A stretch of 55,743 nucleotides of DNA from an uncultured Bacteroidota bacterium (lineage in GTDB: Bacteria; Bacteroidota; Bacteroidia; 2-12-FULL-35-15), in assembly GCA_903926385.1 (NCBI GenBank), contig CAIYIS010000056.1, positions 1 through 55,743 of the forward strand, read 5' to 3'. Below, piece after piece: positions 1 to 55,743 of the stretch. A program made the translations under genes and the position numbers. The notes beneath the pieces were generated by a model, which was not told the DNA's origin, made no database searches, and saw only the letters and a program-made list of their open reading frames with translations. Within the stretch, counting starts at the first letter, position 1. Every line of letters begins with the position of its first letter.

Positions 1-279
1 ATTAAAAATTTAATAAAGTTATTTTCTTATTGAACGCAGTTTCCTCCTACTTATTAAGATGTATAATTTCTCAAAAAGGTTGCATTCTCAGAAAACATCT
101 TTTTTTATAACAGGTATCAATAATCTTTAAATTATTAGATAGTTTTTAGCTACTATAAAACCTTAATAAACAACAACTAAAATACAAAAATGAATCTTTA
201 ATGAAATTATTACTGATTGTCTTACAAAAAGATTCTGATATAAGTTTTTTTATTGAAATTTGTTCAGCTATGATAAAAA

Positions 280-307
280 AACACCACTCGATTTCTCGAA
301 TGGTGTT
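280..307 (-). terminator. Rho-independent terminator of the 344-1450 gene
   Basis: An 11-bp stem with one mismatch (arms 280-290 and 297-307, loop 291-296) is followed, read on the minus strand, by a run of seven T. It lies about 36 bases past the stop codon of the minus-strand gene ending at 344. The rest of 1-343 shows no gene or repeat that I can support. Confidence 0.75.
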
Positions 308-343
308 GATGATGCAAACCGCTATACCAAAGCAAAACTACTT

Positions 344-1450
344 TTACGACTTTGCAACCAACTTTTTCAAAAGTGTAATGACTTCATTTAGGTTGTCCGT
401 GTTTTCAATAATGACACTACAACTAGGTCCATTCCAAAACTTCTGTACTTTCTCGGTAAGTGTTTTTACAACATGATGCTTAATTACTTTTCTGGTTTCT
501 TTTTCGGGATTCACAAGTACAAGAGTAATTTTCTTTTTGCTGATATGAAAAAAAGCAAGATTTCTGTTTTTGCGGACAGAGATGTAATACTGTTTTGGAT
601 TAAATTCAATTGTTTCATCCTCTGTTAACAGTTCAGCTTTAATCAAACTGTAACTATCACGGATGCCATCAGACGAATTTTTAAAATGATCGTCTTCTGT
701 AGATTTAACAACTTTCACCTTAACTGTATCTTTTTCTTTATCAATATCATCAAAGTCAGGGGATAGGTAACAATAAGATTCTTTGTTTGCAGAGAATTTT
801 CTCAGTACCAAAGGCTTTACTCTTTTTCCCCATGTTTCACCGTAAACTTGAATTATTTCCGGTAGTTCCAAAATGGCACCATCTGTGATAAGTAACACAA
901 GAGGTGTGTTTAAAAGCATACGATTTACAAACAGCACTACTTCTTCTTCAGCAATGAAAGATTGCAGTTTCTTTTTCAAATGATGATTTTTACTGATTAT
1001 TTTGCACATTAGTTCAATTAGAGAAGACACCATCTCTTTATTGTTTCGTTGTGCGAAAAAACCAGTCATCCTTGGAAAAAGGAATCCAAAGAAATCTTGC
1101 TTTACAAGCATTGTTTCAATGAAGTAACATTTAGGTTTTCCTTGTTCATTTAAGTCAAACAGAATCGCATCAGGTTGATAACCTGAAAATTCAATGTTTG
1201 TTTTAACCTTTGTATCAATAAGCAGGGAATTGGCACCGAAAAGAACTTTCCCATTTTGCACTACAATCCTTTCTAATTGCAGTTTGAATTTAAACTTCCT
1301 CTCAATAGGTGTAATCAGATTTTCGTCTGGTTCAAAAGGGGCTTCTCTTGTGCGTAATTGAAGCGTTTTTTCATTAAGGATAAACGCTTTGTTTAAATCA
1401 ACTGTCGTATTCGGCAAATGATTTTTAATTTCTAATTCTGTTTTGTTCAT
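344..1450 (-). CDS. Hypothetical protein with C-terminal DUF5655-like domain
   Basis: A 368-aa cytoplasmic-looking protein without signal peptide or membrane segment. The last ~80 residues (a YISVRKNRN strand, then a helix with FWNGPS, then an IENTDNLNEV segment) resemble the DUF5655 family, which is often found at the C-terminus of restriction-endonuclease-like proteins. Residues ~95-115 contain a D-x-I-L-F-D strand followed about 15 residues later by an IET motif. This is compatible with a degenerate PD-(D/E)XK nuclease core, but that is inference. The gene lies in a probable integrative element beside a methylase-like gene and a TIR-domain operon, so a defence or DNA-modification role is plausible but unproven. 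It has its own terminator, and it shares a 30-base upstream motif with the next gene (1481-1512 versus 2363-2392). Confidence 0.7.
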   Translation of the reverse strand: MNKTELEIKNHLPNTTVDLNKAFILNEKTLQLRTREAPFEPDENLITPIERKFKFKLQLERIVVQNGKVLFGANSLLIDTKVKTNIEFSGYQPDAILFDLNEQGKPKCYFIETMLVKQDFFGFLFPRMTGFFAQRNNKEMVSSLIELMCKIISKNHHLKKKLQSFIAEEEVVLFVNRMLLNTPLVLLITDGAILELPEIIQVYGETWGKRVKPLVLRKFSANKESYCYLSPDFDDIDKEKDTVKVKVVKSTEDDHFKNSSDGIRDSYSLIKAELLTEDETIEFNPKQYYISVRKNRNLAFFHISKKKITLVLVNPEKETRKVIKHHVVKTLTEKVQKFWNGPSCSVIIENTDNLNEVITLLKKLVAKS

Positions 1451-1480
1451 GGTATATTATTTAATTGTTATGGAACTGTT

Positions 1481-1512
1481 TCCGATAGCAGTATAACTGG
1501 CGGAGAAATAAA
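1481..1512 (-). promoter_or_regulatory. Conserved upstream motif, copy 1
   Basis: This segment lies 31 bases upstream of the start of the 344-1450 gene. It matches 2363-2392, upstream of the methylase-like gene, at most positions (plus-strand cores TCCGATAGCAGTATA and TCCGATGGGAGTATA, both followed after a short gap by GAAATAAA). Two unrelated genes sharing such a block at a similar distance from the start suggests a common promoter or operator. It does not match the usual Bacteroidota promoter pattern. Confidence 0.45.
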
Positions 1513-1581
1513 CACAAGAGAAGAAAGTTGCTATTTATAGCTAGTAAAGGGCGAAATCGAAATGTCCCTATAGCTAATAAA

Positions 1582-1602
1582 AAAAGCCACAAAGTGGCTT
1601 TT
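1582..1602 (-). terminator. Rho-independent terminator of the methylase-like gene
   Basis: A perfect 9-bp stem (AAAAGCCAC / GTGGCTTTT) with a 3-base loop lies 8 bases past the stop codon at 1610, with T-rich sequence on the minus strand. Confidence 0.8.
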
Positions 1603-1609
1603 AATTAGA

Positions 1610-2341
1610 TTAGAATAACCGAAGCTGAGAATTAGTTTCAATTTCGGTCTTTTCTTGATGAGTTTCTGAAAAAGCAGTTTGATTCATTTGCCAGAGAACA
1701 GAATTTTCCTTCTCCCTAATTTTAAAAATTCCAAACGGTAAAAATGAAATTTTATACCCAAATGTGAAATCATCTGGCATTAAAGCATTAGCACAAATAA
1801 CTTCACCTTTTAAACCGTTCAAAAACAGATTTATTGCTGATATTTTCACGCAAAGCGGGTCAATGTCCACTCCGTAATAAAAATGTGGAATAATGGCATT
1901 TTTAGCCATTGCCATAAGCATACGACCACTACCACACGCAGGATCAAGTATTCTTAAATTCTTTGTTTCTTCACCACTTACTATTTGTCCCATAAAAGAA
2001 CAAATGTGAAATGGAGTGAAAAACTGCCCGTTTCTGCCGTGTGTAATTTCCTGTTGGAAGAACTCTCCCAACAAATCATTACCCTGTGAATTGTCTTTGT
2101 ATTTCTCCATGTAAAGCACTAACTCAGCCAATAATTCCGGCAAATGTTTTAAAGTATTATTAGCCTTGTAAGGCTCAATAGTACTCATGTATTCATCTTC
2201 ATAAAATGATTTGCCAGTACGTATATTTTGACTAAATGCACAAATACATACTGTTAAGAAATCCTCAAATACCCTTGCATAGTGAGAACCATAAGCTGCT
2301 TTTTCAAAAACAGCTTTAAAAGAACTGATTGTTTTTTCCAT
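1610..2341 (-). CDS. N6-adenine DNA methylase-like protein
   Basis: A 243-aa protein related to the catalytic domain of type I HsdM-like class I DNA methyltransferases. The run QFFTP at ~106-110 followed by helix ~111-120 is typical of the N6_Mtase family. Motif I DPACGSG is at 133-139 and a GVDIDP acidic loop is at 157-162, so S-adenosylmethionine binding looks intact. The catalytic motif IV (N/D-P-P-Y/F) is not visible where expected: after ANALMPDD (~184-191) the chain goes to a KISFLPFG segment. The protein is about half the length of a full HsdM. Family knowledge: short methylases of this kind occur on Bacteroidota conjugative and integrative elements, often of unknown activity. It may be an inactive or structurally divergent methylase. 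No HsdR or HsdS gene lies nearby. Confidence 0.8.
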   Translation of the reverse strand: MEKTISSFKAVFEKAAYGSHYARVFEDFLTVCICAFSQNIRTGKSFYEDEYMSTIEPYKANNTLKHLPELLAELVLYMEKYKDNSQGNDLLGEFFQQEITHGRNGQFFTPFHICSFMGQIVSGEETKNLRILDPACGSGRMLMAMAKNAIIPHFYYGVDIDPLCVKISAINLFLNGLKGEVICANALMPDDFTFGYKISFLPFGIFKIREKENSVLWQMNQTAFSETHQEKTEIETNSQLRLF

Positions 2342-2362
2342 CGTATAATGTTTTTAAATTTA

Positions 2363-2392
2363 TCCGATGGGAGTATAGCGTGGGGAAATAAA
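2363..2392 (-). promoter_or_regulatory. Conserved upstream motif, copy 2
   Basis: This segment lies 22 bases upstream of the methylase-like start codon and matches 1481-1512. See the entry there for the comparison. Confidence 0.45.
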
Positions 2393-2423
2393 TAAGGCAA
2401 TAGATGCTCCCTATTGCCTTATT
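2391..2423. terminator. Perfect hairpin downstream of the TIR-DeoR operon
   Basis: Arms AATAAGGCAATAG (2391-2403) and CTATTGCCTTATT (2411-2423) form a perfect 13-bp stem with a 7-base loop. It lies 75 bases past the stop of the minus-strand TIR gene and probably ends that operon. The T-tract on the minus strand is weak, so termination is inferred. It partly abuts the motif at 2363-2392. Confidence 0.6.
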
Positions 2424-2498
2424 ATTATATAACCATAGATTATTTGATTAGAACAATTTACAATCTATTATAAGATTTTATATCTTAATTTAGTTCAA

Positions 2499-3857
2499 TT
2501 AAGCAAAGATAATTTTAGTGCTAGTATTGGAAATTATTTTCTCTAGATTTGAAATAATTTCATCATCATCTCGAATTGTAATGATTTCAATGTTTTGCTC
2601 AAATGTAGCAAACATTTTTTGCTCTTTAATTTTGAACTTTGAAGGATCAGCAAGTATTAAATTTCTTTTTGAGAACTTAATAATATCTCCTTTGGTTTTT
2701 ACTTCATAATCATTATGTACGGCAAATCCTAAATCACGATATAATCCATTCGTACCAATAAAAGCAATATCTGCGTTTCCGAGAGGTTTTAAAATAAGTT
2801 CAAAATTATTAGGGGTATTCTCTTTGAATAATTTTTCATCATCAACAATTGCTAATGAGTTGGGGCGTATTCTTCCGCCAACAATGTAAACTTTAAAAAG
2901 ACTTGATTTGTCTTCGAGTCCCATTTCACTGGCTAAATTAAGAAGCTCCGTTGCAGCAGGAATAGAATTTGTCACAATAGTTAAATCTTCAAAAATCTTT
3001 GATTTTAATCCTATACAAATTTGTTTAGAGAGTTCCAATGTTGTAGAACCGGAATCCAGAACAATAGTATAACCGGATTCAATGAAGGAAACCGCCTTTT
3101 TTGCAATCCTTTTTTTAGTATCCGTAAAGAAAGCCGTCTTCCAAGCGTAATGTTCTTGTTTAACATAAATTTCTTCCCCATCATTAATCAAACCAGCCAA
3201 AAAACCTTGTTGTTGAAGTTTTGACAATAGAGTTAAAAACTCTTCAAAACCTATTAAATCAATTGATTTTTTATCTTTCAACATTTTAAATAAGTCAGCC
3301 AATTTAAGTGGTTCTTCTTTCCTGTATGGATAAACAAGTAAACGAATATCATCCGCTAATTTCGCTGTAAAACTTTCCGCATCCTTTAGTGTTTTTAGCT
3401 TTGGATCAAGCTTATCTTTGATTGAATAAGACTGATCTCTGCTTAACCATGCAAATAATTCTGAAATTAAATTATTAGCTAAATTTCTTACATTATTTTC
3501 TGAGAAGTCTTCACAAATTAAATGTTTTCTTCCTTTAATTCCTTCATGCTGAAAATTGTCCCATGCTTCTTTTTCTAAAACTATTGGTAACAAAAATGTT
3601 CTACCTATTTCTTTTTCATGATTCGTTGCCCAGTCAACTTCCTTTAAAACCCAAGGTGATTTAATTGCATAGCTGTCAATAAATATTATTACGAAATCAG
3701 TATTCGTTTCAATTGCGTCTTTAATAGATGTATCAAGATTGTCACCAATTAACAATTCTTTTTCATCAATCCATAAATTGATATGCTCTGGGAGGCATCT
3801 CTTGATTTCTCTTACCAAAGGCTTATGCCTGCTGTTATGACTTAGGAATATTTTCAT
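2499..3857 (-). CDS. TIR domain - winged helix-like - DeoR sensor domain fusion
   Basis: A 452-aa protein with three parts. Residues 1-~140 are a TIR domain: a FLSHNS start, a WIDE segment near 29-32, and S-P-W-x3-E at 67-73, where E73 aligns with the catalytic glutamate of NAD-cleaving TIR domains. Residues ~165-235 look like a winged helix-turn-helix. Residues ~240-445 are a complete DeoR-family effector-sensing (ISOCOT-fold) domain: DSGSTT 268-273, VTNS 295-298, IVGG 325-328, DIAFIGTNGL 363-372 and LADPSKF 402-408. DeoR sensor domains bind phosphorylated sugars, and TIR domains of defence proteins cleave NAD or make cyclic ADP-ribose signals. The fusion may therefore couple a small-molecule signal to NAD depletion or signalling (inference). 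It overlaps the upstream phosphatase gene by 4 bases, indicating translational coupling. No signal peptide or membrane segment is present. Confidence 0.88.
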   Translation of the reverse strand: MKIFLSHNSRHKPLVREIKRCLPEHINLWIDEKELLIGDNLDTSIKDAIETNTDFVIIFIDSYAIKSPWVLKEVDWATNHEKEIGRTFLLPIVLEKEAWDNFQHEGIKGRKHLICEDFSENNVRNLANNLISELFAWLSRDQSYSIKDKLDPKLKTLKDAESFTAKLADDIRLLVYPYRKEEPLKLADLFKMLKDKKSIDLIGFEEFLTLLSKLQQQGFLAGLINDGEEIYVKQEHYAWKTAFFTDTKKRIAKKAVSFIESGYTIVLDSGSTTLELSKQICIGLKSKIFEDLTIVTNSIPAATELLNLASEMGLEDKSSLFKVYIVGGRIRPNSLAIVDDEKLFKENTPNNFELILKPLGNADIAFIGTNGLYRDLGFAVHNDYEVKTKGDIIKFSKRNLILADPSKFKIKEQKMFATFEQNIEIITIRDDDEIISNLEKIISNTSTKIIFA

Positions 3858-4657
3858 TTGAAATACTTTTGAATTGTGTATGCTACTCCATCATTAATAT
3901 TGGATGGACAAATAAAATCAGCTACTCTCTTTATTTCGTCAGGCGAATTCTCAACTGCAACACCAATTCCAGCAAATTTTATCATTTCTATATCATTGTA
4001 ATTATCTCCAATGGCGATTGCATCGGCAAAGCTAAGATTATAAATTGATAAAATATTCTTTATGGCATTCCATTTATTCGACTTTATAGGGTTGATTTCT
4101 AAATAAGTATCTTTAGACCTGTACATACTAAGTTGATTTAAGTGATTTTCTTTCAAATAATTTTCCAACAAGTCAATCTTATTTTTGTCTCCCATTAACA
4201 TTATTTTATGCAGACCAAGATTTACAATCTTGTCCAAATTTAATTCGTTATAAACTTCCGGCATTGCTTTAGTATTTCTTATCTCTCTTTCTGCCCACAC
4301 ATCTTTTTTATTAATCATCCAATTATCTTCAACAAAAACACCAAAATGCAAATCGTGCAATTTTGCTGTTTCAAAAATATTCATGGAAATTTCTTTTTCA
4401 ATTCTTTTGTCTTGAAGTATAGTAAAATCATCTTTTCCCAAGGTTAAAGCACCGTTGTAGCAGATAATTTCATTAGATAAACCTAATTGCGATTGAAGTA
4501 TTCTCATTGACTTTGGCATACGTGCGGACACTAAAATAACAGGAATAGAATAATCTGAATATAGGCGACCTATTTGTTTAATGGTGTTTATTGATAACTC
4601 TCTGTTTTTATCCAAGAGTGTGCCGTCAATGTCGGTGAATAAAATTTTGGGTGTCAT
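3854..4657 (-). CDS. HAD-superfamily (Cof-type) phosphatase
   Basis: A 267-aa Cof/HAD-IIB phosphatase of normal length. Motif I is D9-x-D11-G-T, motif II is S44 (LVSAR), motif III is K195 (SNKW) and motif IV is GDNYND 217-222. Family members dephosphorylate small sugar phosphates, FMN, pyridoxal phosphate and similar metabolites. It is the first gene of a two-gene operon and overlaps the TIR-DeoR gene by ATGA. A plausible reading is that it makes or removes the phosphorylated ligand sensed by the DeoR domain, but this is inferred from context only. Its start is 100 bases from the divergent membrane-protein gene, so the two transcription units may share a control region. Confidence 0.88.
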   Translation of the reverse strand: MTPKILFTDIDGTLLDKNRELSINTIKQIGRLYSDYSIPVILVSARMPKSMRILQSQLGLSNEIICYNGALTLGKDDFTILQDKRIEKEISMNIFETAKLHDLHFGVFVEDNWMINKKDVWAEREIRNTKAMPEVYNELNLDKIVNLGLHKIMLMGDKNKIDLLENYLKENHLNQLSMYRSKDTYLEINPIKSNKWNAIKNILSIYNLSFADAIAIGDNYNDIEMIKFAGIGVAVENSPDEIKRVADFICPSNINDGVAYTIQKYFK

Positions 4658-4757
4658 TATTACAATAAATAAACTCCAAATATACTATTTTCAAACTTTA
4701 TTCATATAAGGATATTACTTCAATTGCAAATAATAAGGTAATTGATATAATTAGTAT

Positions 4758-5963
4758 ATGAGAAAAAATACCATTCAAAACTCATTAAATACTAACACTA
4801 AATACAAAGTTATTTATGGAGGGTGGTATCAACGAACAACCCTTCATTTAAGTGAGATATACAGCCTATTTATGCATGGCACTTCAAATTTGAATTTATC
4901 CAAGTCTGAGTTAAAAAGACTGCAAAAGGATTTACACTTGGTTGAAATCCATCGCGAATCAGGTTATTTTGAATACATAAAGGCAAAAACAATTTCAGGA
5001 ATTGAAATTCGTTATTATGAAGATGGTCTATATATTTTAGAGATTGCATCTGATAGTATTTTTACTGCACAAAAAACACTTGAAAAATATTTTGAAGATA
5101 ATCTCAATCCTGCAATAGCTTATATTTTTTCGTTAGGGGCACCAACTCCAAAAGTATTGGCAAATATTAAAACAAACCATCCTGTAGCGATAAGTGTTTT
5201 AAATGAAAATAATCAGGATTTCAATTTTGATGAATCAATTTTTGGAGAAACGTATAATAAAATTTCAAGTGGAGGTTTGACGGTTTACAAAACACCTCAA
5301 TATATTTTTGTTTCTGCACCAAAAGAACTTAACAAATACATTAATGATATTATTGAGATGCAGATATTTTTCAGAGAATTTAAAGATCAACTTGAAAAAT
5401 ATTTATATATCCATCGAACCATTTGGGAAGAAATTTCTAATATAAAGGAAGCAAAAATAATAATTGGAAAGGATGTTGATGGAATAAGAGGTAAACTAGA
5501 TGGATATCAGAAGACTATCAATCTTATCAGTAACCGAATAAACCAAATGAATTCATATATTACCACTCGTTCATCGATTGCCAAACATCTTGAAATTGAA
5601 AAAGAGTTGGTATCATTATTTGAATATAAATTTGAAACATTAACGGATACGCTGTCATATATTAAAGAGATTTGGAAAATGACAAATGATTATCTTTCAT
5701 CTGCAATTGGCAACCTTGTTGAAATCAAAAATCAAAGTACCAGTAATAATCTTAAATCTTTGCAAACAATTACAAGTATTGGAGTGATTTCTGGAATTCT
5801 TGGTTATTTGTCAGCTAATACAATTCCACATGTAAGCATTGCGGGAGCAATTTACTTTGTTATCTTATTTTGTTTAACATGGTTTATGAATTTCATAATA
5901 GTTAAAAAATATCAGAATAAAAAATACAGCTTAAAATTTGGAGACAGAGCGTCTGACCTTTAA
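4758..5963 (+). CDS. Hypothetical protein with coiled coil and two C-terminal membrane segments
   Basis: A 401-aa protein I cannot assign to a named family. Residues 1-~200 look like a soluble alpha/beta domain. Residues ~200-330 are long amphipathic helices. Two membrane segments follow at ~336-352 and ~358-383 with a short loop (ANTIPHVS) between them, and the tail is basic. Soluble domain, long helices and a C-terminal helical hairpin in the membrane resemble the topology of CorA/RMD1-like proteins, but no GMN motif is present. It is divergent from the TIR-DeoR/HAD operon with a 100-base gap and lies in a probable mobile element. It could be a membrane effector or partner of that operon (inference), or an independent gene. 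Confidence 0.7.
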   Translation: MRKNTIQNSLNTNTKYKVIYGGWYQRTTLHLSEIYSLFMHGTSNLNLSKSELKRLQKDLHLVEIHRESGYFEYIKAKTISGIEIRYYEDGLYILEIASDSIFTAQKTLEKYFEDNLNPAIAYIFSLGAPTPKVLANIKTNHPVAISVLNENNQDFNFDESIFGETYNKISSGGLTVYKTPQYIFVSAPKELNKYINDIIEMQIFFREFKDQLEKYLYIHRTIWEEISNIKEAKIIIGKDVDGIRGKLDGYQKTINLISNRINQMNSYITTRSSIAKHLEIEKELVSLFEYKFETLTDTLSYIKEIWKMTNDYLSSAIGNLVEIKNQSTSNNLKSLQTITSIGVISGILGYLSANTIPHVSIAGAIYFVILFCLTWFMNFIIVKKYQNKKYSLKFGDRASDL

Positions 5964-5975
5964 TTTAAGGGGAGC

Positions 5976-6842
5976 TTACTTTATCAATTCGATTTTCTTT
6001 GAATACTGAATAAGCAAGGAATTTGTATTTATCAAAGATTTACTTAAGTTGGTATAATCCGGATATTTCCTTTGTATTACTTGTGGAGAGAGGTTTGTAT
6101 TTTTAGGATTTTGTTTTTCATTATTCATCCAACTTCTAAATTTGGCTTGATGTTCAGTTAAATGTGGACGTAAGACATCATTTAATAATTTCAAGGACAA
6201 ATTAACACTTGAATTTGAATCGTCAGGTTTAAAATAATGTGCTGGTACCAATTTTAATTCTTCTCGTATAACACAGAAAAGTTTATACCAAGAATTGTAA
6301 ATCTCTTCTATTACGTCATTGTCTTCATCAATAGGGATTCCAGCTTTTCTTGTTATTAACTCAATATAAATTCGATTTGCAAATCTGTTAATTTCTGAAA
6401 CGTTAACATTTGTCATATCTGAGGTTTCAATTTCATCTGATACTTCTTTAATTGAATGCTCATCGTTCTTACTATTTTGAAAATCTTCTTTGATTTGTTT
6501 TGTGTTTTCAATTATCGCTTTCTCGTTAAAATTAAAATCTTTTAATACTTCATCCCAATTTTTTTTAAATCCAAAGTAACATAACAAATTACGAAGTTCT
6601 TTTATAGCTCCGTCATTTTCTTTTCCTAACGATGCCCATGCGTGCCGTAAAGTTCTTTCATCAGTCCCTCTATATCCCATGTATCTCAAATATAAAATGC
6701 GATCTAATTGTTTTAATTCTTCATCAATAAATTGTTGTAAAGGAGCAACTAAATCTTTGGGGGCAAAATAAGTACGTTTTTCAACAGGTTTACACTTCCG
6801 TTCTATTGCTTTAAGAATTTCTTCTGGAATAATTAATCTCAT
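5976..6842 (-). CDS. Hypothetical protein, unknown function
   Basis: A 288-aa soluble protein from the ATG at 6842, or 292 aa from 6854. The reading frame stays open to 7124, but that part is low-complexity, overlaps a probable small plus-strand gene and contains a palindrome, so I exclude it. The N-terminus (MRLIIPEEILKAI) and a mid-region SDEIE acidic stretch are visible. I see no catalytic motif, signal peptide or membrane segment. It is convergent with the membrane-protein gene (12-base gap), and its start faces the recombinase operon. It is element cargo of unknown role. Confidence 0.6.
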   Translation of the reverse strand: MRLIIPEEILKAIERKCKPVEKRTYFAPKDLVAPLQQFIDEELKQLDRILYLRYMGYRGTDERTLRHAWASLGKENDGAIKELRNLLCYFGFKKNWDEVLKDFNFNEKAIIENTKQIKEDFQNSKNDEHSIKEVSDEIETSDMTNVNVSEINRFANRIYIELITRKAGIPIDEDNDVIEEIYNSWYKLFCVIREELKLVPAHYFKPDDSNSSVNLSLKLLNDVLRPHLTEHQAKFRSWMNNEKQNPKNTNLSPQVIQRKYPDYTNLSKSLINTNSLLIQYSKKIELIK

Positions 6843-6866
6843 CTTTTTATACATTAAAAAAATTAA

Positions 6867-6884
6867 CGGCATGCCTGTATGCCG
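6867..6884. promoter_or_regulatory. Palindrome between divergent genes
   Basis: CGGCAT (6867-6872) and ATGCCG (6879-6884) form an inverted repeat with a 6-base spacer. It sits between the minus-strand 288-aa gene and the plus-strand recombinase operon. It could be an operator for an element-encoded regulator; no T-tract supports termination. Confidence 0.35.
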
Positions 6885-6960
6885 ACTTGAACTAATATTA
6901 GTTTGGAAATTTGCAGACGATAAGAACCTAATATTAACAAATACAAAAATATAAATAAGA

Positions 6961-7098
6961 ATGGAACTAAACCCTAAAACATTTAATAATACTTGTCGAG
7001 TAAGACACTTAGATTTGAATAAACTTTTAAAAGAATATTTTTCAGATGATGAGAAATTGAAAAAAACATTGAAAAAAGTAAACAAAAAGAAATTATAA
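6961..7098 (+). CDS. Small basic protein upstream of the recombinase genes
   Basis: A 45-aa reading frame from ATG at 6961 to TAA at 7098, ending 4 bases before the next start. The product is lysine-rich (26-45 alternates K and L), with a predicted C-terminal helix. Tight spacing with the 116-aa gene and the overlapping recombinase suggests one operon. Function is unknown; small basic proteins next to integrases are often excisionase-like or DNA-binding, which is inference. It could also be a chance frame. Confidence 0.5.
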   Translation: MELNPKTFNNTCRVRHLDLNKLLKEYFSDDEKLKKTLKKVNKKKL

Positions 7099-7102
7099 AA
7101 AA

Positions 7103-7453
7103 ATGATTGCTCGTATTTACACAAAACAACTTATTGAATTACTAAACTGCAAGGGTACTCGTGGAGTTAAAAACTGGTGTAAAAAAAATGATGTTGCTGT
7201 GTTAGCCGATATTGGCTCAAAGAAACTATATGTTATAAAAGCAGAATTTGAAGCAAAGTATGAAATTCAAGCTATAAGATATATTAAGCAAAAATACGGA
7301 GCTGATAAATTGGAGGAAATATTGAAAGGCGATATGCGGTTTATATATTTACAACAACAAATACAAAACAGAAAAACGAAAGAGTATAAACCTCAGGGAA
7401 CACACGAGAAACAATTCCTGTCAATATTGCTAAAAAACACCCCAGAGTTATGA
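7103..7453 (+). CDS. Hypothetical protein, possible DNA-binding/excisionase-like accessory
   Basis: A 116-aa soluble protein. The first ~55 residues (an IYTKQLIELLNCKG helix, a KNWCKKN helix, then ADIGSKKLYVIKAEFEA) fit a MerR/excisionase-like winged helix in which the strand pair reads out a key residue. The second half is basic and helical. It overlaps the tyrosine recombinase by 4 bases (ATGA), so the two are probably co-translated and functionally linked. Recombination-directionality factor is the leading guess, without a clear family match. Confidence 0.6.
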   Translation: MIARIYTKQLIELLNCKGTRGVKNWCKKNDVAVLADIGSKKLYVIKAEFEAKYEIQAIRYIKQKYGADKLEEILKGDMRFIYLQQQIQNRKTKEYKPQGTHEKQFLSILLKNTPEL

Positions 7454-8880
7454 TGCCTTCGATGGAACATAATAAACCGTTGTACATACCTCAGACAAAA
7501 AAATGGAAAGGATTAACTGTGTATTGTAATAAGTGTAATACCAATGTTTCAGAGATTTGCAAGGAAACAGGTAAATCAATAATGAAATGTCCATTTGGTG
7601 AGAAGCATAGTTTTAAAGTTTATATACATGTGCCTGGGACTGATAATCAGAGAAAAACAAAAAAGCTGAAAACAAAAGATATTAATGAAGCGATCAAGCA
7701 AGCAATAGAATTTGAGAAAGCAGTTAAAAGAGAAAAATTTGATAATTCCGAACCAACAAAACAAGAAACTAAACCTATGATAAAAAAAGAAGTAATTGCC
7801 CAACCGACATTACTTATTCATGGATTGGCTCGGTATATTGGATTTTTGAATAACGAGGGTGTCCCAGCTCATAGGCATAAAGAACGTAGCAAAGAATACA
7901 TTAAAGAAGTAGAACGAGCATTAAGAGTATTAATAGAGTGTTTAAAGCAAAATGGACACGATTTGAATTTGGTACGAATAGAAGATATTAACGATAATAT
8001 AGTAGGAGAAGTTTTTTCCTTTTTAAGTAATAAGGGGATTGCAAATAAAACATTCAATAAACACTTAACGTTTTATACTTCATTTTTAAAATGGTATTCT
8101 GAAGAATATAATGTCCCTATGCGGAACTGGTTCGAACGAATTAACAGAAAAAAAGTAAATGTAAATCCTGAATCTATTTCATACGAAGAATATAAATTAT
8201 TGTTACAACAAATCACTTTTGAAAATGGAATTAAGGTATTTACAAATAGTAATCAGCAAACTCGAAATTTATATCGTCCCTGGCTTGCTGATGGAATCCG
8301 TCTTGGTTTAGAAACAGGTCGCAGAAGAGAAGAACTTATAAACCTTAAATGGAATAAAATTGTAGAAGATCACGGAAGTGCCTGTATCATTGTTGAAGAC
8401 TACAAAGTAAACCGAATCCAACAGAGAAATAATACTGATGAAAAAAAATTAATTTATATCCCAATTACGAATTCACTTTACAAACTTCTTTTGGAAATGG
8501 GCTATGAGAAATATAAAAACACGGACAACTTTATTCTTGCACCGGAAATAGGAATTAATAGAAATAGAGTCATGTGTGATACCCTTTCAAAGGGTTTCAG
8601 TCATTTCTATAATCAATTAAACACTGAAAAGAAATTAACTTTTAAGTGCCTGAGAAAAACATATATCACGAGCCTGCAATTATACATGGGTGGTAATGCC
8701 AAATCAATCACAGGACATTCAAACGATCAGGTAATCGACACCAATTATATTGATAAAAAAGCAATTGCAAAAGCTGCACAGAATTTTAATATATTTTCCC
8801 AAGAGCAACGTGCAGAGGAATTACAAGAAATCAGAAAAGAAAATAAATCAATCACAAAAAACAGGGAAGTCGAAAAATGA
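7450..8880 (+). CDS. Tyrosine recombinase / integrase
   Basis: A 476-aa site-specific recombinase. The C-terminal catalytic domain shows R292 (GRRREEL), K399-x-x-R402 in place of H-x-x-R, H423 (TGH) and the nucleophile Y433 (NYID). The N-terminus has C26-x2-C29, C37 and C47, suggesting a small zinc ribbon before the arm-type and core-binding domains (~120-230). It is about 250 bases from the 3' end of a tRNA-Met gene and points toward it, the usual layout of an element integrated at a tRNA. Substitution of the first catalytic histidine by lysine is tolerated in the family. Confidence 0.93.
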   Translation: MMPSMEHNKPLYIPQTKKWKGLTVYCNKCNTNVSEICKETGKSIMKCPFGEKHSFKVYIHVPGTDNQRKTKKLKTKDINEAIKQAIEFEKAVKREKFDNSEPTKQETKPMIKKEVIAQPTLLIHGLARYIGFLNNEGVPAHRHKERSKEYIKEVERALRVLIECLKQNGHDLNLVRIEDINDNIVGEVFSFLSNKGIANKTFNKHLTFYTSFLKWYSEEYNVPMRNWFERINRKKVNVNPESISYEEYKLLLQQITFENGIKVFTNSNQQTRNLYRPWLADGIRLGLETGRRREELINLKWNKIVEDHGSACIIVEDYKVNRIQQRNNTDEKKLIYIPITNSLYKLLLEMGYEKYKNTDNFILAPEIGINRNRVMCDTLSKGFSHFYNQLNTEKKLTFKCLRKTYITSLQLYMGGNAKSITGHSNDQVIDTNYIDKKAIAKAAQNFNIFSQEQRAEELQEIRKENKSITKNREVEK

Positions 8881-9100
8881 TACGAATATTAAATATGGGG
8901 TAAACGACAAGAGTAGTAGCCCAAAAATAAGAAATTTCCCCACTCCATTCCGCACTCCACTGGAAATATCCGCACTTACAAGGTCGAAATTTTCAACTAA
9001 AGGTCTAATCATTTCTGTGGTTTTAACCTATTCTTCGGGGTATAAAAGAACGGAATTAAAGCGGAAAATCAACGTAGACAATGGTTTTGGTATAAATAAA

Positions 9101-9126
9101 AAAACCCTCGACATTTCAAGGGTTTT
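9101..9126 (-). terminator. Terminator downstream of tRNA-Met
   Basis: An 8-bp stem (AAAACCCT / AGGGTTTT, arms 9101-9108 and 9119-9126) with a 10-base loop is followed on the minus strand by a long T-rich tract. It begins 2 bases past the tRNA 3' end. It may also act on readthrough from the recombinase operon. The preceding 8881-9100 holds no supported gene. Confidence 0.75.
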
Positions 9127-9128
9127 AG

Positions 9129-9202
9129 TAGCGAAAAGGGGAGTTGAACCCCTGACCTCAGGGTTATGAATCCTGCGCTCTAACCATCTGAGCTACCTCG
9201 CC
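9129..9202 (-). tRNA. tRNA-Met (anticodon CAT)
   Basis: Read on the minus strand, the 5' arm GGCGAGG pairs with TTTCGCT, including G-T pairs. The D arm is GCTC/GAGC, the anticodon loop is TTCATAA with anticodon CAT, and the T arm is AGGGG-TTCAACT-CCCCT. The discriminator is A and CCA is not encoded. The D-loop and T-loop are canonical. An A-C mismatch closes the anticodon stem. A CAT anticodon could also be the precursor of the lysidine-modified isoleucine tRNA, which I cannot exclude. Its 3' end faces the recombinase and is the likely attachment site. Confidence 0.9.
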
Positions 9203-9313
9203 ATTTTAAACTGTTTTCTTTATTATTCAATGATTGTTTCAGAATTAACTGAAAAGTAATGATTAATTACGCTAGAATAGCTAAATAATCGTTGTTTTGA
9301 ATTTTTAAGGGCG

Positions 9314-9321
9314 CAAATATA
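9314..9321 (-). promoter_or_regulatory. Probable -7 element of the tRNA-Met promoter
   Basis: On the minus strand this reads TATATTTG, followed by CGCCC, matching the Bacteroidota TAnnTTTG element. A TTTTAC about 19 bases further upstream may act as the -33 region. It is ~110 bases ahead of the tRNA, implying a leader. The remainder of the 9203-9536 gap shows nothing else that I recognise. Confidence 0.45.
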
Positions 9322-9536
9322 GTATTAATCTTTTCATAATGTAAAAGAGGATTAAATAATATTTATCTAAAAAAATCATCAAGCATTAAAAATTTTATAT
9401 ATATTGCACCAATATTGTTTATGAGTGTTCTGATAAATATTGAAAAAAATAATAAAAGAAACTATTATAAAACATAAAGAATAAGCAAAATAATACTAAC
9501 AAGCTCTCCAAAAAGCTTATCAGGAAAAACTAAAAC

Positions 9537-10583
9537 GTGAAACCGGTAAAAAAAACAGCAACAAAAAAACTTGTCAATAAAGTTGAAAAGAAACTGGCAA
9601 GTGCAAAAAAAGCAGTGAAAAAGGAAACGAAACATGTGGCTGCAAAGCCTGTTTCTAAGCCTAAAAAAGCTGCTCCAAAGAAACCTGTAAAACCTGCTAA
9701 GGTAGCAAAACCTTTGAAGGCTGCTAAACCGGCAAAGTCTGTGAAGCCGGTAAAAATTGTGAAACCTGCAAAAAAGGAGAAAGATAAAAAGACTACTAAA
9801 GTTGTTTCTGAAAAAAAATTGAAGGAAACAAAAAAGATAATTACTTCGAAAGAGGAAGCAAAAACTACTAAAATCGCTAAACCTGCTAAGGAAGAAAAGG
9901 AAAAAAAGACAACAAAAAAAGCGGAAAAAGAATTTGAACCAAAAAGTTCTGGCGATTTTTTTGAAGTAAAAAAGAAACCACGCAGAAGAAAAAAGAGTAA
10001 AAAAGACAAGAAAAAGGATGATGAAGAGGAACCGGAAATACTTCATGATGATTTTGTAGAACAATTGATTTCGGCTACAAAAAAATTAAAAGCACAACCT
10101 AAGAAACCAAGAATTTTAAAAACCTTTACTAATCCAATGGCTTCGTTGACTGTTGCTTTGCCTGATACGAATAAAAAAGTAGCTGCGCTTCCTAAAAAGG
10201 AACCAAAAGGTAAATTTACATTGGAGTATTTGGTTACTACAAGTGTTGGTATTCTTTATGAATTTATCACTTCTCCTTCGGGTTTGATGGAGTGGTTTGC
10301 TGACGATGTTAGCATTCACGATGGGATATTTACTTTTGTTTGGGATGGCAGTGAGCAAAAAGCAAGATTACTTGGCTTTGCTGAAAATGAATATATAAAG
10401 TTACAATGGTTGGACAAACCGGAGGGTACTTATTTCGAATTCAGAATAAAGAATAATCCGGGAACTATTGATATTTCATTACTAATTACAGATTTTTCTG
10501 ACGAAGCTTCTGATTTGGAAACATCCAAACGGCTTTGGGATAGCCAAATTGAACGACTTTTACATGTTATAGGTTCTTACTAA
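9537..10583 (+). CDS. START-like domain protein with Lys/Ala/Pro-rich N-terminal tail
   Basis: A 348-aa protein starting at GTG 9537, two codons after an in-frame stop. No ATG occurs in frame until 10137. Residues ~222-348 are the Bacteroidota START-like (SRPBCC/AHSA1-related) domain: KFTLEYL, FITSPSGLMEWFADDV, FVWDGS, FEFRI, LITDFSD and LWDSQIERL. Members are normally ~130-aa stand-alone proteins. Here ~200 residues precede it, rich in K, A, P and T with repeated P-A-K and K-P-V-K units and a KKPRRRKKSKK cluster. This resembles histone H1 or HU-type nucleic-acid-binding tails. The tail is coding by composition and uninterrupted frame. A DNA- or RNA-binding role for it is inference. An alternative start at 10137 would give only the domain. 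Confidence 0.82.
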   Translation: MKPVKKTATKKLVNKVEKKLASAKKAVKKETKHVAAKPVSKPKKAAPKKPVKPAKVAKPLKAAKPAKSVKPVKIVKPAKKEKDKKTTKVVSEKKLKETKKIITSKEEAKTTKIAKPAKEEKEKKTTKKAEKEFEPKSSGDFFEVKKKPRRRKKSKKDKKKDDEEEPEILHDDFVEQLISATKKLKAQPKKPRILKTFTNPMASLTVALPDTNKKVAALPKKEPKGKFTLEYLVTTSVGILYEFITSPSGLMEWFADDVSIHDGIFTFVWDGSEQKARLLGFAENEYIKLQWLDKPEGTYFEFRIKNNPGTIDISLLITDFSDEASDLETSKRLWDSQIERLLHVIGSY

Positions 10584-10637
10584 TTTTTTGTTACCCTAGT
10601 TCTGATAACACAATTTTAGCGCGTAAAATCTTTACAG

Positions 10638-11288
10638 GTGAAAGCATTTTTTAAAACGAATTCTCTTTTTTTCTTCCCATACCTCTTATTTATCATTGCC
10701 GGTTTGGCGTTGATAATATTCGATTCGAAAGCCGAAAAGCATCTGGAATTCAATTCATACCATTCTTCTGTTTTCGATTTTTTTTTCTACTACATCACTT
10801 TCCTTGGCGATGGAATTACAGCAGTGTTGGTAGTGGTTTTGCTGTTAGCAGTAAACTATAGAGCGGCTGTTTTTGTGGGTGTTTCTAATATTATTGCAAG
10901 TTTAGTTACACAAATATTAAAACACACTGTGTTTGCAGACGTGGTTCGCCCGAAAAAGTATTTTGAAGGCATTCACGATTTATATCTTGTACCTGGAGTG
11001 GATAATTATTTATATAATAGTTTTCCTTCAGGCCACAGTACTTGTGCTTTTGCATTATATCTTGCATTGGCTTTAATAACCGAAAACAGAATAATTAAAT
11101 TTATTTGCTTTGTAATTGCCTTTCTGGTGGGTTGTTCGCGAATTTATCTTTCTCAGCATTTTTTCGAAGATGTATTTGCCGGGTCGATAATTGGAGTAAT
11201 TTTTACCTTGATGGTGTATTATACATTGAATAAATTCAAAACAGAATGGATGTCAAAATCTGTAATTAAGCTTGTCAAAAGGATATGA
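10638..11288 (+). CDS. PAP2-family membrane phosphatase
   Basis: A 216-aa integral membrane protein with about six hydrophobic segments, GTG start. PAP2 signature motifs: K-x8-RP in LKHTVFADVVRP (spacing slightly longer than classical), PSGHST, and SR-x5-H-x3-D in SRIYLSQHFFED. The family dephosphorylates lipid phosphates, commonly undecaprenyl pyrophosphate. It overlaps the following ArnT-like glycosyltransferase by 4 bases, so recycling of, or supply for, an undecaprenyl-phosphate-linked sugar transfer is the natural context-based reading. Confidence 0.9.
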   Translation: MKAFFKTNSLFFFPYLLFIIAGLALIIFDSKAEKHLEFNSYHSSVFDFFFYYITFLGDGITAVLVVVLLLAVNYRAAVFVGVSNIIASLVTQILKHTVFADVVRPKKYFEGIHDLYLVPGVDNYLYNSFPSGHSTCAFALYLALALITENRIIKFICFVIAFLVGCSRIYLSQHFFEDVFAGSIIGVIFTLMVYYTLNKFKTEWMSKSVIKLVKRI

Positions 11289-12922
11289 AATCAACTGTAC
11301 TGAGAAATAACATTATTATTACCATTGCAGGGCTGTTGCTGTTTGTTCCATTTTTGGGTGCGGTTCATTTATTCGATTGGGATGAAATTAATTTTGCCGA
11401 ATGCGCCCGTGAAATGTTGGTTACTCACGATTACTTTTCTGTTAAAATAAACTTTCAGCCTTTTTGGGAAAAACCTCCGCTTTTTATTTGGATGCAGGCG
11501 ATATCTATGACTTTGTTTGGTGTATCCGAATTTGCAGCTCGATTGCCCAATGCCATTTGTGGTGTGGTTACATTACTTGTTCTTTATAATATAGGTCGTA
11601 AGTTGGTAGATGAGCGTTTTGGATTAATCTGGATGTTGGCTTATGCGGGTTCGTTTTTACCTCATTTTTATTTCAAATCAGGTATCATCGATCCTTGGTT
11701 CAATCTGTTTATTTTTTCAGGTATTTATTACTTTATATTATATACAAATGCAAAAGCAATTCGTCTGCTTATCATTTCTTCGTTATTTATTGGACTGGGA
11801 GTATTGACCAAAGGGCCTGTGGCGGTGCTTGTATTTGCGCTCTGTGTTGGTGTTTATTGGATAATCAAAAAATTTCGACATGTATTAACACTCAAACAAA
11901 TTTTGATTTTCATAATTGGCGTGGCATCGGTTGGTGGATTGTGGTTTCTGATGCTAGTTCTTACCGGTAACTCCGGAATTATTAAGGAATTCTTTTTATA
12001 TCAGGTTAGGCTTTTCAGTACACAAGATGCAGGTCACGGTGGTCCTTTTTATTATCACTGGTTGGTTTTACTTATAGGTTGTTTTCCTGTTTCAGTTTTT
12101 GCTTTGCGTAGTTTTAAGGGAAGTGTCTCGGATACTCCTTTTCAAAAACACTTTAAATTATGGATGATGATTTTGTTTATTGTGGTTTTAATTTTGTTCA
12201 GCATTGTAAAAACAAAAATAGTTCATTACTCCTCGTTATGCTATTTTCCGTTGAGTTTTATGGGAGCGTATGTGACATATAAACTTATTGCAGGCGAAAT
12301 GCAATGGAAAAAAAGCACTTCAGTAATTTTGATGAGTATAGCATCGGTTGTAGGCTTGCTTATATTTTTATTACCATTCGTTGACAGATATAAACAGGAA
12401 CTTATTTCATCCAATCTGATTGATGATGCATACACAATTGAAAATTTAAAAGCGAATGTCTACTGGTCAGGTTTTGAAGGAGGAATTGGATTGTTGCTAA
12501 TAGTTGGAGTAGGGGTGATGCTATTCTATATAAAGCGAAAAAATATAGCAACAGGAGTCATTGGTATTTTTATCATCAGTTTAATAACTATTAATTTGGC
12601 CGCTTTAATTGTTGCTCCTAAAATAGAGCAGTATTCACAAGGGGCGGCCATTGAATTTTATCAGTATTTGAAAAATGAAGATTGTTATGTTGAAACTTTA
12701 GGATATAAAAGTTATGCAAATTTATTTTACACCAATAAAAGAGAGCCTCTTAATAAAAATAGCTATGACATGGATTGGCTTAAACTTGGGCCGATAGACA
12801 AAACGGTTTATATAGTTTGTAAAATTACAGATGCAGAAGAAAGCAAAACAAGATATCCTGAATTAAAAGAAATATACCGCAAAAACGGATTTGTGTTTTA
12901 TGTCCGAAAACCGAAAAAGTAA
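11285..12922 (+). CDS. ArnT/PMT-like (GT39/GT83) membrane glycosyltransferase
   Basis: A 545-aa polytopic protein. The first periplasmic loop has F-D-W-D-E (30-34), the conserved acidic motif of GT-C enzymes, then WEKPPLFIW and a SEFAARLPNA helix typical of the ArnT family. About ten to twelve membrane segments are followed by a C-terminal soluble part from ~460. Such enzymes move a sugar from undecaprenyl phosphate to lipid A or another envelope acceptor; the substrate is not predictable here. It is co-translated with the PAP2 gene and convergent with a GT2 gene that could make the lipid-linked donor. Confidence 0.9.
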   Translation: MKSTVLRNNIIITIAGLLLFVPFLGAVHLFDWDEINFAECAREMLVTHDYFSVKINFQPFWEKPPLFIWMQAISMTLFGVSEFAARLPNAICGVVTLLVLYNIGRKLVDERFGLIWMLAYAGSFLPHFYFKSGIIDPWFNLFIFSGIYYFILYTNAKAIRLLIISSLFIGLGVLTKGPVAVLVFALCVGVYWIIKKFRHVLTLKQILIFIIGVASVGGLWFLMLVLTGNSGIIKEFFLYQVRLFSTQDAGHGGPFYYHWLVLLIGCFPVSVFALRSFKGSVSDTPFQKHFKLWMMILFIVVLILFSIVKTKIVHYSSLCYFPLSFMGAYVTYKLIAGEMQWKKSTSVILMSIASVVGLLIFLLPFVDRYKQELISSNLIDDAYTIENLKANVYWSGFEGGIGLLLIVGVGVMLFYIKRKNIATGVIGIFIISLITINLAALIVAPKIEQYSQGAAIEFYQYLKNEDCYVETLGYKSYANLFYTNKREPLNKNSYDMDWLKLGPIDKTVYIVCKITDAEESKTRYPELKEIYRKNGFVFYVRKPKK

Positions 12923-12923
12923 T

Positions 12924-13673
12924 TTACTTTTTTCGATTGTAAATTTTACTTTTATTCAACCCCAGCTTGTAAAAGAAATGTTTGAAGGAAACATTCAATA
13001 CACCTAACCCATATTTCATACTACGGCTGAAATTAATAGAAGATGCATCGGGGAAGTACTTGGTAGGACAAGTAATTTCAGCAATTTCAAAACCTGCCAT
13101 GAATATCTGTGAAATCATTTCATTATCGAAAACAAAATCATCGTTGTTGGCTTCATAATCCACGGTTTCTAATACTTCTCTCGAAAACGCACGGTAACCG
13201 GTGTGATATTCGGAAAGTTTTTGATTGATTAAAATATTTTGAGAAAGCGTTAAAAAACGATTGAAAATGTACTTATACATTGGCATACCTCCTCGTAAAG
13301 CACCTTTACCTAATATACGAGAACCGAATACTACAGGGTATAAATCGTTAGCTATGATATGAGCCATTGACGAGATAAGTAAAGGAGTGTATTGATAATC
13401 GGGGTGAAGCATAATAACGATATCTCCACCTAGTTCCAGAGCTTTGTCGTAACATGATTTTTGATTTCCTCCATACCCTCTGTTTTTGGTATGTTTGATG
13501 ATATGTCTGATTCCTATACGGGTAGCAACCTCCACAGTATCGTCTTTACTGACATCGTCAACAAGAACAACTTCATCAACTATTTCAAATGGAATTTCGT
13601 TAAATGTTTTTTCAAGTGTTTGTGCAGCGTTATAGGCCGGAAGCACAACCACTACTTTTTTGTTTTTAATCAT
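12924..13673 (-). CDS. Family 2 glycosyltransferase, DPM1/polyprenyl-phosphate type
   Basis: A 249-aa GT-A fold enzyme. It starts with VVVLPAYNAAQTLEKT, has the nucleotide-binding V-D-D at 38-40 and the metal-binding H-P-D-Y at 90-93, and later a YHTGYRAFSREVL segment typical of DPM/DPG synthase-like proteins. No C-terminal membrane helices are present. It probably transfers a sugar from a nucleotide donor to a polyprenyl phosphate or protein/lipid acceptor. Its end is 2 bases from the stop of the ArnT-like gene, supporting but not proving a shared pathway. An upstream TACTTTTG (minus strand, 13682-13689) may be its -7 element. Confidence 0.9.
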   Translation of the reverse strand: MIKNKKVVVVLPAYNAAQTLEKTFNEIPFEIVDEVVLVDDVSKDDTVEVATRIGIRHIIKHTKNRGYGGNQKSCYDKALELGGDIVIMLHPDYQYTPLLISSMAHIIANDLYPVVFGSRILGKGALRGGMPMYKYIFNRFLTLSQNILINQKLSEYHTGYRAFSREVLETVDYEANNDDFVFDNEMISQIFMAGFEIAEITCPTKYFPDASSINFSRSMKYGLGVLNVSFKHFFYKLGLNKSKIYNRKK

Positions 13674-13870
13674 AGCAGGGGCAAAAGTAAGAAAATATCA
13701 TTTCGACTTAAGAATTTTAAAATTCCTTTTTTTGTGTTAATTATCATATTCGAAAAGATAAACCATGATTAATGAAAAGTAGAATTTTATATTATTTACC
13801 ACATCAACATTATAAAATTGAATGATGAAGTAAGGAAATAGAATCTGGAATTGATAATGAAAGGAAAGAA

Positions 13871-14254
13871 TTAAGATTTTGTTACATACACAAAGTAACC
13901 AAAACCATAATTTACTTCAATATAATTAATGTTTGCATGCGTGAAAACACGGTATTTCAAATTACCTTGTTTGTACACCAAAACGTCTTTTTCCGGTTTA
14001 AAAAACTCATCCGCTCTGAACAACTCAATAGCTTGATCGTAGCTACCATGACCCATAGTTCCCCATGACCAATTAACGCCTTCGTTGCCTTTTCTGATGG
14101 TTCTTTCAAAACCACCTGCCACTTTGTTTTGTGTTATAATGGCTTTGTCTTTATTATCCTTTCCATCTTTATTGTCCTGACAAAAAGCTGTGCACGAAAT
14201 GAAAAAGCTAAAAACGGTTAAGAGAAATATCTTGGTTGATATTGAATAATTCAT
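13871..14254 (-). CDS. Small secreted protein, unknown
   Basis: A 127-aa protein with an N-terminal signal peptide ending near TAFCQ. I start at the ATG at 14254, because the frame upstream to 14308 would put 18 extra residues before the signal sequence. After a D/K-rich stretch (QDNKDGKDNKDK), the mature part contains GFERTIRKGNEG and ends in a short beta-rich region. I recognise no family. Confidence 0.7.
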   Translation of the reverse strand: MNYSISTKIFLLTVFSFFISCTAFCQDNKDGKDNKDKAIITQNKVAGGFERTIRKGNEGVNWSWGTMGHGSYDQAIELFRADEFFKPEKDVLVYKQGNLKYRVFTHANINYIEVNYGFGYFVYVTKS

Positions 14255-14531
14255 TTTAATTAATGGTTGTTGTTTGTTTAAAAAAAACTGCCTGCAAAAT
14301 TGACACATTTTTTTTATATTGACAATTATATAAAAGTTATTTCATTAACAAAATGCTCTGAATTGTTAATAACATTAATATTTTTAGAAAAAAATTTAAA
14401 ACTTAATGCAACCTTAACTCAATTTTAAGAATCTATAGAAGTAGAATTCAAACAACGTTTAACCTTGAAGAAAATCGTTTGTTTTTTTTAAATCTTTTTT
14501 AGGATACTTCTGTTTATATTAAAATAGTTAT

Positions 14532-14539
14532 TACTTTTG
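14532..14539 (+). promoter_or_regulatory. -7 promoter element of the adhesin gene
   Basis: TACTTTTG matches the Bacteroidota TAnnTTTG -7 element, about 60 bases before the ATG at 14600. The -33 TTTG is weak. A possible TTG start at 14537 overlaps this element, which favours 14600. The rest of 14255-14531 shows no gene. Confidence 0.5.
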
Positions 14540-14599
14540 GAGGTCAAAAAAATTCCGTTTGAGTCGAAATTCAAAACATTATTTAATACGATATTTAAA

Positions 14600-17500
14600 A
14601 TGAAAAAAAGAATTACAATTTGTTTAGTAAAAAGTAAAAAGAACATCATAATTTCTACGATGTTTTCTTTGCTCTTTTCGTTTAGCTCTTCTGCACAAGT
14701 TTTCTGGACTGAGAATTTTAATAACGGATGTACTGGGCAGGGCGCACCTTGTGGTAATATTAACGCGTATATTGGCGGCCCAAATGGTCCATGGACATCA
14801 ACCCTAGGAGCCGGAAATACTGGGACTGACCCCAATACTTTCTATGTTAGTTGTACTGAAAATGGTAATCCTGTGGGTGTCGGAGGTACTTCTTGTGGTG
14901 GGGCCGCCACGTGTGGTGTAGCTTCTCCTAGTAATGCTACTTTGCATGTCGGTAATATTTCTACCTCACCTTTAGCTGGGTTTGCTTGCCCTACTGGAGA
15001 TTGCGGAGCAGCCTATGATGCTGGTTTTATTGGAGGTGCTGTTGAAACAGATATTAGGGCAGAATCTCCAACAATAAATTGTACAGGTCATACTGGAATA
15101 TCTATAAATTTTAATTACATGTTGGGTGGAGATCTTGGTGTAGATTATGGGGAGGTTGTGTATTCGGATGATAATGGTGTTTCTTGGTATTTTTTGGCTA
15201 GTCCGAACATTACAGCACTTTGTGGCGGAGCCCAAGGAGAGTGGGCTTCTTATACATTTGCGTTACCTGCGACATGTGATAATAATCCCTTTGTGAAAAT
15301 TGGTTTTCATTGGGTTAATAATGATGATGGTACAGGTACCGATCCTTCTTTTGCCATCGATGATGTTACTTTATCAACTGCAGCAGCTAATACAATAACA
15401 ACAAGTCCGCTGGTGGGTCCATTTTGCGCCTGTTCTACTATCAACGTGCCGTTTACAAGTACAGGTACTTTTAATGCAGGAAATGTTTATAAAGCCGAAC
15501 TGTCTGATGTAACTGGAAGTTTTACCACCTTCGCTCTTATTGGAACTTTAAATAGCACCGCTAATTCCGGTACTATTTCATGTACCATTCCTTGTAATAC
15601 TCCTGCCGGCTCTAATTATTTTATACGAATAGTTGCCACAAGCCCTGCTACTACAGGTACAGCTAACTTGGTGCCTTTTACCATTAATGCTCAACAGGAC
15701 GCTTCTTTTATTTATTCTTCTTCTTCCTATTGTCAGGCAGGGACTAACCCAAGTGCATCGATCACGGGTGTTGCCGGAGGAACTTTTACATCCACTCCTG
15801 CTGGTTTGGTGATAAACGCTTCAACAGGATTGATTACTTTAGCCACTAGTGCAATTAACACTTATACTGTTACCTATACCACAGCTGGTCCGTGCCCAGG
15901 AACATTTACTGCTACTATATCAATAACCGGTAGTCCGGTTGCTACATTTAATTATCCATTAGCTTCCTATTGTACTAATGTCGCTGACCCTTCGCCAGTG
16001 TATACAGGAGGAGGAACAGCAGGAAATTACACAGTTGCGCCTTTAGGCTTAGTATTTATAAGTGCAGGTACCGGACAAGTTGATGTTTCGGCAAGTGTGC
16101 CCGGAACATATACAGTAACTAATGATATTCCTGTGAATGGTGGATGTGCAGCCGCTACTGCATCCACTACAATAACGATTAATGCAGTTCAGGATTCTAC
16201 TTTTTCATATCCCACCGGACCTACATTCTGCCAATCGGGAACTAATCCTTCTCCAACAATTTTGGGAACAGCAGGTGGAACATTTACCGCCACTCCTGTC
16301 GGGTTAAGCATAAATGCAGTTACCGGGGTTATTAATTTAGCTGGCTCTACTCTTGGAACATATAATGTAACTTATACCACTCCGGGTCCTTGTGCCACTT
16401 TTATGTCACAATCGGTTACAATAACATTGGCTCCTGTGGCTACTTTTAATTATACAGCTTCGCCTTATTGCCAAAGTGCAACCAACCCTGTACCCACATA
16501 CACAGGAGGAGGAAGTGCAGGAACATTTACTTCTGCTCCAGGTGGATTGACTTTCGTAGCTGGAGGAACAGCGGGTGAAGTTGATTTGATTAATTCAGCT
16601 GCCGGAACATACACGGTTACTAATACAATAGCTGCATCCGGAGGATGTCCTGTTGCAACATCTACCGCAACCATTACCATTATTGCAACTCCTGCTGCCA
16701 ATTTTAGTTATATCGGAAGTCCATATTGTTCGGCAGGATTAAATCCATCTCCAACCTTTAGTAATGGAGGTATTGCCGGAACATTTACTGCAACTCCTGT
16801 AGGCCTAAACATTGTGGCAAATACAGGTGCAATCACATTAAATTCGAGTACTCCCGGAACTTATTCAGTAACCAACACAATAGTTAATGCCGGCTGTCCA
16901 AATTCTGTATTTACTTCATCTGTTCAAATTATTTCTGCACCTGTTGCTACTTTTAGTTATACTGGTACTCCTTATTGTATAAATGGAGGTACAGCAACAC
17001 CAACCTTTTCTGGAGGAGGAGTTGCGGGAGCATTTACCTCTACTCCTGCCGGACTTGTTATTAATGCAGTTACCGGAGCTGTTACTTTAGCTACAAGTAC
17101 TGCGGGAACTTATACTGTTACCAATTCACTTGCTGCTACGTCCAGTTGTCCTGCTGTTTCCGCAATCTCAACTATTGTTGTCAATGCGTCTCCAACAGTA
17201 ACGGTTAATTCGGGAACAATTTGTGCAGGCGATACTATTCATTTAACCGCAGCAGGAGCAACCTCGTATACTTGGTCGGCTGGTGCTACTTCTACCGGAA
17301 CAACCACAGCTATTGCTTTTCCTGTAACAACAACTTCTTATACAGTTACCGGAACAGTTGGTAGCTGTACAGGTACAGCTGTTGCTACAGTTACCATTTC
17401 TGCACAATTGCCAGTAACTGTAAATTCTCCTACAATTTGTAACGGACAAACGGCAACATTAACTGCAGGAGGAGCTACCACATACACATGGTCAGCAGGT

Positions 17501-18424
17501 GCAACCTCATCGGGAGTGACCACTGCCACAGCCTCCCCAGTAGCTACTGCTTCTTACACAGTAACAGGTCATACCGGAAATTGTACTGGAACGGCTGTGG
17601 CAATAGTTACAGTTCAAGTATGTGTTCCTCCTGTAGCCGACTTTGCTGCATCACCATTGTATATTTGTACGAGCGGATGTACTACCTTTTACGATTCTAG
17701 TTCCTCTAATACTACTAATTGGTTATGGCAATTTCCGGGAGGTATACCTTCTACATCCACTTCGCAAAATCCGGGGCAGGTTTGTTACTCCGCAGTGAAT
17801 GACTACACTGTAATGCTTACGGTGATGAACGCACAAGGAGATACAAGCACCTTAATAATGCCGAACTACATACATGTGGTAGATCCAATTCAGGTTCATA
17901 TTACTGGAAATACTATGGTGAATACTTGCGAATCGACTGATTTAACTGCTCAACCAGCCGGTTCGAGTTATTTGTGGGGAGAGCTGCTTGCTTCAGGAAT
18001 AAATACAATAGCGTGCGGAACTTGCCAAACTGCTACCATTACACCTAGTTTCACTGATACGTATTTTGTTCAGTATCGCGATGTGAACGGATGCGCCTCA
18101 ACTGATACCACAGCTGTTACCATAACCAGTATTTATACTTATTTTATGCCTACCGGTTTTTCACCGAATGCTGATAATATAAATGATGAGTTAATTGTTC
18201 ATGGTCGAGGAATTGAAAGTATAAATTTAAAAATCTTTGATCGAATTGGAGAAAAAGTATTTGAAACATCAAGCTGGGACAGTGATAAAAAAGAGTCTGC
18301 AGGTTGGGATGGAAAATATCACGGTATATTGATGAACGAAGGAGTGTATGTTTACGAGCTAACTGTAACTTATTGTAATCAGCAAACAGAGAAGGCAAAC
18401 GGGAATGTTAATTTAGTAAAATAA
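14600..18424 (+). CDS. Large repeat adhesin with gliding-motility-type C-terminal domain
   Basis: A 1,274-aa secreted protein with a signal peptide ending at SSSAQ. An N-terminal ~250-residue jelly-roll-like domain is followed by six tandem ~83-residue repeats (about 15686-17180; each begins like PVATFNYTxSPYC and ends like GTYTVTNTI...CP). Two ~70-residue Ig-like repeats (about 17190-17620; VTVNSxTIC...TYTWSAGATS) come next, then a PKD-like domain (VADFAASP...WLWQFPGG). The C-terminal ~90 residues (FMPTGFSPNADNINDEL...NLKIFDRIGEKVFET...GWDGKYHG...GVYVYELT) are the CHU_C/T9SS type B sorting domain. The protein is therefore secreted by T9SS and surface-attached. It lies 45 bases upstream of a PorP/SprF gene and is likely its cognate cargo, like SprB with SprF. 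Confidence 0.93.
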   Translation: MKKRITICLVKSKKNIIISTMFSLLFSFSSSAQVFWTENFNNGCTGQGAPCGNINAYIGGPNGPWTSTLGAGNTGTDPNTFYVSCTENGNPVGVGGTSCGGAATCGVASPSNATLHVGNISTSPLAGFACPTGDCGAAYDAGFIGGAVETDIRAESPTINCTGHTGISINFNYMLGGDLGVDYGEVVYSDDNGVSWYFLASPNITALCGGAQGEWASYTFALPATCDNNPFVKIGFHWVNNDDGTGTDPSFAIDDVTLSTAAANTITTSPLVGPFCACSTINVPFTSTGTFNAGNVYKAELSDVTGSFTTFALIGTLNSTANSGTISCTIPCNTPAGSNYFIRIVATSPATTGTANLVPFTINAQQDASFIYSSSSYCQAGTNPSASITGVAGGTFTSTPAGLVINASTGLITLATSAINTYTVTYTTAGPCPGTFTATISITGSPVATFNYPLASYCTNVADPSPVYTGGGTAGNYTVAPLGLVFISAGTGQVDVSASVPGTYTVTNDIPVNGGCAAATASTTITINAVQDSTFSYPTGPTFCQSGTNPSPTILGTAGGTFTATPVGLSINAVTGVINLAGSTLGTYNVTYTTPGPCATFMSQSVTITLAPVATFNYTASPYCQSATNPVPTYTGGGSAGTFTSAPGGLTFVAGGTAGEVDLINSAAGTYTVTNTIAASGGCPVATSTATITIIATPAANFSYIGSPYCSAGLNPSPTFSNGGIAGTFTATPVGLNIVANTGAITLNSSTPGTYSVTNTIVNAGCPNSVFTSSVQIISAPVATFSYTGTPYCINGGTATPTFSGGGVAGAFTSTPAGLVINAVTGAVTLATSTAGTYTVTNSLAATSSCPAVSAISTIVVNASPTVTVNSGTICAGDTIHLTAAGATSYTWSAGATSTGTTTAIAFPVTTTSYTVTGTVGSCTGTAVATVTISAQLPVTVNSPTICNGQTATLTAGGATTYTWSAGATSSGVTTATASPVATASYTVTGHTGNCTGTAVAIVTVQVCVPPVADFAASPLYICTSGCTTFYDSSSSNTTNWLWQFPGGIPSTSTSQNPGQVCYSAVNDYTVMLTVMNAQGDTSTLIMPNYIHVVDPIQVHITGNTMVNTCESTDLTAQPAGSSYLWGELLASGINTIACGTCQTATITPSFTDTYFVQYRDVNGCASTDTTAVTITSIYTYFMPTGFSPNADNINDELIVHGRGIESINLKIFDRIGEKVFETSSWDSDKKESAGWDGKYHGILMNEGVYVYELTVTYCNQQTEKANGNVNLVK

Positions 18425-18469
18425 ATATAGAATTTTAAACAAGAATAAATTTTCGAAACAATAAAAAAT

Positions 18470-19504
18470 ATGAAAAAAGTAACTACCATTTTGTTTTCTC
18501 TTTGTGCGTTTGCTTTCACAGCATCATCACAGGATCAACATTTTTCGCAGTTTTATAGTTCTCCTACTACATTAAATCCTGGAAATACCGGAGTGTTTAA
18601 TGGTGATGTACGTGCTTACACTTTATATCGTATGCAATGGTTTACTGTAACTACTCCTTACAAAACGTTTACTATTTCGGTAGATGCCCCAATTTTTAAA
18701 AAGAAAATGAAAAATCTCGATTTCTTTTCAGCAGGATTAAACGTGAATAATGATGCTCAGGGAACAGCCATTGTTAAAACAAATTCTTACAACGCATTGC
18801 TTTCCTTCACCAAATTTATTGGGGGACGTCAGAAACATAATATTACTTTGGGTTACGAAATTGGATATGCAACTCGCTCTGCAGCAATGGGAGGATTAAA
18901 ATGGGATAGTCAATGGGATGGGATGCAATACGACCCTTCCTTACCTAGTGGAGAAGCAGGAGGTGGAGGTATTGGATTCTTGGATATGTCGACCGGATTG
19001 GTATGGAATTTTAATACAGACCACCTTTTCAGAAGTGCAATGGGTTTTTCTTTTCACCATTTTACAGCTCCTAATGTTTCGTTGGTGGGAGGACAAGACA
19101 GACTGTTTCCTAAATTTGGTTTTCAATGGTTAGTTAATTATAAATTGAGCGAAACCAGCAATACTACTCTCGAGCCAGCTTTGAATGTGGCTCAACAAGG
19201 AAGTTCGCTTTTATTAGACGGTGGATTAAGTGCAAAATTTGTTCTTTCCGATCGTTCGCACTACACTGATAACAGAAATGATAAAGCACTTCACTTAGGT
19301 ATTTATTATCGTTTGCGCGATGCTTTCTTTGTTACCGCTCGTTTTGATGTTGCCGATTTTTCGGGTTCTATTGCCTATGATATGAATATTTCAGGTCTTA
19401 CTCCGGCTTCGCACTCAGTAGGCGGTTTTGAAATAATGCTTGCTTATCGCGGTATATTTTTCGGACATAAAAATGCAAAACGCGAAAGTGTAAGATTTAT
19501 GTAG
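18470..19504 (+). CDS. PorP/SprF family type IX secretion outer-membrane protein
   Basis: A 344-aa protein with a signal peptide (ends FTASSQ) followed by the family hallmark DQHFSQFYSSPTTLNPGNTG and a beta-barrel-rich body (YRMQW, FFSAGLNVNND, GYEIGYATRS, FEIMLAYRG). Members of the family help secrete or anchor large T9SS type B cargo, as SprF does for SprB in gliding. It follows the repeat adhesin by 45 bases with a shared terminator, so the pair is likely co-transcribed and works as a cargo-carrier unit. Confidence 0.95.
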   Translation: MKKVTTILFSLCAFAFTASSQDQHFSQFYSSPTTLNPGNTGVFNGDVRAYTLYRMQWFTVTTPYKTFTISVDAPIFKKKMKNLDFFSAGLNVNNDAQGTAIVKTNSYNALLSFTKFIGGRQKHNITLGYEIGYATRSAAMGGLKWDSQWDGMQYDPSLPSGEAGGGGIGFLDMSTGLVWNFNTDHLFRSAMGFSFHHFTAPNVSLVGGQDRLFPKFGFQWLVNYKLSETSNTTLEPALNVAQQGSSLLLDGGLSAKFVLSDRSHYTDNRNDKALHLGIYYRLRDAFFVTARFDVADFSGSIAYDMNISGLTPASHSVGGFEIMLAYRGIFFGHKNAKRESVRFM

Positions 19505-19536
19505 TCTATCAGTTAACCTACTTTCAATAAAAAGAG

Positions 19537-19570
19537 AATCCCTCGGTAAACTTTACTGAGGGATTTTTTA
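19537..19570. terminator. Bidirectional terminator
   Basis: A 13-bp stem with one G-T pair (arms 19537-19549 and 19553-19565, 3-base loop) is followed by T6. It lies between the convergent PorP/SprF gene and the PPR-like gene. Confidence 0.85.
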
Positions 19571-19620
19571 TTGTGGATAAGTTATTAGCATTGCATCTCG
19601 ATATAAGAGGAAATGAAGTT

Positions 19621-21582
19621 TTACTCTTTATGTAAATCATACCATTCTTCTATTTTTTGTATTTGTTCTTTATTAGTACCAGCCAGTTTTTTCATCTCTA
19701 TTTTCATTTTGAAATGTGGTTTTATCCAATTGCCTAAATAATCTTTCTCTAAAATCATTTTCTCGAGTAGTTGAAAAGCCTCATTAAATGAAGGACTCAT
19801 GCATATTAAAATTTTGTACATCGAAGCATCGGAGTGAATGCCTTTACGCTTCATGTTTTCGTGCAAATCAAGAACTGTTTTGAATCGGTTGTCATTTTCC
19901 CACCACAATGCAAGCATAAACAGATTAAAATATGTGCTATGTTTTACTTCGAGGTTGTCATTTTCAATACATCTAAACCATTTCATTGCTTCCTCGAAAT
20001 TTGGAGAAATGGCAATAAGTTTTTCATAAGTAATCCAGTCAGCTAAATCCGAATCTATCTTCTTATACCAGTTTAATGCGGTTTCGTAATCGGGTGCTTT
20101 ATCGATAAGCCATGTAAATGTGGCGGCATTTGTTTTTTCGGGGTTAATTAAACTATACCAATGCAGGGCAGTTTCGTAATCGGGGCTTTTGCAGATTAAC
20201 CAATTAAGTGCTTTAGTGGAGGCATGGTCGTTGGTGATGGTGTTATACCATTGCACCGCCATTTCGTAACTTTCGGTTTTGAGTATTACATACGTTATAG
20301 CCGAAGCTGTTCGGTCGGCCAATTTTAATTTATTGAACCAATGTAAACAGGTAGCATAATCGGGCGATTTGGCCACCATTGCCTTTATACATTCAGGCTC
20401 GTTTTCCATGCCTTTTGCTTTCATTATTTCATACCATCGCAAGGCGGTTTCAAAATCGGGGGCTTTTTTGGCAACAGAAGAATAGCTGAACACATTTTCC
20501 TTGTTTTTCTCTATTTTATCAAACCATTGCAGGGCAGTGGTATAATCGGGCGATTTATCTATCATATAATTATAGGTATAGGTAAATGCATCACCGGGTT
20601 TTATTTTTTTGTGCCAAAACAATGCTGTTTTATAATTAGGAGAACGCGAAATGAGGGCATTTAGCGTTAGCACATGATCGTGGCCCGAAGGCATTTTGTT
20701 ATACCATTCCATTGCTATTCTATGATTGGGCGAAAGGCGAATGATGGTGGTGTACGAAAATTCTGATACTTCGTGTAATTCTAATTTTTCGTACCATATC
20801 ATGGCGTTGGTGTAGCTATTCGATTTTGAAATGAGTAAATTATAGGTAAAAAGATTGGCTTTGCCCGGTTCCATTAATTCATAATAGCTCAAGGCTGTTT
20901 TGTATTTTGGCGACAGTTTTATGAGTGTGTGATAGGAGGGAACAAAAACCGTATGTGTTATTTTTTGGTAATAGGTAAGTGCTGTTTTGTAATCCGAACA
21001 ATTGGTAAGAATATAATTATAGGTATAATTGTTTCTTTCTTCTTCAGGTATTTTATTATACCATTCTAAAGCTGTTTCGTAAGATTTGCTTAAATAAATA
21101 AGATGATTATAAAAAGAGTTTTTTAGTTTTTTCGGGTCTAGTTTAGCAAACCAATCTAAAGCGGTGTTGTACTGATACGATTTAAGAAACATTTTGGAAT
21201 ACGTTTTATTTGTTGGTGTGAGGCCATGCTCGAGCAGTTGATTATACCAAGACAATGTATGTTCGTAATCGGTCGAAAAATCCATAAGCCTGTGATAGGC
21301 TTCTAAAAGAGGTGTTCCATGCTTAGATTTTAAAATGTTTAACCAATACTCAGCATCGTTTAGGTTTTTGCATTGAAAAATCATGCTCGAGTAAGTATCA
21401 TTGGTTACTTCTATCGTTTTCGGAATGCGCTCGTACCATTGCATAGCGGTGGCATAATCGGGGGCTGTTTGAATGAGTAAGTTAAAAATATAAATATCGG
21501 GAGCAGGCTTGTTCATGCGTAAATACAAGAGAAGCGTGGTGTAGTCGAAATTTTTTATTTTATTTTTTTCTTCTTCTGTCAT
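19621..21582 (-). CDS. PPR-like tandem-repeat protein
   Basis: A 653-aa cytoplasmic protein without signal peptide or membrane segment, built almost entirely of ~19 tandem helix-turn-helix repeats of 29-33 residues from ~residue 30 to 625. The consensus is roughly [TF]Y-N-x-LI-x-K-SPDY-x-TALxWYxKI, with ~6-10 residues to the next unit. Some units are close to the pentatricopeptide consensus: LLEHGLTPTNKTYSKM, MKAKGMENE and ENMKRKGIHSDASMYKILI. PPR proteins bind single-stranded RNA and are abundant in plants but rare in bacteria. The position equivalent to PPR residue 5 is mostly L, Y, W, A, T, S or H instead of N/S/T, and repeats are shorter than 35, so the known RNA code need not apply. TPR/SEL1-like protein binding is the alternative. 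The gene is monocistronic between two terminators. Confidence 0.8.
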   Translation of the reverse strand: MTEEEKNKIKNFDYTTLLLYLRMNKPAPDIYIFNLLIQTAPDYATAMQWYERIPKTIEVTNDTYSSMIFQCKNLNDAEYWLNILKSKHGTPLLEAYHRLMDFSTDYEHTLSWYNQLLEHGLTPTNKTYSKMFLKSYQYNTALDWFAKLDPKKLKNSFYNHLIYLSKSYETALEWYNKIPEEERNNYTYNYILTNCSDYKTALTYYQKITHTVFVPSYHTLIKLSPKYKTALSYYELMEPGKANLFTYNLLISKSNSYTNAMIWYEKLELHEVSEFSYTTIIRLSPNHRIAMEWYNKMPSGHDHVLTLNALISRSPNYKTALFWHKKIKPGDAFTYTYNYMIDKSPDYTTALQWFDKIEKNKENVFSYSSVAKKAPDFETALRWYEIMKAKGMENEPECIKAMVAKSPDYATCLHWFNKLKLADRTASAITYVILKTESYEMAVQWYNTITNDHASTKALNWLICKSPDYETALHWYSLINPEKTNAATFTWLIDKAPDYETALNWYKKIDSDLADWITYEKLIAISPNFEEAMKWFRCIENDNLEVKHSTYFNLFMLALWWENDNRFKTVLDLHENMKRKGIHSDASMYKILICMSPSFNEAFQLLEKMILEKDYLGNWIKPHFKMKIEMKKLAGTNKEQIQKIEEWYDLHKE

Positions 21583-21643
21583 GCTGTTTTCAATTTAGCT
21601 TGAGCAAAAATAATAGTTCTGTTTTAGATTTAAAAATATTTTC

Positions 21644-21684
21644 AAAAAAAAATCCTGTTCATTTATGTTGAACAGGATTTTTTT
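21644..21684. terminator. Terminator
   Basis: A perfect 11-bp stem (AATCCTGTTCA / TGAACAGGATT) with a 7-base loop is flanked by A7 and T7, so it can work on both strands. It lies just downstream of the 21708-22652 gene (minus). Confidence 0.85.
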
Positions 21685-21707
21685 ATTTTACTTAAAACCT
21701 GATTGCC

Positions 21708-22652
21708 TTAAAGCACCATTGTATAAGTAGCCGAATTGAGCGTCAAGTTTTTTATTTGAACCACTCTGTGGGCCGAATTACCTGCATCCGGAAATTTAAT
21801 AACGGTGGGCACTCCAGCCGGAACAAACATACCTGTTGGTTTTACTATGTTTTTAGCTGTATCGATTACCCACACCTGGCAATCTTGAGTAGCAGTAACA
21901 GTAAATGTACTGCTGGCTGTAAATTTATGCGTTAATGCAGTTTTAATTTTAGAGCCATGCACAGTGCCGTTGTATGTGCTGCCATGAGCTTGTTTGTACA
22001 AGTTGGCCACATCAATAAAACTTTCAATCTTGCTAGGGTTATTGGTAAATTTAGTAATCATCAACCCGTGGTCGTAAAAATGCGCTTCGCACACAGCAGC
22101 AATGGCTGCTTCTTGCGCTCCTGTTAGTCCCGAAATAGTAGATTTTTTGCCCAATTGAGCATTACGTTTGGCAATTAAAGCATTGTAACGAGTTGTAATA
22201 AGTGCCGACACTGCATTTAAACTGCCATTGGCCAAGGTAGCAGCTGCCAATGTTTTTACGGCTTCTATTTTTGCATCTATTCTTCCTTGTAAAATAGTAT
22301 TAACACCATTAGGGAAAAACCCTTTAAAAATAGCACTTCTGCGCGGAGCCACAGCTGCAATCATGTTTTGCCACAAAGGCAATTCTATAGTACGAATGGT
22401 GGTAAACTGGTCTTTTAGTGAAGCTGTATCGGTTATACGGCCTCCTATGGTTACATCTTTACTTACATCGGCCGACACCAAATTGTTGTGTAAAGTTTGG
22501 AAAATAGCTTCACGTGCAGCTATGTCCGCATCAGAATTGTTAGCCGTTAAGGCATTGAGGTGGAACTCGGAAATGATTAACGCTAGTGTGTAATTGTTAC
22601 GTACAGCGTTCGAAATGAAATTTTGTGAAAAAATAAAATTTGTTGCACTCAT
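21708..22652 (-). CDS. Hypothetical protein, unknown
   Basis: A 314-aa protein without a clear signal peptide. Residues 1-~215 are helical and alanine-rich (TLAAATLANGSLNAVSALI; AQEAAIAAVCEAHFYDHG). Residues ~230-314 are a beta-rich module that ends in a strand (TYTMVL) reminiscent of Bacteroidota carboxypeptidase-like or Ig-like folds (VPAGVPTVIKFPDAG). I do not recognise a family. It has its own terminator and a possible -7 element TAATTTTG (minus strand, 22711-22718). Confidence 0.65.
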   Translation of the reverse strand: MSATNFIFSQNFISNAVRNNYTLALIISEFHLNALTANNSDADIAAREAIFQTLHNNLVSADVSKDVTIGGRITDTASLKDQFTTIRTIELPLWQNMIAAVAPRRSAIFKGFFPNGVNTILQGRIDAKIEAVKTLAAATLANGSLNAVSALITTRYNALIAKRNAQLGKKSTISGLTGAQEAAIAAVCEAHFYDHGLMITKFTNNPSKIESFIDVANLYKQAHGSTYNGTVHGSKIKTALTHKFTASSTFTVTATQDCQVWVIDTAKNIVKPTGMFVPAGVPTVIKFPDAGNSAHRVVQIKNLTLNSATYTMVL

Positions 22653-22690
22653 CTTGTTTAGGTATTTGTTGTTTATTTTTTTTTGTTACA

Positions 22691-22705
22691 GCAAAACTGT
22701 TTTGC
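22691..22705. promoter_or_regulatory. Short palindrome upstream of the 314-aa gene
   Basis: GCAAAAC-T-GTTTTGC is a perfect inverted repeat about 40 bases upstream of the start codon, next to a possible -7 element. It is a candidate operator; nothing more can be said. Confidence 0.35.
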
Positions 22706-22924
22706 TCTGCCAAAATTATTTACTTCTCTGAAAATAATAATCTCAAAATCAAACTATTTTTCTAAAACTGATAACAATCATATTTAACCCGGATTATCTG
22801 TTTTTGTAACCCAAATTAGAAAACTTACTTTGCCTGTTGCATAACTTGTTGTAAAATAATAGGAAATAAAAATTGATTTAAGTAACACTTCAGTGTTTCG
22901 AACTTAAATTTGTGTTTGCAATAC

Positions 22925-23218
22925 CAACATTGCGTTGTTGGTGTCCCAATTATTTGTTTGATATAGCAACAATGCGTTGTTGGTGTTCCAACTATTTGTT
23001 TGATATGCCAACAATGCGTTGTCGGTGTTCCAACTATTTGTTTGATATGGCAACATTGCGTTGTTGGTGTCCAAATTATTTATTTAATATAGCAACAATG
23101 CGGTGTTGATGTTCCAATTTTTTATTTTATAGGGCAACAATGCAGTGTTGATGTTAAAACTATTTGTTTGATAGGCTAACAATGCGGTGTTGTTCGACCA
23201 ACCAATTATTATTTTGGT
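22925..23218. repeat. 42-bp tandem hairpin repeat array, 7 units
   Basis: Seven direct repeats with an exact 42-base period start at 22925, 22967, 23009, 23051, 23093, 23135 and 23177; the last decays. Each begins with a small palindrome, CAACA-N6-TGTTG (typically CAACAATGCGTTGTTG), followed by a T-rich spacer such as CAACTATTTGTTTGATA. Substitutions within the palindrome mostly fall in the loop, so pairing is kept in all units. Because 42 is a multiple of three, repetitive reading frames run through the array on both strands. None has a credible start or family, so I treat it as non-coding. The flanks (22719-22924 and 23219-23365) hold no gene that I can support. Confidence 0.9.
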
Positions 23219-23365
23219 GAATGCTTGAATAGAATCGACAAATGAATTTGCCCTGTTTTTAACCAAAAAATATCTCCCCTCAAAATTTTACTAAAATGAT
23301 ACTTATTGTTGAAGTAATAATTGAAAAAATGTGGGATTGATTAAGTTTTTGGATGGCATCTAGGT

Positions 23366-24952
23366 TTAATTCTCCCAGCTTTTGTCAGGTGCTTTTATTT
23401 TGATAATAGCAACATCATTCTTTATAAAATCGAGTAGTTTTCCATTATCAATCACAGCAAGCTTAATGTTTTTTTGTTTTAACAATCGATAGTTTTCGAA
23501 AGTTAAAGATGTGCGATAAGCAGTAAAGTTGGTATAAAACATAATGGAGATATCTCTTTCGGGTTTGCAATTAAAAATAACATAATCATCAGAGCCAATT
23601 TTCTCCTTCAACGATTTTATAAACTGTGCATCATTTATTTTTTCTATTCTTTTATCATTGTCATTCGGGTTAATAAACATGGTGTGTTTATGCGCTATTT
23701 GATGTAAATCTAAATTTCCTAAAACCAAAAAAAGCGTAATTATCAAAATTAAGGGATAGTGAATAAATTGATTTTTTATCAATTTGAATTTAATCAATGC
23801 AAAAATTGACTCGATGACACAGGCCAATGCAAGAAAAATTAAAGGAGAAACGATATAACAAAATCCTACCATTTTGGTAGCTGCTAAAGTGAAAAACAGA
23901 TACACGAAAATGATGTTTGCAAAAATGCCAATTTTGAACGCATGGTTATTTAATTTTCTAAATAGAACCAGAAGCGCGATAATAACAAGATAAGGCACAA
24001 AATCTCCCGCACCATAAAGTGTTTCTAAGTTTTTGAAGTAGTACCAAGCATCACCTCCATGCAACTCCACTACATTAAAAAAATGTTTAGTATTAAGAGC
24101 GTATTCGTAATGGCTTTCGTTAGGAAAGTGGCTTAGAATATAGAGTTGCCATGGAACAAAAATAAGTAAACAAAAAATAAAACAGAGAATAATGTTTTTA
24201 TAAAAGACAAATGAAGTTCTTTTTTCTTTATCAAAAAGTATGGACAGCCCCCAACCTAAATACACTAACAACCCAACTAACCATTTTACCAAAACTGCGC
24301 ATCCGCTAAAAAAGGCAATAAGTAGCAACCAATAACGGTTTCCGGAGCTTTCGTATTCTATCCAAGCCCACAAACTGGCAGTGATGTAAAATACAAATGC
24401 CAAATCGTTATGGTCGCTTGCCGGAAAACCTGAAACAAATTCGTGCATAAAATAATTTGAACAAAACAACACAGCACCATAAAATCCTGCTCTCGCATTC
24501 AAGCTCAGTTTGCCTATTCTATATATGAATAAGGGCACAATGCTCATCATGATAATGCTCGGAATACGCACAGCAAACTCGTTTATTCCAAATAATTTTA
24601 AACTCAACGCGATTTGCCATAAAAATAATGGTTGCTTATGCAGCCATACATGATTACAAGTCCAGTTGACGAAATCATACGGAACTATAGGTTTTTCAAT
24701 AAGAGTAGGCATGAGTGGATGCAAAAGAATATTTTTTGCAACCAATGCATGAAATTGTTCATCCCACGAATTTAAGAAAGGGTCGAGCATTGCCATAAAA
24801 GAACAAATAAACAAACCCGCTAAAAAAATAAGCCAAAGGCTTAATTTGTTTTTCTCGAAAATTTCGAATGAAACAATTGCTGAGAAAAGTAGCAACAAAC
24901 CAATAAGCAGCACAAAGAATGTAGTGGAAGGGAAATTGAAAATGGTGCTCAT
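23366..24952 (-). CDS. ArnT/PMT-like (GT39) membrane glycosyltransferase
   Basis: A 528-aa polytopic protein with ten or more hydrophobic segments. The GT-C acidic pair is D64-E65 in NSWDEQFHAL, followed by HKQPLFLWQ and an INEFAVRIPS helix, matching the other ArnT-like protein at 11285-12922. A soluble C-terminal part begins near residue 430. It is probably an envelope glycan or lipid transferase using a polyprenyl-phosphate sugar; acceptor unknown. It is read in the same direction as the operon upstream of it (25006-29371) but separated by 53 bases. Confidence 0.88.
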   Translation of the reverse strand: MSTIFNFPSTTFFVLLIGLLLLFSAIVSFEIFEKNKLSLWLIFLAGLFICSFMAMLDPFLNSWDEQFHALVAKNILLHPLMPTLIEKPIVPYDFVNWTCNHVWLHKQPLFLWQIALSLKLFGINEFAVRIPSIIMMSIVPLFIYRIGKLSLNARAGFYGAVLFCSNYFMHEFVSGFPASDHNDLAFVFYITASLWAWIEYESSGNRYWLLLIAFFSGCAVLVKWLVGLLVYLGWGLSILFDKEKRTSFVFYKNIILCFIFCLLIFVPWQLYILSHFPNESHYEYALNTKHFFNVVELHGGDAWYYFKNLETLYGAGDFVPYLVIIALLVLFRKLNNHAFKIGIFANIIFVYLFFTLAATKMVGFCYIVSPLIFLALACVIESIFALIKFKLIKNQFIHYPLILIITLFLVLGNLDLHQIAHKHTMFINPNDNDKRIEKINDAQFIKSLKEKIGSDDYVIFNCKPERDISIMFYTNFTAYRTSLTFENYRLLKQKNIKLAVIDNGKLLDFIKNDVAIIKIKAPDKSWEN

Positions 24953-25005
24953 CTGATTGTAAAAGGGACTTCCATTTTAATTGATTTTATTTTTGGAAAT
25001 ACCGA

Positions 25006-26484
25006 TTAATGCTGTATGACGAGCTTTTCTGTGTGTGAATATTCATTCCCTGAAAGGGTAATAAAATAAATTCCATTTGTTAAATCAGATACATTAATAG
25101 TATTAGAATTTTGGCGAATCACCTTTTCAGTTTTAATTTCATTTCCTAACAAATCAGTTATTTTTAAAACTAAACCTTTCTCCGATTTATTCATCATCAC
25201 GTTCACATAATCGTTAGCAGGATTAGGAAAAATGCTCATACTTGTATTATTTGTTACATGTGTGTTTTGAATATTGGTCGCCACACTAACGTCTGTTGAG
25301 GTACAATAACCCATCGAATCAGTTTTAATAAGATACACATCATCGAGATAATTCGAAAAACTTTGGGTAATACCACAAATAATAAATCCGTTATCTGTTG
25401 CGGTTTCTATCGAAAATCCTTCATCATAATTTCCACCGCCAAATGACGTTCCGTTAAAGTAAGTCCAATTGCTATTTAAAATATAAATGCAACCATCACC
25501 ATTTCCATTGGGGTCACCATGTGTCACCTCTCTTCCAGTTGCAGCCACTCTTCCAAGTGTATCTTCAGTTATTGATTGAAATCCATCGTAAGCGGGTAAA
25601 TACGTTCTGTACATTAAGCCCACTGTAACACCATTGATATCTATTTTTACAATTATTCCATCTGAATCGCCACTTCCAAAACTTTGAGATTCGCCCGCAA
25701 GTAGGTAACCACCGTTTCTACTAATTAAGATATCATTGGAATAATCGAGATGTGTAGCCCCCCCAAACAAATTCGTCCACACCATATTTCCTAATGCATC
25801 CGTTTTGATGGTGTACATATCGCCCAGCACATCGCCCATGCTTTTGGAGGTTCCGGTAAGTATATAACCACCATCAGAGGTTTGTACCACAGAGGTGGCT
25901 TGGTCTTCGTTGGTTCCACCGTAGGTTTTAGTCCACACGGTGTCGCCAGCGGCATTTAGTTTTAACAGATAATAATCGGCATCACCATTTCCGTAGCTGT
26001 AGGTATAACCGCATACAATGTAGCCTCCATCGGTGGTTGGCTCAATGCAGTTACCAAAATCCCAGTCGACTCCTCCGTAAGTGCGTGTCCATAGGGTATC
26101 CATCAGTGAGTCGGTTTTTACCAGATACACATCATAGCCGCCAGCCCCGTAACTATTGGTATAGCCCAGCAACACATAACCGCTGTCGGCAGTTTGTCTC
26201 ACACATTTGGCCACATCCACATTAATGCCTCCAAACATGGCTTGTCGCTTAGGAATGCCGTATTCATTGGTTTTTAGCAAATACATATCAGTAGCACCAT
26301 TGCCAAAACTACTGGTGCTTCCGCCAATAATATATCCTTTGTCAAAGGTTTGTTTGGCCGAGTAACCCTCGTCATAACCGCTGCTGCCAATGGCTTTTCG
26401 GAATTTAATGGGTATTTGCGAAAAGATAGAATTGCTTGCAATGAGCAATAGCAAAATGATGAAAGTAGTTGTTAGTTTTTTCAT
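25006..26484 (-). CDS. T9SS-secreted repeat protein
   Basis: A 492-aa protein with a signal peptide (ends SIFSQ). Residues ~30-390 hold about seven ~50-residue repeats of the type DGGYILxGxTxSxGxGDxDxYLLKxDxxGxxxWTxTYGGxxxD. This is a beta-propeller-like surface module common in Bacteroidota. The last ~80 residues (SIFPNPANDYVNV...LKITDLLGNEI...GIYFITLSG) are a T9SS type A sorting domain. It is the last gene of a three-gene operon, 4 bases after the beta-barrel gene. Function is unknown; surface display or release is inferred from the sorting domain. Confidence 0.9.
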   Translation of the reverse strand: MKKLTTTFIILLLLIASNSIFSQIPIKFRKAIGSSGYDEGYSAKQTFDKGYIIGGSTSSFGNGATDMYLLKTNEYGIPKRQAMFGGINVDVAKCVRQTADSGYVLLGYTNSYGAGGYDVYLVKTDSLMDTLWTRTYGGVDWDFGNCIEPTTDGGYIVCGYTYSYGNGDADYYLLKLNAAGDTVWTKTYGGTNEDQATSVVQTSDGGYILTGTSKSMGDVLGDMYTIKTDALGNMVWTNLFGGATHLDYSNDILISRNGGYLLAGESQSFGSGDSDGIIVKIDINGVTVGLMYRTYLPAYDGFQSITEDTLGRVAATGREVTHGDPNGNGDGCIYILNSNWTYFNGTSFGGGNYDEGFSIETATDNGFIICGITQSFSNYLDDVYLIKTDSMGYCTSTDVSVATNIQNTHVTNNTSMSIFPNPANDYVNVMMNKSEKGLVLKITDLLGNEIKTEKVIRQNSNTINVSDLTNGIYFITLSGNEYSHTEKLVIQH

Positions 26485-26488
26485 TTTA

Positions 26489-27748
26489 TTAAAACGCTTT
26501 TATCAATGAAATATAGCCTCCCATGCCCGAAGCCTGATTTTGGGCAATGTATCCTTCTATGTTATTACTGCCGGCATAAATAAACACACCCTTGCCAACA
26601 TGAGCAAACAAGCCCAGTCCGTAATTGAACCGGCCATAACCTCCGTATCCGAACGAAGCCGAAAGCATCAGATTATTATTGATGTAAAAACTTCCTTTGG
26701 CATACACCATAAAGTTGTAGTTGGCATTGTAAATATATTTTACACCTTCGGTGAGATGAAAATGTTTACCAAAATCTGTTTGAAAATAGAGGTTTAATGT
26801 GGCAGGCAGCGTTACCGAAACATATTGTTTTTTGAACGGAGCAATTTTATTTTTCACACTATCGGTGGTGGTATGCGCAAATGCCGAGTCCTGCAAATCG
26901 TAAATATTATGAATGGTAAATCCGGTGTAATGAAACAGGGAGTCCTGATTGAGATAGAGTGATGATTTATTATATCTGATAACTCCAATATCCGTAACCG
27001 AAAGTCCAATTTTTGATTTACCAAAACGAGTATTAAAAGGAGCTTCTACAAACACATCTACACTTCCTCCATAGCCATTAAATGCGCTCATCCCTTTGTG
27101 TGCTGTGTCCGACTGTGCTGCCTGCAAACTAGTGTTGAAATCGATGTATTGCCCGTCTTCGCTGGTGTAAAGCTCTGCTTTTTTGGCTAAGATAGCGAGG
27201 TATTGTTGTCCTTTCAGGAAAGAAAAAGCTACACCAAATCGGGCAGTGCTGTCGCTTTGTTTCGAAAAGAAACCAAGTTGCAGTTGCTGATAGTGCAGAT
27301 ACGTTAAATTAAAATCGCTCAGATTAGCTGTTTTTCCGGCAAAAGGAGCATTGCCATAAAATCCTACTTTAAATAAATCGTCAGAATAACGTGTGTCGAA
27401 ATGATAGCGGTCGCGCAGACTTAAAAAGAAATGTACATTTTTTTTGTGCATCACCGAATCGAGTTTTACAGCCACAAAAAAGCCGTAATTGGCTTCGGCA
27501 CCTATCCGGTTTTTGTTTCTGCTTCGCCCCATTATCGCATCTTTCGATTCTCTGTCGATGTAGTCGCCATTATAAAATTTAGAAACAAACTGAGTGGTGA
27601 GTGCAGTAGAATTAAAACTGAAATCGCCAGTAATTCCAGCACGAGATGAGCAGGAGTCGGAAATATGAGCATCGAATATAGTGGCCATTTGTGCATCAGA
27701 TGGAACCGCTGCACAGGTAATAAACAGAATGATTAGTAATTTTTTCAC
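26489..27748 (-). CDS. Outer-membrane beta-barrel protein (DUF5723-like)
   Basis: A 419-aa protein with a signal peptide (ends VPSDAQ) and an even spread of amphipathic beta strands up to a C-terminal aromatic-ended strand (GGYISLIKAF). The N-terminal plug-like start (SRAGITGDFSFNSTAL) and the RIGAEANYGFFVAVKL segment resemble DUF5723 outer-membrane proteins; the assignment is by resemblance. It lies in an operon with a lipoprotein upstream (15-base gap) and a T9SS-secreted protein downstream (4-base gap), suggesting a joint surface structure. Confidence 0.78.
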   Translation of the reverse strand: MKKLLIILFITCAAVPSDAQMATIFDAHISDSCSSRAGITGDFSFNSTALTTQFVSKFYNGDYIDRESKDAIMGRSRNKNRIGAEANYGFFVAVKLDSVMHKKNVHFFLSLRDRYHFDTRYSDDLFKVGFYGNAPFAGKTANLSDFNLTYLHYQQLQLGFFSKQSDSTARFGVAFSFLKGQQYLAILAKKAELYTSEDGQYIDFNTSLQAAQSDTAHKGMSAFNGYGGSVDVFVEAPFNTRFGKSKIGLSVTDIGVIRYNKSSLYLNQDSLFHYTGFTIHNIYDLQDSAFAHTTTDSVKNKIAPFKKQYVSVTLPATLNLYFQTDFGKHFHLTEGVKYIYNANYNFMVYAKGSFYINNNLMLSASFGYGGYGRFNYGLGLFAHVGKGVFIYAGSNNIEGYIAQNQASGMGGYISLIKAF

Positions 27749-27763
27749 AAGTAAAAAAAGTTG

Positions 27764-29371
27764 TTATTTCAAATGAACCGTATAATTAATATCTCCCACC
27801 AGTTTCACATCGATGGTATAATCGCTGTAAATTTTTACATAATTAGGTTGGGCACTGGTATTGAATTTTACTTTAAGGGCAATGTGTTTGGTGTCGTAAA
27901 GCAATTTCATTTTACTTTCGCTAACCGGAATAATAATTTTAGTTAGTTTTTTATCTGTTACTCTCAGGCTCGAATTTACAGGCGCCTGGTCGATTGTATT
28001 AGCATAACCAAAAATGGAATCAGCAATTGCGTGTTGGTCGTTGAGCAAATACATTTGCAATCCGGCATTAAATGGAAATCCGTTTTCGGCAAACAGAGTA
28101 AGCGTTCCGCTGTGTACATTCTGCACATTATCTTTATTCGAAATATTTAATGCTAATGTATCCACCAATGTTAAATTGTTTGCCATAAGCGAAAGCGGAA
28201 TCTCCATATTTAATTGGGCTTTTAGCAAATGGTCTGAAAAAATAAAATCATTCGACCCCGAAACATTGCCCAGCGGATTAGTTATTATTTGCAAAGAATA
28301 CGAAAGTTTATCGGGTAAATTCTCCACAAATGGACGAATGTTGGAGTTGGTAGTAGTAAGCGGAAAGTTGGCATAAGTAGGGTAAATAGTGCCTGTGCCA
28401 TATCCGTTGCTCTCCGATGCTCTGTTAATATTGATGGGCGTATTCATGATGGAATTTTGAAGATCAACCAAATGATTGGTATGCGAATTAAGCGAACTCA
28501 AATTATTAATGTACATCCGTGCATCCAGTCCTATCGGATTTTCAATCTTCAGATTAAAGTTAACATCTTCCAAACTTAACGAACCTGAGACAATATTTTT
28601 AAATACATCAAAGTTGCTTAATGCAGGGCCAATGTTAAACGTATTTTGTCCAAAATATCCTTTTGCATAATAAGGAATAATGTCATAAAATTTGTTGGAT
28701 ATGGTGATTTGGTCGTTATTAACCAACACCGAATCGCCAGAATTACTAATGTTAACATTTAGAGAAGTTGTAATAGTGTTTACCATATTATGTGCATAAC
28801 CTGTTAAATCGATGGTGTAGCCTGATAAATCAAATATTTGGTTGTAGATTCCGGGAGAGCTCCCCACAGCTGCGGGCACAGTAATGTTTATTGAAAATGG
28901 CTGTCCGTTCAATGTTGCTGAAGGAATACTATAGTGAAAATCAGTAGTGTGTTTAACTGTACTTTGAATAGAATAACTCACTTTACCCGACTTTACAATA
29001 ACGGTTCGAAGTTGCACTCCAGGCAATTGATAAGTGGTATTGGTGTTTGGAGACAAAACTGGTATAACTGTGCCGGGAGCGAAAGTAATTCCGGAAATAG
29101 GAATAGCTAAAATTTGAGAAATGGTTGTGTCTGGAATTTTGAAAAGAGTATCCATTTTCAAACCATAAAAATTATTTTCATACACAAGTTTAAGAGAACT
29201 ATCTGGGTTGGCTTGAATAACCGAATTGGTCAAGAGGTTATTCAGATTCAAAGAAGCGTTAGCAATAGGTGCCAATAGTTCTGTATCCCAAGAAGGTCCG
29301 TCATTCGCTTTTCGGCATGAAACGAATAAAAATGACGAAAAAATAACAATACCTATAAGTGCTTTTTTCAT
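27764..29371 (-). CDS. Large lipoprotein, unknown
   Basis: A 535-aa protein with a lipoprotein signal peptide (FVSC lipobox at ~16-19). The mature part is beta-rich and Asn/Ser/Thr-rich, with strands such as YSIQSTVKHTTDFHYSI and a C-terminal YTIDVKLVGDINYTVHLK. No family is recognised. It is the first gene of the operon with the beta-barrel and T9SS proteins, and is probably outer-membrane-anchored and their partner. Confidence 0.8.
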   Translation of the reverse strand: MKKALIGIVIFSSFLFVSCRKANDGPSWDTELLAPIANASLNLNNLLTNSVIQANPDSSLKLVYENNFYGLKMDTLFKIPDTTISQILAIPISGITFAPGTVIPVLSPNTNTTYQLPGVQLRTVIVKSGKVSYSIQSTVKHTTDFHYSIPSATLNGQPFSINITVPAAVGSSPGIYNQIFDLSGYTIDLTGYAHNMVNTITTSLNVNISNSGDSVLVNNDQITISNKFYDIIPYYAKGYFGQNTFNIGPALSNFDVFKNIVSGSLSLEDVNFNLKIENPIGLDARMYINNLSSLNSHTNHLVDLQNSIMNTPININRASESNGYGTGTIYPTYANFPLTTTNSNIRPFVENLPDKLSYSLQIITNPLGNVSGSNDFIFSDHLLKAQLNMEIPLSLMANNLTLVDTLALNISNKDNVQNVHSGTLTLFAENGFPFNAGLQMYLLNDQHAIADSIFGYANTIDQAPVNSSLRVTDKKLTKIIIPVSESKMKLLYDTKHIALKVKFNTSAQPNYVKIYSDYTIDVKLVGDINYTVHLK

Positions 29372-29468
29372 ATAATTGAATGGCTATTTACTCTAATATT
29401 TGGATAAAAATAGTAAATAAAATTAACCCTACGTTAATTAAATGGTGGATAAATATATTTAAAAAGAA

Positions 29469-29498
29469 TTTGTAGTCTTATTTTATAGTGTATTTTTG
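29469..29498 (+). promoter_or_regulatory. Bacteroidota promoter
   Basis: TTTG at 29469-29472, an 18-base spacer, then TATTTTTG at 29491-29498 match the TTTG/TAnnTTTG consensus. The promoter lies 45 bases upstream of the ATG at 29544 and drives the paralogue pair. It also supports that ATG over a start at 29496, which would sit inside the promoter. Confidence 0.75.
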
Positions 29499-29543
29499 CG
29501 ACTTCATAGTACATTTTACAAAATTAACACACATAGATTAGCC

Positions 29544-29981
29544 ATGTTAAAGAAAATATTTTTGATGTCCTGGCTCATTTCGTCTGTAGGTATGTTCATC
29601 TTATCCTATATTTGGCACGGATATGTCTTACTTGATTTTTTTAAGAACGGAACGCCTACCGGTTTGAGCTTATTTTATAAAATTCTTATTTATTTAGTTA
29701 TAGGTTTTATAATAACTTGGCTGTTTAATTTAAGAATATTTAAGGAATTCTTAAAATACTCACCTTCCCTCAAGGGAATCATTATTGGAGTTCTTGTGGG
29801 GATTGTAGTTTTTTCAATATCTACATTCAAAAGTATTTCTTATAATGTTTCATTATCTCACCAGTATTTATTATTGAATTTTCTATGGCAAGTATTTGAA
29901 CAGGCTATGGGTGGACTTTTGGTTGGTGTGGTGTATTATTTTTTATTTGACCCGGAATCAACTTCAGAAGAAAACAATTAG
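29544..29981 (+). CDS. Small integral membrane protein, paralogue A
   Basis: A 145-aa protein with four predicted membrane segments. The first contains SWLISSVGMFILSYIWHGYVLLDF and the last FLWQVFEQAMGGLLVG. The same landmarks (SYLWH, SLWQVIEQGIGG) occur in the next gene, so the two arose by tandem duplication. It weakly resembles DUF1761-type membrane proteins. Function is unknown. The pair is separated by 6 bases and shares one promoter. Confidence 0.75.
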   Translation: MLKKIFLMSWLISSVGMFILSYIWHGYVLLDFFKNGTPTGLSLFYKILIYLVIGFIITWLFNLRIFKEFLKYSPSLKGIIIGVLVGIVVFSISTFKSISYNVSLSHQYLLLNFLWQVFEQAMGGLLVGVVYYFLFDPESTSEENN

Positions 29982-29987
29982 TAATTT

Positions 29988-30416
29988 ATGTTTAGAAAAC
30001 GATTTTTTGCTTCATGGATATTTGCTTCAATTGGCATGTTCATGCTCTCTTACTTATGGCATAGCGTTATACTCAGCGACTTTTCTATTTTAATTTACCC
30101 TATACGCTTGTTCATGCTCATTGCAGCTTTCGTATATTTATTTTTAGGCTATTGTGTTGCCAAAAGTTTCTCTATACCATTTCTTGCTACAAAATATAAA
30201 AGAAAGCCTTTTAGTAGAGGAATAGCAGGAGGAGCTATATGTGGATTGAGCTTTTATATCATTTCTACAGTTTTGGGAATTTCATTTACTACTACCATTA
30301 CAGTAAAACACTTGCTTTATGATTCATTATGGCAGGTAATTGAACAAGGAATAGGCGGTGTTATTGTAGCCATTACTCATATTTTTATATACGAGCCCGA
30401 AACAGTGCAAGATTAA
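29988..30416 (+). CDS. Small integral membrane protein, paralogue B
   Basis: A 142-aa protein with four membrane segments, a paralogue of the gene before it: matching N-termini with SYLWHSVILSDF and the late SLWQVIEQGIGGVIV motif. The conserved W-H near residue 23-24 and W-Q-V-x-E-Q in the last segment are shared and could be functional. The stop codon overlaps the stop of the convergent rarA by 4 bases. Confidence 0.75.
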   Translation: MFRKRFFASWIFASIGMFMLSYLWHSVILSDFSILIYPIRLFMLIAAFVYLFLGYCVAKSFSIPFLATKYKRKPFSRGIAGGAICGLSFYIISTVLGISFTTTITVKHLLYDSLWQVIEQGIGGVIVAITHIFIYEPETVQD

Positions 30417-31693
30417 TAATTGTACTTTTCTCCCCACAATTTTCTCAGGTATTCTCTCATTTCCTTTTCTCTGGCATTATCTCCCGGCTCATAAAATTTA
30501 ATTCCTTTTATTCCATCAGGTAAATAATCTTGATGAATGAAATTGTTTTGATAGCTGTGGGCATATTTATAATCTGCTCCGTAACCAATTTCTTTCATTA
30601 ACTTGGTTGGAGCGTTACGCAAATGCAAGGGGACAGGCAAATCACCGTTTGTTTTTACCGCTTCTATTGCACTTTCAATAGCCATGTAAGCTGCATTACT
30701 TTTTGCAGAACATGCCAGATAAGTTACTGCTTGAGATAAAATAATTCGAGATTCAGGATAACCAATAAGATTAACGGCTTGAAAACAATTGTTCGCAATT
30801 ACTAATGCTGTTGGGTTGGCATTACCAATGTCTTCCGAGGAAAGAATAACAAGCCTTCTGGCAATAAACTTAGGGTCTTCACCTCCTTCTATCATTCTGG
30901 CCAGCCAGTAAACTGCAGCATTTGGGTCGCTACCACGAATGGATTTGATAAAAGCAGAAATAATATCATAATGATTTTCCCCTGTCTTATCATACATAGC
31001 AATGTTTTGCTGAACAATAGCAGTAACTTTATCATTGGTTATTTCAATAGTATCACCCCCAATAGTATTTATTACCAATTCAAAAATATTTAACAATTTC
31101 CTACCGTCTCCTCCCGAAATTCTTAACAGAGCTTCATTTTCAGTAATTGTTATTTTCTTTTCTTTAAGCACACCATCAGTCCTCATCGCCAAATCCAGCA
31201 TCGAAAGCAAATCAGCTTTATCCAATGATCGAAGTATGTAAACCTGACACCGAGACAAAAGAGCTGATATTACTTCAAAAGAGGGGTTTTCAGTGGTGGC
31301 ACCAATTAAGGTAACGGTGCCTTTTTCCACTGCACCCAGTAATGAATCTTGTTGTGATTTACTAAAACGATGAATTTCATCAATAAAAAGTATAGGGTTT
31401 TGTTGCTGAAACATACCATTCCCCTTAGCTTTATCAATAACATCCCTAATATCTTTCACTCCCGAGTTGATAGCACTTAAAGCATAAAACGGTCGTTTGA
31501 GTTGATGAGCAATGATGTTGGCCAGCGTTGTTTTCCCCACTCCTGGCGGTCCCCACAAAATAATTGAAGGAAGAAGATTTGATGTTATTGCATTTCGTAA
31601 AATAGCACCTTCACCTACAATATGTTTTTGACCAATGTAGTTATCCAAGCTAGTTGGACGCATCCGCTCGGCAAGTGGAGTAGTATTCATCAT
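30413..31693 (-). CDS. rarA: Replication-associated recombination protein A (AAA+ ATPase)
   Basis: A 426-aa protein of normal family length (also called MgsA). Walker A GPPGVGKT is at 48-55, Walker B FIDEIHRF is at ~104-111, and sensor 1 GATTENPSF follows. The arginine-finger region SALLSRC and the C-terminal RarA/Werner-interacting tetramerisation part (ARRLVILSSEDIGNANP, PLHLRNAPTKLM) are present. It acts at stalled replication forks. It is upstream of a cytochrome-like gene that starts 3 bases away on the same strand orientation, but no functional link is evident. Confidence 0.97.
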   Translation of the reverse strand: MMNTTPLAERMRPTSLDNYIGQKHIVGEGAILRNAITSNLLPSIILWGPPGVGKTTLANIIAHQLKRPFYALSAINSGVKDIRDVIDKAKGNGMFQQQNPILFIDEIHRFSKSQQDSLLGAVEKGTVTLIGATTENPSFEVISALLSRCQVYILRSLDKADLLSMLDLAMRTDGVLKEKKITITENEALLRISGGDGRKLLNIFELVINTIGGDTIEITNDKVTAIVQQNIAMYDKTGENHYDIISAFIKSIRGSDPNAAVYWLARMIEGGEDPKFIARRLVILSSEDIGNANPTALVIANNCFQAVNLIGYPESRIILSQAVTYLACSAKSNAAYMAIESAIEAVKTNGDLPVPLHLRNAPTKLMKEIGYGADYKYAHSYQNNFIHQDYLPDGIKGIKFYEPGDNAREKEMREYLRKLWGEKYNY

Positions 31694-31696
31694 TAA

Positions 31697-32053
31697 TTAG
31701 TTCATTCCTCCCATTACCCAGCACTCAATTAGATGAATGGTTTTATCATCCAATTTATCAGCATGTGCAGGCATTTTCGGATATCCTCTTTTCCATTTAA
31801 TCACTCCTACTAAATCTCCGTTTTTACCGGCTCTTTTTAAGTCAGGTAACAATAAGAAATTATAGCCGCCTTTGGCTTTTTCTCCATGGCATTTGGTGCA
31901 ATACGTAGCTATGACCCCTTTAATATCGCTTTCATAAGTTGGAGTGGTTTCGCAAACAACTTTTGCTTGTGCTGTTTCGGCTTGTTTTGCGCCCGATTTA
32001 CATGCTCCCATCATAGTTATGATGGCGAGAGATAATACAATTGTTTTTTTCAT
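31697..32053 (-). CDS. Small c-type cytochrome lipoprotein
   Basis: A 118-aa protein with a lipoprotein signal (MMGAC, C18). One haem-binding motif C52-x2-C55-H56 and the likely axial Met in KMPAHA (M94) define a class I-like mono-haem cytochrome c. It is probably anchored in the periplasm as an electron carrier or domain partner of a respiratory or secretion-associated complex. Gene order (acyltransferase - cytochrome - rarA, all minus, 3- to 36-base gaps) suggests one transcript. Confidence 0.88.
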   Translation of the reverse strand: MKKTIVLSLAIITMMGACKSGAKQAETAQAKVVCETTPTYESDIKGVIATYCTKCHGEKAKGGYNFLLLPDLKRAGKNGDLVGVIKWKRGYPKMPAHADKLDDKTIHLIECWVMGGMN

Positions 32054-32089
32054 TATTATATAGATTGGTTGGTTAATTTACTTGTTTGT

Positions 32090-32980
32090 TCAGTTATCTT
32101 GTTTAGTGTTTTCAGGTCGTTTGTGTTTCCATCTTTTGTGGCTCCAAAGCCAGTATTGCGGATGTTTCCGAATGTCTTCTTCCAATAAATGAGTTGCCTT
32201 TTCAATGATGTATCCATAAGGAGTTTCTTGAGGTTTGTCAGTAACGTCAATCAAATCAAGACAATAATGTCCGCGTTTTACCTTATTGATTGTCCCGTAA
32301 ACAACAGGGTAATTATAATCTTTAGCATATTTTTCAATTCCATACTGCACTCCTGTATCCTGATTCAAAAACTTCATCCAGTATGCTGAACGAGGATTGG
32401 AAGGAGACTGGTCGAAACCGAAAATCAAGCAACTTAAAGTCGCTTTCTGATTATCTAGATATCGCTTAACTCCCTTTGTTGAAAGTAATATTAATCCGTA
32501 TTTACCTCTTGTGTTTTGCATTTTAGTATCAAAAAACTTATTGGTTAAAGGAGTGTAAATACCTACCGCTTTATGTTTAATATGCATATCTATTCCTACT
32601 GCAAGTAATTCCCAATTATTAAAATGCCCTCCAGCTACGAGCACAGTCTTACCTTGAGAATAGTATTTATTTAATACTTCAGGATTATTCACAACAAACC
32701 GTTTTCTTACTTGTTTTTCGGTTATAGTAAATGTCTTAATACTCTCCACCATCAGGTCGCAAAAATGGCGGTAAAATTTACGACATATCTCCTGATGCTC
32801 CTTTTCTGTTTTTTCCGGAAATGAGTTTCTAATGTTTTGTAGTATTACTTTTTTGCGATACCCTGTTATATAATAGAAAATAAAAAACAAAGTGTTGGAA
32901 ATGCCATATAACACAGGGAAAGGTAAAAGTGATATTGGGATAATAACTAAGTAATATAAAAGCAATGTAAACACAATCAT
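32090..32980 (-). CDS. Lysophospholipid/lipid A acyltransferase, LpxL/HtrB family
   Basis: A 296-aa protein with an N-terminal membrane anchor (LLLYYLVIIPISLLP), then the H119-x4-E124 active-site motif in GGHFNNWELLAVG. An FGFDQSPSNPRSAYW segment is followed by PVVYGTINKVKRGHY, as in HtrB/LpxL acyltransferases. It likely adds a secondary acyl chain to lipid A or a related amino-lipid. The -7-like TATATTTG is upstream (minus strand, 33013-33020). Confidence 0.93.
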   Translation of the reverse strand: MIVFTLLLYYLVIIPISLLPFPVLYGISNTLFFIFYYITGYRKKVILQNIRNSFPEKTEKEHQEICRKFYRHFCDLMVESIKTFTITEKQVRKRFVVNNPEVLNKYYSQGKTVLVAGGHFNNWELLAVGIDMHIKHKAVGIYTPLTNKFFDTKMQNTRGKYGLILLSTKGVKRYLDNQKATLSCLIFGFDQSPSNPRSAYWMKFLNQDTGVQYGIEKYAKDYNYPVVYGTINKVKRGHYCLDLIDVTDKPQETPYGYIIEKATHLLEEDIRKHPQYWLWSHKRWKHKRPENTKQDN

Positions 32981-33081
32981 GTTAAAAATAATTCGCTAAA
33001 AATTTTTTTTGTCAAATATAAAGGTATAGTTTTACAAAGTCGAAAAAATTATTACAATCAATTCAACTATTAATATTAAAA

Positions 33082-33555
33082 ATGAATCAAATTATGAACC
33101 GAATGAATATGTTAAAATCTGTTGTTGTATTATTATGTTTTTCTATTTCTTTTGCTTCTTTCGCACAAACCAAGAAAAAACCGGATAAAAGCAAATTCCT
33201 AGAGAATAGAAAATTCAGTGTTCAGTTTTATGAAATGAAACCAACCGGAAGAGGAAAAGCGGTGGAAAGTACTGTTTCGACAAAGACTGGAAAAATCGAA
33301 TCTCCTTTGATGAAAGAAAAATTACAGATAGATGAAGCAAACTTTACAGTAATACTTGATTCAACTTACACTGAAGATGAAACAGAAATGCATATGGTGA
33401 AGCTGGAAGCATTTATTGAAAATAAAAAGGATGAAACAAAATGGGAGGCAACCATTATTAATTTTGATATTGATGGTACTGTGGTTTTAAGAAAAGGAGA
33501 TGTGGATAAAAAGAAATTTGAATTCTCCGGAACAGAAAAAACTAAGAAGAAATAA
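33082..33555 (+). CDS. Small secreted protein, unknown
   Basis: A 157-aa protein with a signal peptide ending near FASFAQ and a lysine-rich mature N-terminus (TKKKPDKSK). The single small beta-rich domain (NRKFSVQFYEMKPTGRG; EATIINFDIDGTVVLRKGD) is followed by a basic tail ending TEKTKKK. I recognise no family. Alternative in-frame ATGs lie 4 and 7 codons later. Confidence 0.7.
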   Translation: MNQIMNRMNMLKSVVVLLCFSISFASFAQTKKKPDKSKFLENRKFSVQFYEMKPTGRGKAVESTVSTKTGKIESPLMKEKLQIDEANFTVILDSTYTEDETEMHMVKLEAFIENKKDETKWEATIINFDIDGTVVLRKGDVDKKKFEFSGTEKTKKK

Positions 33556-33621
33556 TTACAATGATTAATTGAAAAAGTGAACAATACAAATCATTCGGCC
33601 AGTAAATAAATTGGTAGAAAC

Positions 33622-33657
33622 AAAAAACTCCTTACATTAATGTGTAAGGAGTTTTTT
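33622..33657. terminator. Strong hairpin terminator
   Basis: A 15-bp stem (arms 33622-33636 and 33643-33657) with a 6-base loop, A6 on one side and T6 on the other. It terminates the plus-strand secreted-protein gene and the minus-strand coiled-coil gene. Confidence 0.9.
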
Positions 33658-33676
33658 GTTTTATATTATATAGATT

Positions 33677-33940
33677 CTATTTCTTCTGCAATTGTGCCAG
33701 CTGTTTTTTGAGCAGTTGAATTTCTTCTTCAAGGCTAACTATGACATTTTTCATGTCCTTTTTGTCAGATTTAAGATTCTTTATTTCTATGTCCTTTTGT
33801 TTGTTTTCGGCATAATAATCCGCATTATCTTTTTTCAAATGCTTAACCTCAGCATTCAGCTTAGTATATTCAACCTTGAGACTTTCAAAAGTCCACTCCT
33901 TTTCTTTAGAAGGCAATTTTTTGTATTCGTGTGCTGGCAT
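33677..33940 (-). CDS. Small coiled-coil protein
   Basis: An 87-aa protein. After MPAHEYKKLPSKEKEW, residues ~18-87 form one continuous heptad-type coiled coil (VEYTKLNAEVKHLKKDNADYY...VSLEEEIQLLKKQL). It probably forms dimers or serves as a scaffold; no enzyme motif. It has its own terminator and no close partner gene. Function unknown. Confidence 0.75.
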   Translation of the reverse strand: MPAHEYKKLPSKEKEWTFESLKVEYTKLNAEVKHLKKDNADYYAENKQKDIEIKNLKSDKKDMKNVIVSLEEEIQLLKKQLAQLQKK

Positions 33941-34010
33941 AGTTTGTCAAATGTATTAATAGTAAAGGATTAAAATTGTAAATTAAGTTTTTTTAACATT
34001 GAGTTTCTTA

Positions 34011-35687
34011 CTACTGAATTGTCACTTTCATTACGTTCGATATTTTATCTTGTGACCGTAGTGAAACAAAATAAATTCCTTTTGCCATTCCATTCACATC
34101 AATATAACTGTGCTGAATACCTTTTGTATTTGCATGGTCAGTTATTTTTTTGATTTGTTGTCCGAGTAAATCTGTGAAAATTATTTCAACATTTTGATAA
34201 CTATTGTATACAACAGTCAAAGAGTTTTCAGTCGGGTTAGGATAAATATTCATAATGCCAAAGTTAGAATCTTTTGTTTCAATGTCACTGACATCAACAG
34301 TTGCACAATAATTCTGAATAGATTTTACAGATTTAAACAAATTCAACCGACCTCCGGAAACTGTGATGTTGTTTAGATCAAGGTTAGGGTCAGTTGCGTT
34401 AAGCAAGGAGTCTTTTACCATCAAGGCAACAGCGCCAGGATTAGTTTTGTAATTAGCGATAAATTGAGAACATTGTACCGAATACATCAGAGCAACACAT
34501 CCAGCTACATGTGGTGTAGCCATTGATGTTCCCGACATAGTTCCATAGGTGTTGCCTGGTAAGGAACTCGTAATAGTTGTTCCAGGCGCCCCTAGATCAA
34601 TTGTTGTTAGTCCATATCCACAACTACTATTTTTAGCATCAGTTCGTGTAGTATTGGTAACAGAAATCATCCAGTTGCTTGCGCAGGCTGTTGGAATATC
34701 TCCTTGTGTATCCACATTATAATTGGCATTGGCAGTTGCACATGCACTTAAAATCCCAACAGAACCTAGAGAATCATACATGGCACACCAGAGAGGATGA
34801 GTAGAAGCTTGAGCTAAATCGATGCCAAAAGATGAATTAGTAGAGACAACAAAAGCTCCCTTCTGCCCGTTGGTTTGATTGTACAATCTGCGATTGTCCA
34901 TTGCATAAGAATAAGCAACCACTACATCTGCATCTTGAGCACTGCCATACATGATTGGCATTATTCGAACATTCCAGTTAACCCCGGTTACTCCGATTCC
35001 ATTATTTCCTCTGGCTCCAACAGTTCCACAAACATGCGTTCCGTGAGATGCCGATATTATATTATCCGTACTCGTTGCTACATCCCAGCCTTTCACGTCA
35101 TCAATATAACCATTTCCATCGTCATCAATACCATTTCCAGGTATCTCATTACGGTTTTTCCAAAAATTCAAATCTTGCTGTGTCAAATCAAATCCCCCAT
35201 CAACAACAGCTACCACAATAGTATCTCCCTGAGCAGTCAATCCTCCGGTAGTAATGTCCCATGCTTCAGGAGCATCAATATCGGCATCATTCACACCACT
35301 GTTTTGTCCAGTGTTATTCATATCCCACATATTTCCATTTGTGTAATTAGGGTCGTTAGGAGCTATTCTTTCTTTGGCTGTAAAATTAAATTGTGCGAGT
35401 AAAACGAGGGGATTACGTTTTACTGCATTCAGCATGATGTTCTCGTTTATTGTAGCTATGTCAAATTTAAACAATGCTATATGCATTGATTGAGAAAGAA
35501 TACGCGTGGTTTTGAAACTTGTTTTTATACCTCCCACCGTTTGCATAGAAGCAACAAATTCGTCAACTTCATTATTCGAATGAAGCATAACAATAATGTC
35601 TCCGGGTATGTTATTGGTCTGTTGTGCCGAAATAATATTGCAAGTAAACAGAATGAAACAAGTAAAAAGTATGTATGTTTTTTTCAT
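34011..35687 (-). CDS. Secreted subtilase (S8 protease) with T9SS sorting domain
   Basis: A 558-aa protein from the ATG at 35687, where the signal peptide begins (MKKTYILFTCFIL). An in-frame ATG at 35711 would add 8 residues. The catalytic triad is recognisable, counted from 35711: D171 (VVDGGFDL), H223 (SHGTHVCGT) and S396 (GTSMATPHVAG). An N-terminal inhibitor-like prodomain precedes it (~32-105). The last ~80 residues (IYPNPTENSLTV...IYFVSLRS) are a T9SS type A sorting domain. It is thus an extracellular or surface serine protease, matured after T9SS export. Confidence 0.95.
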   Translation of the reverse strand: MKKTYILFTCFILFTCNIISAQQTNNIPGDIIVMLHSNNEVDEFVASMQTVGGIKTSFKTTRILSQSMHIALFKFDIATINENIMLNAVKRNPLVLLAQFNFTAKERIAPNDPNYTNGNMWDMNNTGQNSGVNDADIDAPEAWDITTGGLTAQGDTIVVAVVDGGFDLTQQDLNFWKNRNEIPGNGIDDDGNGYIDDVKGWDVATSTDNIISASHGTHVCGTVGARGNNGIGVTGVNWNVRIMPIMYGSAQDADVVVAYSYAMDNRRLYNQTNGQKGAFVVSTNSSFGIDLAQASTHPLWCAMYDSLGSVGILSACATANANYNVDTQGDIPTACASNWMISVTNTTRTDAKNSSCGYGLTTIDLGAPGTTITSSLPGNTYGTMSGTSMATPHVAGCVALMYSVQCSQFIANYKTNPGAVALMVKDSLLNATDPNLDLNNITVSGGRLNLFKSVKSIQNYCATVDVSDIETKDSNFGIMNIYPNPTENSLTVVYNSYQNVEIIFTDLLGQQIKKITDHANTKGIQHSYIDVNGMAKGIYFVSLRSQDKISNVMKVTIQ

Positions 35688-35801
35688 ATGTTTTTTATAA
35701 ATATGCAACAATATTAGATAATTATTATGTAATTTGCAAGTCTAAGTAATGCGAATAGACCAAAGCATTCTATCAGCGGACATAAAATAGGCCAAAACAA
35801 A

Positions 35802-38800
35802 GTGGAGGATAAGAATTTTACCATTTACAAATCATCAGCAGGTTCAGGAAAAACCTTTACCCTGGTAAAAGAATATCTGGCGCTGGCTCTGAATGATGCG
35901 GCAAAACCTCCACAGTCATATAAGCACATTTTGGCAGTAACTTTTACAAATAAGGCAGCTGCTGAAATGAAGGAGAGAATTATTAAAGCGCTAAAAGAAC
36001 TAGCTGAAGACGATTATTCGACTATATCATCTGGAACAAGAACCATGCTTGCCGCTCTTAAAGAACACAAAAAATTAAACGCAGTAAAAAAAGTGGATGA
36101 TGTCACGATTCGAATGCGTTCAAAAAATATCCTGACAGCCATTCTTCATAATTATTCTGATTTCGCAATAGGAACCATCGACAGTTTTGTGCAGAAAGTA
36201 GTTCGCACTTTTGCTTTTGATCTGAAAATTCCGATGAGTTTTGATATCGAAATGGACGATGATAAACTGCTTACTCAAGCAATCGACTTGTTGCTGGCTC
36301 AAATAGGGAATGACGAAAAACTAACAAAAGCTCTTATAGAATTTACCGAAAGCAAAACAGATGAAGAGAAGAGTTGGCATATAGAAAATGACTTAAAACT
36401 CTTTGCGAAAAATCTGCTCACAGAGGAAGGCTCGGTGTATATAGATAAATTAAAAAATCTGACCATTGATGATTTTTTTGGAATTAAAGATTCATTAACT
36501 ATTGAACTTAAAAAGTTCGAAATCTTTATTAATTCATGCGGTAATGAAGGTCTGGAGATAATCAAAAGGGGAGGAGTAGAGCACGAAAAGTTTGCAGGTG
36601 GGGCAAATGGAATAGGTAAATATTTTACTTATTTATTCGAAATCAGAATAGATAAATTAACACCTACAGCCACTGTTCAAAAAAATATAGATTCTGAAAA
36701 CTGGTATTCCGGTAAAGCAAGTAAAGATGATAAAGCCTCAATTGATGCAATTGCGGGAGCACTTAAGAATATTTTTACAAAAGCTACCGAATATGTTGAG
36801 AAGTATAAAAGCGAATATATCGTTTTCTCTCTAATCAATAAAAACATTTATTCACTGGCTGTACTTAACGAAATAGAGAAACTGTTGAATGAATATAAAG
36901 CAGAAAATAACATTCTTCATATTTCGGAATTCAATAAAATGATTGCTAAGATAGTGATGAACGAGCCTATCCCTTTTATATATGAGCGTTTGGGCGAGAA
37001 GTACAATAATTATCTGATTGACGAATTCCAGGATACTTCTGTACTTCAGTTTCAAAATCTGTTACCACTTATTGATAATTCACTTGCCACAGGTCATTTT
37101 ACCATGCTGGTGGGAGATGGCAAACAAGCCATATACAGATGGCGGGGCGGAGAAGTTGAACAGTTTGCTATGCTTCCGGAAATATTCAAACACAACAACA
37201 ATGCATTGGTATTGGAGCGTCAAAAGGCTTTGATTCGTAATCATAATCCGGAAGTACTTAAAAATAATTTTAGAAGTAAACGAGAAGTTATTGAATTCAA
37301 TAATTCATTGTTTCGATTTTTGGGCAATACCTTAAATGAAAAATATCAAACAATTTATAATGATTTGGAACAGGGTTTTAATCCTGATAACACAGGCGGA
37401 TATGTGCAAACCGAATTTATTGAATTGGAAAAAGAAGAATTACGAGAACAGAATAAAATCAGAACTGTCGAGATTATAAATGAATTATTACTTGCCAATT
37501 ATAAGCTGAAAGATATTGCAATTTTGGTTCGTAAAAATGCTGATGGTAGCGATATGGCTAATTATTTGAAAGAACAGGGTATTGAGGTAATCTCTTCTGA
37601 TTCTTTACTGCTAAGCAATTCGAAAGAAATTAATTTTCTTCACGCCTTACTAAAATACATTGCAAACATTAACACAGATATTACGCAAACAGAAATTGCA
37701 GAGTATCTCACTCAAGCAGGTTTTATGGGGGAAACAACGATTGACAAAGTTTTGTTGAAGAAAAATAAGTCTGGTTTAACTTTATTATTCAAAGAAGCAG
37801 GAGTTGATTTCAATACACCACATCTTTCAAAAATGGCTTTGTATGAATTAACAGAAGAGTTGATTCGAGTTTTTAAACTGCATGTTATTCCCGATGCATA
37901 TATTCAGTTTTTTCTGGATGAAGTGTTGAATTATTCAATAAAGAAAAATAATAATCTCACAGATTTTATTGAATACTGGGAGGAGAAACGAACAAAAGCT
38001 TCGCTGATTGTGCCACAGGGAATGGATGCAGTAAGTATAATGACCATACATCGTTCTAAGGGACTCGAGTTTCCTGTTGTGATTCTTCCTTTTTCGAACA
38101 CAAGAGTAACTAATGGTAAAGATAATCTTTGGGTGGAACTTGATAATCCGAAGTTGCCCCTTCTCCCCTCGGCATTGCTTCCTGCTACAAGTGCTCTAAA
38201 TGAAACACCTTTCGGTGCATTGTACGAAGAAGAACAAAATAAGTCGTTGCTTGATAACCTAAATGTGTTGTATGTTGGTTTTACACGTGCTGAAGAACGA
38301 ATGTATATTCTAACTGGCAAACCGACCAAGAATCCTGAAAATATGGGTAATGTATGCGATATGCTTGCGCATTATTATATGAGTAAAGAAGAGTGGAGTC
38401 AGGGTAAAACTATAAATACTTATGGAGAACCAAAGACTCATGAGGTAAAATCGGTACATCAGAAAGCAGAAACTTTAAATTATAAACTGACCACATTTAA
38501 CTCAAATCAATGGAGGGATAATATTAAAATGCGGGCTGCAGCACCTACTATTTGGAACACTCAGGCTGTTAATGCCAAAAAAGAATATGGAGTGGTGGTG
38601 CATAATGCTCTGGCAAGGATAAAAACCATGGAGGATGTTGAACCTGCATTAAAATCGATGTGTGCAGAGGGGCTGATAACTGCTGAAGAAAAAAATCATT
38701 TGCTTGATATCCTTATTCGAATTGTGCAGCTTCCGGAGTTGAGCCTGCACTTTGCACCTGGACTTAATGTTAAAAATGAAGCTGAAATTATTACACTTTC

Positions 38801-38996
38801 AGGAGATTCTTTCAGGCCGGACAGAGTTATTATAAAAGATAAAACTGCAGTAATTATTGATTACAAAACAGGAGAAGAAAAGCAAAAACACAAGGAACAA
38901 ATTATTGGATATTCCGACCTCTTGCTTCAAATGGGGCTGATGGTTACCGACCGTTTATTGGTTTATATTGAAGAAGAAAAAGTAGTGAGTTGCTAA
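35802..38996 (+). CDS. AddA/RecB-like UvrD helicase with C-terminal nuclease
   Basis: A 1,064-aa protein with GTG start; the next in-frame ATG lies beyond the Walker A. Motifs: SSAGSGKTFT at 11-20, a TFTNKAAAEMKER motif Ia, Walker B LIDEFQDTS, motif III GDGKQAIYRWRGGE, motif V MTIHRSKGLEFPVV and motif VI YVGFTRAEERMY. The C-terminus has a PD-(D/E)XK nuclease core (RPDRVIIKD...VIIDYKTG) without a visible Cys4 iron-sulfur cluster. It matches the helicase-nuclease subunit of AddAB-type double-strand-break resection complexes. The usual AddB partner is not adjacent in this window. Confidence 0.93.
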   Translation: MEDKNFTIYKSSAGSGKTFTLVKEYLALALNDAAKPPQSYKHILAVTFTNKAAAEMKERIIKALKELAEDDYSTISSGTRTMLAALKEHKKLNAVKKVDDVTIRMRSKNILTAILHNYSDFAIGTIDSFVQKVVRTFAFDLKIPMSFDIEMDDDKLLTQAIDLLLAQIGNDEKLTKALIEFTESKTDEEKSWHIENDLKLFAKNLLTEEGSVYIDKLKNLTIDDFFGIKDSLTIELKKFEIFINSCGNEGLEIIKRGGVEHEKFAGGANGIGKYFTYLFEIRIDKLTPTATVQKNIDSENWYSGKASKDDKASIDAIAGALKNIFTKATEYVEKYKSEYIVFSLINKNIYSLAVLNEIEKLLNEYKAENNILHISEFNKMIAKIVMNEPIPFIYERLGEKYNNYLIDEFQDTSVLQFQNLLPLIDNSLATGHFTMLVGDGKQAIYRWRGGEVEQFAMLPEIFKHNNNALVLERQKALIRNHNPEVLKNNFRSKREVIEFNNSLFRFLGNTLNEKYQTIYNDLEQGFNPDNTGGYVQTEFIELEKEELREQNKIRTVEIINELLLANYKLKDIAILVRKNADGSDMANYLKEQGIEVISSDSLLLSNSKEINFLHALLKYIANINTDITQTEIAEYLTQAGFMGETTIDKVLLKKNKSGLTLLFKEAGVDFNTPHLSKMALYELTEELIRVFKLHVIPDAYIQFFLDEVLNYSIKKNNNLTDFIEYWEEKRTKASLIVPQGMDAVSIMTIHRSKGLEFPVVILPFSNTRVTNGKDNLWVELDNPKLPLLPSALLPATSALNETPFGALYEEEQNKSLLDNLNVLYVGFTRAEERMYILTGKPTKNPENMGNVCDMLAHYYMSKEEWSQGKTINTYGEPKTHEVKSVHQKAETLNYKLTTFNSNQWRDNIKMRAAAPTIWNTQAVNAKKEYGVVVHNALARIKTMEDVEPALKSMCAEGLITAEEKNHLLDILIRIVQLPELSLHFAPGLNVKNEAEIITLSGDSFRPDRVIIKDKTAVIIDYKTGEEKQKHKEQIIGYSDLLLQMGLMVTDRLLVYIEEEKVVSC

Positions 38997-39066
38997 GTAT
39001 TCAAACACTTTCACTATTTTTATTTCTTAATCTCAAATAGGAATTCAGAAAAGTTATTTAGATGAA

Positions 39067-39104
39067 AACCAAACGCGCTTGCTTATAACCAAACGCGTGT
39101 GGTT
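39067..39104. terminator. Possible bidirectional hairpin
   Basis: Arms AACCAAACGCG (39067-39077) and CGCGTGTGGTT (39094-39104) pair with one mismatch over a 16-base loop. The loop carries a second direct copy of AACCAAACGCG (39087-39097). It is between the convergent helicase and aldo/keto reductase genes. The weak T-tract keeps confidence low. Confidence 0.4.
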
Positions 39105-39108
39105 GTAT

Positions 39109-40128
39109 TTATCTTCTACGGTCGCCACCTTGGCGTTCTATCATCCAGCCGGGATACTCGGCAGGAAGTTTACTAATCTCTGCAAGTGTTTTTAGTTCTG
39201 ATCCACTAAATTTTATTTCTGTGGATTTTAAATTATCTTTAAGCTGTTCAGGTTTGTTGACACCAATAATAACAGAAGTTACAACCCGTTGATGCAACAA
39301 CCATGCAAGTGAGAGTTGGGCCACTGTAGCTTGTTTGTCAGTTGCCATAACTTGCAGCACATCCAGACAGTTGAACAGTCTGTCTTTATTAACAGGTGGA
39401 AAATCGAATTTTACTCGTCTGCCTCCATCGGCCGATTCTCCTTTTCTGTTGTATTTTCCGCTAAGCAAACCTCCTGCCAACGGACTCCAAACCATGAGTC
39501 CAAGTTTTTGGTCATTCAGCAAGGGTATTATTTCGCGTTCAAGGTCTCTTCCTGCAACTGTGTAATATGCCTGAAGAGATACGAACTCTGCTAACTCTTT
39601 ATTTCGGGACAAACTAAGGGCTTTCATAATGTGCCATGCAGCCAGATTGCTGCATCCAATGTAGCGCACTTTACCATTTTTCACAAGACTATTAAGAGCA
39701 TCCAACGTTTCATCCATCGGGGTAAGTTCGTCAAATCCGTGAATCTGATAAAGGTCTATATAATCTACTTTAAGGCGTTTTAGGCTTGCATCGGCTTGTT
39801 CTAGGATGTGTTTACGGCTAAGACCCGAACCATTCGGCCCATCATTCATTTTCCCTCTTACTTTAGTAGCTATCACCAAATCATTTCTGTTCAATCCGAG
39901 ATTACGAATAGAGGTTCCGGTCATTTCTTCCGAAAGTCCTTCGGAGTATACATTTGCGGTATCAATAAAATTGATGCCAGCTTCCACCGATTTTTTTACA
40001 AGAGTATTCACAGCATCTTGTCCCAAACTCCCGATAGCTGCAAAATATCCTTTTCCTCCGAAAGTCATTGTTCCCAAGCATAATTCGGATACTTTAAGTC
40101 CTGTATTTCCTAGTAAATTGTATTTCAT
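39109..40128 (-). CDS. Aldo/keto reductase
   Basis: A 339-aa NADPH-dependent oxidoreductase of the AKR11/YajO-like type. The tetrad is D56, Y61, K89 and H130 (FIDTANVYSEG, IATKV, YQIHGFD). A (beta/alpha)8 barrel is apparent, with WSPLAGGLLSGKY and the cofactor-tail loop region VIIGVNKPEQL. It probably reduces small aldehydes or ketones; substrate unknown. The C-terminus ends ERQGGDRRR. Confidence 0.95.
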   Translation of the reverse strand: MKYNLLGNTGLKVSELCLGTMTFGGKGYFAAIGSLGQDAVNTLVKKSVEAGINFIDTANVYSEGLSEEMTGTSIRNLGLNRNDLVIATKVRGKMNDGPNGSGLSRKHILEQADASLKRLKVDYIDLYQIHGFDELTPMDETLDALNSLVKNGKVRYIGCSNLAAWHIMKALSLSRNKELAEFVSLQAYYTVAGRDLEREIIPLLNDQKLGLMVWSPLAGGLLSGKYNRKGESADGGRRVKFDFPPVNKDRLFNCLDVLQVMATDKQATVAQLSLAWLLHQRVVTSVIIGVNKPEQLKDNLKSTEIKFSGSELKTLAEISKLPAEYPGWMIERQGGDRRR

Positions 40129-40388
40129 TTCAAACTTTTTTTGTCAAAGATAATGTTTCTCTGTTGATGTAATGAATCTGTAAAACCAATTTTAATTAAT
40201 GCTGCAAACAATTTTTAAAATAATGATTTCTTCTATTTATTTAAAAAATACCTGTTAGATGGAGGAGTTGTCGTTGTTGCAACTACATAAATACCATTTT
40301 ATGAATTACAGTTAATAAAGATTTCTCTTCGTTATTTTGTCATGGATTAAAGATTTTAGTTGATATACATAAATTAAAAAATATAATT

Positions 40389-40541
40389 ATGAAAAAGTTA
40401 GTAAAAAGAAAAAAAGCAAGCGCTGATGACCGTCCGAACATCAAAATAAAATTGGATTACAAAACTTTGGTAACTGTGCGTTCGATGGCAGCCTTTGAAA
40501 AATGGAAATTACTATTTCCTACAGCAATTATTTTGGAATAA
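40389..40541 (+). CDS. Small basic protein, unknown
   Basis: A 50-aa reading frame from ATG to TAA. The N-terminus is basic (MKKLVKRKKASADDRP) and is followed by NIKIKLDYKTLVTVRSM and AAFEKWKLLFPTAIILE, a plausible beta-beta-alpha-beta small fold. The coding-like composition, AT-rich upstream region and isolated position between two genes support a real gene; I recall similarly shaped small proteins in Bacteroidota but cannot name a family. The surrounding 40129-40388 and 40542-40670 hold nothing else. Confidence 0.6.
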   Translation: MKKLVKRKKASADDRPNIKIKLDYKTLVTVRSMAAFEKWKLLFPTAIILE

Positions 40542-40670
40542 AAGAGTGTTTTTTATCTTACCTCTCGTTTAGATTATTTACTTAAAAATACTTAACGGTC
40601 GAATAGAATGAAGGGGTAGTCGAGCAGTATTATATGTTATAAATAATGTTTGATACTGAAATCGTCCTCA

Positions 40671-40706
40671 AAAAAAAAGAGAAGGCCTCTAGCCTTCTCT
40701 TTTTTT
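40671..40706. terminator. Hairpin terminator
   Basis: An 8-bp GC-rich stem (GAGAAGGC / GCCTTCTC) with a 5-base loop is extended by A8 and T7 flanks. It sits 15 bases from the stop of the minus-strand T9SS protein and also suits the plus-strand small gene. Confidence 0.9.
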
Positions 40707-40720
40707 AAAAATTCAAAATA

Positions 40721-42157
40721 CTATTGAATTACTATTTTTCCTGTCGAAGCTACTTTTCCGTTGTTCATTAACTCATAAAAGTAAATTCCGCTTACCATAT
40801 TGTTTCTATTAATAACAACATTGTGTTTTGTAACTTCCATGGTCGAAACAGTTCTTCCAAGTACATCTACAATTCTAAGTTGAGCATCATTCAAGCTAAT
40901 AGAAGAGTTGATTTCTAAGTTCCCGGTTTGGTTCATTGGGTTAGGATAGAAGCTCACTTCATTTGAATTAGCTTTAAAATTAGCAATTCCAACTGATGAA
41001 GAACCTTTAAAGTGCATATCGTCTAACTTTAATACTGCTCCAACAAAATTTACTGTTGAGTCAGCCCAATTCGAAGATTGTGCTGTTATAATAACAGAGT
41101 CAGGAGATGAGAAAAGATAAATTGGTATCTCCATATATTGGTAACCATTAGTGGCATGCAAGTAACCACCTGCCCAACCCATACTAGCTCCGGCTGCTTT
41201 AAACATCAAAGATACGTTGGCACTATCAGTTGGATCAGCCGGTGTGTATTTGTAAGAAAATGCTAATGTATCAACAACTCCGGTAAAAGGAGAACCTCCT
41301 ACCATACAGTTACAAGACTGAACATATGTTCCTGTACTAGCAAATCCTGCATTGGCTTTTGGTACACCATTTTGATTAGAACCTAAAACAGTTTCGATTT
41401 GTAGGGCGAAATTTCCTGATGCAGCATCAGCTGTTTGCAAAGAACCCGTTCCTCCGTTAAAAGGAGTAAACCAGTTATCAGGTGAGTCGATTGATTGACT
41501 TTGCCATGTTTCAAAGTCTCCATTAAATTGAGCTGGTTGTGTAGCTGCACCTGTAAATGTTACGCTATCTAATAATAGTGTGCTACCAATAGAACCATGA
41601 GAATTCATTAAGTTGCTTGATGCCACCGCAAAAATTACAGTATCAGCTGCCATTGGCAAAGCAGGGCTTAATGTAAAGTTAAATGGTTGGTAATTTGAAT
41701 AATTTCCACCAATTTTAAAGAAATAAAAACCAATAGTTGAACCTGCATTTTTGAAAATTAAAATCATGATAGCCGAATCGCCTGCAGCCACATTGTATTT
41801 ATAATGTCCCGATATTCCTGTTGGTTGATCATTGTATGGCACACCACCTGTCCATGTCATTGGGTTACCATTGGTATTATTAGCATTGGTCATAAAACCT
41901 CCGCACGTATCCACTCCGTTGGTGTTAGTTTCAATTTGTACAGCATAGCTTCCACTGAAAGCGTCAGTACTTTGAGTAACGTTAAAAGGAGCATGGTAAT
42001 AACTGAAATTCTGAAAATTTGAGTTATTCATAAATGATGATGGGCTGTTGTAAACGGCCGATGTCCAATTTTCAAAACCTCCGTTAGGAACGGTATTCTG
42101 GGCATCTGTAAATACAGTAATCATTACTGTTGAGATTAATAGTACTAGTTTTTTCAT
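40721..42157 (-). CDS. T9SS-secreted protein with duplicated jelly-roll-like domain
   Basis: A 478-aa protein with a signal peptide (ends FTDAQ). Two homologous ~180-residue beta-sandwich domains start at NGGFENWTSAVYNSPSS and NGDFETWQSQSIDSPDN; each has a Y-KY-x-PADxAxVxLMFK-like core and a DSVTF/DDMHF strand, resembling carbohydrate-binding-type jelly rolls. The last ~80 residues (SFYPNPMNQTG...LRIVDVLGRTV...GIYFYELM) are a T9SS type A sorting domain. Possible surface glycan binding; no catalytic motif. Confidence 0.9.
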   Translation of the reverse strand: MKKLVLLISTVMITVFTDAQNTVPNGGFENWTSAVYNSPSSFMNNSNFQNFSYYHAPFNVTQSTDAFSGSYAVQIETNTNGVDTCGGFMTNANNTNGNPMTWTGGVPYNDQPTGISGHYKYNVAAGDSAIMILIFKNAGSTIGFYFFKIGGNYSNYQPFNFTLSPALPMAADTVIFAVASSNLMNSHGSIGSTLLLDSVTFTGAATQPAQFNGDFETWQSQSIDSPDNWFTPFNGGTGSLQTADAASGNFALQIETVLGSNQNGVPKANAGFASTGTYVQSCNCMVGGSPFTGVVDTLAFSYKYTPADPTDSANVSLMFKAAGASMGWAGGYLHATNGYQYMEIPIYLFSSPDSVIITAQSSNWADSTVNFVGAVLKLDDMHFKGSSSVGIANFKANSNEVSFYPNPMNQTGNLEINSSISLNDAQLRIVDVLGRTVSTMEVTKHNVVINRNNMVSGIYFYELMNNGKVASTGKIVIQ

Positions 42158-42248
42158 TTTTTTATTTTAGTTAAATTTATATTGGTTTTGGCACAAATGT
42201 AGGCATTTATTAAATAAAGCTATTGAGAAAATACAAAGCCCACCACGT

Positions 42249-42731
42249 TTATTTAAATTTTAAGCGTTTTCGTATTTGTTTTCCAAACCAGTAACCAACT
42301 ATTAATGCAGGGACCAATCCAAAAAGCAATACCATAAACACAGGTGTGATGATATAATCTGAAATAGGGTTCTCTCCTTTAGTACCTATTTTCGCAGTCC
42401 CTTCTATCAGAAAGCTTATACTACTTGAAATAATTGACGAAGTAGCCAACGTGAATAAACTAAACTTAACTCCTTCCAAATTGTAATTTTTATGATTGAT
42501 AAGTATTGCTTTGCTTGCAGACTGGCCAAAAAGGTGGCCCGATATATATACAATAATTATAAAAAACAGAACATTGTAAACAAATTCGGTATCTAGAAAC
42601 CATACCGTTGCCTTAAATATTCCGTCATCTATAAAAAGAACAGTCATTATTATTTGTGCCATTACCAAACCAACGGTAACAGCTTTTAGTCCCGCCTTAC
42701 TGCCAATACCCTTGGCCTTTCGTTTGTCCAT
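42249..42731 (-). CDS. Integral membrane protein, unknown
   Basis: A 160-aa protein with four membrane segments (~16-34, 49-68, 90-108, 130-150) and basic ends (MDKRKAKG; KQIRKRLKFK). No family recognised. It lies 24 bases downstream of the TPR protein gene and could be co-transcribed with it. Confidence 0.7.
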   Translation of the reverse strand: MDKRKAKGIGSKAGLKAVTVGLVMAQIIMTVLFIDDGIFKATVWFLDTEFVYNVLFFIIIVYISGHLFGQSASKAILINHKNYNLEGVKFSLFTLATSSIISSSISFLIEGTAKIGTKGENPISDYIITPVFMVLLFGLVPALIVGYWFGKQIRKRLKFK

Positions 42732-42755
42732 TCTAAATATAGTTTCTACTTAATG

Positions 42756-43643
42756 TTATTTTTTTTGAGGTTGCACCGCAGTAAATCCGGTAATTATTTT
42801 AGGCTCCTCATAATCGTACATGTTAAAATAAATAATCGATTCTTTGTCTTTTAGTTTTTCCTTTTGGTTTTGATAAACAATGCGATATTTATCCAAGGTA
42901 GCTTTGCCATCAAATCCGTTAACCGAATTAAAAGTACAGCAGGTGCCCAGTCGCTGAAAATAAACCGGCCAGCCTTTGGCATCCCTCAACATTTTAATAT
43001 AATCTTCTTCGTTAGCGGGCCCTCCATCATAACCACAACCTACTTTTACAGGATTCTTTTCTGAATAGCCATAGGTCTCGTCACTTGTTTTTTCGGTCAG
43101 TTTCAACACAGGATGAATGGGCAATCCATCATATTTGGTTTCTTTACATTTTTCCGATTTCTTTTTTGCCTCCTTTTTGCCCATCGAGCTTGCTTTTGCA
43201 AAATCTTTACATGCCGAATCGGCAAAAGATAACAACTGATAAACACTACCTCTGTTAAAATAATAATCCGCTACAGTTGGCTCGTTTTTTATAGCTTCGT
43301 TGTAATCTTCTATTGCTCCCTGATAATCGGTTAGCAAACGTTTGGCTTCTGCTCTGGGAGCAAATGTCTTTTTGTATTTTGCCGAAAGCATTAAAGTAGC
43401 ATCAAAATCCTTCAATGCATCTTCAGCATAATTCAATTTCAGTTTGGCCAATCCTCGGTTGTAATGTGCATAATAATCTCCGGGACTAATGGCAATAGCC
43501 TGATCAAACAGAGGCATCGATTCCTGATACTTCTGCTCCTTGGCCAAATCCATGGCTTCTTTCAAAATCTTTTTCGAATCTTGAGCCACACAAACCGATA
43601 TTGCAAATACCAACCCAAGGCTTACAATTATACTTTTCATCAT
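42756..43643 (-). CDS. Secreted TPR protein with unknown C-terminal domain
   Basis: A 295-aa protein with a signal peptide (ends SVCVAQ). Residues ~20-165 are about four TPR motifs (YQESMPLFDQAIAISPGDYYAHYNRGLAKLKL...; ADYYFNRGSVYQLL). From ~170 a small domain follows that is not TPR, with VKVGCGYDGG, CCTFNSVNGFDG and a YRIVYQN strand. Its invariant-looking cysteines (CGYDGG, CC) could form disulfides in the periplasm. Probably periplasmic protein-protein interaction; function unknown. Confidence 0.8.
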   Translation of the reverse strand: MMKSIIVSLGLVFAISVCVAQDSKKILKEAMDLAKEQKYQESMPLFDQAIAISPGDYYAHYNRGLAKLKLNYAEDALKDFDATLMLSAKYKKTFAPRAEAKRLLTDYQGAIEDYNEAIKNEPTVADYYFNRGSVYQLLSFADSACKDFAKASSMGKKEAKKKSEKCKETKYDGLPIHPVLKLTEKTSDETYGYSEKNPVKVGCGYDGGPANEEDYIKMLRDAKGWPVYFQRLGTCCTFNSVNGFDGKATLDKYRIVYQNQKEKLKDKESIIYFNMYDYEEPKIITGFTAVQPQKK

Positions 43644-43988
43644 TTAATTAGTAAATGTTTATATAGGGCAAAAATAATAATTAATTCCACATGTCATATT
43701 TTGCTAATCAAAAGCGCATCTCGTTTTGGATTTACAGAGAACCGCTGCGAGGGATTTGAAATGGAAGAGAGGAAGGTTAGCCACAGTTTCAAGGACTGAT
43801 TAAATGGAATGAAGGGATGTCGAGTCTCGTCTCTAGAATTGCGGTACGAAAAAGCTCCAAAAATGAGGGGGGCATTTCGGAACAGAAAAACAGATGAGAA
43901 AAATGGTGGGCTGGATGATAAAATTCAACAAATAGCCTCTTACTTTTGTGTTGTAAATTGCTTCGGGAGCACTCCGAAATCGAGAAGG

Positions 43989-44198
43989 AGCAAGTTTGGA
44001 CTAAACTGGAGCACTGAAAGAGCAAACTGGAGCAAGTTTGGACTGAATTGGCGCACGGAAAGAACAAACTGGAGCAAGGAAGGAGTAAACTGGAGCAAGT
44101 TTAATGCAAACTGGAGCAAGTTTGGTTCAAACTGGAGCACGGAAAGAGTAAACTGGCGCCCGGAAACGCCAAACTGGAGCAAGTACGATTTTGGAACA
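43989..44198. repeat. 21-bp tandem repeat array, about 10 units
   Basis: Ten units with an exact 21-base period run from 43989 to 44198, with a core AGCAAG/AGCACG at one end and AACTGG at the other. Two alternating unit types are seen (AGCAAGTTTGGxxxAAACTGG and AGCACxGAAAGAxxAAACTGG), one replaced by a CGCCCGGAAACG variant. In frame it would encode a seven-residue repeat ending NW on the plus strand and LLQF-type repeats on the minus strand. A plus frame runs from 43809 to 44204 but has no family, and I do not call a gene. The neighbouring 43644-43988 and 44199-44530 hold no supported gene apart from a short duplication (44433-44462 and 44481-44511). Confidence 0.85.
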
Positions 44199-44530
44199 TT
44201 TTAGAACGGAATAGACAGGTGAAAATAACTGTTTATGACCAAGTAAATCAAGTTGTTAAAACTACAAAACTTTGGCAAAGTTACCCAAATTGATAAGCCT
44301 GTTTCGTTCGTGTTTCTCTTCCTCTAGCGTCTATCCACAACTTATATTTTTCCTTTTGAAATTCCTTCCCATTTTTCATTCTACAAATCTAAAATTCTAA
44401 AATCACTAACCAATTGCAAAATTAATTTTGTCGCTAACTTTCGCTCCTCTCAATTTGAAATCATAATCAGTGAATCTGTGGCTAACTTTTCCCGCCTCTC
44501 AATTTGAAATCGGAAATTTGAAATTACTTT

Positions 44531-46627
44531 TTACTGCAAAATTATTTTCCTGGTGTCGATTACTGCGTTCAGGTTATCGAGTATGGAAACAAAATAAGTG
44601 CCCGGCCCTGTCCAGCCACTCAAGTTAATATTAAACTGCTGCTGATTGATAAGCGAATAAAACACTTGCTGCCCCAGACTGTTTTCTATTCTTATTTGGT
44701 AACCATTCATCATGGCAAAATTGCCGTTATCTATTATTACATGGTCGCTGCCAGGATTTGGAAATATTGTAATGGTGTTTACATTGTTTGGCGGAAGAAT
44801 AGCGGTAATAACAGCATTGATAATTAAAGTATCAGTTACCGATATATGCATTGTGTCAACTACATGCACAGTGTCTGTTATATGCACAGTGTCTATTATA
44901 TGAACCGTATCTGTTATATGCAGTGTGTCGTAAGAAGTGCAGACAGTGCCTAAGGTGTCATACACAATGGTGCTTGTAGCAGAAGTACCTGTACAGGCGT
45001 TGCCGTTGGTATAACTATAGTGAATGATACGAGTGCCCAAACCTGCAGTAGTTGGATTAAACACATTGCCCGAAACTCCCGCACCCGAAAATGTTCCTCC
45101 CGCAGGATTGGCCGATAAAGTAACCGGAGCTGCATGCAAATTGATTAAAGGAATAATGGCATTAACTGTTACTGATGGAGGAGGGTTGATGATAAGAGTA
45201 ATGGTAAGCGTGCTGTCGCAACCAGTGGAGTTTAAAAGTGCCTGAGTGTATGTGCCGGATGTGGTATAGGTTTGAGAATTTAATGTAAAACTGCCGCAGG
45301 ATGATTGAGAAATGGAGGCAGAGCTGGAACAACCCATTTTCACCATCCAGAAATCATAATTACCATGATTAAGGGTTAAATCTCCGTCACTCGATAAAGA
45401 CCCTCCTGCAACAATATAATCTCCGCTGGTGGTTTGGCGGATGCCGGTAACATAATCGTGATTGCTGCCACCCAAAGTTTTTTGCCATAGATAAGTGCCG
45501 ACAGCGTTGAATTTTAAAACCCAGCCTTCGTAGGATGGAAACGTTCCGTGAGTTCCTACCACATCCCCATCATTTGAATAGGTAGCACCTGCAGTAACAT
45601 ATCCTCCATCGCTGGTTTGCTGAACAGAATACGAAATATCCGTTCCGTATCCTCCCATGGCTTTTTGCCATTGAATACTTCCCGAACCATCCAGTTTCAC
45701 TATCCAGAAATCTTCACTACCATTGTTTACCGTTACATCTCCGTCAGCAATTGAAGAATATCCTGAGAAAATATAACCTCCGTCAGTGGTTACGTCCACA
45801 GCGTTTACCTCGTCAGCACCCGAACTTCCATACGTGTGTTGCCATTGCAATGTTCCGCTGCCATCCAGTTTCACCAGCCAGCAATCTTTGCCGCCATGAT
45901 TGGCGATAACATCTCCATCATTCGATTCGGTGGTACCTGCCACAATATATCCTCCATCCGGAGTTTGCTGTATAGAATGAGCAATATCGTCAGCTGAGCC
46001 ACCTATCGATTTTTGCCATTGAAGATTACCTACTGCATCCATTTTCACAACCCAGAAATCCAAAAACCCATGATTTCCGGTTACATCACCCCCGTTAACA
46101 TTATTTTGCCCGGCAGCAATATAACCTCCGTCAGCAGTTTGCTTTACAGAATAAGCCATATCGTAATAAGGACCTCCAAACGACTTTTGCCATTGAATGT
46201 TACCCGCTGCATCCAGCTTCACCATCCAGAAATCATCCTGTCCTTCATTCCAGGTTGCATCTCCATCAAAAGAAAATGCATACCCACCAATTATGTATCC
46301 TCCATCAGCAGTTTGTTCAATAGACTTAGCCACATCAAAATCACTTCCTCCCAAAGATTTCTGCCACTGAAGTGTGCCGGTGGCATCCACCTTAACAACC
46401 CACATATCCGATTTAGTGGTAAATCCGTGATGACCCGAAATATCTCCGCTATTTGAATAAGAATATCCTGCCGAAATGTAACCGCCATCAGAAGTTAGCG
46501 CGACAGCATTAGCAAATTCTTCTTGGAATCCCCCGAATGATTTTTGCCATTGAATAGGAGGGCCTTGTGCCAGAGAATTAAATATAAAAAATACAGCGTT
46601 GACGAATATGAGTAATAATTTTTTCAT
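44531..46627 (-). CDS. T9SS-secreted delta-repeat protein
   Basis: A 698-aa protein with a signal peptide (ends FNSLAQ). Residues ~25-430 contain about eight repeats of the form DGGYIxAGxxxSNDGDVxGNHGxxDFWVVKLDxxGxxQWQKSxGGSxxDxAxSIQQT, related to those in the 25006-26484 protein. A PKD/Ig-like part (~440-560) follows, then a DTVHIxDT repeat linker (~575-605), and a T9SS type A sorting domain (IFPNPGSDHVIIDNG...GTYFVSILDN). Surface or secreted, function unknown. Confidence 0.92.
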   Translation of the reverse strand: MKKLLLIFVNAVFFIFNSLAQGPPIQWQKSFGGFQEEFANAVALTSDGGYISAGYSYSNSGDISGHHGFTTKSDMWVVKVDATGTLQWQKSLGGSDFDVAKSIEQTADGGYIIGGYAFSFDGDATWNEGQDDFWMVKLDAAGNIQWQKSFGGPYYDMAYSVKQTADGGYIAAGQNNVNGGDVTGNHGFLDFWVVKMDAVGNLQWQKSIGGSADDIAHSIQQTPDGGYIVAGTTESNDGDVIANHGGKDCWLVKLDGSGTLQWQHTYGSSGADEVNAVDVTTDGGYIFSGYSSIADGDVTVNNGSEDFWIVKLDGSGSIQWQKAMGGYGTDISYSVQQTSDGGYVTAGATYSNDGDVVGTHGTFPSYEGWVLKFNAVGTYLWQKTLGGSNHDYVTGIRQTTSGDYIVAGGSLSSDGDLTLNHGNYDFWMVKMGCSSSASISQSSCGSFTLNSQTYTTSGTYTQALLNSTGCDSTLTITLIINPPPSVTVNAIIPLINLHAAPVTLSANPAGGTFSGAGVSGNVFNPTTAGLGTRIIHYSYTNGNACTGTSATSTIVYDTLGTVCTSYDTLHITDTVHIIDTVHITDTVHVVDTMHISVTDTLIINAVITAILPPNNVNTITIFPNPGSDHVIIDNGNFAMMNGYQIRIENSLGQQVFYSLINQQQFNINLSGWTGPGTYFVSILDNLNAVIDTRKIILQ

Positions 46628-46649
46628 GTTTAGTTTATTTATTTTGACG

Positions 46650-46679
46650 CAAAAATATAAAAATTAATAACGGCACAAA
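46650..46679 (-). promoter_or_regulatory. Bacteroidota promoter of the delta-repeat gene
   Basis: On the minus strand: TTTG (46679-46676), 18 bases, TATTTTTG (46657-46650). It lies 23 bases upstream of the ATG at 46627 and fits the consensus exactly. Confidence 0.75.
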
Positions 46680-46818
46680 TTCAAAATGATGTGGGAGGTA
46701 GATTAGAGAATTTAGATTTGAGTATTGAGATAGGGGGGAGAAATTATGAATTATTAATTGTGAATGGAAAATACCTTTCCTATTTCCTATTTGCTATTCG
46801 CTATTCTCTACTGCCGAA

Positions 46819-46849
46819 TTTGTAATTTCTAAATCCTTTTTTATCTTTG
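46819..46849 (+). promoter_or_regulatory. Bacteroidota promoter of the methyltransferase-like gene
   Basis: TTTG at 46819-46822, a 19-base spacer and TATCTTTG at 46842-46849 match the consensus exactly. The ATG follows 14 bases later at 46864, so the leader is very short. Confidence 0.8.
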
Positions 46850-46863
46850 AAAAAAATTTCGAC

Positions 46864-47811
46864 ATGAAAAAACAGCTATTAAATTTAGTCTTATTGCTAG
46901 GAGCTCCTTTAACTTATGTAAGTTCGGTGTGGGTAAAGTTTGTAACCAACAGAACGAAGGGAGGGATAAACGATAAAATATTTATGAAGGTGGGAGTGTT
47001 GCCTGTAACCGACCATTATTACCAACCTTTGATAAATCCCGAAAAGCATTTAACCAAATCGCTGCGCGAGGATAGAAAATTGAAAGGAATAGATTTGAAT
47101 GTTTCGGAACAAATAGAACTTCTTCAGTCCTTTCGTTACAATGAGGAGCTGTTAAAATTTCCTTTAGAGAAAACGCACGACACAGAGTTTTATTATAACA
47201 ATCCGAGTTATGGTTCGGGAGATGCGGAGTACTTATATAATACAGTTCGGCATTTTAAACCCGAACGAATAATCGAAATAGGGAGCGGTAATTCCACATT
47301 GATGGTTAAAAATGCCATTGCTCAAAATAAAAAAGAAAATTCGGGTTACACTTGTCGCCACATTTGTATAGAGCCTTACGAACAGCCCTGGCTGGATAAA
47401 GCCGAAGTGGAACTTAAAAGGGAGAAAGTAGAAAGCATAGACACTTCGTATTTTCAACTGTTGGAAAAGAATGATATTTTGTTTATCGATTCGTCTCACA
47501 TCATCCGCCCTCAAGGGGATGTGTTGTTTGAATACCTGGAATTGCTGCCTACTCTTAAGTCCGGTGTACTGGTGCATGTGCATGATATTTTTACTCCTAA
47601 AGATTATCTGGATGAATGGGTGTACACACATAAGTTATGGAACGAACAATACTTGCTGGAAGCTTTTCTTACCTTCAATTCAGAGTTTAGAATTATAGGG
47701 GCTTTGAATTACCTTTCGCATAATCATATTAAGGAATTTGCCGCCAAGTGTCCTGTGTTTGCACAACAGGAAGACCGAGAACCGGGCGCTTTCTGGATGG
47801 TGAAACGATAA
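46864..47811 (+). CDS. Class I SAM-dependent methyltransferase-like protein, membrane-anchored
   Basis: A 315-aa protein with an N-terminal hydrophobic segment (~5-25). The methyltransferase core follows: IIEIGSGNST (motif I), HICIEPYEQPWL (acidic motif II region), NDILFIDSSHIIRPQGD (post-I/motif IV-like D) and VLVHVHDIFTPKDY. The HVHD motif and FIDSSH resemble Methyltransf_24/rhamnosyl-O-methyltransferase-like enzymes acting on glycans. The substrate is not predictable. It is monocistronic, with its own promoter. Confidence 0.85.
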   Translation: MKKQLLNLVLLLGAPLTYVSSVWVKFVTNRTKGGINDKIFMKVGVLPVTDHYYQPLINPEKHLTKSLREDRKLKGIDLNVSEQIELLQSFRYNEELLKFPLEKTHDTEFYYNNPSYGSGDAEYLYNTVRHFKPERIIEIGSGNSTLMVKNAIAQNKKENSGYTCRHICIEPYEQPWLDKAEVELKREKVESIDTSYFQLLEKNDILFIDSSHIIRPQGDVLFEYLELLPTLKSGVLVHVHDIFTPKDYLDEWVYTHKLWNEQYLLEAFLTFNSEFRIIGALNYLSHNHIKEFAAKCPVFAQQEDREPGAFWMVKR

Positions 47812-47853
47812 GAAATTTGTTATAGGCTATCGTTTATTGCTTAATTCGAAACT

Positions 47854-50364
47854 TTAAACTTTAGACTTTCTAACTTTAAACTTCATTAGTTTTACAAACT
47901 CGTACCAAATTACGGAAGCAAATCCGCTAACTACGCTTATGCATAACTGTAAAATGGTGAGCTTGCTGAAATCGAAAAAATCGATTAAAACTGGCACGGT
48001 AAGCAACAATGCCGAAAACACTATGGTGCCTGCAATTATTAATAACACCAAATTGTTTTTATATTTCAAAGTAGTAAATACAGAATAATAAAAAGAGCGA
48101 TTGACAAGTGTCAGAAAAATGTTTGCTGATAGTAATGTAGTAAACACCATTGTTCTAGTCAGGTGTTCGTCATACAATTGATGGGAGGCATACTGATAAA
48201 CCAACAAACAACCGGCTGTAATGGCTAATCCCTGAATAATACTTGTGGTTAATTCTTTCCAGCTAAAGAATGTGGTAGCAAAAGGTCGTGGTAGTCTGAG
48301 CATGGTGTTTTTTTCTATGGGTTCGTTTTCGTAAATAATAGAACAAGTTGGCCCCATGATAAGTTCCAGAAAAATGATGTGAATAGGGGAGAACAAATTA
48401 GGATAAACCCAGCCCAATGCCAATGGGATAAACACAATAAGAATAATGGGAATATGTATGGAAATAATGTATTGAATGGCTTTTTTCAGATTGGTATATA
48501 TTCTTCTTCCCATAGCCACAGCATCCACCATTTTCGATAAATCGTCTTCTACTAAAATAAGGGAAGCCGATTGTTTGGCAATCTCTGAACCTTTTTTACC
48601 CATAGCTATTCCTATGTGAGAAGCCTTGAGTGCCGGCCCATCGTTTACTCCGTCACCTGTCATAGCTACTATTTGGTTTTGTGCTTTAAGCGCGTTAATT
48701 ATTTTTAATTTGGCATCCGGAAACATACGTGTAAAAATGTGAGTATCCATCACTCGGATTTTTAATTCCTCTTCCGAAAGCAGCATGAGTTCATTGCCCG
48801 AAATACTTTTATCGTTTCCTTTAAATTCTATTTGTTTGGCAATGGCGCAAGCAGTGGCATCGTTATCGCCTGTTATCATTTTTACCGAAATACCTGCATT
48901 ATAAAAATTCTGTAAAACAGATTTAATGTTATCTTTTGGAGGGTCGTAAAACGCCACCAATCCAATAAAAGCAAACTTAAACTCTTCTTGCGATTCCGGA
49001 TAATCGTTTCCATTCTGCACAGCTTTGCCAACTCCTAATATCCTGTAGCCCTCTTGTGCCAAGGCATTTAATGCTGTTTCTATTTGTGTTTTTTCAGATT
49101 CACTTAAGTTGGAAACTTGCATCAATGCTTCCGGAGCGCCTTTTGCCGCTATTATTCTATCACCAGCTCTGTTTTCGAATATATGAGTCATCATCGGAGG
49201 TTTTCCGCCCAATGCATATTCTTTTGTCATTTTGAATTCTATTCGCTCATCATCCTTCATTAATTTAACGTAAGCACCGTGAAGAGCTATTTCCATCGGG
49301 TCGAAGGGGGCAGGTTCGCTGGCCCACATGGCTGTAGTGATTAGTTCTATGGAGTCAGTTGGATTGGTGATATCATAATCAACAATTTTGTTTTCCTTCA
49401 ACACAAACAGTTTAACCAAACTCATTTCGTTTTTGGTTATAGTGCCTGTTTTATCCACACAAATAACAGTTGCACTTCCCAGTGTTTCTATGGTTTTCAT
49501 CTGTTTTACTACTATTCCCATTTTCATCAGTCGCCATGCACCCAAGGCCATAAACGAAGTGAAAGCCACCGGTATTTCTTCGGGCAAAATGCTCATGGCT
49601 ATGGCCAATGATTTTAATAAACTATCAGAGAAATTGTATGTCTTAAAATAATTAATGGCCCACACCACACTAAATACAATCCCTCCGAGTATCACCATCT
49701 TTTTTACAAATGCATTGATTTGTATTTCGAGAGGGGTTTTTTCTTCTGTTATGTTCTCTAAACTTTTCCCAATTTTTCCGAGTTTGGTTTCCATCCCAAT
49801 GGCAGTTACTACGGCTATGGCCATTCCGCTTACCACATGCGTACCCGAATAAATAGTAGTATCATCTGTTGTTTTATCCTTACTCACTGCCATCGATTCA
49901 CCTGTCAGAATGGATTCGTCAACCGCAAAATCTCCAGAATGTACAATGGTGGCATCGGCCGAAATCAAAGCACCTTCTTCTGCTACCAGAAAATCGCCAA
50001 CCACTATTTCTTCGCTTGATATTTCAACGGTTTTTCCGTTTCTAATTACCTTACAATTGGGTTGGGTAAAGGTTTTTAGTTTTTCGAGGGCATTGCGACT
50101 TCTTTTTTCCTGATACAAGGAAATGGTTGCTATCAATACTATGGCTAGGGTCAAAAATATTCCATCAGCGGTTTTACCACTGATAAAATAAATAGAAGCA
50201 GCCACCAGCAGGAGTATAATCATGGGCTCTTTTGCCATGCTTATTACAGCTCGGAGCACAGCGTTTTCTTTTTTATAATCCATTCGGTTATATCCGCATT
50301 TTTCGCGCGCATTGAGCACCTGTTCGCTGGTTAAGCCTTTTATGTCGTTGGTATGTTCAGGCAT
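47854..50364 (-). CDS. P-type cation-transporting ATPase (P2/calcium type)
   Basis: An 836-aa membrane pump. TGES is at 154-157 (actuator), PEEIP at 261-265 (M4) and the phosphorylated D304 is in DKTGTIT. The hinge GDGVND is present before the C-terminal membrane block. Overall layout (P-type N-terminal cation domain with 10 membrane segments, no metal-binding N-terminal CxxC) fits P2-type Ca2+-like ATPases; the exact ion is uncertain. The N-terminus MPEHTNDIKGLTSEQV is the cation_ATPase_N type. Confidence 0.95.
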   Translation of the reverse strand: MPEHTNDIKGLTSEQVLNAREKCGYNRMDYKKENAVLRAVISMAKEPMIILLLVAASIYFISGKTADGIFLTLAIVLIATISLYQEKRSRNALEKLKTFTQPNCKVIRNGKTVEISSEEIVVGDFLVAEEGALISADATIVHSGDFAVDESILTGESMAVSKDKTTDDTTIYSGTHVVSGMAIAVVTAIGMETKLGKIGKSLENITEEKTPLEIQINAFVKKMVILGGIVFSVVWAINYFKTYNFSDSLLKSLAIAMSILPEEIPVAFTSFMALGAWRLMKMGIVVKQMKTIETLGSATVICVDKTGTITKNEMSLVKLFVLKENKIVDYDITNPTDSIELITTAMWASEPAPFDPMEIALHGAYVKLMKDDERIEFKMTKEYALGGKPPMMTHIFENRAGDRIIAAKGAPEALMQVSNLSESEKTQIETALNALAQEGYRILGVGKAVQNGNDYPESQEEFKFAFIGLVAFYDPPKDNIKSVLQNFYNAGISVKMITGDNDATACAIAKQIEFKGNDKSISGNELMLLSEEELKIRVMDTHIFTRMFPDAKLKIINALKAQNQIVAMTGDGVNDGPALKASHIGIAMGKKGSEIAKQSASLILVEDDLSKMVDAVAMGRRIYTNLKKAIQYIISIHIPIILIVFIPLALGWVYPNLFSPIHIIFLELIMGPTCSIIYENEPIEKNTMLRLPRPFATTFFSWKELTTSIIQGLAITAGCLLVYQYASHQLYDEHLTRTMVFTTLLSANIFLTLVNRSFYYSVFTTLKYKNNLVLLIIAGTIVFSALLLTVPVLIDFFDFSKLTILQLCISVVSGFASVIWYEFVKLMKFKVRKSKV

Positions 50365-50563
50365 ATTGTGAAGATATTAAGTGAAATTAGAGTATAAACA
50401 AATAACACAGAATCCCATTCATCGTGAAGGGTGAAAAATGATAATAATTATATTTTTTTTATGCAACAAAGGTAAATTAAAATAAAGTTTGGAAGGTGAG
50501 CAAATCGTGTTTCTTTTACTTTAAGCAAGGTACATTAAAGTATTTAATTAGAGTATCTCTGTT

Positions 50564-51637
50564 TTAGTTTTCGTATATAAGAGAAATTCCCAAAAACTTA
50601 TAATTAGAAAGGTTTCTGAATTGCCCGTAAGGATTAATACCTTCGTAAAACTTTATGTAAGCACCAAAGCGGGGAACAAGATGGTTGGAGAAATTAAATT
50701 TCCAGCCAAGGTATGCGTTCACACTAAAATTCATTCGCTCTCCGTTTGTATAATTCGCCCAGTTAGCCGATCTTTCATACTGTGTAGTAAAGGATGGATA
50801 ACCATATTGCACCCGGCTTCTTATTTCTATAGATGCTATTCGAATAAATTTATCATTCGCCAGCCAACTGCGTGTTGCCTGATTTTGCAACTGCAGATAA
50901 CTCTCCAGCCAATAATGCGAAGGGACAGAACGTGCAGTATCGCCTGCTTCTGTTCGTATGGAATACCATCCTTTTTGAGGATTGAGCAGAAACTTTAATC
51001 CAAGTTTCACAGAAGTATTGTTTGCCAACTTTCCATTCATATCATTAATGGTAAATGCTATTTCGGAAGTTTGATACGATACATTTACCCAAACATTATA
51101 AACAGAGTCGGCTCGTTTATACAAGGTCAGTTCATCGCCCATGTGAGAACTTTCGTGAAAAAATGGAACGAGTTTCACAGAGAAATTCTTAAACTTTTTT
51201 CGGTTTACATTTTTCAGGAAATGTAACTCGAAGGGAGCAAACTGAAAATCGGTATTGAGTATGGGGGCGGTGTAAGGCTCTGTAAAATCGAACCAGATGC
51301 GGGCACATATAGGAGTAGATATAGAAAACTTATACTTTAATAATCCGTCATTGTATTTCACTTTAGTAAAGAATGGCAACTCAGCTCCAAAGTCGGTTTG
51401 GTTATAAATCAAATATTGGTTAGTACGACTCGGTGAAATATTATAAGTCGCAAGGTTAAGTCCTGCACCGGCCTGAATTTGAGGGGTAGGGGAGTAGATA
51501 TCGGAAATAAAATATTTGCCAAAATCTCTTTGCTTGAAGTAACGCGAACGTATGGAATCTTTAGAATTCTGAGCGGAGATATGCAAGTGCATTGCACACC
51601 ACATAATCACAAAAAATATTTTTAATAACCTGTTCAT
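50564..51637 (-). CDS. Outer-membrane protein, DUF1207-like
   Basis: A 357-aa protein with a signal peptide (ends LHISAQ) and a beta-barrel-rich body. FFHESSHMGDEL (~169-180) corresponds to the [YF]HxSSHLGDE signature of DUF1207 proteins; further strands end in FLGISLIYEN. Probably an outer-membrane barrel of unknown function. It is 46 bases upstream-to-downstream from the CotH-type gene on the same strand and may be co-transcribed with it. Confidence 0.75.
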   Translation of the reverse strand: MNRLLKIFFVIMWCAMHLHISAQNSKDSIRSRYFKQRDFGKYFISDIYSPTPQIQAGAGLNLATYNISPSRTNQYLIYNQTDFGAELPFFTKVKYNDGLLKYKFSISTPICARIWFDFTEPYTAPILNTDFQFAPFELHFLKNVNRKKFKNFSVKLVPFFHESSHMGDELTLYKRADSVYNVWVNVSYQTSEIAFTINDMNGKLANNTSVKLGLKFLLNPQKGWYSIRTEAGDTARSVPSHYWLESYLQLQNQATRSWLANDKFIRIASIEIRSRVQYGYPSFTTQYERSANWANYTNGERMNFSVNAYLGWKFNFSNHLVPRFGAYIKFYEGINPYGQFRNLSNYKFLGISLIYEN

Positions 51638-51683
51638 AGGTTACAGCAATGTTTGAAAAAAATAAACCAGTTTGTCAAAACAG

Positions 51684-54035
51684 TTAAATCACCATCAGTT
51701 TGCCATGTTGCACTTCGCCTTTACTATTGGTAATGGTAAAGTAATACACACCTTTTTTATTCAAGTGATAATCCATTTTAATAGTTCCTGATTGCAAGGT
51801 AAACTGGTCGATTAACTTGCCCACCAAATCGTAGACTTTCATTTGCAACGGAGTTGAGCTGTTCATTACACCTTCGAAATGAAAGTTGCCTGCACTCGGA
51901 TTAGGATAATACGTAAGTTGCCCTGCCGAATTAATTTCCTTTATACCTGTATGGTCTATTACCGGCCAGCAATGTCCCGGAATACTATCGTCCAGCCATT
52001 TTATTCTTCGTGCTATCCACGATTTCAGCGTGTCCATTTCGGCAGGATATGTAGTAGCAATGTTTCCTATTTCGGGAGCAGGACCACTGGTGCCAAGTGT
52101 TTGCCATTTCTGAAAATGACTTTGCTGGTCGTATTGTACAAGCGTTTTCATGCTATCGATGTAATGAAACAAATAAGTGGTGTCGAGTATAGTTTGGCGC
52201 AAAGATTCGTAACGGCATCGTAATTCATTTGTAAACGAGGTGTCTTGAAACAATCGAATAAAATACCCGTTGGAATATACATCTGTTCCGCAATCGTTGT
52301 TGTGGTGTGCCCATCCCGAACCATTGGCGTTTTGGTAAATCGGACAGCCGTATAAATCTTTCCATGCCCAGTCGAAATCCCATACAGGGCCTGCTTTTAG
52401 CTTACCTCCGTTCGACCATTTATCTTTATGATAAAAAATACTTTTCTTAAATCCGTCTGCATTACGCGATACTTCGTTTACCAAAAAATAATCTATAAAC
52501 GATTTAACATCCATATATTTTCTGTAACCTGTAGCGGTATCAGTAAAATTAGCACTGTATAATGCTGTTTCCACACTATCGATAAACGAGGCTATATATG
52601 TTTTCTGAGCAGGTTTAATCGAGTCGTACGAAGGATATTCATAAAGATAATGAATGTCAAATCCTGGGTGGTCGATGGGTGAATAGTTAGATTGAAAGCT
52701 ATTGCTCGGATCCCATACATTCATCTGTAAAATGTATCCTCCTGTCAGTTCATTACCCGAGAGGTCGAACGAGGTTAAATCTGCAATATTCACTCGATTG
52801 ATGTCGCGTTTGATTTTTTCTGAAAACACATAAATGCCCTGATAAACGCTATCTACAAAAACTATACATAATTTTTCGCGGGGACTGTAATTGCCCATTT
52901 CGGTAAACAGTTTATGAGCAAGAGTGTTTCTTACCAAGGAAATATCGTTGTAATTTGAAATCAATACAAAATCGTTTTCGGACGGCATGCCCAGCAACGA
53001 TACATTATTGTTTAATCCCATACTGTCGCGAGTTTCTATAGCATACGGTTTTTGAGGATAACCCGATGATGAGGCTCCGTGCACTCTGATTCCTATATGA
53101 CCATTGTACACATTATTGCTGTCGGTTATGTGTGTAAATGCTGAAGGGCCGGCATATTTCATATACATCAGGCAATTTACTTTTAATCCGGAATTGATTG
53201 TTTGTCCTTGTGTGTTGATCATTACCAATGGCAATCGTGTACTGTCTACAGTAGTTTTAATGGCATTGTGAACACAAAGCTTAAATGTGCCTGTTGCTCC
53301 GTTGTAGCCCCAAACTTGGATGTATAAGCGCTGTCCGGGAGTGAGGTCGTATAAATAAATAGAAGAAAAATAGCCTATTCCACTATCGTCATCGCAGGCT
53401 ATGGAGTGTATGTTGGTGCAGGAAGTATCAGTCCAGACAGCCAACCCTGTATCGCCCAAACTGCCGCTATCAGTAGCTATGTTTATGTTTCCCGAAGGAG
53501 GCACCGTCATGGTAAACCACATTTCGGGCCCGGTATTGTTGGCACAACCTGCTGTTAAACCTGAGTGAGGAAAGCCGGTATTGTCGTAAACCATACATTG
53601 ACCTGTATCAATGGGAATGGCTGTGCAAGGAAAATTACCAGGAACTGCCAGGGCTGAACAATTGCCCACCGATGCATACACAACGCCTGTTAGAGGAGTT
53701 GGCCCGTCACCAAAAAGTAAATTCCATGCAGGGTCGAAAAGCTGATAAGTGTTTTCTGTTTCCCAGGCTCCCGCTGTATAAATAAGTTTTATACTATCCC
53801 CGTTACAAAGCTGAATCGTATCAGATGTGGCATAGCCTGCCGCGCTATATGTACCTCGATGCACATTGTTAATATACACATCCAAAAAACCTCCGTTCCA
53901 TCCGTCTCCATATGCATCGTGCATACTCAGTGTGTAAGCGCAACATTGAGCCTTGCCCACCTGAGTTGTGCTCAGTATTATCAGCAATAAGAATGTTTTT
54001 AAGAGTGAAGAGTAAGGGGTAGTGTTTTTACGCAT
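51684..54035 (-). CDS. T9SS-secreted CotH-family kinase-like protein
   Basis: A 783-aa protein with a signal peptide (ends TTQVGKAQ). Residues ~30-125 are a small beta domain, and ~140-255 a pre-peptidase-like beta domain. Residues ~270-640 are the CotH domain: IRVHGASSSGYPQKPYAIE, FVLISNYNDISLVRNTLA, YQGIYVFSEKIKRDINRVNI, GGYIL, YFLVNEVSRNADGF, and W-D-F-D-W-A-W. CotH proteins are atypical protein kinases; the lysine of EKIKRD and the WDFDWAW aspartates are candidates for catalysis. The C-terminal ~80 residues are a T9SS sorting domain (YYPNPSAGNFHFEG...GVYYFTITNS). Confidence 0.9.
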   Translation of the reverse strand: MRKNTTPYSSLLKTFLLLIILSTTQVGKAQCCAYTLSMHDAYGDGWNGGFLDVYINNVHRGTYSAAGYATSDTIQLCNGDSIKLIYTAGAWETENTYQLFDPAWNLLFGDGPTPLTGVVYASVGNCSALAVPGNFPCTAIPIDTGQCMVYDNTGFPHSGLTAGCANNTGPEMWFTMTVPPSGNINIATDSGSLGDTGLAVWTDTSCTNIHSIACDDDSGIGYFSSIYLYDLTPGQRLYIQVWGYNGATGTFKLCVHNAIKTTVDSTRLPLVMINTQGQTINSGLKVNCLMYMKYAGPSAFTHITDSNNVYNGHIGIRVHGASSSGYPQKPYAIETRDSMGLNNNVSLLGMPSENDFVLISNYNDISLVRNTLAHKLFTEMGNYSPREKLCIVFVDSVYQGIYVFSEKIKRDINRVNIADLTSFDLSGNELTGGYILQMNVWDPSNSFQSNYSPIDHPGFDIHYLYEYPSYDSIKPAQKTYIASFIDSVETALYSANFTDTATGYRKYMDVKSFIDYFLVNEVSRNADGFKKSIFYHKDKWSNGGKLKAGPVWDFDWAWKDLYGCPIYQNANGSGWAHHNNDCGTDVYSNGYFIRLFQDTSFTNELRCRYESLRQTILDTTYLFHYIDSMKTLVQYDQQSHFQKWQTLGTSGPAPEIGNIATTYPAEMDTLKSWIARRIKWLDDSIPGHCWPVIDHTGIKEINSAGQLTYYPNPSAGNFHFEGVMNSSTPLQMKVYDLVGKLIDQFTLQSGTIKMDYHLNKKGVYYFTITNSKGEVQHGKLMVI

Positions 54036-54139
54036 ACGTTACTTTTATGTAAAGATTATTTTTTTCAAAGATAATTGTTTTTTATTTGGCACCTCAATAA
54101 AAAAAAGACTGCCTTTCTTACAAATAGGCCTGAAATGGT

Positions 54140-54736
54140 CTACAAATCGGCTAAAATAGGAATCTGTTTAAAAAACCAGGTGTAAAATTTCTGTTCTTTG
54201 GGTTCGTTGTATGGCCAAAAGTCGATTTGCTGCGGGGGGCTACTTATATATCTTTTTGCTGCCTTGTTTTTTTCCTCTTCAGTATAAGGTTTAAAGTAAT
54301 TTAATGAATCGCTCTTTGTTCTCAAAAGGCATGCTTTAACAGATTTAACTTTTTTGGTTTGTCCTTTTAAATAATCAGGAGAGGCCACATCCCATTTAGC
54401 ATCCCATTTGCCATGATAGTAAAATTCGTTTGTTAAGTGGTAGGTTAGGGAGGTGTCTGTTAACTGGTAAGTGCCATAATAAAAACGCTGAGTGTCGGTC
54501 TTTTCATTCACAGTTGTATAAATAACATTTCCTTTACTGGTAATGTAAAGTGCTCCCGAAAACACCGATTCGCCTGAAATGAGAGTGTGAGGCTCTCCGT
54601 TTTCCTGAAAAAGAAAAAGCTGATTGATGAAGGAAGTAGGTTTGCTAGTCGAGTTGTTTTGTGCAGAATTGCCTTTTTGATTACAAGATGTTGTAATAAT
54701 AAGAATAAACGACAAAAAGGAAAAAGTTGTTTTCAT
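54140..54736 (-). CDS. Small lipoprotein, unknown
   Basis: A 198-aa protein from the ATG at 54736 (an earlier in-frame ATG at 54766 overlaps the upstream gene). The lipobox is TTSC (~15-18), followed by a Gln/Asn/Ser-rich linker and one beta-rich domain (VFSGALYITSKGNVIYTTV; YYGTYQLTDTSLTYHL). No family recognised. It is 10 bases downstream of the Arr gene on the same strand; a functional link to it is not evident. Confidence 0.75.
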   Translation of the reverse strand: MKTTFSFLSFILIITTSCNQKGNSAQNNSTSKPTSFINQLFLFQENGEPHTLISGESVFSGALYITSKGNVIYTTVNEKTDTQRFYYGTYQLTDTSLTYHLTNEFYYHGKWDAKWDVASPDYLKGQTKKVKSVKACLLRTKSDSLNYFKPYTEEEKNKAAKRYISSPPQQIDFWPYNEPKEQKFYTWFFKQIPILADL

Positions 54737-54746
54737 TGAATTTTGT

Positions 54747-55187
54747 TTAGTCTTCAATAGCTTCAATTCCTTGTTGCCTGGCTAGCTCTACAGAATCTTT
54801 CATAGTTTGTAATTGTTCAGGGGCATGCCCTTGCCAATTCAAAATTTCACCAATGATTCGAAGTGGATGGCGAGTACGGTAAGATTTGGTTGGATTTCCA
54901 GGAAATTTCTTGTCGGTTAAGTTAGGGTCGTCTTCAATAGGGCCGGTAGGTTCTATTATGTATATTCTGCCGGGAGGATTGCCCTGAGCCAGTTCGGCAC
55001 CCCAGATGGCTGCATCAAGTGTGGCGGTTAAGTATACATAAGCTGCTTTTTTTCCAATACCAAAATTGGATGTATAGCCGGGTTCCAATAAGTCTCCTTG
55101 CTTCAAATTGGCTTTAGTGCCATGATACAATGTTTGAGACCTTAAGTCGATAATTGGTTGTGAATTTATGTTCTTATTTGTGCTCAT
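54747..55187 (-). CDS. arr: Rifamycin ADP-ribosyltransferase
   Basis: A 146-aa enzyme of normal Arr length. It carries YHGTKANLKQGDLL (H22), AAYVYLTATLDAA (Y52), GRIYIIEPTGPIEDDPN (D87) and the signature TDKKFPGNPTKSYRT, then PLRIIGEI. The H-Y-D residues are those known for Arr. The enzyme moves ADP-ribose from NAD+ to the C23 hydroxyl of rifampicin-type antibiotics, inactivating them. It is intrinsic in many environmental bacteria and sometimes mobile; here it is embedded among ordinary Bacteroidota genes, which suggests chromosomal origin. An activity on a different substrate cannot be excluded. Confidence 0.95.
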   Translation of the reverse strand: MSTNKNINSQPIIDLRSQTLYHGTKANLKQGDLLEPGYTSNFGIGKKAAYVYLTATLDAAIWGAELAQGNPPGRIYIIEPTGPIEDDPNLTDKKFPGNPTKSYRTRHPLRIIGEILNWQGHAPEQLQTMKDSVELARQQGIEAIED

Positions 55188-55260
55188 TAATAGTTCTGTT
55201 TATTCTCCTGTCACCTGCGTTAAAACGAGTGTTAGGGCAGGAGGAATGCTCAAATTAATA

Positions 55261-55743
55261 TCACTCGCAAGCGTAAAGTTTAAAAACTTGTCTGACAGGG
55301 GGTGCAAGTGTAATATCGCTTTTTATTTTGTCCACTATTTTTTCTGAAATATAATTTACATACGATAAAGACAACGAATCGCTATATATTTTACCACAAT
55401 AATTTGTTCCAAAGTGTTTGGTCTTAGTGATGAAGTCGGTAAAATTAATTGAATCTTTTTGGTACAAATCGGGTGTAAACATGTGGGTTTGGATTGAAAT
55501 AGCAGTATCAGTAGGGTCTTCGTATTTTTTCTTTAGCGTTTCAAAGTTTATATACCATTCTTTTACCGCATCAGCATTAATAACAAAACCTTTAGGCACT
55601 TCCTGTGTTATCATTATGCCGCCTCCAGTTGGGTAAAAACGAATAATATCTATAACTCCTCCCGCTTCTTCCGGGTTAATGTGGTTTGCTCCGAATGAGT
55701 AGGCTCCCGGCTTAACGGCTACATATAAACCATTTGTTTTTAA
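55261..55743 (-). CDS. Partial gene cut by the window edge, unknown
   Basis: The frame ending at 55261 is open across the right edge of the window: all 43 codons between 55743 and the ATG at 55614 are sense and read a coherent sequence (GLYVAVKPGAYSFGANHIN, then IRFYPTGGGIMITQE). The ATG at 55614 is therefore internal and 160 codons of a longer gene are visible, missing the start. The visible part ends in a region with a C-terminal YACE. No family recognised. It is 73 bases upstream of arr on the same strand. Confidence 0.65.
   Translation of the reverse strand, partial: LKTNGLYVAVKPGAYSFGANHINPEEAGGVIDIIRFYPTGGGIMITQEVPKGFVINADAVKEWYINFETLKKKYEDPTDTAISIQTHMFTPDLYQKDSINFTDFITKTKHFGTNYCGKIYSDSLSLSYVNYISEKIVDKIKSDITLAPPVRQVFKLYACE

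What the first reader, a model, noticed from the sequence alone, without database searches (positions are those of the whole stretch)
19621..21582. Bacterial protein built of about 19 PPR-like repeats
Seen: nearly the whole 653-aa cytoplasmic protein is a tandem array of 29-33-residue helix pairs with a strong SPDY...TALxWYxKI consensus, and some units read like classical PPR motifs. Known: PPR proteins are RNA-binding and rare in bacteria. The residues at the code positions are not the N/S/T usual for PPRs, so a new RNA (or protein) recognition mode is possible.
Basis: partly seen in the sequence, partly recalled or inferred. Interest (0 to 1): 0.78.

Follow-up and report, generated by a model that had tools for sequence, protein, structure and literature searches.

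The report
Bacterial protein of 19 short PPR-like repeats
A bacterium carries a protein built almost wholly of 19 repeats related to the RNA-reading PPR repeats of plants and mitochondria, but each a few residues shorter, and similar short repeats turn up in a handful of related bacteria joined to or beside signalling and defence-type genes, which suggests that bacteria may have their own RNA-reading repeat proteins.

Summary
The gene is on the minus strand (653 aa) and has 18 clean repeats plus one irregular one. The repeats are PPR-like rather than TPR or SEL1: the profile's best solved-structure hits are PPR proteins (E 1.9e-38; best SEL1 3.5e-5; no TPR under 1), and a predicted seven-repeat piece lies on an RNA-bound designer PPR over 211 of 211 residues at 3.1 Å. 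The repeats are not canonical: helix A and its turn are three residues shorter than in 35-residue PPRs. The same shortening occurs in rare PPR proteins of six other genomes of the phylum, with cyclase-like or AAA/STAND-like domains, or, in G514, beside a candidate phage-defence gene. Best explanation: a free-standing single-stranded-RNA-binding protein with a degenerate PPR code. RNA binding is inferred, not shown. Against it: neutral charge, position 2 hydrophobic in under half the repeats, last position rarely N/D, and Pfam scores of the protein itself that do not put PPR first. New variant of a known kind.

The parts
19621..21582 (-). Whole gene: 653-aa repeat protein (P0001), single copy in its genome
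19756..21492 (-). Repeat array, residues 31-609: 18 clean short PPR-like repeats plus one irregular unit
   Evidence: matrix parse and shuffle control; helices
20323..20955 (-). Residues 210-420, seven repeats folded alone (best model pLDDT 87.2); aligns 211/211 residues to dPPR-U8C2 (5i9g), Z 17.6, rmsd 3.1
19825..19965 (-). Irregular longer repeat (about residues 540-586), with a more classical PPR look
   Evidence: (best PPR_2 stretch 563-593)
19624..19755 (-). C-terminal helices, residues 610-653, no repeat match; low model confidence
21493..21582 (-). N-terminal residues 1-30: a degenerate first helix pair (cap)
   Evidence: reading by eye
21646..21684 (.). Hairpin of 16 pairs with A-run and T-run (listed on the + strand, symmetric by eye) between this gene and the upstream gene, probably a terminator
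   Evidence: 3 terminator-like sites in the region, 1.7 expected by chance

Best explanation
The protein is a free-standing helical solenoid of about 19 short PPR-type repeats (29-32 residues; helix A and its turn three residues shorter than in 35-residue PPRs). It most likely binds single-stranded RNA along its concave helix-A face, one base per repeat. The side chain at position 5 would sort pyrimidine (N) from purine (S/T), and the last residue of each repeat would add partial specificity. With no catalytic domain it would act by occupancy: protecting, masking or remodelling one or a few transcripts of the cell or of an invading element. Shown: repeats, PPR kinship, the shortened helix A shared with other bacterial PPRs, N/S/T at position 5. 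Inferred: RNA binding, use of the code, cellular role. If the plant code applies, the repeats on which both orthologs agree predict 5'-YNNRYYNNRYYNNRYR-3'.
For: Ortholog profile against PDB sequences: designer PPR 1.9e-38, PAP2 1.8e-11, PPR10 1.2e-10; best SEL1 3.5e-5; no TPR under 1. Foldseek with the full model: ranks 1-16 all PPR proteins, PPR10-RNA 1.3e-9 (two mitoribosome chains and one plastid polymerase chain identified as PPR through). Seven-repeat piece: Z 17.6, 211/211 residues, 3.1 Å on RNA-bound dPPR; best row named TPR Z 11.8. Two-repeat HMM from the orthologs: G531 150, G231 102, G299 94 bits; G860 pieces 73 and 122, G948 pieces 37 and 98; controls plant PPR 19, four SEL1 proteins 0.4-33, TPR 0.8. 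Same 12-residue spacing from position 5 to the helix-B small residue in P0001 and these bacterial PPRs; 15 in the plant control. Position 5 N/S/T 13/18 and 14/17. Its class (N, S/T, other) is kept repeat by repeat between orthologs in 12 of 17 (two of them 'other'), 6.1 expected, p 0.004, lowest of 26 columns; last position p 0.033. In G231, 11 near-identical repeats vary mainly at positions 4, 5 and last, plus V/I at 2 (code in PMC4837458, passages).
Against: P0001 is below Pfam's PPR_2 cut-off (22.2 of 30), with SEL1 25.6 and TPR_30 27.8, also below theirs, slightly higher; the ortholog passes PPR_1, PPR_2 and PPR_3 but also SEL1. Net charge is neutral. Position 2 is hydrophobic in only 8 of 18, and the last position N/D in only 6 of 17, against all in G231, G299 and G531; the basic helix-A end is absent from G531 (0 of 6), so it is no class-wide mark. 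By plain identity position 5 does not stand out (p 0.098; positions 20, 6, 19 and 3 lower), and the class result does not survive correction for 26 columns. G514, a sixth short PPR protein, scores only 25 bits with the two-repeat HMM, no better than the SEL1 controls. Both folds are single-sequence predictions in which three of five (whole: 62.6, 42.7, 30.3; piece: 44.0, 32.0, 30.1) models are poor; for the piece only one Foldseek match is under 0.001. N at the matching place also occurs in TPR consensus (recalled). No RNA data.
Confidence: 0.58

Rival explanations
1. A PPR-shaped solenoid that has turned to binding protein or peptide, a scaffold like TPR and SEL1 proteins.
For: Helix B consensus DYxTALxWYxKI is SEL1/TPR-like; SEL1 25.6 bits, the ortholog 38.8 over cut-off 30.7; weak NCBIfam score to the TPR protein MamA (12.7 of 200); neutral charge; degenerate position 2 and last position.
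Against: Profile, HMM and fold comparisons prefer PPR; N/S/T kept at position 5.
Confidence: 0.27
2. A SEL1 or TPR family protein whose resemblance to PPR is convergent.
For: Both genome-contig hits of the P0001 scan are SEL1 proteins.
Against: SEL1 controls score at most 33 bits, best repeat pair 13; TPR 0.8; bacterial short PPRs 37-150 with best repeat pair 20-47, G514 (25, best pair 2.6 by the same measure) excepted. SEL1 3.5e-5 against PPR 1.9e-38.
Confidence: 0.05
3. A eukaryotic PPR gene taken up recently by transfer, or contamination.
For: PPRs are mainly eukaryotic (PMC4029402, passages); sporadic, 2 of 36 genomes of the genus.
Against: GC 35.8% equals the window; type IX secretion genes on the same 55.7-kb contig; ortholog only 37% identical; the shortened helix A is shared with other genomes of the phylum and not with the plant control.
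Confidence: 0.05
4. RNA-binding but without sequence specificity, a general RNA chaperone.
For: Last-position residues are mixed.
Against: Position-5 class kept between orthologs.
Confidence: 0.05

Closest known systems
P-class PPR proteins (PPR10, designer dPPR, cPPR)
   Same: Tandem helix pairs, TYNxLI helix A, N/S/T at position 5, repeat-for-repeat superposition on RNA-bound dPPR
   Different: 29-32 residues, not 35; helix A and turn three residues shorter; W in helix B; last position rarely N/D; bacterial
Bacterial short PPR proteins found here: G231, G860, G948 (cyclase-like N terminus), G299, G531 (AAA/STAND-like N terminus), G514 (260 aa, repeats only)
   Same: 12-residue spacing from position 5 to the helix-B small residue; G860 also has the helix-B W. 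G514 is free-standing like P0001
   Different: Five of the six have N-terminal signalling-type domains; code residues are cleaner; G514 is followed by a DUF3644 gene, P0001 has no such neighbour
SEL1 and TPR proteins
   Same: Helical solenoid; helix B consensus like SEL1
   Different: Weaker profile, HMM and fold scores
Bacterial PPR proteins in print (Ralstonia, Rhodobacter, Legionella longbeachae: PMC2824747, passages; PaAvs5-3 repeat domain: PMC12931631, one passage)
   Same: PPR repeats predicted in bacteria
   Different: Not compared by sequence here

Membership tests
PPR (canonical P class) | 35-residue repeat | tested here: not met
   29-32 residues between starts; so filed as a short PPR-like variant, not a canonical P-class member
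PPR (canonical P class) | Pfam PPR gathering score | tested here: not met
   P0001 PPR_2 22.2 of 30; the ortholog's 43.4 passes
PPR (superfamily) | Profile similarity to PPR above TPR and SEL1 | tested here: met
   Pfam scores of P0001 alone do not show this order
PPR (superfamily) | PPR-type superhelix | tested here: met
   Predicted model only:
PPR (superfamily) | N/S/T at position 5 | tested here: met
   13/18 and 14/17
PPR (superfamily) | N/D at the last position | tested here: inconclusive
   N/D 6/17 and 7/16; N/D/S/T 11/17 and 10/16
PPR (superfamily) | Hydrophobic position 2 and basic end of helix A | tested here: inconclusive
   Position 2: 8/18 and 11/17; K/R at column 10: 9/18 and 9/17, none acidic
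PPR (superfamily) | Sequence-specific ssRNA binding | not testable with these tools
   needs Bind-n-Seq or CLIP
SEL1 repeat | Pfam Sel1 gathering score | tested here: not met
   P0001 25.6 of 30.7; the ortholog's 38.8 passes as a sum, with no stretch passing alone
TPR | Pfam TPR gathering score | tested here: not met
   TPR_30 27.8 of 29.7

The most novel reading that the evidence does not exclude
Bacteria of this phylum hold their own class of PPR repeats with a shortened helix A, used as sequence-specific RNA readers: joined to cyclase-like or AAA/STAND-like domains, or paired with a DUF3644 candidate defence gene, as RNA sensors in signalling or phage defence, and, as here, standing alone as a 19-repeat RNA-binding protein. 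The class could be an indigenous bacterial counterpart of organellar PPR proteins.
Probability: 0.38. Interest if true: 0.85.

Novelty: new variant of a known kind. Interest (0 to 1): 0.64.

Why it matters
PPR proteins are described as eukaryotic, organelle-serving RNA readers. A compact bacterial class with the code positions in place would give smaller RNA-binding modules, would bear on where PPRs came from, and in its cyclase, STAND-like and DUF3644-linked forms would be an RNA-sensing input for bacterial signalling or defence. Nine searches of the held library listed no paper on it; that library lacks most subscription journals and preprints.

Tried and rejected
Viral contigs with P0001 and A1, phage records with P0001, the G231 and the G531 repeats: nothing. 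Plasmids: a SEL1 protein with P0001; with the G231 repeats a plant-type PPR on a Rahnella record and two Lactococcus Cna B-type proteins, not followed; with the G531 repeats the same Rahnella record and a Legionella lytica hit, not followed. PADLOC: none for P0001; weak mad8 (E 0.0014) for G299 and Unk_02 (E 0.02) for G231. PHROGs: only families of unknown function for P0001. Pfam also lists HTH_48 and PH_17 just over cut-off for P0001 and the ortholog; no stretch passes alone and I take them for sums over repeats. Operon link: the upstream gene (21708-22652) has eight matches in the own genome, itself included, is present in 7 of 37 genomes searched, and a hairpin lies between, so I treat it as unrelated; likeness to the gene beside G299's PPR was tested and not found (E 4.1). 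Five-repeat period: whole-repeat p 0.073 and 0.064, position-5 class p 0.133 and 0.037 at lag 5 (also p 0.005 at lag 10 in P0001), not convincing over ten lags. Rows dropped: the irregular repeat is left out of all position counts; the repeat at residue 517, absent from the ortholog, is left out of the 17-pair test. Set aside: G180 (TPR/SEL1), G452, G464 and G713 (SEL1), read and confirmed by Pfam. No SEL1 chain is among the 50 rows shown by VIA for either model; absence there excludes nothing. HEPN in the gene beside G231 has no library support.

Full report
WHAT IS THERE. The 653-aa reading frame lies on the minus strand, 19621-21582. A matrix built from the protein and its ortholog finds 18 repeats, starts 29-32 residues apart but for one gap of 70 that holds an irregular unit; 300 shuffles gave 0.007 hits on average, at most 1. 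A typical repeat reads xTYNxLIxKSPDYETALxWYNKI plus a linker of about seven residues. The gene is single-copy in its genome, has the GC of its surroundings (35.8%), and shares its contig with type IX secretion and sorting-signal genes. I see no operon: the upstream gene belongs to a multi-copy family with a different distribution, and a hairpin lies between. No Rfam match in 17000-25000.

DISTRIBUTION. Of 36 genomes of the order, all of one genus, 2 have the gene: the window's own and G034 (37% identity, 633 aa, one repeat fewer). By reading, the two copies have different neighbours. In 395 class genomes 5 matched the two-sequence profile at 1e-5: G000, G034, G231, G299, and G180, which is TPR/SEL1. 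In 395 phylum genomes 7 matched: G000, G231, G531 and G514 (PPR), and G452, G464, G713 (SEL1). With the wider profile A3, 2 of 294 genomes of G531's class (G531, G860) and 2 of 4 of G299's family (G299, G948) matched at 1e-6. Samples overlap. Other phyla were not searched with these profiles; a genome-contig scan with P0001 alone found two SEL1 proteins.

PPR, TPR OR SEL1? Pfam on P0001 passes no PPR, TPR or SEL1 cut-off: PPR_2 22.2 of 30, SEL1 25.6 of 30.7, TPR_30 27.8 of 29.7, so by that test alone PPR is not ahead. The ortholog passes PPR_2 (43.4), PPR_3 (41.2), PPR_1 (25.2) and SEL1 (38.8, no stretch alone). Against PDB sequences the single protein hits designer PPRs at 1e-10, SEL1 and consensus TPR at 0.14 and 0.15; the two-sequence profile hits PPRs at 1.9e-38, natural PPR10 at 1.2e-10, SEL1 at 3.5e-5, no TPR under 1. 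A two-repeat HMM gives G531, G231 and G299 94-150 bits, a plant PPR 19, four SEL1 proteins 0.4-33, a TPR 0.8, shuffles at most 3.3; pieces of G860 and G948 37-122; G514 25, which is within the SEL1 range. The AlphaFold models use one sequence; the best have mean pLDDT 75.7 (whole) and 87.2 (residues 210-420), while three of five in each case are clearly worse. Foldseek's first 16 PDB rows for the whole model are PPR proteins; for the piece the first 13 are, though only one is under E 0.001. VIA: RNA-bound dPPR-U8C2 aligns to the piece over 211 of 211 residues at 3.1 Å, Z 17.6, 244 of its residues against our 211, that is, repeat for repeat; best row named TPR Z 11.8. Whole model: designed PPR Z 17.9; best row named TPR 12.5, and a BBSome chain 12.8. 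The fold is predicted, not solved.

HOW IT DIFFERS. From position 5 to the helix-B small residue (A in 16 of 18) there are 12 residues here and 15 in the plant control, so helix A and its turn are three residues shorter; the linker is zero to three shorter. Helix B carries a W and resembles SEL1.

CODE POSITIONS. In designer PPRs positions 5 and 35 pick the base (ND U, NS C, SN A, TD G; NN fits U and C), Val2 clamps it, and Lys13 at the end of helix A meets the phosphate (PMC4837458, passages); the field now says 'fifth and last' (PMC13041630, passages). Here position 5 is N/S/T in 13 of 18 (ortholog 14 of 17; plant control 9 of 12), the last position N/D in 6 of 17 and 7 of 16, position 2 hydrophobic in 8 of 18 and 11 of 17, and helix-A column 10 K/R in 9 of 18 and 9 of 17 with none acidic; G531 has no K/R there. 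N/S/T enrichment alone is weak evidence, as columns 3, 11 and 16 are rich in N/S/T too. A sharper test asks whether the residue class is kept repeat by repeat between the orthologs: at position 5 in 12 of 17 (two of these 'other' in both) against 6.1 expected, p 0.004, lowest of 26 columns under the same scheme; last position p 0.033, position 3 p 0.035; under physico-chemical classes position 5 p 0.002, position 6 p 0.006, last position p 0.17. By plain identity position 5 does not stand out (p 0.098). As the PPR code names the position beforehand I read this as suggestive; corrected for 26 columns it is not significant. Net charge is neutral.

BACTERIAL SHORT PPRS. Six other genomes carry PPR proteins over Pfam's cut-off with repeats about 32 residues apart and the same shortened helix A. 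G299 and G531 have an N-terminal domain with a Walker A motif, 32% identical to each other, AAA/STAND-like by eye and by sub-threshold Pfam scores for G299 only (AAA_14 16.3 of 27; none for G531); PDB searches were inconclusive. G231, G860 and G948 share a domain whose profile hits class III cyclases (9 of 11 rows under E 1, counting the Ma1120 rows; best 8.4e-4); Pfam gave no cyclase hit, so I call it cyclase-like. In G231, 11 near-identical repeats differ mainly at positions 4 (Y/F/W), 5 (N/S) and last (N/D), besides V/I at 2: what one expects of a protein that spells a sequence with the code. Beside it lies a 218-aa gene with an RxxxxH pattern, HEPN-like by eye only. G514 has a 260-aa protein of short PPRs and, 18 bases downstream on the same strand, a gene of Pfam DUF3644 (182 bits of 27.6) that matches PADLOC's candidate defence system PDC-S19 (E 5.3e-139). 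That DUF3644 is of HEPN type is recalled, not tested. PPR_2 exceeded its cut-off in 2 of 395 class genomes.

MECHANISM. I commit to an RNA-binding solenoid acting by occupancy. Repeats on which both orthologs agree in class give 5'-YNNRYYNNRYYNNRYR-3' if the plant code and its orientation (N terminus to 5' end, recalled) hold. The main rival is a protein-binding scaffold on a PPR frame; degenerate position 2 and last position, neutral charge and the SEL1-like helix B leave it a real chance. The defence setting of some relatives is a lead, not evidence about this gene, which has no such neighbour in the window by reading its ORFs and the few neighbours scanned.

LITERATURE. [quoted passage not shown] PMC2824747 (passages): 12 bacterial PPR proteins in two species then known, plus two in Legionella longbeachae. 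PMC12931631 (one passage): PPRs predicted in the repeat domain of PaAvs5-3. PMC13327615 (passages) did not bear on bacterial PPRs. Nine searches listed no paper on short bacterial PPRs or PPR-cyclase fusions; the library lacks most subscription journals and preprints. The phylum is unnamed by the tools; from its type IX secretion genes I take it for Bacteroidota (inference).

Noticed in passing
L047:172-2187 (G514): A free-standing 260-aa short PPR protein followed after 18 bases by a DUF3644 gene that matches PADLOC's PDC-S19, a candidate phage-defence family.
   Followed up: partly
L017:877-3153 (G231), L065:1-1218 and L066:3773-4747 (G860), L067:3-1115 and L068:2-415 (G948): Class III cyclase-like domain and near-identical 32-residue PPR repeats; in G231 the repeats vary mainly at the PPR code positions. 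The G860 and G948 arrays break at contig ends and were read in pieces.
   Followed up: partly
L016:4696-6507 (G299), L049:5234-7090 with open frame from about 5012 (G531): Walker-A, AAA/STAND-like domain joined to six or seven short PPR repeats, in two different families of the phylum.
   Followed up: partly
L017:140-796: 218-aa gene next to the cyclase-like PPR gene with an RxxxxH pattern, HEPN-like by eye, no library support.
   Followed up: partly
L042:4101-6311 (CP036489.1, Rahnella aquatilis plasmid record): A plant-type PPR gene with 35-residue repeats on a record called a bacterial plasmid; looks like plant contamination of the record (inference). Used as PPR control.
   Followed up: partly
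NZ_CP071528.1:357752-358456 (Legionella lytica plasmid): Match (E 8e-8) to the G531 PPR repeats in a hypothetical protein.
   Followed up: no
window 21708-22652: 314-aa protein of no Pfam family with eight matches in the own genome, itself included (one other 78% identical), and a patchy presence in the genus.
   Followed up: partly
window 19621-21582, position-5 residues: Position-5 classes of both orthologs hint at a five-repeat rhythm (Y N N R Y); whole-repeat tests do not confirm it.
   Followed up: yes
L006:8072-8392: Upstream of the ortholog in G034 lies a frame made of SLFPIPY-type short repeats, probably a DNA repeat rather than a gene.
   Followed up: no
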